Below are positions 1 through 43,842 of a DNA stretch of 43,842 nucleotides, piece after piece. Source of the stretch: Candidatus Accumulibacter aalborgensis (GTDB lineage: Bacteria > Pseudomonadota > Gammaproteobacteria > Burkholderiales > Rhodocyclaceae); assembly GCF_900089955.1 (NCBI RefSeq), contig NZ_FLQX01000136.1:1-43842 (forward strand), given 5' to 3'. The position numbers and the translations under genes are program-made. Position 1 is the first letter of the stretch; each line of letters starts with the position of its first letter. The notes under the pieces are model-generated. The model had not been told where the DNA came from and did no database searches. It saw nothing but the letters and a program-made list of their open reading frames with translations.

Positions 1-2
1 AA

Positions 3-1241
3 CTATATCTACTTGTTATTGCCATTACTGTCCCACTTTATATCGTGCGTCGTCTATCTATGCATGGTGCTGTCGCCGTCTTCAATTTTTGTTTATACCC
101 CCTAATCTTCTCCTATTTTTACCTTCTTGTACCAGCATTTATTCCATTTGTCACCTCCCTGGACAATTCACTGGCGTTGAGTGCGAATTCGTTTCAGGTA
201 ATTGATCAGCTAGCCGCTTGGAGCGTTTCCATTTTCTTTCTTGGATATATTTTATCTAAAGAACGTCACATCGCCTTCAACCAGAAACTAATATTCCCTG
301 CTTTTTCCGTTTCCGTCTCACGAATTATTCAGGTAATTACAATTATCGTGTCCATGGTAATTCTTATAAGGCATGGCCCAGACCTGTATTCAATTTCCGG
401 CGATCGAGGTATTTCTTATGAGTACTATTCAACAGAAATACTAAACGCATATAGACTCCCTGTGGTTTTTTCGTTTTCCATAATTAGTTCAACCTTCCTT
501 TATCTACATCACCGAAATATAAATTACCAACTTCCAATCTTGATATTCTGCATCTTAGATGCATTGCAAGGAGGACGGGGGTATTCCTTTGCCGCGGTCA
601 CAATTATTGGGTTAAATTACCTAGCACTTAATATGAATAAATTCAAGCGAACCATCGGTATGGTACTCATATTTGTTGCGGCACTATTTCTATCTGCATT
701 TATCCGGCGGTTTATGGCGGTAGACGAAACGGCTGACCCTATTGTCATATTGTTGGGTGAATTTTTTTTCACCCGTTTAACCGCTCAGATTACCTACGAT
801 ACTTTTTCATCGCACGGCGATCTATTAACCTATTTGCTACTCGCCATGTCGAAAATGCTGCCGCAGTTTATCGTTGCCCCACTATTCAGCGAGGCTGTGC
901 TAACCCCATACCACGTACTGGTTAACCAATGGGCGGATGCTGGTTTTGGCTTGGCCGGCAGTGTAATGGCTGAAGCTATCTACTACGGCGGCGTAAAATT
1001 TGGAATAGCAAGCCCGTTAATAATTTCTGCTATATTTCTGACAATAAATAGATCCACGCTAATTCTTCGACTTCCTGGCTATTTGTTCTTTCTGGTCGTA
1101 ACTTCGTCCATGTACCTGATATTCAGAACAGGATTTTATACAAATTTTTTCTCGATCATATACGTGTTTTTATTTTATTATTCGATAATAATTTTCCCGT
1201 CACGCAAGAAACGGGTGTTTTTAGTTACCAAGAAAAGATAG
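3..1241 (+). CDS. Wzy-like O-antigen/EPS polymerase, 5' end outside window
   Basis: Polytopic inner-membrane protein expected to polymerise undecaprenol-linked repeat units on the periplasmic face. The frame is open from base 3 with hydrophobic residues upstream of the first possible start (GTG at 45), so the true start lies left of the window. About ten hydrophobic segments are separated by short polar loops, with one larger central loop, and the C-terminus is basic (RKKR...KKR). Sequence conservation is low, as is usual for Wzy. The assignment rests on topology plus position next to a flippase and glycosyltransferases. Base composition is strikingly AT-rich relative to the rest of the window, suggesting horizontal exchange. 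The next gene follows almost without gap. Another polytopic EPS protein is possible. Confidence 0.7.
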   Translation, partial: LYLLVIAITVPLYIVRRLSMHGAVAVFNFCLYPLIFSYFYLLVPAFIPFVTSLDNSLALSANSFQVIDQLAAWSVSIFFLGYILSKERHIAFNQKLIFPAFSVSVSRIIQVITIIVSMVILIRHGPDLYSISGDRGISYEYYSTEILNAYRLPVVFSFSIISSTFLYLHHRNINYQLPILIFCILDALQGGRGYSFAAVTIIGLNYLALNMNKFKRTIGMVLIFVAALFLSAFIRRFMAVDETADPIVILLGEFFFTRLTAQITYDTFSSHGDLLTYLLLAMSKMLPQFIVAPLFSEAVLTPYHVLVNQWADAGFGLAGSVMAEAIYYGGVKFGIASPLIISAIFLTINRSTLILRLPGYLFFLVVTSSMYLIFRTGFYTNFFSIIYVFLFYYSIIIFPSRKKRVFLVTKKR

Positions 1242-1250
1242 TTGTATAAA

Positions 1251-2498
1251 ATGGCAAAACGAGAAAAGATTCTCTTGTTTTTCACCGGCTTATATCCATA
1301 CGGCCGGCAAGAAGCATTTATCGAGAATGAAATACCGTTCTTGGCAGAATGCTTTGACCACATTTGTTTATTACCGCAATTCTCGGCAGATTCATGCCGA
1401 GAGGTTCCGCGCAACGTTGCGATTACACCACTCCCTGAGATTCGGAGTTGGAAAAAGGCTGCAACCATTATTTCCAGGGCCGCCCTATCGATGATTTTTT
1501 GGAGGAATATCCATGAAACCATGGCCGGTTGCGATATTTTGTATCGACTACGAACGTTGGCGTCCTATGTTGGATTGGCTGGTGTTTATAAAGATTTCGT
1601 AGTAAGTAAGGTTATCCAAAAATTACCGAAGGACGCGGATATTTATCTCTATTCTTACTGGATGGACAGAAACGCATTGACCATGTTTTTTATCCGAGAA
1701 CAAATATCAGTTAAAAAAATTGTTTGCCGCGTCCATAGATTCGATGTCTACGAAGAAATAAATCCGGATTCGTATTTGCCGCTAAGAGCATTGCTTCTTC
1801 GGCGCATAGATACCGTCCATTCGATCTCTAAACATGCGGTAGATTATCTGGAGAGTCGTTACCCAGGCTTAGCAAATTATGAAATCTCGCGGCTCGGCAC
1901 CACGCGCGGTGATTTTCACGAACATATACAAAAGGAATCAAATGTCTTTCATATCGTTTCTGTATCGAATGTTATCCCCGTAAAACGAGTCCAATTAATT
2001 CTTGAAAGCGTGCAGTCATTTTCACGCCTAGCTCCACTGACCCGCGTTAAGTGGACTCACTTTGGCGATGGCTTGCTGTTTGAAGATCTTAAGCGGCAAG
2101 TTAGTGAAATTGATCTTCAAAATCTTGCTATTGATTTACGGGGCGGTCAATTGAACGCGGTTGTAAAGCAGTTTTATGAGCAAACACCAGTTGATCTATT
2201 TATAAACCTTAGTGAGTCAGAAGGAATCCCCGTTTCATTCATGGAGGCGATGAGTTTCTCGGTACCTGTGTTGGCAACAAACGTAGGTGGCGTTGGCGAA
2301 ATACTTGATCCGTCCTGCGGCTATCTATTGACTGGAGCCATAACGGCTGATCAGGTCGCGGCTCGGATTCACGAAATCGCGACCGATCCGGTTCAGTTGC
2401 GGGCGCTTTCAGCGCGCGCACTGGCTGTGTGGAAAGACAAGTACAGCGCTGATACGACTTACCGCAGCTTCTGCGACAATTTGCTGAGCGCGATGTGA
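1251..2498 (+). CDS. glycosyltransferase, GT4-like (GT-B fold)
   Basis: Cytoplasmic retaining glycosyltransferase expected to add one sugar to the lipid-linked repeat unit. The C-terminal half has the GT4 nucleotide-sugar signature: an S-E-S-E-G-I-P stretch followed by F-M-E-A-M-S-F-S-V-P-V and an A-T-x-V-G-G-V-G-E motif, the E-x7-E pattern typical of the family. About 415 residues, a normal family length. A TTG at 1242 would add three residues; the ATG at 1251 is preferred. The stop codon overlaps the start of the following flippase gene (TGATG), indicating translational coupling. Donor and acceptor cannot be told from sequence. Confidence 0.85.
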   Translation: MAKREKILLFFTGLYPYGRQEAFIENEIPFLAECFDHICLLPQFSADSCREVPRNVAITPLPEIRSWKKAATIISRAALSMIFWRNIHETMAGCDILYRLRTLASYVGLAGVYKDFVVSKVIQKLPKDADIYLYSYWMDRNALTMFFIREQISVKKIVCRVHRFDVYEEINPDSYLPLRALLLRRIDTVHSISKHAVDYLESRYPGLANYEISRLGTTRGDFHEHIQKESNVFHIVSVSNVIPVKRVQLILESVQSFSRLAPLTRVKWTHFGDGLLFEDLKRQVSEIDLQNLAIDLRGGQLNAVVKQFYEQTPVDLFINLSESEGIPVSFMEAMSFSVPVLATNVGGVGEILDPSCGYLLTGAITADQVAARIHEIATDPVQLRALSARALAVWKDKYSADTTYRSFCDNLLSAM

Positions 2499-3736
2499 TG
2501 GGCCTAAGAGCCAGATTGCTGCCCTTGCTTGGAGGTAATGTTTTTGCGCAGCTTCTACAAATAGCGGCGATTCCACTCCTGACACGTTTTTACGGTCCCG
2601 AGCGGTATGGGGAATATGGTCTTTTCGCTGCAAGCCTCCTCTTTTCCAGCATGGTCGCCACATTACGCTACGAGCTGGCGATACAACTGCCAAAGAGTGA
2701 CTCATTGGCAAGCTGTATCGCAGCTTTATGTCTAGCGATCGCCAGCATGCTTTCGCTGGTTGTCTTCGGGCTGGCCTTTGTTCTGCTTCCCCGAATAAGC
2801 AACATTGTCGATGTCGGCCAGTTCTCCATCCTGCTGGCAGCAAGCACTCTGTTTTTGGGCGTCCACAATATTCTTAATGCCCTATCGCTGCGCTTTGGTC
2901 AGTACCGTATCAACGGCTTAGTCAAGATCGTTCAGGTCGGCGTCGGGTCTGGCTCTGCTCTTCTGCTGTATTGGGAAGGAAACAATAGATTTGGATTAAT
3001 GTACGGGAACGTACTTGGCTACCTCATGGCGAGCTTGCTTCTACTCTTGCGATTGCGAAAACGGCTACTCTTTACTTCAGTGGGTGGTGACACTCTGCGT
3101 GCAATAAGAGTCGTTGCAAAGCGCTATTCTAGTTTTGCCATTTTTAATGCCCCGCAGGCATTGTTAGATGGGATGAGACCAATGCTAGTGGTTTCATTCA
3201 TACAGAACACCTACGGCGGTAGCGCCGCAGGGTTCTATCACATTGCAAATCAACTCTTGCAAACCCCTGCATCAGTAGTTACACAAGCCTTTTCGCAGGT
3301 GCATTTCCGTTACCTTGTAGAGAGCATTGGCACAAGCGGTATTCGGCCGCTGATGCGCCGTCACCTGCTTCTACTAAGTTCGGTGGCTTTCGTCGGGGTT
3401 TTAGCGACTTTTCTAACAGCTGCACCACTGACAACACTTCTTTTCGGTTCTAAGTGGATTGGCCTCGATCAAACGTTAACTGCCTTAATCGTACTTGTGG
3501 CTGTAAATCTTATAGTTGCCCCCTTGGTTTTTGTGTTTCATGCAAAGCGCAAGCATCGCGAGTTTTTCGCCTGGGGCAGCATCTACAACTTGATGGCGAT
3601 CGCCTCAATTTGGTTTGGCTGTAGCTATTTTTCGGAAGTAAACAATGCGTTGCGTTTCTATGCATTTGTTTCTTCTTCGATCTTGTTGGCGATCGGAGTG
3701 CATTCTGTAAAGCTTAGTCTAGAACAAAAATATTAA
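2498..3736 (+). CDS. Wzx-like oligosaccharide flippase (MOP superfamily)
   Basis: Inner-membrane flippase that moves undecaprenyl-pyrophosphate-linked repeat units to the periplasm. 412 residues with about 12 hydrophobic segments. The N-terminus has the usual polysaccharide-synthesis flippase start (LLGGNVFAQLLQIAAIPLLTR followed by FYGPERYGEYGLF). Start: ATG at 2498 shares its A with the upstream TGA; a GTG one codon earlier is the alternative. Presence of both Wzx- and Wzy-like proteins points to Wzx/Wzy-dependent assembly rather than ABC export. Confidence 0.85.
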   Translation: MGLRARLLPLLGGNVFAQLLQIAAIPLLTRFYGPERYGEYGLFAASLLFSSMVATLRYELAIQLPKSDSLASCIAALCLAIASMLSLVVFGLAFVLLPRISNIVDVGQFSILLAASTLFLGVHNILNALSLRFGQYRINGLVKIVQVGVGSGSALLLYWEGNNRFGLMYGNVLGYLMASLLLLLRLRKRLLFTSVGGDTLRAIRVVAKRYSSFAIFNAPQALLDGMRPMLVVSFIQNTYGGSAAGFYHIANQLLQTPASVVTQAFSQVHFRYLVESIGTSGIRPLMRRHLLLLSSVAFVGVLATFLTAAPLTTLLFGSKWIGLDQTLTALIVLVAVNLIVAPLVFVFHAKRKHREFFAWGSIYNLMAIASIWFGCSYFSEVNNALRFYAFVSSSILLAIGVHSVKLSLEQKY

Positions 3737-3769
3737 GCGAAAATTTCATAAGTGGGGTCAGCCAATCAG

Positions 3770-4843
3770 ATGAAAGTATTATATCTTGCCGAATGGGACG
3801 TTTATTCCAACAGTGGTGTAGTTAGAAAAATTAGGGCCCAATTTGATTCATGGAAATCCTTAGGTGTGGATGCCCGTCTTGTGATTGTCTCACCGAGAAC
3901 TATTGAGAAGAACCCGTTGATCTCTGGTGATGGAATCACAGTAATCTCGCATCGACGCGCTCGTTTCGGGATTGGAAAAATATTTAAGGCTCTGGCACTC
4001 CGCTCGGCAAAAAAAGCTGTACTGGAATTTTTGCCTGATGTTATCTATTACCGCCAGTCATCCTGGACCCCCGGGATTCTAAGCCTTTTGAAAGTTGCAC
4101 GTTCTGTTGTAGTTGAAATCAACTCAAATGATGTGTTTGAGGTGCACCAGAACGGCTGGCTTAAGGCACGTTATCACTTAACTACTCGGACCTGGCTGAT
4201 TGGAATTGTTAATGGATTTGTCTGCGTCGGCAGAGAATTGGGAGATTTTTACAATCAATATGGCAAGCCGGTTTGTGTAATTGGTAATGGTTTCGATACG
4301 AGTTCGGTATCGAGTCGTCCGCCGCCCTTCAACTTAAGACCTCAACTGATCTTCGTCGGATCAAAGGGGCAAACATGGCACGGGGTTGATAAATTGCTGA
4401 ATGTTGCTGCTGTGCTGCCAGAAATGGACTTCCACATTGTTGGACAAGACGTCCAGGATGTTCCGGTAAATGTCAAAGCACATGGTTTTTTAACGTGGTC
4501 TCAACTTGACGATATTTATAAGAAAATGGATGCGGGATTTGGGAGTCTGGCGCTCCATAGGATAGAAATTGACGAAATAACTCCACTCAAAACGCGTGAA
4601 TATCTGGCGTATGGTATTCCTGTAATTGGCGCCTATCATGATATTGATTTAGAGAATTGCTCGTACTATTTGCAACTACGCAATCAAGAAAATGGAGTTA
4701 TAGAGTCCGTCGATTTGATTCGAGATTTTGTCTGGAAATGGAAAAATCGATCGATTGATAATAATGATGTAGTCATCAGGATTGGCTCGATGAACAAAGA
4801 GAGAAGGCGGTTAACTTTTTTCAAAAATATATCCATATCCTAA
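3770..4843 (+). CDS. glycosyltransferase-like protein
   Basis: Probable cytoplasmic GT-B glycosyltransferase of 357 residues. The N-terminus (MKVLYLAEWDVYSNSGVVRKI) resembles the first Rossmann unit of GT4 enzymes. The middle has an L-I-F-V-G-S-K-G strand typical of the start of the second domain, and near the C-terminus a T-P-L-K-T-R-E-Y-L-A-Y-G-I-P-V-I motif stands where GT4 enzymes bind the donor. The ATG at 3770 aligns with the normal family N-terminus; a GTG at 3752 would add six polar residues. AT-rich like its upstream neighbours. Specificity unknown. Confidence 0.75.
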   Translation: MKVLYLAEWDVYSNSGVVRKIRAQFDSWKSLGVDARLVIVSPRTIEKNPLISGDGITVISHRRARFGIGKIFKALALRSAKKAVLEFLPDVIYYRQSSWTPGILSLLKVARSVVVEINSNDVFEVHQNGWLKARYHLTTRTWLIGIVNGFVCVGRELGDFYNQYGKPVCVIGNGFDTSSVSSRPPPFNLRPQLIFVGSKGQTWHGVDKLLNVAAVLPEMDFHIVGQDVQDVPVNVKAHGFLTWSQLDDIYKKMDAGFGSLALHRIEIDEITPLKTREYLAYGIPVIGAYHDIDLENCSYYLQLRNQENGVIESVDLIRDFVWKWKNRSIDNNDVVIRIGSMNKERRRLTFFKNISIS

Positions 4844-4851
4844 GTATTCTG

Positions 4852-4871
4852 CGGCTTCGGGAGTGAAGCCG
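4852..4871 (+). terminator. short hairpin between two glycosyltransferase genes
   Basis: A perfect 7-bp stem (CGGCTTC / GAAGCCG) with a 6-base loop lies just behind the stop at 4843. No clear T-run follows, so it may be an attenuating or mRNA-stabilising hairpin rather than a strong terminator. The 65-bp gap here is the largest within the polysaccharide operon up to 6.0 kb. Confidence 0.3.
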
Positions 4872-4908
4872 GTTGTAAACTTCACAATTAGTCAATGGAG
4901 TCGGCCCA

Positions 4909-6051
4909 GTGATTGTAGGTATCGATGCTTCCAATATAAGGGTAGGAGGGGGAGTCACTCATTTAGTCGAGCTACTTCGAATTGCTGATCCAATAAAATC
5001 AGGAATTCAGAAAGTGGTAGTGTTTGCCGGAAAAAAGACACTTGACAGGATTGAGGCTCGTGAAGACTGGCTTCGAAAAGTTCATGTTCCTGATTTGGAT
5101 AAAGGGCTCGCCTTACGAATGCTGTGGCAGCGCTTTAGGTTGTTATCCGCACTGAAAGATGAGGACTGTGGTGTTCTGTTGGTTCCTGGCGGCGTCCACT
5201 CTGCGGGCTTTTCCCCAATAGTGGCGATGAGCCAGAACCTGCTACCTTTCGAATGGCGAGAGCTTAGGCGCTATGGTTTGTCGTGGATGGCGCTAAAAAT
5301 GACGTTGCTGCGATTTGTTCAAGGCAAGACGTTCAGGGAAGCCGGCGGAGTCATTTTTTTGACAAACTATGCCAAACGCGCCGTCACTAATGTCGTAGGG
5401 GAAGATCTTCGCAGCATTGCTGTCATCCCGCTTGGTATCCACAATCGCTTTTTGGCCTCGCCAAAAGACGCGTTGCCGATTTTACGTTATTCAAACGACG
5501 ATCCATTCCGTCTGCTTTATGTGTCGGTCATCGATGTTTATAAACACCAATGGCACGTTACTGCCGCGGTTGCCAAACTTCGCAGCCTTGGATATCCGGT
5601 TGTTCTTGACTTGGTTGGTTCTTCGCTCCCGCGCTCTTTAGTTCGGCTTACGGAGGCGATTGCCCAGGTGGACCCCACTGGTACATTTATTCGATATCGC
5701 GGCCCGGTCGCACATGAAGAATTGTCATTGTTATACAGGCAGTGCGATGTGAATGTATTCGCATCAAGCTGCGAAAATATGCCGAATATTCTGATTGAAG
5801 CGATGGCCTCCGGATTGCCAATTGCATGCTCGAACCGGGGCCCGATGTCGGAGGTCCTGCGCGATGCGGGGGTCTATTTTGACCCAGAAAACCCGGATGA
5901 AATTTCGTCAGCGATCAAGGCGTTAATTGACTCGCCCGATGTTCGGGCAGCGAACGCAAAAAAGGCATTCGCGTATGCGCAAGAATACTCTTGGGAACGT
6001 TGCGCGGAGATGACTTTTGCATACTTACGTGACGTGGCAACCCGTGATTAA
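4909..6051 (+). CDS. glycosyltransferase family 4
   Basis: 380-residue GT-B retaining glycosyltransferase. The N-terminus (GIDASNIRVGGGVTHLVELL) carries the glycine-rich loop that contacts the donor phosphate. The C-terminal domain has a clear GT4 signature with E-N-M-P-N-I-L-I-E-A-M-A-S-G-L-P-I, including the conserved E-x7-E pair. The start is GTG at 4909. It is a member of the EPS/O-antigen operon and is less AT-rich than the genes before it. Expected to build the repeat unit; sugar specificity not deducible. Confidence 0.85.
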   Translation: MIVGIDASNIRVGGGVTHLVELLRIADPIKSGIQKVVVFAGKKTLDRIEAREDWLRKVHVPDLDKGLALRMLWQRFRLLSALKDEDCGVLLVPGGVHSAGFSPIVAMSQNLLPFEWRELRRYGLSWMALKMTLLRFVQGKTFREAGGVIFLTNYAKRAVTNVVGEDLRSIAVIPLGIHNRFLASPKDALPILRYSNDDPFRLLYVSVIDVYKHQWHVTAAVAKLRSLGYPVVLDLVGSSLPRSLVRLTEAIAQVDPTGTFIRYRGPVAHEELSLLYRQCDVNVFASSCENMPNILIEAMASGLPIACSNRGPMSEVLRDAGVYFDPENPDEISSAIKALIDSPDVRAANAKKAFAYAQEYSWERCAEMTFAYLRDVATRD

Positions 6052-6092
6052 CGGCAGGCCATATTAAACGTAGTGGAATTCAGGAGAAGTTT

Positions 6093-6947
6093 ATGAAGGT
6101 GTTGATTCTGGGTGTTAGCGGCATGTTGGGAAACACCATGTTTCGTCGACTTTCCCTAGACCCTTTGCTTGCGGTCTTTGGTTCGGCGCGCACCAGCCAC
6201 AGTGCGAGGTATTTCTCAAATGAGCTTCAGAAACAAATGGTGACCGGCGTGGATGTCGAGAATCACGACTCGCTTGTCAACTTGTTTGCAAAGATTACGC
6301 CGGACGTTGTAATTAATTGCGTCGGCCTTGTTAAACAGCTTTCGGACGCGAACGATCCATTACAAGCTGTGCCGATCAACTCTTTGTTACCTCACAGGTT
6401 GGCGGCACTTTGCAAATTGGCATCGGCTCGGTTGGTTCACATCAGCACGGACTGTGTCTTTTCCGGCGCTGCAGGCGGATATTTGGAGACTGACTTCCCC
6501 GATGCCTATGATCTTTATGGGCGAACCAAGCTTTTGGGGGAGGTCGACTACCAGCATGCAATCACGCTGCGCACCTCAATCATTGGCCATGAACTCGACG
6601 GTGCTAGGAGCTTACTGTGCTGGTTTCTCGCACAGCAGGACTCAGTAAAGGGATTTACGAAGGCCGTTTTCTCCGGTCTTCCAACGAATGAGCTGGCCCG
6701 GGTGATTCGCGACTTTGTGTTGCCAAATCCGCATCTTCATGGGCTTTATCACGTTGCATCGCAACCTATCGACAAGCATGCGCTGCTCCGTTTGGTTGCA
6801 GATATCTACGGCAGGTCCAATGAAATCATTCCGGACGATTGCCTGGTAATCGATCGCTCGTTGTGTGCAGATCGTTTCCGTGAGGCAACCGGGTATGTGG
6901 CACCGGCGTGGTCAAAATTAGTGCAAGAGATGTGTGAATTTAAGTAA
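6093..6947 (+). CDS. RmlD-like NDP-sugar reductase (SDR), probable L-6-deoxy-HexNAc pathway step
   Basis: Extended SDR of 284 residues. The Rossmann motif G-V-S-G-M-L-G is at residues 7-13, a S-T-D stretch at 118-120, and the catalytic Y-x3-K at Y142 and K146. Family: dTDP-4-dehydrorhamnose reductase-like. It sits directly before FnlA- and FnlC-type genes, where the reductase of UDP-L-FucNAc synthesis (FnlB/WbjC/CapF) would be expected. That enzyme is about 370 residues with a C-terminal cupin domain, which is absent here. A short RmlD-like reductase in this slot resembles the WbvR-type enzyme of the UDP-L-RhaNAc/UDP-L-QuiNAc route, so the product may be L-QuiNAc rather than L-FucNAc (inference). 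Strong RBS AGGAGA upstream of ATG 6093. Confidence 0.8.
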   Translation: MKVLILGVSGMLGNTMFRRLSLDPLLAVFGSARTSHSARYFSNELQKQMVTGVDVENHDSLVNLFAKITPDVVINCVGLVKQLSDANDPLQAVPINSLLPHRLAALCKLASARLVHISTDCVFSGAAGGYLETDFPDAYDLYGRTKLLGEVDYQHAITLRTSIIGHELDGARSLLCWFLAQQDSVKGFTKAVFSGLPTNELARVIRDFVLPNPHLHGLYHVASQPIDKHALLRLVADIYGRSNEIIPDDCLVIDRSLCADRFREATGYVAPAWSKLVQEMCEFK

Positions 6948-6958
6948 CGGAGATTGCT

Positions 6959-7969
6959 ATGTTTGCTGGAAAAGTATTGATGATTACTGGTGGTACAGGC
7001 TCTTTCGGGAGTGCTGTTCTCAATCGTTTCCTCGAGACTACTGTTAGAGAAATTCGTATCTTTAGCCGCGATGAAAAGAAACAGGAGGACATGCGGATCG
7101 CCTACAGCAATCCGAAGCTCAAGTTTTACATTGGGGATGTTCGAAACTATGATTCCATATCCGAGGCGATGAAGGGCGTGGATTACATCTTCCATGCTGC
7201 TGCCTTGAAGCAGGTCCCTTCTTGCGAGTTCTATCCGATGGAGGCCGTTCGTACCAACGTTCTTGGCGCCGAAAATACAATGAATGCGGCGGTTGCAAAT
7301 GGCGTAAAACGGGTGGTTGTATTGAGTACGGACAAAGCGGTTTATCCAATCAATGCAATGGGGATTTCCAAGGCGATGATGGAGAAATTGATGGTTGCCA
7401 AGTCCCGTATGCGCGATGCAGGCGAGACGGTGCTATGTGCGACGCGCTACGGGAACGTGATGGCTTCTCGTGGCTCGGTGATTCCGCTGTTCATTTCCCA
7501 AATCAAAGCAGGCACACCATTGACGGTTACAGACCCGTCGATGACGCGTTTTCTGATGTCCCTCGAGGATTCGGTCGACCTGGTGTTGCACGCATTTGAG
7601 CACGCACAGCAGGGCGACATCTTCATTCAGAAGGCCCCCGCCTCGACAGTGGAGGTGCTCGCTAATGCCCTAAACGAACTGTTTGGCAAGAAGACTGAGG
7701 TCAAGATTATTGGAACCCGACATGGTGAGAAGCTCTATGAGTCGCTGGTTTCCCGCGAGGAAATGGCTAAAGCTGAGGATAGGGGTCGGTATTACCGTAT
7801 CCCGGCTGACAACCGGGATCTGAACTACAACAAGTATTTTGTGGAGGGTGAGACAAAGATCTCGGAATTCGATGACTACACTTCACACAATGCCGAGTGC
7901 CTCGATTTGGATGGTGTTAAAAAACTGTTGCTTGAGCTGGACTATATCCAGGAGCAGCTGCATGCTTAA
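6959..7969 (+). CDS. fnlA: UDP-GlcNAc 4,6-dehydratase/5-epimerase (FnlA/CapE/WbjB type)
   Basis: Converts UDP-GlcNAc to UDP-2-acetamido-2,6-dideoxy-L-arabino-hexos-4-ulose, first step toward UDP-L-FucNAc or UDP-L-QuiNAc. 336 residues, soluble. NAD(P) motif G-G-T-G-S-F-G at 11-17; active-site segment S-T-D-K-A-V-Y-P at 123-130 followed by N-A-M-G-I-S-K. M134 stands where classical SDRs have the catalytic Tyr, with K138, and K126 is present, as known for CapE. The large membrane domain of WbpM/FlaA1-long relatives is missing, consistent with the short soluble class. RBS CGGAG lies upstream; it overlaps the next gene by 8 bp. The symbol denotes the family, since the final sugar is uncertain. Confidence 0.88.
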   Translation: MFAGKVLMITGGTGSFGSAVLNRFLETTVREIRIFSRDEKKQEDMRIAYSNPKLKFYIGDVRNYDSISEAMKGVDYIFHAAALKQVPSCEFYPMEAVRTNVLGAENTMNAAVANGVKRVVVLSTDKAVYPINAMGISKAMMEKLMVAKSRMRDAGETVLCATRYGNVMASRGSVIPLFISQIKAGTPLTVTDPSMTRFLMSLEDSVDLVLHAFEHAQQGDIFIQKAPASTVEVLANALNELFGKKTEVKIIGTRHGEKLYESLVSREEMAKAEDRGRYYRIPADNRDLNYNKYFVEGETKISEFDDYTSHNAECLDLDGVKKLLLELDYIQEQLHA

Positions 7970-9086
7970 GGTAATGACCATCGTTGGAACACGGCCAGAG
8001 TTGATCAAGATGAGCCGCGTTATAGCCGAGATGGATCGGCATACTCAACATTTGCTTGTTCATACGGGACAAAACTACGACTACGAGTTGAATCAGGTTT
8101 TCTTTGAAGATTTAGGTATTCGTAGGCCTGATTACTTCTTGGAAGCCGCTGGCGCAAATGCTATTCAAACAATTGCGCAAGTTATTTCAAAGAGCGATGA
8201 ACTGTTTGAAAAGGAACGACCAGATGCAGTTCTGCTCTACGGGGATACAAATTCCTGCTTGGCTGTTCTCTCCGCTAAGCGCAGGAAAATTCCAGTATTT
8301 CATATGGAGGCAGGCAACCGGTGCTTTGATCAGCGAGTTCCTGAAGAGCTAAACCGCAAGGTTCTGGATCATCTCTCCGACATTAATATGGTGCTTACTG
8401 AGCATGCGCGGCGCTATCTTCTTGATGAAGGTATCCGACCCGAGACGATTATTAAGACGGGCTCGCATATGGATGAGGTGTTGGGTTTTTATATGCCCCG
8501 CATTCTTCAGTCGGATATTCTTTCACGCCTTGGGTTGGTCACAAATAAGTACTTTCTGGTTAGTGCACACAGGGAGGAGAATGTCGATTCGCCGGAAGCT
8601 CTCAGCGACTTGCTGGATGCCTTGAATGGTCTGGTGGATAAACATGGGTTCCCAGTTATTTTTTCGACTCACCCACGCACTAGAAGACGTCTTGAGGAAA
8701 TTGGGCTCTCTGGCTTGAGCAACAAGGTTGAGTTTAGTAAGCCCTTTGGCTTTCATGATTACATTTTTTTGCAGATGAACGCTTTCTGCGTTCTTTCGGA
8801 TAGCGGAACCATTACGGAAGAGGCTTCAATCCTGAATTTACCGGCTGTGATGATTCGCAATGCTCATGAGCGACCTGAGGGCATGGACGTTGGCACCTTG
8901 ATCATGTGTGGTTTGAAGAGGGCTCAGGTATTGGATGCAGTTCGCGTTATTGCTGAGCAATATGTTCCGGGGAATAGATCAGTACTTCCTGTTGCTGAAT
9001 ACTTGAATCCCAATGTTTCCAGGCAGATAGTCAGAGTTGTGCTCAGCTATGTGGACTATGTGAATCGTACGGTCTGGTCAAAGTGA
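7962..9086 (+). CDS. fnlC: UDP-GlcNAc 2-epimerase family, FnlC/WbjD/CapG type
   Basis: C2-epimerase expected to complete the UDP-L-6-deoxy-HexNAc made by the two preceding enzymes. 374 residues. Motifs seen: T-I-V-G-T-R-P-E at the N-terminus, H-T-G-Q-N-Y-D-Y-E-L, Y-G-D-T-N-S, H-M-E-A-G-N-R, and the UDP-binding S-D-S-G-T-I-T-E-E-A near the C-terminus followed by R-x-x-H-E-R-P-E. The ATG at 7962, overlapping the fnlA stop, matches the family N-terminus; an upstream start in the same frame would add about 41 unrelated residues and is rejected. Operonic with both neighbours. Confidence 0.88.
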   Translation: MLKVMTIVGTRPELIKMSRVIAEMDRHTQHLLVHTGQNYDYELNQVFFEDLGIRRPDYFLEAAGANAIQTIAQVISKSDELFEKERPDAVLLYGDTNSCLAVLSAKRRKIPVFHMEAGNRCFDQRVPEELNRKVLDHLSDINMVLTEHARRYLLDEGIRPETIIKTGSHMDEVLGFYMPRILQSDILSRLGLVTNKYFLVSAHREENVDSPEALSDLLDALNGLVDKHGFPVIFSTHPRTRRRLEEIGLSGLSNKVEFSKPFGFHDYIFLQMNAFCVLSDSGTITEEASILNLPAVMIRNAHERPEGMDVGTLIMCGLKRAQVLDAVRVIAEQYVPGNRSVLPVAEYLNPNVSRQIVRVVLSYVDYVNRTVWSK

Positions 9087-9093
9087 GGTTTCA

Positions 9094-10290
9094 GTGCGTA
9101 TAGCTCTCCTTTCAGACGCGTATCCGCCCATACGAACCTCGGGTGCCGTGCAACTCAGGGACTTGGCGCAGGAGTTTGTGCGCCACGGGCATGGCGTAAC
9201 GGTCATGGTGCCGTCTCAGGATCTGGCAAGCGCGTGGTCGCTTGAGTCGCTCGATGGGGTGCAGGTGCTACGCCTCGCCGCACTGCGCACCAAGGATACG
9301 GGCTACGTCAGGCGCACCTTGGGCGAGATGCTGCTGTCGTTCATGATGCGGCGTGGTTTGAGGACGAGCCCGCTGTGTGACGTTAAGTGGGATGGCGTCA
9401 TATGGTATTCGCCGACGATTTTCCTCGGACCGCTGGCGGCGTCGCTCAAGCGTTCGTCGCATTGCGACGGCTATCTGATCTTGCGCGACATTTTTCCTGA
9501 ATGGGCAGTGGATATGGGTCTGCTTAGCAAGGGGCCGGTCTATCGGTTCTTCAAGCTGGTTGAGCAGTATCAATATGCCGTGGCTGACACCATTGGTGTG
9601 CAGTCGCCCTCGGGTCTGCCTTACATGACGCCTTGGTCGAAAAAGCCAGGGCGACGCCTCGAAGTCCTGCAAAACTGGCTGGCACCAGCGCCGAATACCG
9701 GTTGCCGGCTTGCGATTTCCGAAAGCAGCCTGGCCGGGCGGAAGATTTTTGTCTATGCTGGAAATATGGGCCTGGCGCAGGGGATGGATGTGGTGCTCGA
9801 CCTGGCAGAGCGCCTGATTGATCGAACGGATATCGGTTTCCTGTTCGTTGGTCGTGGCAGCGACGTAGCTCGCCTGTGCGCACTTGCCGCGGAGCGTGGA
9901 CTAAGCAATGTGCTTTTTCACGACGAGGTCGAGCCGTGCGAGGTGCCGGGTTTGCTTGCGCAATGCCATATCGGGCTGGTGGTACTCGATCCACGCCACA
10001 AAACGCATAACGTTCCGGGCAAGTTCCTGACTTATATGCAGGCGGGGCTGCCGGTTCTGGCACGAATCAATGCTGGTAACGATCTGGCTGATCTGATCCG
10101 TAAGGAAAACGTGGGTACCGCCTGCATTGGTGATTCGCTTGATGAGCTGCAGGCGCTGGCGCTTGGGCTTTGCGACAACGTCGCTGGGCGAGCAGCAATG
10201 TGCGAGAGGGCGAAAACTCTGTCCGATTCTCGCTATTCGGCAAGAACTGCGGTTTCGCAGATTGTTTCGGCTTTGTCGGCAAGACCGTAG
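9094..10290 (+). CDS. glycosyltransferase family 4, WbuB-like
   Basis: 398-residue GT-B enzyme. It resembles WbuB-type transferases (putative L-fucosamine transferases) in its N-terminus (MRIALLSDAYPPIRTSGAVQ), its D-I-F-P-E-W-A-V-D-M-G segment and a C-terminal H-N-V-P-G-K-F-L-T-Y-M-Q-A-G-L-P-V-L donor site. WbuB-like genes commonly follow fnlABC-type genes, so it probably transfers the L-amino-sugar made by the three enzymes upstream (inference). Start is GTG at 9094, 7 bp after fnlC. GC content is higher than in the first 5 kb. Confidence 0.82.
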   Translation: MRIALLSDAYPPIRTSGAVQLRDLAQEFVRHGHGVTVMVPSQDLASAWSLESLDGVQVLRLAALRTKDTGYVRRTLGEMLLSFMMRRGLRTSPLCDVKWDGVIWYSPTIFLGPLAASLKRSSHCDGYLILRDIFPEWAVDMGLLSKGPVYRFFKLVEQYQYAVADTIGVQSPSGLPYMTPWSKKPGRRLEVLQNWLAPAPNTGCRLAISESSLAGRKIFVYAGNMGLAQGMDVVLDLAERLIDRTDIGFLFVGRGSDVARLCALAAERGLSNVLFHDEVEPCEVPGLLAQCHIGLVVLDPRHKTHNVPGKFLTYMQAGLPVLARINAGNDLADLIRKENVGTACIGDSLDELQALALGLCDNVAGRAAMCERAKTLSDSRYSARTAVSQIVSALSARP

Positions 10291-10295
10291 CTGGT

Positions 10296-10847
10296 ATGGC
10301 CTCGCGACTGCGCCTCTTTTGGTGGAGCCTCGCGGGCTTTCTGCTGTTCTTCTTCTCCCTCGGAACAATTCTCTCGCTTCACACAGGCTCGGCAGGATCG
10401 ATTCAATTGGTAGTAGTACTCGGTGGCGGCGGTCCGGAGCGGTTTGCCACCGGCTTGCAGATGATCCAGTCGGGCAAGGGCACTGACCTCTTGCTGATCC
10501 ATCCGCTGGCGTCGCAGATCAGGGCGGCCAAAGAGGCCGCTGGGGCTGATCGGATGGCGGTGTTTACCGACGTGTTGTCGCACAGTTCCTGGGATGAGGC
10601 AATACGGACTCGAGCCTGGATGAGTGAGCACGGCGTTACGCGCGTCGCGGTGGTGAGCGATCCGCCGCATCTGCTGCGGCTGGCCTATATTTGGTCGCGC
10701 GTGTTTGCTGGCACCTCTCTGAGTTATTCACTGGTTGCGACCCAGCCGGCTTGGTGGTCCGCCTGGTGTTGGTGGGCCAACCGCGAGTCGCGCCTGTTTG
10801 TGGGCAACGAGGTGCTGAAACTGGCGTACTACGTTTGGCATTACTGA
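10296..10847 (+). CDS. ElyC/SanA/YdcF-like (DUF218) membrane protein
   Basis: 183 residues. One N-terminal transmembrane segment (about residues 7-25, rich in L, F and S) anchors a periplasmic domain starting Q-L-V-V-V-L-G-G-G-G-P-E-R, the glycine-rich strand-loop typical of DUF218. The domain continues with S-W-D-E-A-I-R-T and V-A-V-V-S-D-P-P-H-L-L-R-L, matching the family's conserved D-P-x-H region. The role of such proteins is envelope or polysaccharide related but not settled. The ATG at 10296, 5 bp after the preceding stop, is preferred over an in-frame upstream start inside that gene. It is the last gene of the polysaccharide operon in this window. Confidence 0.75.
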   Translation: MASRLRLFWWSLAGFLLFFFSLGTILSLHTGSAGSIQLVVVLGGGGPERFATGLQMIQSGKGTDLLLIHPLASQIRAAKEAAGADRMAVFTDVLSHSSWDEAIRTRAWMSEHGVTRVAVVSDPPHLLRLAYIWSRVFAGTSLSYSLVATQPAWWSAWCWWANRESRLFVGNEVLKLAYYVWHY

Positions 10848-10973
10848 AAACGCTGATCCGGATCGTTGGGATCGTTTCTCCGCGCTTCCTGTGCGCTGGC
10901 GGTTCGTGAAAGAGGAAGCATAGAGATGCAGGCGGTTGGAAGACGCAGCCGAGGCGCAGACGATCGTCAGGCG

Positions 10974-11177
10974 GGCCTTGATCATCGTTCCGGCCACCTA
11001 CCGAGGAGCGCCGCACGCCAGTCCGGAGTGGTCTATCCGCGGTACGCAATGCCGAGGTCGCCGGCGAGGCTGGGGTGCGGCGCTTCCAGCGTCGTTCCAC
11101 CCGAGGGCGCGCGTGCTCTCGCCACTTCGCCGGAGCAGTGCCGCGAGCGTGGCGCGGCCGGAACGATGATCAAGGCC
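10974..11177. repeat. perfect 22-bp inverted repeat enclosing ~160 bp
   Basis: The arms 10974-10995 and 11156-11177 are exact reverse complements over 22 bp; each begins GGCC and has the core TTGATCATCGTTCC on one arm and its complement on the other. Between them lie 160 bp containing a shorter inverted pair (GAGCGCCGCAC / GTGCGGCGCTT). No reading frame inside looks real. It may be a small non-autonomous mobile element or a large structured RNA; no flanking target duplication is obvious. Confidence 0.6.
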
Positions 11178-11253
11178 GTCAGGCGCCTCGGCCGGCGGGC
11201 TTGGAGTATTTTCGGTTGGGCGTTGGTACCAGGGGCGCAAACCACAGCAATCT

Positions 11254-11366
11254 GCAGGAGCCCGATTTATCGGGCGATAGGCGTTTGGATGCCGGTGCCG
11301 GGTGGGGAATGGCCAAGGTGTTTTCGCGGTTTGGAGGGCTTATCGCCCGATGAATCGGGCTCCTAC
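11254..11366. repeat. REP pair (BIME-like), copy 1
   Basis: Two inverted REP-like units: G(C/T)AGGAGCCCGATTTATCGGGCGAT at 11254-11278, and the reverse complement of GTAGGAGCCCGATTCATCGGGCGAT ending at 11366. Both have a short palindromic stem and the GTAG-type head typical of REP sequences mobilised by RAYT (TnpA-REP) transposases. The second copy at 12758-12863 has the same arrangement and shares spacer words (GCGTTTGGATG, TCGCGGTTTG). No RAYT gene is in this window. Confidence 0.75.
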
Positions 11367-11447
11367 AGGGGGTTGCGGGCAAGTTCGAGATCCCATTCCG
11401 GTGAGAAATGTTCTGACGACGCGATGCTGAAGTCGCCGCTTCCCGAA

Positions 11448-11478
11448 TTACTATACTTTCTGGAGATATGTATAGTAA
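11448..11478 (+). promoter_or_regulatory. inverted repeat upstream of nucleotidyltransferase-fold gene
   Basis: A perfect 9-bp dyad TTACTATAC / GTATAGTAA at 11448-11456 and 11470-11478 lies 18 bp before the ATG at 11497, with AAGGAG as ribosome-binding site between. The AT-rich dyad stands out from its GC-rich surroundings and could be an operator overlapping the -10 region. Confidence 0.5.
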
Positions 11479-11496
11479 CCGCTGAAGGAGCCGGGA

Positions 11497-12549
11497 ATGC
11501 GATTCACGGATTTGTCTTTGTCGGCACAAACAGCGTTCGCAGAATTGAGCGAACAGGCGCACGCGGGCGAACTGCGCCTCGCTCTATCAGGCTTCCCGGG
11601 CAGCTTCCACAAGCGCTCGATAAAGGGGCGCCAGTACTGGTATTTCGGCTACCGTGATCTGCATGGCAAGGGGCGAATGGCCTATGTCGGCCCAGATAGT
11701 GCGCGGGTGCGTATTTTGGTCGATCGCTTTGCGACCCGGAAAGGTAGCCAGCCCTTGCGCCCCTTGACCGGCGCGGCAGTTGCCTTGGGCTGCGAAGTCG
11801 TGGCATCGAAGCACTTTCGCATGATCAAGCGTCTGGCTGATTATGGTTTCTTTCGCGCGGGAGGCCTGTTGATCGGCACGCATGCCTTCATTGCCATTGG
11901 CAATGTCCTGGGTGTGCGTTGGGCCGATAGCCAACGTACTCAGGATGTTGATTTCGCTCATGCCGGCAGGAACGTGTCAATTGCCTTGCCGGCCAAGTTG
12001 CAGTTGAGTGTCCACGATGCCTTGACGTCCCTCGAAATGGGTTTGCTACCGATTCGACAGTTCTTCGCTGGTGCGGGCGCGCAGTACCGGAATCCGAGTG
12101 ATCCGGAATTGCGCCTCGACTTTGTCAGTTGCGCGCATCGCAAGGATGAGCCGCTGCTTGTGCTCACCGAGCTCGGTTTGGCGCTGCAACCGCTCAAGTT
12201 CATGGAGTTTGCTTTGCAGAATTCTACCCAGGGGTGTGTTCTGGCACGGGACGGTGCGTGCACAGTCAAGCTGCCGGACCCGGCCCGCTACGCCGTTCAC
12301 AAGCTGATCGTGTACGGGGAGCGTCCGCTCAGGGAGCGCACAAAAGCGAGCAAAGATCTGCACCAGGCCGCCTGTCTGGCATCTTTTTTTGCTACGCGGG
12401 GGCCGGTGGAGAGCTTTAACCTAGAAACCTTTGTTGATGACACGAGAGCCCTTCGACACGCCCGCTACGCGGGCTGCTCAGGGCGAACGGAAGCTTACCC
12501 GTTGGGTGAGCCAAAAAATCCCGTTCCTGCTGAGCCTGTCGAAGCATGA
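11497..12549 (+). CDS. GSU2403-type nucleotidyltransferase-fold protein, C-terminus replaced by MITE sequence
   Basis: As it stands, a 350-residue ORF. The first 306 residues look like the GSU2403 family of nucleotidyltransferase-fold proteins (related to AbiEii-like folds): an N-terminal region with Y-W-Y-F-G-Y-R, then G-G-L-L-I-G-T-H-A-F, a Q-D-V-D-F metal-site motif, and L-R-L-D-F-V in the NTase core. From codon 308 on, the frame runs through a 164-bp MITE and stops at 12549, so the last ~44 residues are element-encoded. Deleting the element plus one 5-bp target copy restores an uninterrupted 348-residue protein ending at 12712. Function of the family is poorly known (toxin/defence-like has been suggested). 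Probably impaired now. Confidence 0.75.
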   Translation: MRFTDLSLSAQTAFAELSEQAHAGELRLALSGFPGSFHKRSIKGRQYWYFGYRDLHGKGRMAYVGPDSARVRILVDRFATRKGSQPLRPLTGAAVALGCEVVASKHFRMIKRLADYGFFRAGGLLIGTHAFIAIGNVLGVRWADSQRTQDVDFAHAGRNVSIALPAKLQLSVHDALTSLEMGLLPIRQFFAGAGAQYRNPSDPELRLDFVSCAHRKDEPLLVLTELGLALQPLKFMEFALQNSTQGCVLARDGACTVKLPDPARYAVHKLIVYGERPLRERTKASKDLHQAACLASFFATRGPVESFNLETFVDDTRALRHARYAGCSGRTEAYPLGEPKNPVPAEPVEA

Positions 12550-12583
12550 ACGGGATTTTCCCCCGCCAACAGAGGTTTTTAGG
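12420..12583. mobile_element. 164-bp MITE, copy 1, inserted in the nucleotidyltransferase-fold gene
   Basis: Terminal inverted repeats CCTAGAAACCTTTGTTG (left) and CCTAAAAACCTCTGTTG (right, reverse complement) match at 15 of 17 positions. Flanked by the 5-bp direct repeat TTTAA (12415-12419 and 12584-12588). Internally it has hairpin-forming words CCCGCTACGCGGG and a CTTACCCGTTGGGTGAG-like stem, and the motif CTGAGCCTGTCGAAGCATGAACGG. No transposase is encoded. A second copy lies at 18383-18547 with a different 5-bp target duplication. Confidence 0.88.
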
Positions 12584-12712
12584 TTTAACGAGGCGTGGCG
12601 CGATGCCCTCGCGCGTGGCCACGGTTGGAAGACAAGGGCCCTGCAAGGCAAGACTGCTCTCCTGTCGCTGGCTCCTGATCTCGATGACAAAATGCTGTGG
12701 ATTAACGATTGA
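12584..12712 (+). pseudogene. severed C-terminus of the nucleotidyltransferase-fold gene
   Basis: 42 codons starting FNEAWRDALARG and ending with D-D-K-M-L-W-I-N-D and a TGA. The frame joins precisely to codon 306 of the upstream gene once the MITE and one TTTAA copy are removed. It has no own start. Confidence 0.8.
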
Positions 12713-12757
12713 CGGTTGCGCGCGAAATCGGGGCGTGTATTGTGTGCTTGGGCGCTT

Positions 12758-12863
12758 GTAGGAGCCCGATTTATCGGGCGATTGGGCGTTTGGATGGCGC
12801 AGGGGCTCGGGCCGGCGTTGTCGCGGTTTGAAGGGCTTATCGCCCGATGAATCGGGCTCCTAC
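12758..12863. repeat. REP pair (BIME-like), copy 2
   Basis: Head GTAGGAGCCCGATTTATCGG at 12758 and its inverted partner ending at 12863, the same divergent arrangement as at 11254-11366. The remaining bases of the 350-bp gap 12713-13062 hold a 17-bp stub of a UDP-glucuronate epimerase gene (12919-12935) and the start of the large duplication at 12935; nothing else recognisable. Confidence 0.75.
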
Positions 12864-13019
12864 AGTGGTGCACGGGTTGTGCACGTATCCTGGAATGTTC
12901 GTTCGCGCCTGCGTGGCCCTGCTCGATTTCATCGGCTCCGCCCGAATGCCGGGGTCCGGCGGACTTCGCCGTGGCGTGCAGTGCGACTGACAATGATGTT
13001 CCTGCAGAGTGTCAATAAT

Positions 13020-13052
13020 ATACATACGCACGAAAATTTCGTGAGTATGTAT
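13020..13052 (+). promoter_or_regulatory. 33-bp near-perfect palindrome before AAA gene, copy A
   Basis: The arms ATACATACGCACGAAA and TTTCGTGAGTATGTAT form a dyad with a single mismatch and a one-base centre, ending 10 bp before the ATG at 13063. The position over the ribosome-binding region suggests either an operator or an mRNA hairpin. The homologous palindrome at 20854-20886 has paired changes that keep the symmetry. Confidence 0.65.
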
Positions 13053-13062
13053 AATTCACCGG

Positions 13063-14238
13063 ATGTTCCCTCGGCATCTCCTCTCGACGCTGCATCGCCT
13101 TTCGGGCTGCTTTCCGGTGGTCGTTATTACCGGGCCAAGGCAGTCGGGGAAAACAACGCTGGCCAGGGTCGCTTTTGGTGATAGGCCTTACGTCAGCCTG
13201 GAAGACCCGATCGAAAGGGCGTTCGCCATTGAAGATCCGAGAGGGTTTCTGGCCAGGTTTCCGGACGGAGCGGTGTTTGATGAGGCACAACGGTGGCCGG
13301 AGTTGTTCTCTCATCTGCAAGGCGTCGTGGATCGGTCGCGGCGACCCGGGATGTTCGTTCTGACCGGATCGCAGCAGTTTGGATTGCTTGCCGGTATAAC
13401 CCAGTCCCTGGCGGGACGAGCAGGGTTGACCCACCTCTTGCCGTTGTCTCTTGCGGAGATCCCATCGGCAAAGGAGGCGGTGACTTCGCTCGATGCCCTA
13501 TTGGTGAGGGGCGGCTATCCTGCTCTGCACGCTTACACAATCGATCCGGCGGACTGGTTCGCCAGCTACGTGGCCACCTATGTAGAGCGCGATGTGCGGC
13601 AGGTGCTGAACGTGCAGGATCTGTCGACGTTTCAGCGTTTCTTGCGCCTGTGCGCAGGACGTACGGGTCAGTTGCTCAATCTCAGTGCCCTGGCGGGTGA
13701 AGCGGGAATTTCCCAGACCACCGCACGTGCGTGGCTGTCGGTACTCGAATCGAGTTATCTGGTGTTTCTCTTGCCGCCATATCACCGGAACTTCGGTAAG
13801 CGACTGGTCAAGACGCCCAAGTTGTACTTCACGGATGTGGGGTTAGCAGCCTGGTTATTGGGCATTCGTTCGGCCGACGTGCTAGCGCTGCACCCCTCGC
13901 GCGGTGCCTTGTTCGAGACGCTGGTGGTCGGCGAGTTTCTCAAGGCGCGCTTCAATGCCGGGTTGCCGGCCGATCTCTATTTCTGGCGGGACAATAACGG
14001 CCTGGAGGCTGACCTGGTTTTTGAGCAGGGCCAGCGCCTGCAAACGATTGAAATCAAGTCGGGCCAGACTGCTACGACTGACTACATTCGCGCCGGACAA
14101 AGGTCGGCGCACTTTGCCGGCGACGCGGCCGCTCCTCCGTGGCTGGTTTACGGCGGGGATCAGGCTTATGTACGAAGCGGCTTGAGGGTGATGGGCTGGC
14201 GAGAACTGACCAATGATGTCGACTTGCTATCAACATAA
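13063..14238 (+). CDS. AAA ATPase with DUF4143 C-terminal domain, copy A
   Basis: 391-residue AAA_14/DUF4143 protein. Walker A G-P-R-Q-S-G-K-T-T at residues 24-32; Walker B A-V-F-D-E-A-Q at 70-76; sensor-like L-T-G-S-Q-Q-F near 100-106. The C-terminal DUF4143 part holds a PD-(D/E)xK-like pattern: A-D-L-V, then I-E-I-K-S-G-Q-T. Members are widespread in mobile and stress-associated loci, but their biochemical role is unsettled. The start at ATG 13063 follows the palindrome directly. It converges with the Rpn-type gene. It differs from copy B by only three residues (H11D, V36L, R60S). Confidence 0.88.
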   Translation: MFPRHLLSTLHRLSGCFPVVVITGPRQSGKTTLARVAFGDRPYVSLEDPIERAFAIEDPRGFLARFPDGAVFDEAQRWPELFSHLQGVVDRSRRPGMFVLTGSQQFGLLAGITQSLAGRAGLTHLLPLSLAEIPSAKEAVTSLDALLVRGGYPALHAYTIDPADWFASYVATYVERDVRQVLNVQDLSTFQRFLRLCAGRTGQLLNLSALAGEAGISQTTARAWLSVLESSYLVFLLPPYHRNFGKRLVKTPKLYFTDVGLAAWLLGIRSADVLALHPSRGALFETLVVGEFLKARFNAGLPADLYFWRDNNGLEADLVFEQGQRLQTIEIKSGQTATTDYIRAGQRSAHFAGDAAAPPWLVYGGDQAYVRSGLRVMGWRELTNDVDLLST

Positions 14239-14313
14239 AGGGACAGAATCGTCAACTCATGGTCGCATGCTTCCCACGGTAAATTTGTTCTGCTGCTCAC
14301 CTGCTGAATTACC

Positions 14314-14401
14314 GTCATTCCCGCGTAGGCGGGAATCCAGTTCGTTTATCCAGATCGGTCTTTTAACATCTGGATCAGATGGATGAATCTGGATTCCCGC
14401 C
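14314..14401. repeat. inverted repeat between convergent AAA and Rpn-type genes
   Basis: GGCGGGAATCCAG at 14328-14340 pairs perfectly with CTGGATTCCCGCC at 14389-14401. The left side also starts with CATTCCCGCGTAGGCGGG, itself a hairpin. This ATTCCCGCxxxGGCGGGAATCCAG word is a common dispersed repeat of betaproteobacteria (from memory). It could end transcription from both sides. The same sequence recurs in copy B at 22148-22235. Confidence 0.6.
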
Positions 14402-14415
14402 GCGGCAGGGGGCTT

Positions 14416-15426
14416 TCAGCCTCGTTCGACGAACACGGCGTCCAGGGTCTGTGCGTCGAGCACGCGTTTCGCCCATGCCTCCATGAGCGCCGGTTCGGCG
14501 TGCGCCAGTTTGGTCTCGACCCAGGCCGGCGGGGGGCCGAAGCGCCAGGTCAACAACTGCGTCAGCAGGCGTGCCTCGCCTTTCTCGATCCCTTTTTCGA
14601 TCCCTTTCGCGATCCCCTTCTCCATCCCCTTCTCTATCCCTTTTTCCATCGCCTGCTGTTCCCATTGCTCTGCAATCGTCAGCATCAGTTCACCTCCACC
14701 ACTCAAAGTCTGCGTCACTGCCTGGCGCAATTCGTCACCGGTCAACCGGTCGATACTCGCCGCCTGCGCCAGGTACCGCAGCAGCGTGCGCACATAGTCC
14801 AAGCCATTCGAACTCTGCGCCAGGTCCCGCAGCAGTCCCAGAATTTCCGGCAGCCGGTCGCGCAACTCGTCCCGGAAAATGTACTTCAGGGTCAGCAGCG
14901 CCGTGTGCAGCATGACTGCACCCTGCAGTTCGTCGTCGCGGTAGCCGCTCAGGTCGATCAGGTGATACAAACACGCCGGCACGTAGGCACGCAGCCCGGG
15001 AGCGTCTACGACCTCATCGGCGAACTGCTGGCTCACGCCCCAGGTCGCCGTGCCGTGATAGACCACGACCGGCACGATCACCGGCAGGCGGCCAGCATTC
15101 CCGGCGTTGAGCCATTGTTCCCAGATCCGCACCCGGTAACGCAGCAGGTCCAGTCCGATGCGCGACTCGACATAGCTCTTGTGTTCGAACAGCACGTGCA
15201 CATAGCTCGTCCCGCCACCGTGGAGGTCGACGGCGTAGAGCAGGTCCGCCGGATGCAGCACCAGTTCCGGGTCGAGAAACGAGTCCTTGGCCGCGCGCAA
15301 CGTCTTCCAGTCCAGCGCCTGCACCGCGGCCGCCGGCAGATAGCGCTCCAGAAATTCCGCCGCCACCTCGGCTCGCCCGAACACTGCCTTGAAAAAGCGG
15401 TCGTGCGGGCTATTCAACGTCGTCAT
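14416..15426 (-). CDS. Rpn-family recombination-promoting nuclease / PD-(D/E)xK putative transposase
   Basis: 336 residues. The N-terminus [11 protein letters not shown] is diagnostic of the Rpn/YhgA-like family. Nuclease core: D61 (A-D-L-L-Y-A-V) and E81-x-K83 (V-L-F-E-H-K-S). It continues with the family's [11 protein letters not shown] segment and a helical C-terminal half. Residues 261-283 are six tandem E-K-G-x tetrapeptides. GGAGGG precedes the ATG at 15426. Family knowledge: RpnA-type proteins are Ca-stimulated DNases that raise RecA-independent recombination. The only full-length copy of three here; fragments lie at 20050-20528 and 22250-22489. Confidence 0.87.
14575..14646. repeat. 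12-bp tandem repeats coding EKGx units
   Basis: Six 12-bp units inside the Rpn-type gene, encoding E-K-G-I/M/E or A-K-G-I tetrapeptides. The two paralogous fragments have only two units each at the same place, so unit number changes by slippage or recombination without breaking the frame. Such EKG tracts are typical of this family's C-terminal half. Confidence 0.75.
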
Positions 15427-15602
15427 GTTCGCCCTCCACCAACCCGTTGGACTTCATCCTACCACTGTCAGGACTGACGTCGCTACTCGGAAACGAGAGG
15501 AAATTCGGGGCCGGTGCACTCAACTGTCCACCAGCCCTCGCAACCTGGCTCACGCGTTGCGCCAGGGGGATACGCTGTTATTCGCCACCGAATGAAGTGA
15601 CT

Positions 15603-16724
15603 TCAAGAATCGTCGCCGCGGTGCATCACGGAACGCTACAGTTCATCGGCGTCGGCACGCCGCCCGACGAGGACGGTTCGGCCGATCTCCAGTACGTGCT
15701 GACCGCGGCGCGCAGCATCGGCCAGCACATGAGCGACTACCAGGGGATCGTCGACACGAGCACGGTGCCGGCCGGCACCGCCGACCGGGTGCGCGCGGCG
15801 GTCCAGGAAGTGCTGGCGGAACGCGGTGTCCGCGTGGACGTCGCCGTCGTCAGCAACCCGGAGTTCCTCAAGGAAGGCGCCGCGGTCGAGGACTTCATGC
15901 GTCCCGATCGCATCATCATCGGGGCCGACGACGAACGCGCCAGGTTGTCGATGCGGGCGATCTACGCGCCGTTTTCGCGTAACCGCGACAAGCGGCTGCG
16001 GATGGATACGCGCAGCGCCGAACTCACCAGGTACGCGGCCAAGGCCATGCTGGCGACGCGCATCCGTTTCATGAACGAACGGGCGCGGCTGGCCGAGCGC
16101 GTCGGCGCCGACATCGAACGGGTGCGCCACGGTATCGGTAGCGATCCGCGCATCGGCATGCACTTTCTCTACGCCGGCACCGGCTACGGGGGATCGTGTT
16201 TTCCCAAGGATGTCAAGGCGCTAGTCCGCACGGGCCACGACTTCGGCGTCGACCTGCGGGTGCTGACTGCGGTCAAGGCGGCGAACGATACCCAGAAGCG
16301 GGTGCGGGTCGACCAGGTCGTCGCCCGCTTTGGCGACGATTTACAGGGACGCCGCTTCGCCCTCTGAGGCCTAGCCTTCAAGCCGGACACCGACGACCTG
16401 CGCGAAGCGCCGAGCCAGGTGATCGTGCACGGGCTGCTGCGCCGCGGCGCGGCGATCCGGACTTACGATCCGCTGGCGATGGACGAAGCGCGGCGGGTGT
16501 TCGGCGACCTACCGGGGCTGAGCATCGCCAGCCACCAGGCGGACGCGCTGCGCGATGCCGATGCGCTGCTCATCGTTACCGAGTGGCGCGAGTTGAAGAG
16601 CCCGGACTTCGAGCAAATGCGGGCACTGCTCAAGCAGCCGCTGATCTTCGACGGCCGCAACCTCTTCGACCCCGCCCTGGTCCGCGGCCTCGGGCTCGAG
16701 TATTACGCCATCGGGCGAGGGGAG
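15603..16724 (+). pseudogene. ugd: UDP-glucose 6-dehydrogenase remnant (5'-truncated, nonsense mutation)
   Basis: Homology begins mid-domain ([15 protein letters not shown]); the first ~70-80 residues with the NAD-binding Rossmann motif are missing. The body is well preserved: E-F-L-K-E-G-A-A-V, then [10 protein letters not shown] with the catalytic Cys, then F-A-L-stop-G-L-A-F-K-P-D-T-D-D. The stop is a TGA at 16365-16367 exactly where the family has Trp (TGG), so a single G-to-A change. The C-terminal domain continues to I-G-R-G near 16721. The intact enzyme would make UDP-glucuronate for the adjacent polysaccharide cluster. A near-identical piece of the 3' end recurs at 18603-18793. Confidence 0.88.
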
Positions 16725-16799
16725 GGGCCTCGGGAGAGGGCGGGGCAGGACTGTCACCGAATTCCAAGCTGAAAAGGTGGAGGATGCAACGGGGCTTGA

Positions 16800-16818
16800 T
16801 GTACAATAATTCTGTACA
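16800..16818 (+). promoter_or_regulatory. TGTACA twin operator of yefM-yoeB
   Basis: Two TGTACA palindromes, 16800-16805 and 16813-16818, with centres 13 bp apart, lie 18 bp before the antitoxin ATG. TGTACA cores in paired palindromes are the known YefM-YoeB autoregulatory operator in E. coli, so repression by the complex is likely. Confidence 0.7.
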
Positions 16819-16836
16819 AGTTATCTGGAGTTGGAC

Positions 16837-17118
16837 ATGACCATCGAGACAACCTATAGCCAGGCCCGCGATCAGTTGAAAGCGCTGATGGATCGGGCCG
16901 TGGATGATCGCGAGATTGTGGTGGTGCGTCGCCGTTCCGGCGGGGCGGTGGCCATGATTGCTGCGGACGAACTGGAGAGTCTTACAGAAACCGCTCACCT
17001 TCTGCGTTCCCCCAAGAACGCAGAGCGAATGCTCTCTGCCCTGGGACGCGCTCGGGCGGGCGAGGTGCAGCCGACGCCTGTGCATACCCTGAAGCAGGAA
17101 CTGGGGCTTGATGGCTAA
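16837..17118 (+). CDS. yefM: YefM-like antitoxin (Phd/YefM family)
   Basis: 93 residues. The N-terminus T-T-Y-S-Q-A-R-D-Q-L-K-A-L-M-D and V-V-V-R-R-R-S-G-G-A-V-A-M-I form the Phd/YefM DNA-binding fold; the acidic C-terminal half, with E-S-L-T-E-T-A-H-L-L-R-S-P-x-N, is the toxin-wrapping part. The ATG at 16837 follows CTGGAG; a TTG two codons upstream is less likely. Overlaps the toxin gene by 8 bp. Regulated by the TGTACA sites just upstream. Confidence 0.9.
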   Translation: MTIETTYSQARDQLKALMDRAVDDREIVVVRRRSGGAVAMIAADELESLTETAHLLRSPKNAERMLSALGRARAGEVQPTPVHTLKQELGLDG

Positions 17119-17380
17119 GGTCGCCCGGCTTGCGGTTTTCCAGCCGGAATTTATCGAGGACCTGCGCTATTGGGTGGAGACTGATCGCCGTACAGCCAGG
17201 CGTCTGCTTGAACTGGTAGAGGCGGTGTTGGGGGATCCATTTGACGGGATCGGCAAACCAGAACCTTTGAAGTACCTGGGGGGTGACGTATGGTCGCGGC
17301 GCATCACTCAAGAGCATCGCTGTGTCTACCTGGTGAAAGCCGATCGCGTGGAGTTCTTGCAGGGGCGGTATCACTATTGA
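17111..17380 (+). CDS. yoeB: YoeB-like mRNA interferase toxin (Txe/YoeB)
   Basis: 89 residues, complete. Ribosome-dependent RNase of the RelE superfamily. Expected catalytic residues are all present: E51 in K-P-E-P-L-K, R64 in W-S-R-R-I-T and the terminal H88-Y89 (G-R-Y-H-Y). The motif G-K-P-E-P-L-K-Y-L is almost identical to the E. coli family pattern. ATG 17111 lies inside the yefM 3' end (8-bp overlap), the standard coupled arrangement. The only apparently intact TA pair in the 12-22 kb region. Confidence 0.92.
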   Translation: MAKVARLAVFQPEFIEDLRYWVETDRRTARRLLELVEAVLGDPFDGIGKPEPLKYLGGDVWSRRITQEHRCVYLVKADRVEFLQGRYHY

Positions 17381-17815
17381 AACTCACGTGACTCGGCGGC
17401 GCCGCTAGCCTGGCCTAGGAAAAAAGCGAAAAAAGGGGACAGAAAAAAGGGAACCCTATAGTTAACTCCCCACGAGCCCTCGCCACTTCCCCGGCGTTGC
17501 GTTAGCCGGATACGCTGTCGATCGCCACTGAATGCGTCTACAGCGGCAACAGCCGCATGCCCTTCGCCGAACGCGACAACGTCGATCACCTGGTAATTCG
17601 GGGACAGTATATGTATCTCTGGGGGCTTTTGGCCGCAGGTAGACAGCAAATGTAGATACCGTCCGCACTATTGCGCGAACATCGCGTCGGCGCGTGGGGC
17701 CAGGACGCTCCCGCTCTCAGACCGTCGTGGGAGTCCCGCAGGGGATGTTGAACGACCGATTGACTGGCGCAACGAAGGAATCCGGGTCAGCGTGCGCGCT
17801 ACCGCGCAGCCGCTC
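17381..17815. other. 435-bp junction sequence without intact gene
   Basis: Contains a ~65-bp diverged copy (about 17467-17533) of the sequence before the ugd remnant (15530-15596), an epimerase fragment (17524-17592), and the word ATTCGGGGACAGTATATGTA at 17596, which recurs with two changes at about 20019 just before an Rpn fragment. The remainder up to the UPF0175 start shows nothing I can recognise. Confidence 0.5.
17524..17592 (+). pseudogene. internal fragment of UDP-glucuronate 4-epimerase
   Basis: About 23 codons reading V-Y-S-G-N-S-R-M-P-F-A-E-R-D-N-V-D-H, which corresponds to the conserved S-S-V-Y-G-x-N-x-K-M-P-F-x-E-x-D-x-V-D-H-P segment of LpsL/CapI-type epimerases. Both ends are abrupt. 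The matching C-terminal part of such an enzyme lies at 20529-20736. Confidence 0.65.
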
Positions 17816-18079
17816 ATGAATCGTGATCGGCCGGATGCGCTGATAGTGGGCCTGAACAAGGATGGCACGCTGGCGGCGCCGGGCGTCAAGGCGGCTTTGG
17901 CGACAGCGTTGTTCCCTGCAGGACATCTGTCGCTGGCCCGCTCGGCGCGCCTGGCCGGGATGACGATGTCGCACTTCGCCGCCCATGTTTCACGGCTCGG
18001 CATCGCGGTCATCCAACTGGATGCCCAGGAGGCCGTCAGCGACCTGGATACCCTGGAGCAATGGCTCGCATCGTCCTGA
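17816..18079 (+). CDS. UPF0175 family antitoxin-like protein
   Basis: 87 residues. The region A-L-A-T-A-L-F-P-A-G-H-L-S-L-A-R-S-A-R-L-A-G-M-T-M-S-H-F matches the UPF0175 helix-turn-helix pattern (L-Y-x-x-G-x-L-S-L-x-x-A-A-x-L-A-G-x-S), followed by L-G-I-A-V-I-Q-L-D-x-Q-E and an acidic tail. UPF0175 proteins are normally partnered with DUF3368 PIN-domain toxins, and the next gene is a damaged one. ATG 17816 is chosen; a GTG at 17792 is possible. Confidence 0.7.
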   Translation: MNRDRPDALIVGLNKDGTLAAPGVKAALATALFPAGHLSLARSARLAGMTMSHFAAHVSRLGIAVIQLDAQEAVSDLDTLEQWLASS

Positions 18080-18366
18080 CTAACGCGAGTCCGCTGATCG
18101 GTTTGTCGCTGGTGGATGGTTTGCCATGGCTGGCTGCGTTGTTTGGCGAAGTATGGATGCCCGAGGAATGATGGATGAGCGGGCCGGGCGGGCAACCCGC
18201 GCTGGAAATGGGCCTCCAGGTAGCCGGCACGGCGGCGGTCATCGGCATGGCCAAGACCCGAGGACTCGTCGCCTCCGCTCGAGACGTGTTCAGCGCCTTG
18301 CACCAGTCCGACTTCCGTATTTCCGCCGAAGTGATCCGGATGGTGCTGACCCGAGTGGGTGAGTAG
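18061..18366 (+). pseudogene. DUF3368 PIN-domain toxin, internally deleted
   Basis: Starts ATG 18061 inside the UPF0175 gene with M-A-R-I-V-L-T-N-A-S-P-L-I-G-L, the DUF3368 N-terminus (normally D-A-S-P-L-I; here N replaces the first acidic PIN residue). After V-W-M-P-E-E a TGA (18169) follows. The same frame later reads G-L-Q-V-A-G-T-A-A-V-I-G-M-A-K-T-R-G-L, the family's C-terminal G-L-x-V-x-G-T-x-G-V-L segment, ending at 18366. About 60 central codons with the other acidic residues are missing. Toxin almost certainly dead. Confidence 0.75.
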
Positions 18367-18382
18367 CCAAGTAACGGTTCAT

Positions 18383-18547
18383 CCTAGAAACCTCTGTTGA
18401 TGACACGAGAGCCCTTCGACACGCCCGCTACGCGGGCTGCTCAGGGCGAACGGAAGCTCACCCGTTGGGTGAGCCGAAAAAATCCCGTTCGTGCTGAGCC
18501 TGTCGAAGCATGAACAGGATTTTCCCCCGCCAACCGAGGTTTTTAGG
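18383..18547. mobile_element. 165-bp MITE, copy 2
   Basis: Termini CCTAGAAACCTCTGTTG and (reverse complement) CCTAAAAACCTCGGTTG. Flanked by the 5-bp direct repeat TTCAT at 18378-18382 and 18548-18552. It is very similar to the copy at 12420-12583 (one-base length difference, few substitutions). It sits between the dead DUF3368 gene and a ugd fragment. No ORF of note inside. Confidence 0.88.
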
Positions 18548-18602
18548 TTCATCGTTCACAGGTGGTGGCGGGTGGGAGGATGCAGCCAGGCTTTCCGTCC
18601 GC

Positions 18603-18793
18603 GCTACGCGATGCCGATGCGCTGCTCATCGTTACCGAGTGGCGCGAGTTCAAGAGCCCAGACTTCGAGCAAATGCGGGCACTGCTCAAGCAGCCGCTGC
18701 TCTTCGACGGCCGCAACCTCTTCGACCCCGCCCTGGTCCGCAGCCTCGGGCTCGAGGATTACGCCATCGGGCGAGGGGAGGGGCCTCGGGGTG
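18603..18793 (+). pseudogene. ugd: 3' fragment of ugd, second copy
   Basis: Encodes L-R-D-A-D-A-L-L-I-V-T-E-W-R-E-F-K-S-P to D-Y-A-I-G-R-G-E, the last ~60 residues of UDP-glucose dehydrogenase. It is nearly identical at DNA level to 16549-16739 with about eight substitutions. No start. The homology also covers the GC-rich 3' flank GGGAGGGGCCTCGGG, so it is a segmental duplicate rather than an independent gene. Confidence 0.82.
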
Positions 18794-18941
18794 GGTGGCG
18801 CTGGAGCGGTAGAGGGCGGCGGCAGGGGCAGCGGCTGGGCGGTCCGAGTTTGCAAGTGAGAATACTGTCACTGAATTCCGTCCACCGTATTCGCTACCGC
18901 AAGCGACTTGGCGGCGTTGGCAGGGCAATTTCCGCTTGCTT

Positions 18942-18977
18942 ATGCCCAATATGGGTTTTAACATGCCCAAGATGGGT
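18942..18977 (+). promoter_or_regulatory. tandem palindromic operator before HTH-nucleotidyltransferase gene
   Basis: Two 15-bp imperfect palindromes ATGCCCAATATGGGT (18942-18956) and ATGCCCAAGATGGGT (18963-18977) are repeated directly with a 21-bp period, two helical turns, which suits cooperative binding by a dimeric HTH protein. Upstream in-frame ATGs lie inside these repeats, a reason to prefer the start at 19017. Confidence 0.6.
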
Positions 18978-19016
18978 ACGATAGAACAGCCTGATCCGTT
19001 GCATCAACCAGCCAGC

Positions 19017-19598
19017 ATGGCGGACTCCCTGTTTTCGTCCACCCGGCAGCGGGTGCTGGGCCATCTGTTTGGCCAACCGGAGCGGAGTTTTTTTGCCAAC
19101 GAGCTGATCGGTCTGGTTGGAGCGGGATCCGGGGCAGTGCAGCGTGAACTGAAGCGGCTGGCCGAAAGCGGGCTGGTAACGGTGACGCAGCGCGGCAACC
19201 AGAAGCATTTCCAGGCGAATCCTGCTTCGCCCATTTTTGCCGAGCTTTGTGGCATCACGCAGAAAACCTTCGGGCTCGCTGGGCCGCTGCGCGAGGCGCT
19301 CGCAGCGCTGGCTGATCAGATTGACGCTGCTTTCGTGTTCGGGTCGGTGGCAAAGAAAAGCGACACCGCGGCGAGCGACATCGACTTGATGGTGATAAGC
19401 GACAGCCTGACTTACGCAGACTTGTTCGGGACGCTGGAAGCGGTGGCCGGCAAGCTTGGCCGACCCGTAAACCCTACGGTTTATTCGCCTGCGGAACTGG
19501 CTCGTCGGGTTGGCGAAGGCAATGCCTTCGTGACGCGGGTGCTGGCGCAGCCCAAGCTATGGCTGATCGGGGATGAGCATGACCTCGTCGCCGCTTGA
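19017..19598 (+). CDS. winged-HTH plus MNT nucleotidyltransferase protein (TA-like)
   Basis: 193 residues. An N-terminal ArsR-like winged helix (residues 1-70: L-G-H-L-F-G-Q-P-E-R-S-F-F-A-N-E-L and Q-R-E-L-K-R-L-A-E-S-G-L-V) is fused to a minimal nucleotidyltransferase domain with F-G-S at 108-110 and S-D-I-D-L at 120-124. MNT proteins paired with HEPN partners act as antitoxins that AMPylate or bind the HEPN RNase. Overlaps the HEPN-like gene. Probably autoregulates through the paired palindromes at 18942-18977. Confidence 0.8.
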   Translation: MADSLFSSTRQRVLGHLFGQPERSFFANELIGLVGAGSGAVQRELKRLAESGLVTVTQRGNQKHFQANPASPIFAELCGITQKTFGLAGPLREALAALADQIDAAFVFGSVAKKSDTAASDIDLMVISDSLTYADLFGTLEAVAGKLGRPVNPTVYSPAELARRVGEGNAFVTRVLAQPKLWLIGDEHDLVAA

Positions 19599-20012
19599 GA
19601 ATCTGTGCTGGCCAGGCAAGCCGCTGGCGAAAGAGCCGCCGGATGCACGTGAGGTTGCAGGCTTGAAGCGCTCGGCCCTCGCTCGTCTGAAGGATGCGGA
19701 AACCCGGCCAATTCGCTGGAAAGCCGCTTCGACCTGGCCTATAACGCGGCCCATGCGCTCTGCCTGGCTGCACTGCGTTGGCATGGCTACCGGGCCGGCA
19801 ACCGCTACATCGTGTTTCAGGTGCTGCCGCACACCTTGGGTCTGGGCCCGGAGGTTTGGCGTGTGCTGGCCAAATGCCATGCAACCCGCAATCTGGGCGA
19901 GTACGAAGGCGATCTGAACGTGGACGAGCGGCTCGTCGCCGACCTGATCGAAGCCTGTGGCAAGGTCGCCGCCCGACTGGGCGGGGTAACACGTAATTCG
20001 GGTAACACGTAA
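19579..20012 (+). pseudogene. HEPN-like partner gene with a frameshift
   Basis: Starts at ATG 19579 (or 19573) inside the nucleotidyltransferase gene: L-E-N-L-C-W-P-G-K-P-L-A-K-E-P-P. The frame is lost near 19699-19710, where GGAAACCCGGCC would need one extra base to continue as E-N-P-A-N-S-L-E-S-R-F-D-L-A-Y-N-A-A-H-A-L. The rest, in the shifted frame, reads A-T-R-N-L-G-E-Y-E-G-D to a stop at 20012. The helical pattern and its position after an MNT gene fit a SAV_6107-like HEPN protein. A sequencing error in a homopolymer-like site would be the alternative. Confidence 0.7.
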
Positions 20013-20049
20013 TGCCGTAATTCGGAAACAGTATATGTATCTGGGGTGT

Positions 20050-20528
20050 TCAGGATCCTTCGACGAATACGGCGTCCAGGGTCCGTGCGTCGAGCACGCG
20101 CTTCGCCCACGCCTCCAGTAGCGCCGGTTCGGCTTGCGCCAGTTTGGTCTCGACCCAGACCGGCGGGGGCCCGAAGCGCCAGGTCAACAACTGCGTCAGC
20201 GGTCGTGCCTCGCCTTTCACGATCCCTTTTTCCATTGCCTGCTGTTCCCATTGCTCTGCAATCGTCAGCATCAGTTCACCTCCACCACTCAAAGTCTGCG
20301 TCACTGCCTGGCGTAATTCGTCACCGCTCAACCGGTCGATACTCGCCGCCTGCGCCAGGTATCGCAGCAGCGTGCGCACATAGCCCAAGCCATTCGAACT
20401 CTGCGCCAGGTCCCGCAGCAGTCCCAGAATTTCCGGCAGCCGGTCGCGCAACTCGTCCCGGAAGATATACTTCAGGGTCAGCAGCGCCGTGTGCAGCATG
20501 ACCGCACCTTGCAGCTCGTCGTCTCGGA
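20050..20528 (-). pseudogene. Rpn-family nuclease fragment (C-terminal half), copy C
   Basis: About 150 codons matching residues ~170-336 of the full Rpn-type gene at 14416-15426 ([14 protein letters not shown] onward) with scattered substitutions. The EKG tract is down to two units (E-K-G-I-V-K-G-E). Homology stops abruptly at about 20528, where an epimerase tail on the other strand begins. The nuclease core is missing, so it is not functional as an Rpn nuclease. Confidence 0.8.
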
Positions 20529-20736
20529 CCAGCGCGTGCCGCTGCTCGATTTCATCGGTGCGATCGAAAGCGCTTTCGGCAAGACGGCGACAAAGCGGCT
20601 ATTGCCGATGCCGGATAGCGACGACCAGGCCACTTGGGCCGAGACGTCGTTGCTCAAGGATTGGATCGACTTCTCGCACCGAGCATCCCCCATTGAGGAA
20701 GGCGTCAGCCGCTTCGTCACCTGGTATCGCGACTGA
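20529..20736 (+). pseudogene. C-terminal fragment of UDP-glucuronate 4-epimerase
   Basis: About 68 codons reading R-V-P-L-L-D-F-I-G-A-I-E-S-A-F-G-K-T-A, then L-L-P-M, W-A-E-T-S-L-L-K-D-W and a P-I-E-E-G-V-S-R-F-V-T-W-Y-R-D terminus. This is the conserved tail of LpsL/CapI-type UDP-GlcA 4-epimerases. A 17-bp piece of the same gene (CTGCTCGATTTCATCGG) survives at 12919-12935, fused directly to the start of duplicated copy A. The complete enzyme would turn the product of Ugd into UDP-GalA. Confidence 0.78.
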
Positions 20737-20853
20737 CGAGGTTTGAGCGAGGTCTCGGGGAATAGTCTGCTCCGCCCGAATGCCGGGGTCCGGCGGACTT
20801 CCCAGTGGCGTGCAATGCGACTGACAATAAGGTTCCCACAGAGCGTGGACAAT

Positions 20854-20886
20854 ATACATATGCACGAAAGTTGCGTGAATATGTAT
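20854..20886 (+). promoter_or_regulatory. 33-bp palindrome before AAA gene, copy B
   Basis: The arms ATACATATGCACGAAA and TTGCGTGAATATGTAT end 10 bp before the ATG at 20897. Compared with copy A the outer arms changed from CATAC/GTATG to CATAT/ATATG, a symmetric pair of substitutions that keeps the dyad, although one inner pair is now mismatched. Confidence 0.65.
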
Positions 20887-20896
20887 AATTGCTCGG

Positions 20897-22072
20897 ATGT
20901 TCCCTCGGCATCTCCTCTCGACGCTGGATCGCCTTTCGGGCTGCTTTCCGGTGGTCGTTATTACCGGGCCAAGGCAGTCGGGGAAAACAACACTGGCCAG
21001 ACTCGCTTTTGGCGATAGGCCTTACGTCAGCCTGGAAGACCCGATCGAAAGGGCGTTCGCCATTGAAGATCCGAGTGGGTTTCTGGCCAGGTTTCCGGAC
21101 GGAGCGGTGTTTGATGAGGCACAACGGTGGCCGGAGTTGTTCTCTCATCTGCAAGGAGTCGTGGATCGGTCGCGGCGACCCGGGATGTTCGTTCTGACCG
21201 GATCGCAGCAGTTTGGATTGCTTGCCGGTATAACCCAGTCCCTGGCGGGACGAGCAGGGTTGACCCACCTCTTGCCGTTGTCTCTTGCGGAGATCCCATC
21301 GGCAAAGGAGGCAGTGACTTCGCTCGATGCCCTATTGGTGAGGGGCGGCTATCCTGCTCTGCACGCTTACACGATCGATCCGGCGGACTGGTTCGCCAGC
21401 TACGTGGCCACCTATGTAGAGCGAGATGTGCGGCAGGTGCTGAACGTGCAGGATCTGTCGACGTTTCAACGTTTCTTGCGCCTGTGCGCAGGACGTACGG
21501 GTCAGTTGCTCAATCTCAGTGCCCTGGCGGGTGAAGCGGGAATTTCCCAGACCACCGCACGTGCGTGGCTGTCGGTACTCGAATCGAGCTATCTGGTGTT
21601 TCTTTTGCCGCCCTATCACCGGAACTTCGGTAAGCGACTGGTCAAGACGCCCAAGTTGTACTTCACGGATGTGGGCTTGGCCGCCTGGTTATTGGGCATT
21701 CGTTCGGCCGACGTGCTAGCGCTGCACCCCTCGCGCGGTGCCTTGTTCGAGACGCTGGTGGTCGGCGAGTTTCTCAAGGCGCGCTTCAATGCCGGGTTGC
21801 CGGCCGATCTCTATTTCTGGCGGGACAACAACGGCCTGGAGGCTGACCTGGTTTTTGAGCAGGGCCAGCGCCTGCAAACGATTGAAATCAAGTCGGGCCA
21901 GACTGCTACGACTGACTACATTCGCGCCGGACAAAGGTCGGCGCACTTTGCCGGCGACGCGGCCGCTCCTCCGTGGCTGGTTTACGGCGGGGATCAGGCT
22001 TATGTACGAAGCGGCTTGAGGGTGATGGGCTGGCGGGAACTGACCAATGATGTCGACTTGCTATCAACATAA
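20897..22072 (+). CDS. AAA ATPase with DUF4143 C-terminal domain, copy B
   Basis: 391 residues, identical to copy A (13063-14238) except D11, L36 and S60, all in the first 60 residues. Walker A (24-32), Walker B (70-76) and the C-terminal I-E-I-K motif are all intact, so both copies look functional. It is preceded by its own palindrome and by an epimerase tail, and followed by the same inverted repeat and a truncated Rpn-type gene. The near identity implies a recent duplication or gene conversion. Confidence 0.88.
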   Translation: MFPRHLLSTLDRLSGCFPVVVITGPRQSGKTTLARLAFGDRPYVSLEDPIERAFAIEDPSGFLARFPDGAVFDEAQRWPELFSHLQGVVDRSRRPGMFVLTGSQQFGLLAGITQSLAGRAGLTHLLPLSLAEIPSAKEAVTSLDALLVRGGYPALHAYTIDPADWFASYVATYVERDVRQVLNVQDLSTFQRFLRLCAGRTGQLLNLSALAGEAGISQTTARAWLSVLESSYLVFLLPPYHRNFGKRLVKTPKLYFTDVGLAAWLLGIRSADVLALHPSRGALFETLVVGEFLKARFNAGLPADLYFWRDNNGLEADLVFEQGQRLQTIEIKSGQTATTDYIRAGQRSAHFAGDAAAPPWLVYGGDQAYVRSGLRVMGWRELTNDVDLLST

Positions 22073-22249
22073 AGGGACAGAATCGTCAACTCATGGTCGC
22101 ATGCTTCCCACGGTAAATTTGTTCTGCTGCTCACCTGCTGAATTACCGTCATTCCCGCGTAGGCGGGAATCCAGTTCGTTTATCCAGATCGGTCTTTTAA
22201 CATCTGGATCAGATGGATGAATCTGGATTCCCGCCGCTGCAGGGGGCTT

Positions 22250-22489
22250 TCAGCCTCGTTCGACGAACACGGCGTCCAGGGTCTGTGCGTCGAGCACGCG
22301 TTTCGCCCATGCCTCCATGAGCGCCGGTTCGGCGTGCGCCAGTTTGGTCTCGACCCAGGCCGGCGGGGGCCCGAAGCGCCAGGTCAACAACTGCGTCAGC
22401 AGGCGTGCCTCGCCTTTCTCGATCCCTTTTTCCATCGCCAGCTGTTCCCATTGCTCTGCAATCGTCAGCATCAGTTCACCGCCACTCAA
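22250..22489 (-). pseudogene. Rpn-family nuclease fragment (C-terminal ~80 codons), copy B
   Basis: Matches the end of the full Rpn-type gene from [12 protein letters not shown] to the terminal F-V-E-R-G with one substitution (Q to L) and only two EKG units. Cut at the duplication boundary at 22490, so it has neither start nor nuclease core. Confidence 0.8.
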
Positions 22490-22504
22490 ACGCCACTCCC
22501 TCGG

Positions 22505-24994
22505 TCAACGACGACCACCGCGGAAGCCACCGCCACCGAAGCCGCCACCGCCAAAGCGATCGCCACCCCCGAAACCGCCACCCCCGAAGCGATCACCGCC
22601 ACCAAAGCCGCCACCGCCAAAGCGACTATCACCGCCTGCGGCCCCGGCGAAGCCACCGAAACGGTCATCGCCGCTGCTCCTCGCCGCCGCTTCCCGGTCA
22701 CCCCACGACGAAGCACCGGGCGAACTCGACCATCCGTTTGACGAGTGTTGCTGCCAGCCATCGCCGGTGTTGGTGTGCACGTTGCCGTTGATATCGGCAT
22801 AATGGTTGTTGCCCATGGAGCCCGTGCTCCAGGTGTTGGTCTTGCCGGTGTTGGCGTTGTAGGTCGATCCTTCACCGGCGTGGGCGTAGCCATCGGGGCC
22901 GGCGGTCGTCGCTCCGCTGCGCTGATACGTGCTGCCGCCGGCGCCGGTGGCCGAGACGCTCGACGCCGTCGATCGCTGTCCGGAATAGACGTTGTCATTG
23001 CTGGCGCGGGCCACATTCCCGGAACCACCGGCGGCGGTGTTCATCGTGCGGTCGTAGCCGCGCGTGTAGTTGCCGGTGTTGGCGTTGAACTGTTTGCCTG
23101 CGTCGTAGCTGCCGGAGGTGCCGGTGCGCTGGTTGTAGTAGCTGCCGCTGGCGGTCGTTCCGGCGACGCCGCCACCGGTATACCACGAGCGCGTGCCGGC
23201 GGTCACCGTGTTGCCCCAGTGGCCGTAAACATTGGCGCTGGCGGAAGCGCAGCACGGGTAGCCACCCCAGTACGCCGGATGGTAGTACGCGCCGTAGACG
23301 GCATATGCGCCGCCGTAGTAGGGCGTTGCCCAGGCTGCCGTGGCCAGTCCGACGGCAAAGCCGAAGGTGAAGCCGACATAGGGGTTGTAGACCGGCGCCG
23401 CAGCGACGGTATAAGTCACTGGCGCCGGGTACCAAACCGAGCCGATCCACGGCGTGTAGGCGTAGCCGGTGCCGTACACAACGGTTCCCGTGGGCTCGAC
23501 GACGGTGCCGAGATAGCCGGGGGTATAACCCGTGTACACCACGCTTGGCGTCGCTTCGTAAATGCGCACATAGGTGACGTAGTGCAGCGGTGACGACGGC
23601 GGGATCGTGTAGATGACCGCAGGTACCGAGCTTGCGACCCGCCATGGCCCGGTCAACTGCGATGCGGTGAACCATACGCCGGCCGAGACCGCGTAAAAGC
23701 TGTTCGCGTTCACCTGCACGACCGGCACCGATGCGTTGGCGACATAGGTCAGCGGCGTGCCGGGAATCTGCGCGTACTGCGGAGGACCATCGAAGGACGG
23801 CGTGAATTGCGGCCCGTTGTTGAGAGGAACGGTCGCCGTCTGCGGGATCGAGTTGGCTATCGCCGCTTCCTGTGCCTGTGGCGTACCAGCCACTGAAGGT
23901 AGCACGGCAGCGGCCGCCGACCCGGTCGGAATCTGCGCGAAGCCTGCTGGCAAGGCATTGCTGGCGACGAAGGTCCACGGTCCGGTGAGCGCAGCGGCGC
24001 GGAACCAGCGACCGGCGAGGAGGACGTAGTAGGCGTTGTTGTCGAGGTCGATCAGCACGTCGTTGGTCGTGTTTGCCGCCCACAGCAGTTGCGTGCCGAC
24101 GACCGGAACGAAATCGGGTTGGCCATTGAAGATGACCAGCTCGGCCGGGCCCTGGACGGTATAGATCGTCGGCACGCCGTTGGCCAGTGATGGCTTCGGG
24201 CTGGCCTTGGGTCCGCCGTCGAGCAGGTCGACCGTCGCCGCCTTGGCGAGTTGCTGGGCGACGGCGTCGGCGACCTTTCTCTCCACTGGCCCGAACGACG
24301 CCTGCGTCCACGGACCGCCGAGCGAACTCGATGTGAGCCATCCGTCATAAACGTGAATGTAGTAGCTGTCGCCCACGCCGCGTTTGAGGATCAGGGCCCG
24401 CGTATTGATCACCCGTTGCAGCAGGGCGTGGCCTGGCACCGGCTTGAGTACCGGCGCGCCATCGATCGGCACCAGGATCGCCGGCGAGTAGCTGATGATG
24501 ACCTGCGGCGGTGTGTTGTCGACCGGCACCGTCGACGGCTTGATCCCGGCCGCAGCCAGCGACGCCTGTAGCCGATCGAGCGAAATCGTCCTCAGGTCGG
24601 CCGAGAAGCGCGTCTGCAGTTCGGCTGCATACGCGGCGCCACGATCCGGCAGCGTCGGGAAATCGCTGCGCGTGATCTTCAGGTTTTCGAACACGACGGT
24701 ACGCGCCACCTTGTCGACCTGCGTGCGCGCGGTCGCAAACACCACTCCGAAAGTCTCCTGCTGCGCACCGGTCGGCTTGATCGCCAAGGCGGCGCGAAAG
24801 TCGATTCTATTGTCGGTCCACTGGTTTATCTGCGGCTGATAGACGAGTACGGCCGCGTTGCTGAGGCTGAGATCTCGCGGCCAGGGATCGGCCGGCGGCG
24901 CCGTATTCGGCGTCTGCGCGAGGGCGCTGATCGCCAGGTTGGCAATCAGAAAGCCGGCAAAGATGATGGCTGCGACGAGGCGATGAACATTCAT
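22505..24994 (-). CDS. large secreted protein with Gly-rich repeat tail
   Basis: 829 residues. The signal peptide (about 1-26) ends A-L-A-Q. The N-terminal part (W-P-R-D-L, V-L-V-Y-Q-P-Q, T-F-G-V-V-F-A-T-A-R-T-x-V) resembles proteins automatically named 'carbohydrate-binding family V/XII' (from memory). Residues ~200-480 contain repeated Y-V-x-x-x-G-x-W-F-x-A-x-x-L-x-G-P-W modules, at least three. A Tyr/Gly/Pro-rich region with possible transmembrane-like stretches (G-F-A-V-G-L-A-T-A-A-W) follows, then a Ser/Gly/Asn-rich stretch and a tail of R-F-G-G-G-G-F-G-G-G-D units ending R-G-G-R-R. Likely cell-surface; function unknown. The stop lies 15 bp from the large duplication. Confidence 0.6.
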   Translation of the reverse strand: MNVHRLVAAIIFAGFLIANLAISALAQTPNTAPPADPWPRDLSLSNAAVLVYQPQINQWTDNRIDFRAALAIKPTGAQQETFGVVFATARTQVDKVARTVVFENLKITRSDFPTLPDRGAAYAAELQTRFSADLRTISLDRLQASLAAAGIKPSTVPVDNTPPQVIISYSPAILVPIDGAPVLKPVPGHALLQRVINTRALILKRGVGDSYYIHVYDGWLTSSSLGGPWTQASFGPVERKVADAVAQQLAKAATVDLLDGGPKASPKPSLANGVPTIYTVQGPAELVIFNGQPDFVPVVGTQLLWAANTTNDVLIDLDNNAYYVLLAGRWFRAAALTGPWTFVASNALPAGFAQIPTGSAAAAVLPSVAGTPQAQEAAIANSIPQTATVPLNNGPQFTPSFDGPPQYAQIPGTPLTYVANASVPVVQVNANSFYAVSAGVWFTASQLTGPWRVASSVPAVIYTIPPSSPLHYVTYVRIYEATPSVVYTGYTPGYLGTVVEPTGTVVYGTGYAYTPWIGSVWYPAPVTYTVAAAPVYNPYVGFTFGFAVGLATAAWATPYYGGAYAVYGAYYHPAYWGGYPCCASASANVYGHWGNTVTAGTRSWYTGGGVAGTTASGSYYNQRTGTSGSYDAGKQFNANTGNYTRGYDRTMNTAAGGSGNVARASNDNVYSGQRSTASSVSATGAGGSTYQRSGATTAGPDGYAHAGEGSTYNANTGKTNTWSTGSMGNNHYADINGNVHTNTGDGWQQHSSNGWSSSPGASSWGDREAAARSSGDDRFGGFAGAAGGDSRFGGGGFGGGDRFGGGGFGGGDRFGGGGFGGGGFRGGRR

Positions 24995-25371
24995 GGTTGG
25001 ACTCTCAGGTCAGGAGGTCAGGAGGTCAGGATTGGGCTCGAAGGAGGACGAGGGTTCCTCACGCCACGAAGAACGCATTTTTCGAAACACGACATCGAAT
25101 CTGGGCGCCGACGGTGGGTATCGCCGAAAGTCTGGCGCCGGCCTGGCCCGGCATCGGTGGCGAGATTAGCATGCCTTGTCTTCTCCGGGCAAGGCGACTG
25201 ACGGGCGGGGGTGCTCTTGAAACACTTTCAGTCGCACACCGAGTGGCGTCCGGCAAAACTCGATGAAAGGCCGATCTGTTATCATTGCGTCAGCCTCACT
25301 TCCACCCGTTGGCGACACGAGATGCGACCGTTGCTGAGGGAACTTTCACCCTCAGTCGCGCGCATCGCTGG
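24995..25371. promoter_or_regulatory. 377-bp divergent intergenic region
   Basis: Separates the secreted protein (-) from the octaheme cytochrome (+) and so should hold both promoters. Visible features: three near-tandem GGTCAGGA units at about 25007-25030, right upstream of the - strand start, and an AT-richer patch CTGTTATCATTGCG at about 25275. No gene recognised. Confidence 0.45.
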
Positions 25372-27789
25372 ATGACCAGAAAACTCACCAAGAAGGCAAC
25401 ACCGCAGGCCTTGCCATCGACAGCCGCCAATGAGCACCCGCAGCGCAAGTGGTTCGTCGCCGCTGGTCTGGCGCTGTTGCTGGCGATCGCCGGCGGGTTG
25501 TTCCTTGGCTCTTCGTCCAGGGCGCCAGCGCCCTCATCACCGGCGTCGCTATCACCCGTCTCAGCCGCAGACGCCGCGCTGCCGGCCAATGCCACTTATG
25601 TCGGTGCCCAGTCGTGCCAGACCTGTCACGAGCCCCAATTCAAGGCCTGGTCGGGTTCGCATCACCAGCTTGCCATGCAGGAGGCCAAGGCCTCGACCGT
25701 GCTCGGTGACTTTGCCAATGTCAAGTTCAGGAACAATGGCGTCGAGTCCACGTTCTTCAGACGTGGCGACCAGTTCATGGTGCGCACCGATGGCCCGGAC
25801 GGCAAGTTGGCAGACTACGAAATACGCTACACCTTCGGGCTGTATCCGCTGCAGCAGTATCTGATTCCCTTCCCCGGCGGGCGCTACCAGACGCTGCCGA
25901 TCGCCTGGGATACGCGGCCGAAAGGCGAGGGGGGGCAGCGCTGGTTCCACCTCTATCCCGACCAGAAAATCGATCACCAGGACCCGCTGCACTGGACAGG
26001 CCTCTACCAGAACTGGGCACTGCAGTGCGCCGAGTGTCATTCGACCAATCTGCGCAAGGGCTATGACGCGGCGAGCAATACCTACCGGACCACTTTCAGC
26101 GAAATCAACGTCGCCTGCGAAAGCTGTCACGGCCCGGCTTCAGCGCACGTGGACTGGGCACGGCACGCCAAGCCGCCATACTCCGCCGCGGACGACAAGG
26201 GTCTGCCGTCGCTGAACAGCCGCTGGAAAGAAGCGTGGCAGTTCCCCTCGGAGGGGGCGAGATTCGCCGCACGCGACCACCTGGCCGACCCCGCCGCGAT
26301 GAATTCCTGCGCTGCCTGCCACTCACGCCGCTCGACGCTGCGCGAAGGCGGCAAGGCTGGCGCGCCGCTCGAGGACACGCATCGCCTGGCGATGCTCACT
26401 GCTCCAAACTATCACGCTGACGGTCAGCAGCGCGAAGAGGTCTATGTCTGGGGATCGTTCCTGCAGAGCAGGATGTATCAGCGTGGTGTGACGTGCATGG
26501 ATTGCCACGATCCGCACTCGCAGAAGTTGCGCGCCGAAGGCAATGCGCTCTGTACGCGCTGCCACAACGCTACCGAGTTCGATTCCCCGAAACACCACCA
26601 GCACAGCGCCGGTGGCAAGGGCGCACAGTGCGTCACCTGCCACATGCCGACGCAGAACTACATGGTCATTCACGCCCGGCAGGATCACAGCATGCGCGTG
26701 CCACGGCCCGACCTGTCGATCTCGCTTGGCAGCCCGAATGCCTGCACCCAGTGTCATAGCGACCGGAAGCCGCAATGGGCGGCCAGCGCGATGGACAAAT
26801 GGTACGGCAAGGCCTGGCGCGAGCGGCCGCAGTATGGCACGACCCTGCACGCAGGTCAGACGCAGGGGGCGGCGGCCTTGCCCGGCCTGCTCGATCTGGC
26901 CGCTAGTCCGGCGGCACCGGCGATCATTCGGGCGACCGCGGCGACGCTCGCCCAGGCGCACGTCCACCCCGGCGCGCTGCCGGCAGCGCGGGCGTTGCTG
27001 CACGATGCCGACCCGTCGGTACGCGTCGCCGCTCTCGGCATGATCGCGCCGATCGATCCGCTGAATCGAGTGCTGAGTGCCTCGCCGCTGCTCTCCGATC
27101 CCGTTCTCGGCGTGCGTATCGAAGCCGCGCGAGTCCTCGCCGACGTTCCCGATGCCCAGATCCCTGAGGGTAGGCGGGCGGCTCGCGAAGCGGCCTTGCA
27201 GGAGTATGTCGCCTCACTGCAGCAAGAGGCCGACTGGCCCTCGGGCAATGTGAACCTGGGCAACCTGCGCCTGCGCCAGGGGCGCATGGACGAGGCGGCT
27301 GCTGCTTTCGAGCGCGCCATCGCGCTTGACCCCGGGTTTGCCGGCGCCTACGTCAATCTGGCGGATGCCTGGCGTCAGCAGGGGCACGAGGCCGAGGCGG
27401 AAAAGGTTCTGCGCCGGGGATTGGCGGTGATGCCGCGCGATGCACACCTGCACCATGCGCTCGGTCTCGCGTTGACGCGCCAGGGCAAGAAAGCCGCAGC
27501 GCTGAAGGAGTTCGTCGAGGCCGCCAGGCTGGCTCCGGACAACGCGCGCTATGCCTACGTTCAGGCCATCGCCTTGCATTCTGCCGGCAAGCGCGACGAA
27601 GCACTGGCCCTGCTGCGCCGTGCTAACCAGCGCCATGCCAACGATCTCGACATTCTCGCTGCCTTGTTCTCGATGAGTCGTGAGGCGGGCGACCGGCCGG
27701 CGGCGCTGATCTATGCAAAGCAGCTCGCCGGGATCATGCCGGACAACGCCGACCTGAAGCGCTTGGTGACCGAACTCGAAGGGCACTGA
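25372..27789 (+). CDS. membrane-anchored octaheme cytochrome c with TPR domain
   Basis: 805 residues. A single hydrophobic segment near 28-46 anchors or exports the protein. Eight C-x-x-C-H haem sites follow in order: C-Q-T-C-H (82-86), C-A-E-C-H, C-E-S-C-H, C-A-A-C-H, C-M-D-C-H, C-T-R-C-H, C-V-T-C-H, C-T-Q-C-H. The pattern is that of the cytochrome c554/doubled-CxxCH families. A HEAT-like alanine-rich section and about four TPRs (N-L-G-N-L-R-L-R-Q-G-R-M-D-E-A-A onward) form the C-terminal third. Periplasmic electron transfer is expected; the redox partner is unknown. ATG 25372 is preferred to an in-frame upstream start at 25285 because the residues between look random. Divergent from the secreted-protein gene. 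Confidence 0.85.
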   Translation: MTRKLTKKATPQALPSTAANEHPQRKWFVAAGLALLLAIAGGLFLGSSSRAPAPSSPASLSPVSAADAALPANATYVGAQSCQTCHEPQFKAWSGSHHQLAMQEAKASTVLGDFANVKFRNNGVESTFFRRGDQFMVRTDGPDGKLADYEIRYTFGLYPLQQYLIPFPGGRYQTLPIAWDTRPKGEGGQRWFHLYPDQKIDHQDPLHWTGLYQNWALQCAECHSTNLRKGYDAASNTYRTTFSEINVACESCHGPASAHVDWARHAKPPYSAADDKGLPSLNSRWKEAWQFPSEGARFAARDHLADPAAMNSCAACHSRRSTLREGGKAGAPLEDTHRLAMLTAPNYHADGQQREEVYVWGSFLQSRMYQRGVTCMDCHDPHSQKLRAEGNALCTRCHNATEFDSPKHHQHSAGGKGAQCVTCHMPTQNYMVIHARQDHSMRVPRPDLSISLGSPNACTQCHSDRKPQWAASAMDKWYGKAWRERPQYGTTLHAGQTQGAAALPGLLDLAASPAAPAIIRATAATLAQAHVHPGALPAARALLHDADPSVRVAALGMIAPIDPLNRVLSASPLLSDPVLGVRIEAARVLADVPDAQIPEGRRAAREAALQEYVASLQQEADWPSGNVNLGNLRLRQGRMDEAAAAFERAIALDPGFAGAYVNLADAWRQQGHEAEAEKVLRRGLAVMPRDAHLHHALGLALTRQGKKAAALKEFVEAARLAPDNARYAYVQAIALHSAGKRDEALALLRRANQRHANDLDILAALFSMSREAGDRPAALIYAKQLAGIMPDNADLKRLVTELEGH

Positions 27790-27884
27790 GGGCACCCGGA
27801 AACATTTTATCTGCCCATCGAAGCGTCCATCCGTCTGGAATTAGAGGCTGCGCGGGACCGGAATGCCAGGGCAGTCAGGCGTCA

Positions 27885-28757
27885 TCACTTCACCGGACCC
27901 ATCACCTGCAGCGCGGTGACCAAGGGCGAGCTCGACGCCTTCATCATGCCGCTGGTCACGCTGTTCAGTTCGAGCACGAGGAAGATGGCCGCCGAGGCGG
28001 ACAAGGAGCAGAGAACCAGAATGGTGGTCACCGTCTTGTTGCGCGGAGCGAAGAGCCCGAAGGTAGCAAACAGGATTACCAGCCAGACCACCAGGATGAG
28101 CACGAGGGGATTGGGCAGCGGACTTTGCGCCTTTTCGACCAACGACCATTGTTCTTCCGAGAGCTGACTGGTGAGGGCCAAGGCTTCGGCTTGGCGCCAG
28201 GTTTGTGCATGGTCCTGCGGGCTGAGTTCAAGGAGGATGTTCTGGATTCGTGCCAGAACGTCGCTCGTTTTACGCAAGTCTTCCAGCCTCCCGGATTCGA
28301 CGGAGGCTGAGTGGGCGACGCTGGCCGTTGCAGTCGGTTCGCCGGTCGGCGCAAACCCGGCCAACTGTTGTGCATCTTCCGGCCAGTTGCGCAGAACCGC
28401 CGTCAGCGTATGGTGACGCAGGAAGGCACGCGCCTCGCTGGTTTCCGGACCGTAGTGCGCCAGCACACGATCCAGGGCGATGAGCTTGGTGCCCATTTTT
28501 TCCAGCCCGCCGTTGAATGACTGAAAGGACTCGTTGGCCGAGGCGACCAGCAGGCCGAGCAGCAATGCAGTCAGGGTGGCGACCAGCCCGGTGCTGAGCA
28601 CGACGATATCCTTGGAATCTTCGCTGACATGGTGCTCAGGCAACCTCTGGCGCAGAAAAGCGCCGAGCAGCACGCTGCCGAAGGTACTGAGAAAAACGAT
28701 GACCGCGATGACGATAGCTGGCATGATGCTCCACCTGGTGAGCCGGAAATTGGACAC
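27885..28757 (-). CDS. DUF4239 / bestrophin-like membrane protein
   Basis: 290 residues. Four hydrophobic segments: two N-terminal (about 12-35 and 48-68) and two C-terminal (about 218-238 and 245-265) flank a soluble helical domain. The region D-S-K-D-I-V-V-L-S-T-G-L-V-A-T-L-T-A-L-L-L-G-L-L and the C-terminal V-V-W-L-V-I-L-F-A-T-F-G-L-F-A-P-R-N match the DUF4239 (bestrophin-like) pattern. Start GTG at 28757, or ATG 33 bp downstream. Convergent with the octaheme gene across a 95-bp gap. Possibly an anion channel; function unproven. Confidence 0.75.
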   Translation of the reverse strand: MSNFRLTRWSIMPAIVIAVIVFLSTFGSVLLGAFLRQRLPEHHVSEDSKDIVVLSTGLVATLTALLLGLLVASANESFQSFNGGLEKMGTKLIALDRVLAHYGPETSEARAFLRHHTLTAVLRNWPEDAQQLAGFAPTGEPTATASVAHSASVESGRLEDLRKTSDVLARIQNILLELSPQDHAQTWRQAEALALTSQLSEEQWSLVEKAQSPLPNPLVLILVVWLVILFATFGLFAPRNKTVTTILVLCSLSASAAIFLVLELNSVTSGMMKASSSPLVTALQVMGPVK

Positions 28758-28904
28758 GGCAGCTCCGAGTATCTCTGCTTCAGGTAGCGGCCGTCAATCG
28801 GCGATCGATTGTTCCCGCTTTTCGCTGAACGGAACGATGCCGCCGCTTGACAGCATCTCGTGCGCTGCCGAATTTCCAGCGTGGGCAGATTGAAAGGGCT
28901 ATCG

Positions 28905-29300
28905 ATGACCAACATTTCCGACTTCAATAGCGCGTCGAATGCCGCTACCGATGGCGAGCACGACGTTCAACTTGGCCTGTTGCAGGCGCTGTGCGGCGCC
29001 GTCGCGGCGCATCGCGATGCCGCTTCGGTCAGCGAGATTCTCGATCAGTTGATCGCCTACAGCGAGGCGCACTTCATGTCCGAGGAACTGCTGATGCGTC
29101 TGAAAAGCCATGATGATTACGCGGACCATGTCGACGATCACAGCCATATGCTCGACGTGTTGCGGCAGATCGCCGCCGATCATGCTGCGGGCAGTTCTCC
29201 GCTGGTGGCGGCAAAGGCGGCAGAGGTTCTCGATTTCATCGGTAATCACATCGCCACGCGTGACCGGCGCTTCGCCGACCAGTTGCGCAACGGACAGTAG
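28905..29300 (+). CDS. hemerythrin-domain protein
   Basis: 131 residues, a single domain. Candidate di-iron ligands in the usual order: H19 (G-E-H-D), H56 and E60 (H-F-M-S-E-E), H75 and H79 (H-V-D-D-H), H115 and D120 (N-H-I-A-T-R-D). Bacteriohemerythrin-like oxygen or iron/NO binding in the cytoplasm is expected. The ATG at 28905 removes 15 unlikely residues of the longer frame. Monocistronic-looking, between two genes on the opposite strand. Confidence 0.85.
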   Translation: MTNISDFNSASNAATDGEHDVQLGLLQALCGAVAAHRDAASVSEILDQLIAYSEAHFMSEELLMRLKSHDDYADHVDDHSHMLDVLRQIAADHAAGSSPLVAAKAAEVLDFIGNHIATRDRRFADQLRNGQ

Positions 29301-29366
29301 CGCGGTCAGTGGCCGAGGCTTTCCCTCGCCTACACAGGAAAGTCTGACCGTCCGGGTGTTCGCCCG

Positions 29367-30602
29367 CTAACCGCCGGCGGGTCGCTTCGGAGTTTCCGCC
29401 AGCATGCGGGGCGCGTAGTGTTGCGTCAGGATCGGCCCGAGGATCGCGGTCACCAGCACCACGATGAGGACGGCATTGAGCATGCGGTTGTCGAGCATTG
29501 CCTGGCCGCTGGTATCCAAGGTCTTGTGCGCGACCAGCGTCGCTGCCAGCGTCGCCGCAATCTGCGGCAGCGTCAGCGACCACACCGTTCGGCGCGCCGC
29601 CAGAGGGTAGCCGAAAGCACGCCCACAGGCTTCGGCGGCGATCCATTTGCCGGCGATGAGGGCGCCGAGGATCCCCGCTGCGAGGAAAAAATCCTGACTG
29701 ATGCTGCGCGCCAGGGCCAACGGTTCGATAAGGAAGCCGGTCACGATGAAAAACATCGGGATGAACAGGCTGCTGCCGAGAAACTCCAGCTTGCCCTTGG
29801 CCGGCTTGTCTCGAACCGAGGCGTTCACCGCCAGGCCGGCGAGGAAAGTGCCGACGATCCCCGGCAGGTTGATCCACTCGGCGAGCAAGGCCGTCACCGC
29901 GAGAAGGCCGAACATCAGCATGAAGTAGGTCTCTTCGTCGTTCTCTACGCGGCGCAACAACCAGGCCCCGGCGCGGCCCAGACCGAGCAGTACGAGCGGG
30001 ATGAAGACGACGATTTCGAACACCTGGATGGCGGTCCCGGAGATCGAAAAGCCGTGGGTGTACAGGGGCACGCAGACAGCTAACACAAGCAGGGAGAGCG
30101 TGTCGGAAACCATCGTCGCTCCGAAGGTGACGACCATCGGTTCAAGGTTCCTTGCCCCGAGCCTGGCGATGATCGTCGATCCGAGCATCGTGTGCGAGGC
30201 GATCAGTGACCCGACGACGATGGCCGGCAGCAGTTCATAGCCGAACCCCAGGGTGACCAGCGTTCCCAGCAGCAGGGGAAGCGAGGTGGTGATCACGCCG
30301 AAGCCGAGCGCGCGGTAGATTTTCTTCCGAAAGAGCGTCAGGTCGAGCTCCAGCCCGGCGAAGAACATCAGGAACAGCGCGCCCACTTCGGCGAAGAATT
30401 TCAGAACCGGATGCTCGTGGGGAAAAATGTCGAGCACATGCGGCCCGAAGAGCACGCCGCTGAGCAGCAGGCCGACCGCCTCGGGCAGATGGACGCGGCG
30501 CGACAGGCGCGGAACGATGACGATCAACACCATGCACAGCGCAAACCTGGCCAGGGTCGGCAGAACTGCGACCAGCTTGTGCAGGTAGTCGAGGAGCCAC
30601 AT
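29367..30602 (-). CDS. CPA2-type cation:proton antiporter
   Basis: 411 residues and about 12 hydrophobic segments, filling the Na+/H+ exchanger (Kef-type) domain only; there is no C-terminal TrkA-N domain. Characteristic sequences are G-L-L-L-S-G-V-L-F-G-P, F-A-E-V-G-A-L-F-L-M-F-F-A-G-L-E-L-D, and L-P-G-I-V-G-T-F-L-A-G-L-A-V-N. Probably exchanges Na+ or K+ for H+ at the inner membrane. The 20-bp gap to the upstream outer-membrane-type gene suggests one transcript. Confidence 0.85.
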   Translation of the reverse strand: MWLLDYLHKLVAVLPTLARFALCMVLIVIVPRLSRRVHLPEAVGLLLSGVLFGPHVLDIFPHEHPVLKFFAEVGALFLMFFAGLELDLTLFRKKIYRALGFGVITTSLPLLLGTLVTLGFGYELLPAIVVGSLIASHTMLGSTIIARLGARNLEPMVVTFGATMVSDTLSLLVLAVCVPLYTHGFSISGTAIQVFEIVVFIPLVLLGLGRAGAWLLRRVENDEETYFMLMFGLLAVTALLAEWINLPGIVGTFLAGLAVNASVRDKPAKGKLEFLGSSLFIPMFFIVTGFLIEPLALARSISQDFFLAAGILGALIAGKWIAAEACGRAFGYPLAARRTVWSLTLPQIAATLAATLVAHKTLDTSGQAMLDNRMLNAVLIVVLVTAILGPILTQHYAPRMLAETPKRPAGG

Positions 30603-30622
30603 GCCGGCCTTCCGGGAAAGAT

Positions 30623-31444
30623 TTACTTGGGGAACATGAACTGCACCTGCGCGCGAATCTGCCAGTTCGCACCGTTATCCGGCGTCACCACGTTGTAGTA
30701 GGCCGATAACTGCGTGTTCACCGGCAGCCTGCCGAAGTGGAAGATCTTTCCCACCCCGCCGCCCAGCGGCACCGTCCAGCGCTGGCTGCTTTCGGCCTTC
30801 CAGTTGGCAGTGATGATCGGCGCGCTGGTGATGTAGAAACCGCTGTCGAAGTTGTAATTGACGAAAGGCTGCATCAGGCCGTTGTTGTACGAGCCGCCCT
30901 GCTTGTTGCTGGACAGCGACCAGATGTTGTTGACCAGCACGCCGTAGACCCAGGGATCGCCCTTTTCGAGGTGGAGCACCACCACCGACGGGCCGAGGCC
31001 CCAGTTCTTGTTGCCGAGTTCCGAATTGCTGTTCGTTGGCAGTTGCACCACCGGCCCGGCGCCCCAGATGAAGCTGCCGGGCTTGGCCGGCGAGAGGAAG
31101 GCTGTGAACACCGTATCGCCGATGCCGTTGGTCCGGTCGTCGCCGGGGTAGAGCGAAGGCATCGAGACCACCGGCACGATGGTGCGGGTGATGACGTTCC
31201 ACTCGTCGCTCACCGAGACCGGAATCACTGGCTGGATGTTGAGGACGTTCTGCGTTCCCTTTTCGGGCCCGAAGTTGAGATTGGTATTGTTCTGGAACGG
31301 CACGCTGACCAGATTGCCGACCGGGTTCTGCGCCAGCTTGGCCAGTTCCTCGGCGCTCATTTCGGCGAGGGCGGGGGGGGCGGTGAACAGTGCGGCGGTC
31401 GACGCCGCCAAGAAACGCAAGCTGGTTCTGGTGGTGAATATCAC
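30623..31444 (-). CDS. outer-membrane beta-barrel-like protein (neuromedin U-type family)
   Basis: 273 residues with a signal peptide ending A-P-P-A-L-A. The mature start A-E-M-S-A-E-E-L-A-K-L-A-Q-N-P-V-G-N-L-V-S-V-P-F-Q-N-N and the alternating strand pattern to a terminal Q-V-Q-F-M-F-P-K fit the bacterial proteins annotated 'neuromedin U' or transporter (from memory). A terminal aromatic strand suits BAM-dependent insertion. Likely co-transcribed with the antiporter. The role is unknown; such genes often neighbour DUF1254 and sulfatase genes, as here. Confidence 0.7.
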   Translation of the reverse strand: MIFTTRTSLRFLAASTAALFTAPPALAEMSAEELAKLAQNPVGNLVSVPFQNNTNLNFGPEKGTQNVLNIQPVIPVSVSDEWNVITRTIVPVVSMPSLYPGDDRTNGIGDTVFTAFLSPAKPGSFIWGAGPVVQLPTNSNSELGNKNWGLGPSVVVLHLEKGDPWVYGVLVNNIWSLSSNKQGGSYNNGLMQPFVNYNFDSGFYITSAPIITANWKAESSQRWTVPLGGGVGKIFHFGRLPVNTQLSAYYNVVTPDNGANWQIRAQVQFMFPK

Positions 31445-31529
31445 TCGATGCTCCCTGACAAGAAAGAGTCCCGACCGGTGAATGGCCGGGAGGGTAGTGG
31501 TTACAGCAGGTAGGACGCGCCCCCCAAGC

Positions 31530-31697
31530 TCACTTTACCATGCGGACGACCGGCGGCTTCCAGGTGCCGTCGAGGATGGCCTGGCCGGGCCAATATGTGC
31601 GCAGCCAAATCGAGAAGTTGCCTGTCGGCGCCGGCAGCCAGTTCGACTCCTTGTCCCTGCCCGGCGACTTGTTGCCGAGTTCTTCAATGCAGAGACT
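31530..31697 (-). pseudogene. C-terminal fragment of a DUF1254/DUF1214 protein
   Basis: About 55 codons with S-P-G-R-D-K-E-S-N-W-L-P-A-P and R-T-Y-W-P-G-Q-A-I-L-D-G-T-W-K-P-P, the highly conserved DUF1214 tail; the other ~400 residues of the family are absent. A truncated relic upstream of the outer-membrane-type gene. Confidence 0.75.
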
Positions 31698-31776
31698 TTG
31701 GGTTGAGGTACGCCGAGGACAGTGGCAATTTCGCGCTGTTTCAGCTTTCGGCAATTAACGTTACGTCCGTCTGATC

Positions 31777-32199
31777 TCAGGAAAGATCAAATCGAGCTAG
31801 CCCCAGCGTCTCACTTGCGTCGCACAAGCGGCGGTCAAGACTGGCGATGCGGGCACCCAGGCGGCGGGCAACCGCCAAATGCAGCGCATCTCCTGCACGC
31901 AGGGCGATGGGTGTTTCAATGAACACGGCGGCGGTGCGGAAATCCGCAGGTTCTATTTCCGTCATGCCCAGATTAATTGAGACAAAACGCTGAAAATTAG
32001 CCAGTGCCTGCTGGCGGGTACTGGCGTCGATGGCGCCCGTCCGCTGTTTGATGCCGCCAATGCTGGCCATTTCGGTCAATGTCCAGGCCGAAATCATCAG
32101 TCGCGCTTTGCGCTGTTGCTCGAGTCGCGTCACAAGATCGGCCGCGCCAGGTTCGCGAAAGAAAATTGCCCCCAACACCGAGGTGTCGATATAGATCAC
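31777..32199 (-). CDS. PIN-domain toxin (VapC-like)
   Basis: 140 residues. Acidic PIN residues present: D5 (Y-I-D-T-S-V), E43 (L-T-E-M), D104 (A-G-D-A-L-H-L-A) and D122 (S-L-D-R-R). Expected Mg-dependent RNase. The start is GTG at 32199, overlapping the antitoxin stop as GTGA; the longer upstream frame is rejected. Complete and apparently functional. Confidence 0.88.
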   Translation of the reverse strand: MIYIDTSVLGAIFFREPGAADLVTRLEQQRKARLMISAWTLTEMASIGGIKQRTGAIDASTRQQALANFQRFVSINLGMTEIEPADFRTAAVFIETPIALRAGDALHLAVARRLGARIASLDRRLCDASETLGLARFDLS

Positions 32200-32432
32200 A
32201 GCAGATCGCGTTCGCGCATCTCGGCAACCGTCAGGCCCGACAGAGGGGGGGCGGACACCCAAAGGTGCAATTCAGCCCAGTCAAACCCCCCCGCTCGCGG
32301 CTCCGGGATGAGACGCGCCACAGGGATTCCCCGACGGGTGATAACCACGCCCGCACCGGCCTCGTCGGCCTCCACTTCAGCCAGCACGGCGGATAGATGC
32401 GACTTGGCATAAGCTACAGTGGCAGTTTTCAT
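32196..32432 (-). CDS. Phd/YefM-family antitoxin
   Basis: 78 residues. The N-terminus V-A-Y-A-K-S-H-L-S-A-V-L-A-E-V, then V-V-I-T-R-R-G-I-P-V-A-R-L-I-P, is the Phd fold; a short C-terminal tail (A-E-M-R-E-R-D-L-L) should bind the PIN toxin. Its stop overlaps the toxin's GTG start by 4 bp. The ~90-bp gap 32433-32525 carries its promoter, with an AT-rich TTGGTAAAAACTAAG stretch. Confidence 0.87.
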   Translation of the reverse strand: MKTATVAYAKSHLSAVLAEVEADEAGAGVVITRRGIPVARLIPEPRAGGFDWAELHLWVSAPPLSGLTVAEMRERDLL

Positions 32433-32525
32433 CGATCAGGCTCTTCGTAATGGTCATCACAGTGCTTAGTTTTTACCAAGTTGGTCATTTTGTAAAGCGC
32501 AAGGACAATTAGTTGTAGCTAATTG

Positions 32526-33479
32526 TTAGCCCTCAACCTCGTCCCCGGAAAGCTGTTGCAGCCGCTCGGCCAGACGGCCGAGTTCGGCTGCCGAGCTGAC
32601 CTTGAGTTTCGCCATGCACTGCGCGGGCTCGGCCTTGGCGGTGCGTTCGGAGATCGCCAATTCGTCGGCAATCTGCTTGTTGAGCCGGCCGGCGACGATG
32701 CGATCGAAGACCTCGCGTTCGCGGGGGGTGAGCGAGGCAAAGCCGGCACGCAGTTGCCGCGCTTCGTCGCTCGCTGCTCGCTGCAGCGCTATACGGAACA
32801 GCGCCCCGCCGCCGGGCCGGTTCTCGGCATGCAGGCGGCCACCGTGGGCTTCGACGAGGGTGCGTGCAATCGACAGCCCCAGCCCCATGCCCTGGGGATC
32901 GATCAGCACCTGCTGGATCTGGATGCGGTCACCGACCAGCGTGGCGCTCGTCGGTGCCGTTTGAATGTCGAGGCTCATCCCTCGTCGCTGGATTTCGCTA
33001 CGCAACAGGGAAGCCATCTTGCTCGCGACGTCATTGAGGTCGAAGGCTCGCCGCTCGGCCTCGTGTCGGGTGAGCAGCAGGCGCAGCCGGCGGATGACTT
33101 CACTGGCGCGCATGTCGTCGCGGCGAATGTCGGCAAGAATTTCGCGCAGCTCGTCGCGCCGGTCAGCGCCGGATTCAAGCGTCAGTTCGGCGGCGTCTGC
33201 GTTGCTCAAGATGGCGCCGAGCGGCTGGTTGATCTCGTGCGCGATCGAGCCGGTCAGCTCGCCGACGACCGCCAGCCGTGAGGCATGGGCGAGTTCGAAG
33301 CGCTGCTTCTGGATGGCCTGTTCGCCCAGGCGGCGGTGACGCCGCTCGAACAGGAGCTGGGCAATCAGCGCGGGCGGTCGGGTAGCGTACTTCGCCCGCA
33401 GGTAACTCACCACGGCGTCGGTGTCGGCGCGCCATTGTTCACGAGGGATAACAGCCGGTTTGTCTCTGCGATGATCCAT
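32526..33479 (-). CDS. chimeric, deletion-derived histidine kinase-LuxR protein
   Basis: A single open frame of 317 codons from ATG 33479. In order: a short piece of the sensor domain (Y-L-R-A-K-Y-A-T-R-P-P-A); the juxtamembrane L-L-F-E-R-R-H-R-R; the HisKA region with the phospho-His motif A-H-E-I-N-Q-P-L-G; a C-terminal remnant of the ATPase domain (G-M-G-L-G-L-S-I-A-R); then directly the LuxR helix-turn-helix of a response regulator (L-T-P-R-E-R-E-V-F-D to A-E-L-G-R-L-A-E-R). Compared with the intact pair at 34339-36887, three frame-preserving deletions removed most of the sensor, the kinase N-box/G1/F-box (57 residues net), and the HK tail plus receiver. Kinase activity should be lost; a DNA-binding product remains conceivable. 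Confidence 0.75.
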   Translation of the reverse strand: MDHRRDKPAVIPREQWRADTDAVVSYLRAKYATRPPALIAQLLFERRHRRLGEQAIQKQRFELAHASRLAVVGELTGSIAHEINQPLGAILSNADAAELTLESGADRRDELREILADIRRDDMRASEVIRRLRLLLTRHEAERRAFDLNDVASKMASLLRSEIQRRGMSLDIQTAPTSATLVGDRIQIQQVLIDPQGMGLGLSIARTLVEAHGGRLHAENRPGGGALFRIALQRAASDEARQLRAGFASLTPREREVFDRIVAGRLNKQIADELAISERTAKAEPAQCMAKLKVSSAAELGRLAERLQQLSGDEVEG

Positions 33480-33500
33480 TCCGGTGCGATGGGGTGTAGA

Positions 33501-33522
33501 ATATACTTTTATCCATGTATAT
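33501..33522 (+). promoter_or_regulatory. ATATAC/GTATAT dyad before mazE-like gene
   Basis: 6-bp arms at 33501-33506 and 33517-33522 in an AT-rich patch, 18 bp before the ATG at 33540, with CTGGAGA as ribosome-binding site between. It lies in the 60-bp divergent gap with the HK-LuxR chimera, so it could control both. Typical position for TA autoregulation. Confidence 0.45.
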
Positions 33523-33539
33523 CTAACTGGAGATTCGTC

Positions 33540-33785
33540 ATGCAAGTTGCCAAGTGGGGTAACAGTCTGGCGGTGCGATTGCCCGTAGCCCTGGTGAAAG
33601 AACTGGGCATTTCAGAAGGTGACGAGTTGATGTTGCAGCCTGTCCCGCAGCAAGCGGGGCTGCCGGCCTGCGTATCCGTTGCGCGCCAGCCCGGAAAACT
33701 TGAGCAACTCCAGGCCATGCGTGGGCTTCGTGCGCCCTGGCCGGCTGATTTTTCTTTTGACCGCGAAGAAGCCAACGCGAGGTGA
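33540..33785 (+). CDS. AbrB/MazE-like antitoxin
   Basis: 81 residues. M-Q-V-A-K-W-G-N-S-L-A-V-R-L-P-V-A-L-V-K-E-L-G-I and E-G-D-E-L form the swapped-hairpin AbrB/MazE DNA-binding fold; the C-terminal half, with P-W-P-A-D-F-S-F-D-R, binds the toxin. The stop overlaps the PIN start (GTGA). A decayed paralogue lies at 36930-37098. Confidence 0.87.
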   Translation: MQVAKWGNSLAVRLPVALVKELGISEGDELMLQPVPQQAGLPACVSVARQPGKLEQLQAMRGLRAPWPADFSFDREEANAR

Positions 33786-34198
33786 AAACATTCATCGACA
33801 CCAATGTGCTGGTTTACTGGGTGGATGACAGCGCGCGGGCTGATGCTGTTGAACAATTGCTGGCAGGCGAGAGCGTCATCAGCGTTCAGGTGCTCAACGA
33901 ATTTGCCAACGTGCTGCGGAAAAAACGAGCCATGCCCGTGGCGGACATCCAGACATTGAGCAACACCCTGATCAGCGCTTGTGAGGTTCATGACCTGAGC
34001 GTACGCACGCATCAGGCCGCCCTGGCATTGATGGCGCGCTACAACTGGTCCCTGTATGACGCCAATATCGTTGCTGCAGCCGGTCTGAGCGGCTGCGCCA
34101 TTTTGTGTAGCGAGGATATGCAGGACGGCTGCAACATCAAATTTCCCGAATCAGCGGGGGGCGCCACGCTGACGATTCGCAATCCCTTCAGGGCTTGA
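33782..34198 (+). CDS. PIN-domain toxin partnered with MazE-like antitoxin
   Basis: 138 residues, GTG start. PIN acidic residues: D6 (F-I-D-T-N-V), E40 (V-L-N-E-F), D93 (L-Y-D-A-N-I) and D112 (C-S-E-D-M). The ending F-P-E-S-A-G-G-A is retained in the relic copy at 37099-37313. Likely an RNase neutralised by the preceding gene. Complete. Confidence 0.88.
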   Translation: MKTFIDTNVLVYWVDDSARADAVEQLLAGESVISVQVLNEFANVLRKKRAMPVADIQTLSNTLISACEVHDLSVRTHQAALALMARYNWSLYDANIVAAAGLSGCAILCSEDMQDGCNIKFPESAGGATLTIRNPFRA

Positions 34199-34338
34199 TT
34201 CAGTACGGCGTGCGCAAGGTTTCGCGATGGGTAAACGATAAAAGCCGCACATCTTCGTCATTGGCAGAAGGGCTACTGATCCTGATTGTTCGACAAGCTC
34301 ACAACCCAGGCCGAACGCCTTTTCGCTGAGACCGGCGG

Positions 34339-34959
34339 CTACTCGCCGGAAAGCTGTTGCCGCCGCTCGGCCAGACGGCCGAGTTCGGCTGCCGAGCTGA
34401 CCTTGAGTTTCGCCATGCACTGCGCGCGCTCGGCCTTGACGGTGCGCTCGGAGATCGCCAGCTCGTCGGCAATCTGCTTGTTGAGCCGGCCGGCGACAAT
34501 GCGATCGAAGACCTCGCGTTCGCGCGGTGTGAGCGAGGCAAAGGCGGCACGCAGTTGCCGTGCTTCGTCGCGCGCTGAGCGCTGGAGTGCGTCGACCGCA
34601 AGCGCACGCCGCAGCGCATCAAAAAGGGTGTCGCGCGTGACCGGCTTGGCCAGGAAGTCCACGGCGCCGGCCTTCATTGCCCGAACACAGGAGTTGACGT
34701 CGGCGTAACCGGTCAGAAATATCACCGGCAAGGTAATCCCCTGCTGCTGCAGCGCCGCCTGCAGGTCGAGGCCGGATGGCCCCGGCAGGCGGACGTCGAG
34801 CAACAGGCAGCCGGGGCGGTCAGTCCGCGGATGCAGCAGGAAGTCGCCGGTCGAGGCGTAGCCGCGCGCCTCGAAACCGGCCGCTGCGAGCAGCCGCAGC
34901 AGTGCGTTGCGTAGCGACTCGTCGTCATCGACGACATGGATCAGCGCTGTCGTATTCAT
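34339..34959 (-). CDS. FixJ/NarL-type response regulator
   Basis: 206 residues. Receiver domain: acidic D-D-D-E at 10-13, phospho-acceptor Asp in L-L-L-D-V-R-L-P-G-P-S-G, Thr in F-L-T-G-Y-A, Lys in F-L-A-K-P-V. The C-terminal LuxR HTH has L-T-P-R-E-R-E-V-F-D-R-I-V-A-G-R-L-N-K-Q-I-A. The ATG at 34959 overlaps the kinase stop (ATGA); a longer upstream frame inside the kinase is rejected. Cognate partner of the kinase immediately upstream. Its HTH has a deleted twin in the chimera at 32526-33479. Confidence 0.9.
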   Translation of the reverse strand: MNTTALIHVVDDDESLRNALLRLLAAAGFEARGYASTGDFLLHPRTDRPGCLLLDVRLPGPSGLDLQAALQQQGITLPVIFLTGYADVNSCVRAMKAGAVDFLAKPVTRDTLFDALRRALAVDALQRSARDEARQLRAAFASLTPREREVFDRIVAGRLNKQIADELAISERTVKAERAQCMAKLKVSSAAELGRLAERRQQLSGE

Positions 34960-36887
34960 TCCGTCTCCGCTGAGGATTTTGCCTTGGCGTCGGTCGCCGG
35001 CCATTCAATACGGAACAGCGCCCCGCCGCCAGGCGGGTTCTCGGCATGCAGGCGGCCACCGTGGGCTTCGACGATGGTGCGCGCAATCGACAGCCCCAGC
35101 CCCATGCCCTGGGGCTTGGTCGTGAAGAACGAATCGAAGATCTGTGGCAGATACTCGGGTGCAATGCCGTGACCGCGATCACTGACCGCGATGGCGATGG
35201 CATCGGCCCGCGAGGAGACGGAGACGAGTATCGTGCGCCGGTTCTCGGGCAGGTCGGCTACCGCGTCCATGGCGTTAAGCACCAGATTGATCAGCACCTG
35301 CTGGACCTGGATGCGGTCGCCGACCAGCGTGGCACTTGTCGGCGCCGTTTGAATGTCGAGGCTCATCCCCCGTCGCTGTACTTCGCTACGCAACAGTGTA
35401 GCCATCTCGATCACGACGTCATTGAGGTCGAAGGCTTGCCGCTCGGCCTCGTGTCGGGTGAGCAGCAAGCGCAGCCGGCGGATGACTTCACTGGCGCGCA
35501 GGTCGTCGCGGCGAATGTCGGCAAGAATTTCGCGCAGCTCGCCGCGCCGGTCGGCAGCGGATTCAAGCATCAGTTCGGCGGCGTCGGCGTTGCTCAGGAT
35601 GGCGCCGAGCGGCTGGTTGATCTCGTGCGCAATCGAGCCGGTCAGCTCGCCGACGACCGCCAGCCGCGAGGCATGGGCGAGTTCGAAGCGCTGCTTCTGG
35701 TTGGCCTGCTCGGCCAGGCGGCGGTGACGTCGTTCGAACAGGAGCCAGGCAATCAGCGCGGCCTGCAGCAGGAACACGATGGCGCCGGCGATCAGCTCAT
35801 TATGGTGCTCTTCCCACAAGCCGGGTTCGCGGAAATGCACGATGGCGTCGCCTGGAATGGCGGTCTCGTCGATACCCCAGCGGCGCACCTGCCGCCAATC
35901 GACATTAAGGGTCGTCGGCATGATTTCGGGCAAGCGCAGCGCGGCAGGTGCGGCGCCGTCGAGCAGGGCGTTGACGATTTCCCCGGCCTGCCGGCCCATG
36001 GCCGCGTAATTCGGCATGCGGCCACCGACGATGCCGGAGCCGATGAAGGTGTCGAACGGCCCATACACCGGCGCGGTCGCCGCTGAAGCCATGGCCTCGG
36101 CGGATTCGCGCGGTGTGAAGTTGCGGCCATCGCCATCCTTGAAGTATCCGGGGGTAAACACCACGCTGTCGCCTCCGAGTTCACCCAAGCGCTTCAGCAG
36201 CGCTGCGGTTGGCATCCCCGCGAGAAACTCGACCGTCGCCCGGTCCTTGAAACCGGGGACTTCGGCTTGCAACCAGCCCTCCCACCCCCGATCCCATACA
36301 CCGGTGCCGGTAACGAACACCAGACGCCTAGCCCGCGGATGCCAGCGCAAAGCCTGGTCGATGGTGCTGGAAATATCGTACTTGATCGGGACGCCGAACA
36401 CGTCGGCGGGTAGCGCTGGGATCGACCGCAGGAACGATTTGGGAGCGCTCATGAAGACCACCGGGACTTCTGGAAAGAGCGCTGCGCGATTCTCGAGAAC
36501 GAAACTGAGCGCCTCTTGATTCCCCACAACGATCACCGCAGGCGGTCGGGTCGCGTACTTATCGCGAAGGTACGTGGTAACGGTGCGCGCGTACGCCTGT
36601 CCGCCGAAGCGGGGCACGTCGAGAAACTCGTCGAACAGCGCGACCGGTCGATCTGCAGAAGTCCGGATCGTCTCGCGGAGCCCGTGATCGAGCTTGATGT
36701 TCGCCGGGAGCAAGCGACTGTTGGCATAGAGCACGAGGACGTTGCGGGTTTCCGCCGCGCTTGCCGCCTGTAGACCCACAAGGGCAAGGGCAGCCGCGAC
36801 GACCCAGGGACAGACCAGCCGCAGCGGAGTCGGCGGCAACGCCGTGCGCATTGCGGAATTCGACCGCCGCCGAAGATTCGTCGTCAT
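34956..36887 (-). CDS. sensor histidine kinase with ABC-substrate-binding-like sensor domain
   Basis: 643 residues. A signal/TM segment at ~20-45 is followed by a ~300-residue periplasmic domain (N-V-L-V-L-Y-A-N-S, V-V-F-M-S-A-P, V-V-F-T-P-G-Y) like ABC_sub_bind sensor kinases. Next comes a second TM (A-I-V-F-L-L-Q-A-A-L-I-A-W-L-L-F), HisKA with A-H-E-I-N-Q-P, and HATPase with N-L-V-L-N-A-M-D-A (N box), D-R-G-H-G-I-A (G1), F-F-T-T-K (F box) and G-M-G-L-G-L-S (G2). The start at ATG 36887 is chosen (36851 possible); the 102 residues further upstream read antisense through the MazE-PIN relic. The stop overlaps the regulator start. Signal unknown. Confidence 0.85.
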   Translation of the reverse strand: MTTNLRRRSNSAMRTALPPTPLRLVCPWVVAAALALVGLQAASAAETRNVLVLYANSRLLPANIKLDHGLRETIRTSADRPVALFDEFLDVPRFGGQAYARTVTTYLRDKYATRPPAVIVVGNQEALSFVLENRAALFPEVPVVFMSAPKSFLRSIPALPADVFGVPIKYDISSTIDQALRWHPRARRLVFVTGTGVWDRGWEGWLQAEVPGFKDRATVEFLAGMPTAALLKRLGELGGDSVVFTPGYFKDGDGRNFTPRESAEAMASAATAPVYGPFDTFIGSGIVGGRMPNYAAMGRQAGEIVNALLDGAAPAALRLPEIMPTTLNVDWRQVRRWGIDETAIPGDAIVHFREPGLWEEHHNELIAGAIVFLLQAALIAWLLFERRHRRLAEQANQKQRFELAHASRLAVVGELTGSIAHEINQPLGAILSNADAAELMLESAADRRGELREILADIRRDDLRASEVIRRLRLLLTRHEAERQAFDLNDVVIEMATLLRSEVQRRGMSLDIQTAPTSATLVGDRIQVQQVLINLVLNAMDAVADLPENRRTILVSVSSRADAIAIAVSDRGHGIAPEYLPQIFDSFFTTKPQGMGLGLSIARTIVEAHGGRLHAENPPGGGALFRIEWPATDAKAKSSAETE

Positions 36888-36929
36888 CCTCCAGGGCTCA
36901 CGTGCAGCGGGGATGGGGTCTCGCTTACA

Positions 36930-37313
36930 GGTGAATGAGCTACTGCTGCAGCCTGTACCGCGCCAAGCGGGTTGGCCCGCCTGTGTGACCGTGGCGCGCC
37001 AACCCGGAAAAGCTGAGCAACTGCAAGCGATGCGTCGGTTTCGTGCGCCCTGGCCGGCTGATTTTTCTTTTGACCGCGACGAGGCGAACGTGCGTTGAGT
37101 AAGGTTCATGACCTCAGCATGCGCACGGATCAGGCCGCCCTGGCCTTGATGGCGCGTACAACTTCTCGCTGTATGACGCCAATATCGTTGCAACCGCTGG
37201 CCTCAGCGGTTGCGCCATCTTGTGCAGCGAGGATATGCAGGACGGCTTGAATATCACATTCCCCGAATCAGCGGGGGCTCGATGCTGTCGACTCGCCATC
37301 CCTTCAGTGGGTG
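36930..37313 (+). pseudogene. MazE-PIN relic (duplicate of 33540-34198)
   Basis: The MazE part lacks its DNA-binding half and begins at N-E-L-L-L-Q-P-V-P, ending E-A-N-V-R with the stop at 37098. The PIN part lacks about 68 N-terminal codons, resumes at V-H-D-L-S-M-R-T-D-Q-A-A-L-A-L, loses one base in GATGGCGCG-TACAAC (frameshift), then keeps C-A-I-L-C-S-E-D-M-Q-D-G and F-P-E-S-A-G. Neither protein can work. Confidence 0.85.
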
Positions 37314-37424
37314 ATTCAGGTCGGCGCAACGGCATCATCGTCGATCAGCCGGACCATGCCAGTAGCCGCCACTCGACCATCATCGCTGACCACCAAGGTC
37401 TTGGCTGAGCCCGCGCCAGTTCAC

Positions 37425-38048
37425 TCAGTTGAGGTCGGCATCCTTGAAGAACTTGGTCCCCGACACGGTCAGCGTGGCGGAGAGACCCGTCTCGGTCAGT
37501 TGGTAGAGGTACACGCCGGGGGCCACCGAGGCGGCGCCGCTGAACATGCTGCCCTGACCGCTAGCCATCGCCGAGAGGTTGGCCTGGCCACCGAACTCCC
37601 AGCCCTGATTGATGAAGTTGCGCAAGGCCTGCTCGTCGGCGAAGACGAAGATCAGGCGGTTCTTGGCCACACCGAATCCCAGCCCTCCCTGTACCTGCGC
37701 CATCTGCATGAAGGTCTGGCGACCGGTCATCTGGTTGACGACCATACCTTTCCCGGTCGTTCCCCCGGCAAAGAAGAGCTTGATCCCGAAGGTGCTGAAC
37801 ACCGCGTAGCCAGCCGAGCGCTCGATGGCACGCTGCGCACCCGGTGCGATCTCATACAGCGAGCTCAGTGCGTCCTGTGCCATCTCCCGGACCTGATGCC
37901 TGGCCTGAATGACCTTTCCTTCATTCGGTACGCCCTGGGGCAGGGCGTTCTCGACATCCTTCATCGGATCCCAGGACCATTGCTGGGCGGCCAGCGGTGG
38001 CGAGGCGAGACAAAGTGCTGCGACGAACATCATCAGTCGTGCTTTCAT
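37425..38048 (-). CDS. SYLF/YSC84-type lipid-binding domain protein
   Basis: 207 residues with a signal peptide (M-K-A-R-L-M-M-F-V-A-A-L to A-A-Q). The SYLF region has A-G-Y-A-V-F-S-T-F-G-I-K-L-F-F-A-G-G-T-T-G-K-G, G-L-G-F-G-V-A-K-N-R and F-V-F-A-D-E-Q-A-L. The end G-T-K-F-F-K-D-A-D-L-N is complete. Probably periplasmic or lipid-associated. The ATG at 38048 is the signal-peptide start; the longer frame upstream is a sulfatase relic. RBS: GGAGAAAAAACC precedes the ATG. Confidence 0.82.
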   Translation of the reverse strand: MKARLMMFVAALCLASPPLAAQQWSWDPMKDVENALPQGVPNEGKVIQARHQVREMAQDALSSLYEIAPGAQRAIERSAGYAVFSTFGIKLFFAGGTTGKGMVVNQMTGRQTFMQMAQVQGGLGFGVAKNRLIFVFADEQALRNFINQGWEFGGQANLSAMASGQGSMFSGAASVAPGVYLYQLTETGLSATLTVSGTKFFKDADLN

Positions 38049-38129
38049 GGTTTTTTCTCCCGAACAAACGGTTGTGGCATAAAACGCTGGGTTGACCGCA
38101 CGGCAGGACGACGTGAAGTCGACGATCCG

Positions 38130-38254
38130 TCTGGCTGGTCGCGCGGCGACGCCAGGCTTTCCGTCTTGTTCAGCCGCTGCCTGCATCGCCGAGAGCGAAT
38201 TATAGTGGATGCCGGCGGCGTCAAGGCTGCGGCCCGGCTGGACCGGGTCCGTGG
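38130..38254 (-). pseudogene. C-terminal relic of a sulfatase
   Basis: On the - strand reads P-V-Q-P-G-R-S-L-D-A-A-G-I-H-Y-N-S-L-S-A, then M-Q-A-A, matching the sulfatase at 38513 near its C-terminus (P-F-Q-Q-G-S-S-L-N-A-A-G-I-N-Y-D-S-L-K-A, then M-Q-A-M). DNA similarity is plain over about 75 bp. The rest of the gene is gone; it suggests a third sulfatase once stood here. Confidence 0.65.
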
Positions 38255-38275
38255 TTGACCCACCTCGCGCGTGTT

Positions 38276-38350
38276 TTACCGGTGGATCGGCTGGACGCTG
38301 ACGGTCAGGTAATCCCAGATATCGAGATCAAATCCGAGCAACGCTTCCAT
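38276..38350 (-). CDS. possible 24-aa peptide downstream of CcoQ-like gene
   Basis: An ATG at 38350 opens 24 codons beginning M-E-A-L-L-G-F-D-L-D-I-W-D-Y-L and ending at TAA 38276. It starts 15 bp after the CcoQ-like stop on the same strand. Amphipathic/hydrophobic composition but no recognised family. It could be a truncated small membrane protein; very uncertain. Confidence 0.25.
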   Translation of the reverse strand: MEALLGFDLDIWDYLTVSVQPIHR

Positions 38351-38365
38351 CGCTTCGCTCGCGCC

Positions 38366-38506
38366 TCAATCCTTGCCGTCTTCAAAAGGAATCCGTGCGT
38401 CTTCCTCGAAGCGCGCCTTGCGCTTGCGACCGAACGCCCAGATCACGACGCCGATGAAAGCGGCGATGATCAGCCAATGATAGATGCTCAGTTCCACGGC
38501 ATTCAT
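38366..38506 (-). CDS. CcoQ/FixQ-like small membrane protein
   Basis: 46 residues. The N-terminal helix (Y-H-W-L-I-I-A-A-F-I-G-V-V-I-W-A-F) is followed by the basic-acidic signature G-R-K-R-K-A-R-F-E-E-D-A-R-I-P-F-E-D, very like the CcoQ (cbb3 oxidase subunit IV) pattern S-R-K-R-K-x-x-F-E-E-A-A-x-L-P-F. It begins 6 bp after the sulfatase stop on the same strand, so likely co-transcribed. No cbb3 oxidase genes are present in the window, so it is an orphan or a look-alike with another partner. Confidence 0.65.
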   Translation of the reverse strand: MNAVELSIYHWLIIAAFIGVVIWAFGRKRKARFEEDARIPFEDGKD

Positions 38507-38512
38507 CTCCGC

Positions 38513-40108
38513 CTAGTTGTGTGGCGGCGCCAGGCTTTCCAGCTCATTCAGCCGCTTCATCGCCTGCATCGCCTTCAGCGAGTCGTAGTTGATTCCGGCA
38601 GCGTTGAGGCTGCTGCCCTGCTGGAACGGATACTCGGGCAAGGTCTTCAGGAATGCGCCGAGCTTCTGCTGCACCGGAACGAACAGCCAGATGTTGTCCG
38701 CGTACCAGCGCAGGTACAGCCCCGATTCATGCGGCGCTTTCTCGTAGGGGTCGGCGCGCAGATTGACGATCACCGGCCAGCCCGGAACGTCGCGCACCGC
38801 GGTGGCGATGTTGCCGTTGGTGACCGCGAAATGGACCTTCCAGTCATTCCAGCGCACGGCATTCAACTCGCCACCCTGGCCGAAATAGAAGATCTCCTCG
38901 CGCGGGCCCTTCTTCGCCTCGCCCCTGAAGTAGGGCAGGAAGTTGTAGCCGTCGAGGTGCGCCTTCCAGGTCTTGCCGTTGGCGCTGTAACCCTGCTTGA
39001 GCTTGTCGGCGATGTCGGGTACGCCGGCCGCCGCGAGGAAGGTGGGCAGCCAGTCTTCCTGCGAGAAGATATCGTTGACGATCGTTCCCGGCTTGATCGT
39101 TCCCGGCCAGCGCACGAGCATCGGCACGCGGAAACCGCCCTCCCAGGTGGTGCCTTTCTCGCCGTGGAACGGCGTCGTTCCGCCATCGGGCCAAGTGCCG
39201 GTCTCGGCGCCGTTGTCGGTGCCGTAAACGACGATGGTGTTGTCGGCCACCTTCAGGTCATCAAGCTGCTTGAGCACTTCACCGACCATGTCGTCGTGCT
39301 CGACCATGCCGTCGGGGTACAGGCCGATGCCGGTGCGGCCCTCGGCGGACTTCTTCAGCCGCGTCCACACATGCATGCGCGTGGTGTTGAACCACACGAA
39401 GAAGGGCTTGCCGCTCCTGGCCGCGTCGGCGACGAACTTCTGCTCGGCGGCGAAGATTTCTTCGTCGACGGTTTCCATGCGCTGCCTGGTCAGCGGCCCG
39501 GTGTCCTCGATCTTCTGCCCGCCTTTGCCGTCGCTCCAGGTGTGCAGCACGCCGCGCGGGCTGAATTTCTTGCGGAACGCGGGGTCCTTCGGGTAGTAGT
39601 AGGTCTCGGGTTCTTCTTGGGCATTCAGGTGGTAGAGGTTGCCGAGGAATTCATCAAAGCCGTGCACCGTGGGCAGATGCGAGTTCTGATCGCCGAGGTG
39701 GTTTTTGCCGAACTGGCCGGTGACATAACCCTGCGGTTTCAGCAGGTCGGCGATGGTCGGTGCCCAGCTCGGGATGCCCTGCGGCGAGCCGGGCATGCCG
39801 ATGGTCAGCAGGCCGGTGCGGAACGGATGCTGGCCGAGAATGAACGAAGCGCGTCCGGCGGTGCAGCTCTGCTGCGCGTAGGCGTCGGTAAAGATCGCGC
39901 CCTCCCTGGCGAGGCGGTCGATGTTTGGCGTCTGGTAGCCCATCACGCCGAGGTTGTAGGCGCTGATGTTGGAGACGCCGATGTCGTCTCCCCAGATGAC
40001 CAGGATGTTGGGTTTCTTTGCCGGCGCCTGTGCGAAGGCAGGCGTGGCGCCAGCCAGCGCAAGCCCGATCGCGGCGGTCATCATGACGACGAATCGTTGC
40101 AGGATCAT
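38513..40108 (-). CDS. arylsulfatase-type sulfatase, periplasmic
   Basis: 531 residues with a signal peptide ending A-F-A-Q-A. Metal site D41-D42 in I-W-G-D-D-I-G-V-S-N; formylglycine site C82 in S-C-T-A-G-R, the C-x-A-x-R form recognised by formylglycine-generating enzyme. G-K-N-H-L-G-D follows, and the second metal site is T-D-N-G-A-E. Complete family length. Hydrolyses sulfate (or related) esters; the substrate is unknown. Good RBS (GGAGCAAGGAA) before ATG 40108. It lies 62 bp downstream of the HAD gene and is followed by the CcoQ-like gene. Confidence 0.9.
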   Translation of the reverse strand: MILQRFVVMMTAAIGLALAGATPAFAQAPAKKPNILVIWGDDIGVSNISAYNLGVMGYQTPNIDRLAREGAIFTDAYAQQSCTAGRASFILGQHPFRTGLLTIGMPGSPQGIPSWAPTIADLLKPQGYVTGQFGKNHLGDQNSHLPTVHGFDEFLGNLYHLNAQEEPETYYYPKDPAFRKKFSPRGVLHTWSDGKGGQKIEDTGPLTRQRMETVDEEIFAAEQKFVADAARSGKPFFVWFNTTRMHVWTRLKKSAEGRTGIGLYPDGMVEHDDMVGEVLKQLDDLKVADNTIVVYGTDNGAETGTWPDGGTTPFHGEKGTTWEGGFRVPMLVRWPGTIKPGTIVNDIFSQEDWLPTFLAAAGVPDIADKLKQGYSANGKTWKAHLDGYNFLPYFRGEAKKGPREEIFYFGQGGELNAVRWNDWKVHFAVTNGNIATAVRDVPGWPVIVNLRADPYEKAPHESGLYLRWYADNIWLFVPVQQKLGAFLKTLPEYPFQQGSSLNAAGINYDSLKAMQAMKRLNELESLAPPHN

Positions 40109-40170
40109 TTCCTTGCTCCCAGGAGTTGTACCGTTGTTATACCGTTACTCGATCGGACCGTGCGCTTGCC

Positions 40171-41205
40171 TCACTCGAAGGCGAAAATTTTCTTCCAGTC
40201 GTTCTTCATGCTGATGACCGTCCAGCCCTGTTTCTTCGCCTCGTCGTACAGCGCCTGCGTGAAGGTGCCCACCTTGGTGTCGGGTAACCCCTGCGCCGGC
40301 CCGTAGGCGTATTCACGCTTCGCATCGTCGTGCAGCACGAGCATCGACAGTCGCGCTCCGTCGCCAGCCTGGGTGTACTCGAGCATTTGCTGGTCGCCGG
40401 TCGAGTTGCCGACGGCCATCACCGGGCGGCGACCGATCATCAGGTGGATGCCTTCTGGCTTGCCAGCGTTGTTGTCGTTGAGCAGCAGCTTCGGCGCCTT
40501 GGTCAGGAAAGGCTTGCCGTCCCTGGCGTAACCGTAAGTGGTGCCGCCGGCGGTGCCGATCACCTGCTCGGGCGGGATGCCATAAACCGCTTCAGCGTAC
40601 GTACGCACGAAATCCTGGCCACCGCCGGTGACGATCCAGGTCTTGTAGCTGCTGGCGCGCAGATACTTCAATACTTCCTGCATCGGCAGGTAGGTCAGCT
40701 CGGTATAGGGCTTCTTCCAGCGCGGGTCCCTGGCTTCGGCAAGCCATTTTTTCGCTCCGGCGTTGAAAGTGTCGACCGGCATGCCGGTCAGCGTGGCAGC
40801 GGCCAGCTTCTCAAGATCGGCCACGGTCAGCTTGGCGATGGCCGCACGGTCACCTTTCAGGATCTCCAGCACCGTCGAGAACTGGGCGACCTTGGCCAGT
40901 TCGGGCTTGGCCTTGACCAGCGCCGGGACGCTCTCGAGGATGTACATCACCTGCGAATACATCGGGTGCTCGACCCACAACGTGCCATCCTGGTCGAAGG
41001 TGGCGATACGCTCGGCGGGCGGGACGAACCTCGTACTGCCGGGCGTCGTGGTGTCTTTCACGAAATCCACGATCGATTTCTTGGCTGCGCCGTCATTCCA
41101 CGAGGGTAGCGGGTCGGTCTGCGCCTGGGCAGGCAGACCCAGCGTCAGTAGCGCGCCCAGCGCAAAGGTGCGGGCAAGCGCTAAAACAGGGTACGTGCTC
41201 TTCAT
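40171..41205 (-). CDS. HAD-superfamily phosphatase-like protein, exported
   Basis: 344 residues with a signal peptide ending G-L-P-A-Q-A-Q. HAD motif I is F-D-Q-D-G-T-L-W at 70-77 (nucleophile D71); motif II T-G-G-G near W-I-V-T-G-G-G-Q-D; motif III/IV region V-M-A-V-G-N-S-T-G-D-Q-Q-M-L. Phosphoserine-phosphatase-like. Location between two sulfatases suggests a periplasmic ester-hydrolysis module (inference). ATG 41205 gives a clean signal peptide; an ATG seven codons upstream is possible. Confidence 0.85.
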   Translation of the reverse strand: MKSTYPVLALARTFALGALLTLGLPAQAQTDPLPSWNDGAAKKSIVDFVKDTTTPGSTRFVPPAERIATFDQDGTLWVEHPMYSQVMYILESVPALVKAKPELAKVAQFSTVLEILKGDRAAIAKLTVADLEKLAAATLTGMPVDTFNAGAKKWLAEARDPRWKKPYTELTYLPMQEVLKYLRASSYKTWIVTGGGQDFVRTYAEAVYGIPPEQVIGTAGGTTYGYARDGKPFLTKAPKLLLNDNNAGKPEGIHLMIGRRPVMAVGNSTGDQQMLEYTQAGDGARLSMLVLHDDAKREYAYGPAQGLPDTKVGTFTQALYDEAKKQGWTVISMKNDWKKIFAFE

Positions 41206-41254
41206 GATCCAGATCCCTTTATCCATGGTCGGTTATCCGCTGTTGAATGGAAAC

Positions 41255-41275
41255 GGGCGGCCCTTCGAGCCGCCC
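41255..41275 (-). terminator. hairpin downstream of second sulfatase
   Basis: A perfect 7-bp GC stem (GGGCGGC / GCCGCCC) with a 7-base loop, followed on the - strand by GTTTCC. It sits 50 bp after the sulfatase stop and before the HAD gene, so it may end or attenuate the upstream transcript. Confidence 0.5.
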
Positions 41276-41324
41276 TCTTGGCAGTATCACAAACGCCTTG
41301 CCAAACCACCCTGCTGGCTACGTC

Positions 41325-43040
41325 TTAGTCTCCACGGGAGCGAGTCCTCGCCATTTGATTTTTTACCTCCACGAGGACCTGAGCCAGGCTGTAGGACGCC
41401 GGGGACTGCAGCGCCGGGAATGGCCCGTAAGACTCAAGTTCCTTCAGCCACAACGCCTGGCCGATGGGAATGATGTTCCAGTCGTAGATGTAGGCGGTCA
41501 TTGGTCCGGCAAGCGCGCCGCCTGTGCCGAGAAGGGTCTTCGGTTCGAAACCGACGGACCCCTCGAACGGATCGCGCTTGATGTTGTTGACCAAAGGCCA
41601 ATGGAAGGTATGGACCCCCATCAAGCCGCCGGTCGCTGCCTCGGATGCCATCGCGAAGTAGATCTTCCAGTTCTTGTAGCGCACTGCCGAAGGCACAGCG
41701 CCTCCGTAGTAGAAGAACGTATCGCGTGCCGACGTCGCCGACTTGCCGGTCAGGTAGTCAAGCTGGTTGACCCCTTGAAGCTTGGTCTTGACGATGCCGG
41801 GATACTTGCCCGCCATGATCTGCTCGTTCAGTGCATTGCCCTTGGCGCCACCGGCAATTTCAACAAGTGTCGGCATCCAGTCATACGACGCGAACATGTC
41901 GTTCAGAACGGTGCCCGGCTTGATGTGCCCCGGCCAGCGGATCACCGCCGGAGCGCGCATGCCGCCTTCCCAGGTGGTCAGCTTGCCGCCCTTGAACGGC
42001 GTGTTGCCGCCGTCGGGGTAGGTGATCACTTCGGCGCCGTTGTCGGTGGTGAAGACGATGATGGTGTTGTCGAGTTCGCCCATCGCCTCCAGCTTCTTGA
42101 TCACCTCGCCGATGTTGTCGTCCACCTGCTTCATGGCGGCTTCGTTGGCGCCCCAGTCCTTGCCGCCTTTGGTGCCGACCATGGCCATGTACTTGTCCGA
42201 CAGCATGGTGGTGACGTGCATGCGCGCCGGGTTGTACCAGACGAAGAACGGCTTGTTGGTCTTCTTCGGGTCGTTGCGGTCGAGGAAGTCGATGACCTTG
42301 GTCGAGATTTCCTCATCCACGGTCTCCGACCGTTTGAGCGTCAGCGGACCCTGGTCGCTGCAGGTCTGGTTCTTCTCGGTGCCGTCGGAAGACGTGCAGG
42401 CGAGCACCGGTCGTGGCGGCGTCATGCACAGCGTGGTCTTCGCGTCCACTGCGCCGGGGGGATCGCTGAGGCCACGCACCGGTGTGTTCTTGCACGGTGC
42501 GATGATGGCCTGCTCGGTGGGTGTCTTGTTGATGTCGGGGAAGCTGACGCCCTGCATCGCGTCCAGGTGGTAGAGGTAACCCCAGAATTCCTGGAAGCCG
42601 TGCGCCGTCGGCAGCGCCGCCGAGTGGTCGCCCAGATGGTTCTTGCCGAACTCGCCGGTGGTGTAGCCAAGGTCAAGCAGAAACTTGGCCAGCGACGGCG
42701 TACCGGGCTGCAGGAAGGACGGGCTGCCGGGCAATTGCGGCGGGATCATGCCGGCGCGCAGCGGCGTCATGCCGGTGAAGAAAGCGGTGCGCCCAGCCGT
42801 GCAGCTTTGCTCGGCGTAATAGGTCATGAACTTCGCGCCCTCGTGCCCGATACGGTCGATATTGGGCGTCTCGCCGACCATCAGGCCTTGGTGGTAGATG
42901 CTCGGCTGCATCCAGCCGATGTCGTCGCCCATGATGAACAGGATGTTGGGCTTCCCCGTCGCTCCCTGCGCTTGCCCGGCAACCAGGGCCAGCGTGGCGA
43001 TCAAGAGGCAACAGAATCTCGTTAGGCAGTTCAAGATCAA
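41325..43040 (-). CDS. arylsulfatase-type sulfatase, periplasmic (second)
   Basis: 571 residues from a proposed TTG start at 43040, placed 6 bp after AAGGAG and yielding a signal peptide (F-C-C-L-L-I-A-T-L-A-L-V-A-G-Q-A-Q-G-A). D39-D40 are in I-M-G-D-D-I-G; formylglycine Cys C80 in S-C-T-A-G-R; then G-K-N-H-L-G-D and T-D-N-G-A-E. About 40% similar by eye to the sulfatase at 38513, with an extra Cys-containing insert (C-K-N, T-L-C-M, L-A-C-T, T-C-S-D). The frame stays open upstream to an ATG at 43304, adding a TM-like stretch (G-S-A-V-V-F-F-F-L-Y-A) that would bury the signal peptide. Confidence 0.85.
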   Translation of the reverse strand: MILNCLTRFCCLLIATLALVAGQAQGATGKPNILFIMGDDIGWMQPSIYHQGLMVGETPNIDRIGHEGAKFMTYYAEQSCTAGRTAFFTGMTPLRAGMIPPQLPGSPSFLQPGTPSLAKFLLDLGYTTGEFGKNHLGDHSAALPTAHGFQEFWGYLYHLDAMQGVSFPDINKTPTEQAIIAPCKNTPVRGLSDPPGAVDAKTTLCMTPPRPVLACTSSDGTEKNQTCSDQGPLTLKRSETVDEEISTKVIDFLDRNDPKKTNKPFFVWYNPARMHVTTMLSDKYMAMVGTKGGKDWGANEAAMKQVDDNIGEVIKKLEAMGELDNTIIVFTTDNGAEVITYPDGGNTPFKGGKLTTWEGGMRAPAVIRWPGHIKPGTVLNDMFASYDWMPTLVEIAGGAKGNALNEQIMAGKYPGIVKTKLQGVNQLDYLTGKSATSARDTFFYYGGAVPSAVRYKNWKIYFAMASEAATGGLMGVHTFHWPLVNNIKRDPFEGSVGFEPKTLLGTGGALAGPMTAYIYDWNIIPIGQALWLKELESYGPFPALQSPASYSLAQVLVEVKNQMARTRSRGD

Positions 43041-43278
43041 GATCTTCTCCTTGACAATTGGGTGTTTGGCAAACAAGCGGCAACTGCTGAAAACAGAACC
43101 GTCGCCGTCCTTGAAACAGATCCAAAGCTCGACGAGCCTACACTTTATCATGTAGGGCGTGTGGAGAATTCCGCTGTCCACCAAGGCCGCTTGCAAGCCG
43201 GCGTACAGAAAGAAGAACACAACGGCGCTCCCGACGACCACGGCACGTCGGCCGCCACCGCTGCGCCTCAATTTCCTT

Positions 43279-43740
43279 TCAATGCTGGTGATCTGTATGC
43301 CCATCGGCGGCTGCGCTGAGTAGCGGCGTAAACCGCGCTTGCTCGGCTTTCGCGCTGGCGAAAGTGACCGACACGACGACTTTCATCTGGGGATCCGACG
43401 CATAGCTGCCGACCCCGGTCAGCTTGTTGTCGCCGGACGGAGCCAGAGGGACGGTGATTTTCGATTTTGCTGCCAGAATCGTCGCCGTACCAGTAGCGCC
43501 GGCTGCGGGGATCTTCTTGTCGCCATGGTCGGTGAGATAGACCGTGACCGGGTTGTCTTTGGCTTCCTTGCTGTTCTTGGCGACTACCAGCTCGAAATGA
43601 TAGGGCCCAGCCATGCGCAACTGGCCGCCGTTGGGCCCACTGATTTTGTCGAGAGCCGCATCGTCATGGGCGAAGGCTGCGTTACCGAAGAACATCAAGG
43701 CGGCAGTCATGGCCAGGCTGGAAATCAGGGTGCGGTGCAT
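43279..43740 (-). CDS. small periplasmic His-tailed protein, probably metal-efflux associated
   Basis: 153 residues. The signal peptide ends N-A-A-F-A-H. The mature part has G-P-N-G-G-Q-L-R-M-A-G-P-Y-H-F-E-L-V and a beta-rich domain (V-T-V-Y-L-T-D-H-G), ending D-G-H-T-D-H-Q-H, a possible metal ligand cluster. GAGGAAG precedes ATG 43740. It follows, by 23 bp, the tail of a probable RND pump, so is likely part of a Czc/Cus-type operon (inference). Its stop overlaps an ATG of the open frame leading into the sulfatase. Confidence 0.7.
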   Translation of the reverse strand: MHRTLISSLAMTAALMFFGNAAFAHDDAALDKISGPNGGQLRMAGPYHFELVVAKNSKEAKDNPVTVYLTDHGDKKIPAAGATGTATILAAKSKITVPLAPSGDNKLTGVGSYASDPQMKVVVSVTFASAKAEQARFTPLLSAAADGHTDHQH

Positions 43741-43763
43741 GGGTTCTTCCTCACAGGATCGGG

Positions 43764-43842
43764 TTAAAAGGACTCTTCAGCTTTTTCGGCCAGCAAGCGT
43801 TGCAGGGGTTTGTCACCGAACAGCCAGAACATGACCGGCGTC
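43764..43842 (-). CDS. C-terminal end of probable CzcA/CusA-type RND efflux pump (partial)
   Basis: 25 codons up to TAA at 43764: T-P-V-M-F-W-L-F-G-D-K-P-L-Q-R-L-L and an acidic end E-E-S-F. The T-P-V-x-F-W-L-F-G pattern resembles the last transmembrane helix and tail of heavy-metal RND permeases. Everything else lies beyond the right edge, so the assignment is tentative. Confidence 0.5.
   Translation of the reverse strand, partial: TPVMFWLFGDKPLQRLLAEKAEESF

Follow-up and report, generated by a model that had tools for sequence, protein, structure and literature searches.

Introduction

Within-gene insertions and deletions can alter the domain make-up of two-component genes and form pseudogenes, according to the sections of a myxobacterial two-component survey that treat such events (PMC4603909). 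Those sections also describe three frameshift-linked cases, for which it was unclear whether they were true changes of family or gene loss in progress (PMC4603909). The locus described here resembles the cases in those sections in that two-component genes appear to be lost by within-gene indels, but differs from them in that three deletions have left a single frame out of a whole histidine kinase-response regulator (HK-RR) operon copy, whose sister copy next to it is intact (PMC4603909).

The fused frame lies in a window of 43,842 nucleotides (the whole stretch of DNA that was analysed), close to an intact pair of the same family. The intact regulator of this pair aligns with FixJ and StyR (structures 5xso and 1yio) over both receiver and helix-turn-helix (HTH), whereas the fused frame keeps the HTH block without the receiver, and has a proline in place of the arginine found in both. 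The same family includes separate HK and RR genes (for example L044, L038, G010 and G023:C46), which are whole and unfused, unlike the fused frame. Fifteen relatives carry a kinase 50-67% identical to the intact one, and in most of them the regulator adjoins it. We conclude that the fused frame is very probably a decaying duplicate of the neighbouring operon.

Results

Architecture of the fused frame

The 317-codon open frame described in the earlier note is present on the minus strand, with its ATG at 33479 and its stop at 32526-32528, and is a mosaic of four blocks with 84-96% identity to the intact pair of kinase and FixJ-type regulator at 34339-36887 (Table 1). BLAST blocks against this pair also bear out the three deletions claimed there: about 780 bp (260 codons) from the sensor, 171 bp (57 codons) from the N/G1/F region, and about 417 bp that held the kinase tail and the receiver, where one base was gained. 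A fourth change replaces the kinase N-terminus with 25 codons for which BLAST finds no counterpart in the intact kinase and which show, in a forced global alignment to it, weak and gapped likeness only. The differences between the copies fall in every block (33 in HisKA, 4 in G2, 17 in HTH and 5 in the sensor fragment), and the three long blocks, over 831 aligned bases, hold 54 substitutions but no small indels. By eye, the deletion ends carry a partial repeat at the sensor junction, a one-base repeat at the ATPase junction and no others. The divergent orientation relative to an intact MazE-PIN pair, also claimed, was found as described, with MazE-PIN starting at 33540.

Table 1. Positions of the fused frame, its blocks and the neighbouring genes in the window
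Feature	Positions	Strand	Remarks
Phd/YefM-PIN pair adjoining the probable remnant	31777..32432	-	Anchor for the matching site in same-genus G023
Fused 317-codon open frame, probable remnant of an HK-RR operon copy	32526..33479	-	
LuxR/GerE HTH block	32542..32789	-	231/248 identical to 34343-34590; R193P and V189A
Kinase ATPase stub (G2 box and HATPase end)	32791..32896	-	102/106 identical to 35008-35113
Sensor end and HisKA (phospho-acceptor His kept), up to N box	32897..33373	-	444/477 identical to 35285-35761; Pfam HisKA
Short sensor-domain fragment	33374..33404	-	26/31 identical to 36542-36572
First 25 codons of the fused frame	33405..33479	-	No BLAST match to intact kinase
Intact MazE-like antitoxin, divergent from the fused frame	33540..33785	+	Pfam PF04014
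Intact PIN-domain toxin of the MazE pair	33782..34198	+	Pfam PF01850
Intact FixJ/StyR-type response regulator (receiver and LuxR HTH)	34339..35004	-	
Intact sensor histidine kinase, same operon as the regulator	34956..36887	-	Full-length relatives exist
Decayed second MazE-PIN copy	36929..37326	+	82-84% identical pieces

Pfam recognises HisKA (PF00512, 30.9 bits, cut-off 26.9, with the phospho-acceptor His81 kept), a 42-residue HATPase_c tail and GerE (53.4 bits) in the fused frame; no Response_reg match was found in it, while the intact regulator has one. The HATPase_c match covers profile positions 68-109 of 111, and the full set of what we take to be the N, G1, F and G2 boxes is absent. A 36-residue G2-box stub of this domain sits between HisKA and the HTH, at odds with the direct HisKA-HTH fusion that had been proposed. 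The predicted structure has a mean pLDDT of 70.8 and a pTM of 0.31, with values below 50 for residues 195-224 (the G2 stub) and 288-296, and shows long helices in the HisKA region, where block pLDDT is 60-81 over residues 61-140. This model drew on 16 alignment rows covering the HisKA region only; since the HTH had no alignment, the model is weak. A promoter scan found none against 0.3 expected by chance, and so has no power either way.

An open frame is expected by chance

In the intact pair, the HTH and G2 blocks contain zero stops in all three sense frames, and the HisKA block has one open sense frame. When breakpoints were drawn at random, the joint stayed open, that is, with one sense frame across at least 95% of it, in 3398 of 4000 trials with shifts of up to 15 bases and in 2863 of 4000 with shifts of up to 60 (72-85%). 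A cruder count, asking for a frame of at least 300 codons with shifts of up to 60, gave 1317 of 4000 trials. Since random breakpoints so often leave the joint open, the open frame itself carries little weight. The earlier argument that three frame-preserving events have a chance of 1 in 27 thus fails for openness, but stands, on a simple count, for the fact that all pieces lie in their native frames.

Conservation of the HTH and HisKA regions

Arg193 of the regulator is a proline in the fused frame, while the same site in 97 related HTHs holds 93 arginines, 4 lysines and no proline; StyR and FixJ also align with arginine here. Val189 is an alanine, at a site with 85 valines, 10 isoleucines, 1 leucine and 1 alanine among the same 97. 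These are distinct HTH segments from the fetched loci, 143 in all less 11 (8 on the window's own contig, plus L118-L120). Both residues lie in what we take, from established knowledge of LuxR/FixJ HTHs, to be the recognition helix. As read from these near-invariant columns, the predicted LuxR HTH of the fused frame is without an intact recognition helix. A role as competitor or repressor, suggested in the earlier note, needs a working HTH, and R193P and V189A speak against it.

The HisKA region, on the other hand, is better kept. The fused frame retains 22 of 23 columns that are invariant among 16 relatives, His81 included, and the sole altered one (A163) is altered in the intact copy too. Over the HisKA block, 143 of 158 codons give the same residue as in the intact kinase, and 9 of the 15 amino-acid differences arose on the side of the fused frame (junction codon included).

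Substitutions in the two HK-RR copies

Between the two copies, NG86 gives a dN of 0.041, a dS of 0.153 and a ratio of 0.27 over 274 codons. Differences were polarised with related operons as outgroups (up to 15 rows per site, counting the junction codon and the short fragment of the sensor as well; by eye, row L045 is shifted by one column over the regulator). Among the 24 amino-acid differences, 14 had arisen in the fused frame and 9 in the intact copy, with 1 unassigned; silent changes numbered 12 on the fused-frame side and 14 on the intact side, with 8 unassigned. Since both copies carry changes of their own, the polarised sites rule out descent of the fused frame from the present intact copy, and make it a sister of that copy.

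The dN/dS of the retained parts, which had been put forward as a check, depends on the model. The codon models used 273 codons and seven outgroups (L045 not among them). Without a clock, the fused-frame branch had an omega of 0.52, which did not differ from 1 (2dlnL 0.34) and exceeded the family value of 0.135 (2dlnL 4.2). With a clock, which gives both copies equal time, omega fell to 0.235; a value of 1 was rejected (2dlnL 20.1) and 0.4 was not (2.6), nor was equality with the intact copy (2dlnL 0.66) or with the family (2dlnL 2.26). A clock is reasonable for two copies sharing one genome, and therefore the lineage of the fused frame was probably constrained through much of its history, which says nothing on the fused form. 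For comparison, the dead MazE-PIN copy, pairwise against the intact pair, gives dN/dS values of 0.17 (52 codons) and 0.11 (40 codons).

The matching site in a same-genus genome

In the same-genus genome G023, the Phd/PIN pair (window 31777-32432) is followed by the same 84-bp flank, which reaches window 32519, and after it by about 249 bp that match the intact regulator at 34423-34671. This piece carries two neighbouring one-base indels and a gap of two bases, with a net frameshift, and its C-terminus is cut; it retains receiver sequence that is absent from the fused frame. Farther on lies a stretch that we take to be a transposase end, IS66-like. Because the G023 piece keeps receiver sequence and is frameshifted, the site probably held a receiver-bearing regulator before the split, which then decayed in its own way in G023. 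A frameshift in sister strains had been named as evidence against a selected product: a frameshifted and truncated regulator does sit at the matching site, but in another species of the genus and not in a sister strain.

Silent divergence between G023 and the window is 0.16 for Phd and 0.20 for PIN, close to the 0.15 between the HK-RR copies, and therefore the copies would date to about the species split. The G023 remnant groups as sister of the fused frame at 6 sites and as sister of both copies at 6, with 2 sites giving neither. The Phd/PIN pair of G023 (L137:3589-4245) shows one-base gaps against that of the window, and may be decaying too.

The MazE-PIN copies

In the MazE-PIN copy at 36929-37326, mazE has lost its 5' end, and the PIN gene is internally deleted and frameshifted. 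The order of the parts suggests a single tandem duplication of HK-RR and MazE-PIN, but the dS of 0.63-0.66 between the MazE-PIN copies, about four times the 0.15 of the HK-RR blocks, disagrees with it. Therefore, the toxin-antitoxin copies are the older ones, unless a later copying or conversion event affected HK-RR. By this measure, the two modules would not share one simple duplication date.

Search for similar fusions

Searching relatives for the same chimera, as the earlier note had advised, returned none: among the matches listed, the window's own was alone in covering both halves, both in a set of 61 genomes and in an overlapping set of 399 (E<=1e-25, five candidates scored per genome), all of other species. 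No like fusion occurs among 79 related loci either, where matches starting by residue 64 and ending at residue 303 or later span 1.3-1.4 kb, fitting separate HK and RR genes. Two candidates were set aside: G046:C27 has both halves near each other, but as two ORFs in different frames, and L088 is an ordinary receiver-HTH regulator.

Discussion

Taken together, our analysis points to the following course of events. Two HK-RR copies would have diverged from one ancestor at about the species split from G023, and one of them (34.3-36.9 kb) would have stayed whole. The other would have been constrained for a time and then broken, losing most of the sensor, the ATP-binding core and the receiver through separate deletions and acquiring harmful substitutions in its DNA-binding helix. 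What remains would be the fused open frame, its GC-rich DNA keeping the joint open for most deletion ends. On the sequence evidence, the fused frame most likely makes no working regulator, and we infer that its loss of constraint is recent. Against this course speak the clock-based omega, the long blocks free of small indels, the native frame of every piece and the well-kept HisKA columns; in its favour, besides the deletions and the R193P and V189A changes, are the decay of the MazE-PIN copy nearby and the clock-free omega of 0.52. Of the two readings that had been left open before, a neutral intermediate is hence favoured over a selected DNA-binding protein.

That second reading, in which a selected HisKA-HTH protein competes with the regulator by occupying its binding sites, would agree with the native frame running open through all pieces, with a GerE match that still scores 53.4 bits and with the clock-based omega of 0.235. 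We find it hardly credible, however, given a recognition-helix proline where 97 of 97 relatives have arginine or lysine, a frameshifted regulator at the matching G023 site, an openness expected by chance and no like fusion among the matches listed for the 61 and 399 genomes or in the 79 loci. Decidedly unlikely, though less so, is a putative product whose HisKA (DHp) hairpin pairs with the intact kinase as a dominant negative or a phosphate sink, the HTH being a passive tail. The 22 of 23 invariant columns kept with His81, the 143 of 158 shared residues and the long predicted helices (block pLDDT 60-81) are in its favour, but the frame no longer encodes the membrane anchor or most of the sensor, 9 of the 15 differences in the block lie on the side of the fused frame, and the same genome and locus searches listed no like fusion. 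There is a slim chance that the hairpin of the putative fused product enters mixed dimers with the neighbouring intact kinase and damps its signalling; if so, a regulator would have arisen from the wreck of its own duplicate.

An artefact, either a false join or a collapse of near-identical copies, might be suspected in an assembly of 181 contigs. The copies differ by about 7%, however, and because the fused frame has its own differences in every block (33, 4, 17 and 5), it was not stitched from reads of the intact copy. We therefore regard this explanation, including the assembly collapse raised earlier as a possible refutation, as very unlikely.

With the decaying duplicate as the preferred reading, the locus indicates that a remnant may keep its frame open, show recognisable domains and have an average dN/dS well below 1, because GC-rich DNA opens several frames and the average includes the time before the break. 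For gene annotation, a neighbour that is clearly dead but has just as low a dN/dS makes a useful control.

Other features of the window

Near-identical 391-codon ORFs, AAA/DUF4143-like by eye, lie about 7.8 kb apart at 13063-14238 and 20897-22072. Two sulfatase-like ORFs, at 38513-40108 and 41325-43304, enclose a HAD-like ORF (all as judged by eye), and the stretch 40173-42954 matches G021:C56 at 87.6%. The 5' part of the ORF at 41325-43304 contains a segment (43147-43275) of which about 126-129 bp recur at about 79% identity in three genomes of the genus (L141, L142 and L143), within the fetched regions that surround distant HK-RR relatives.
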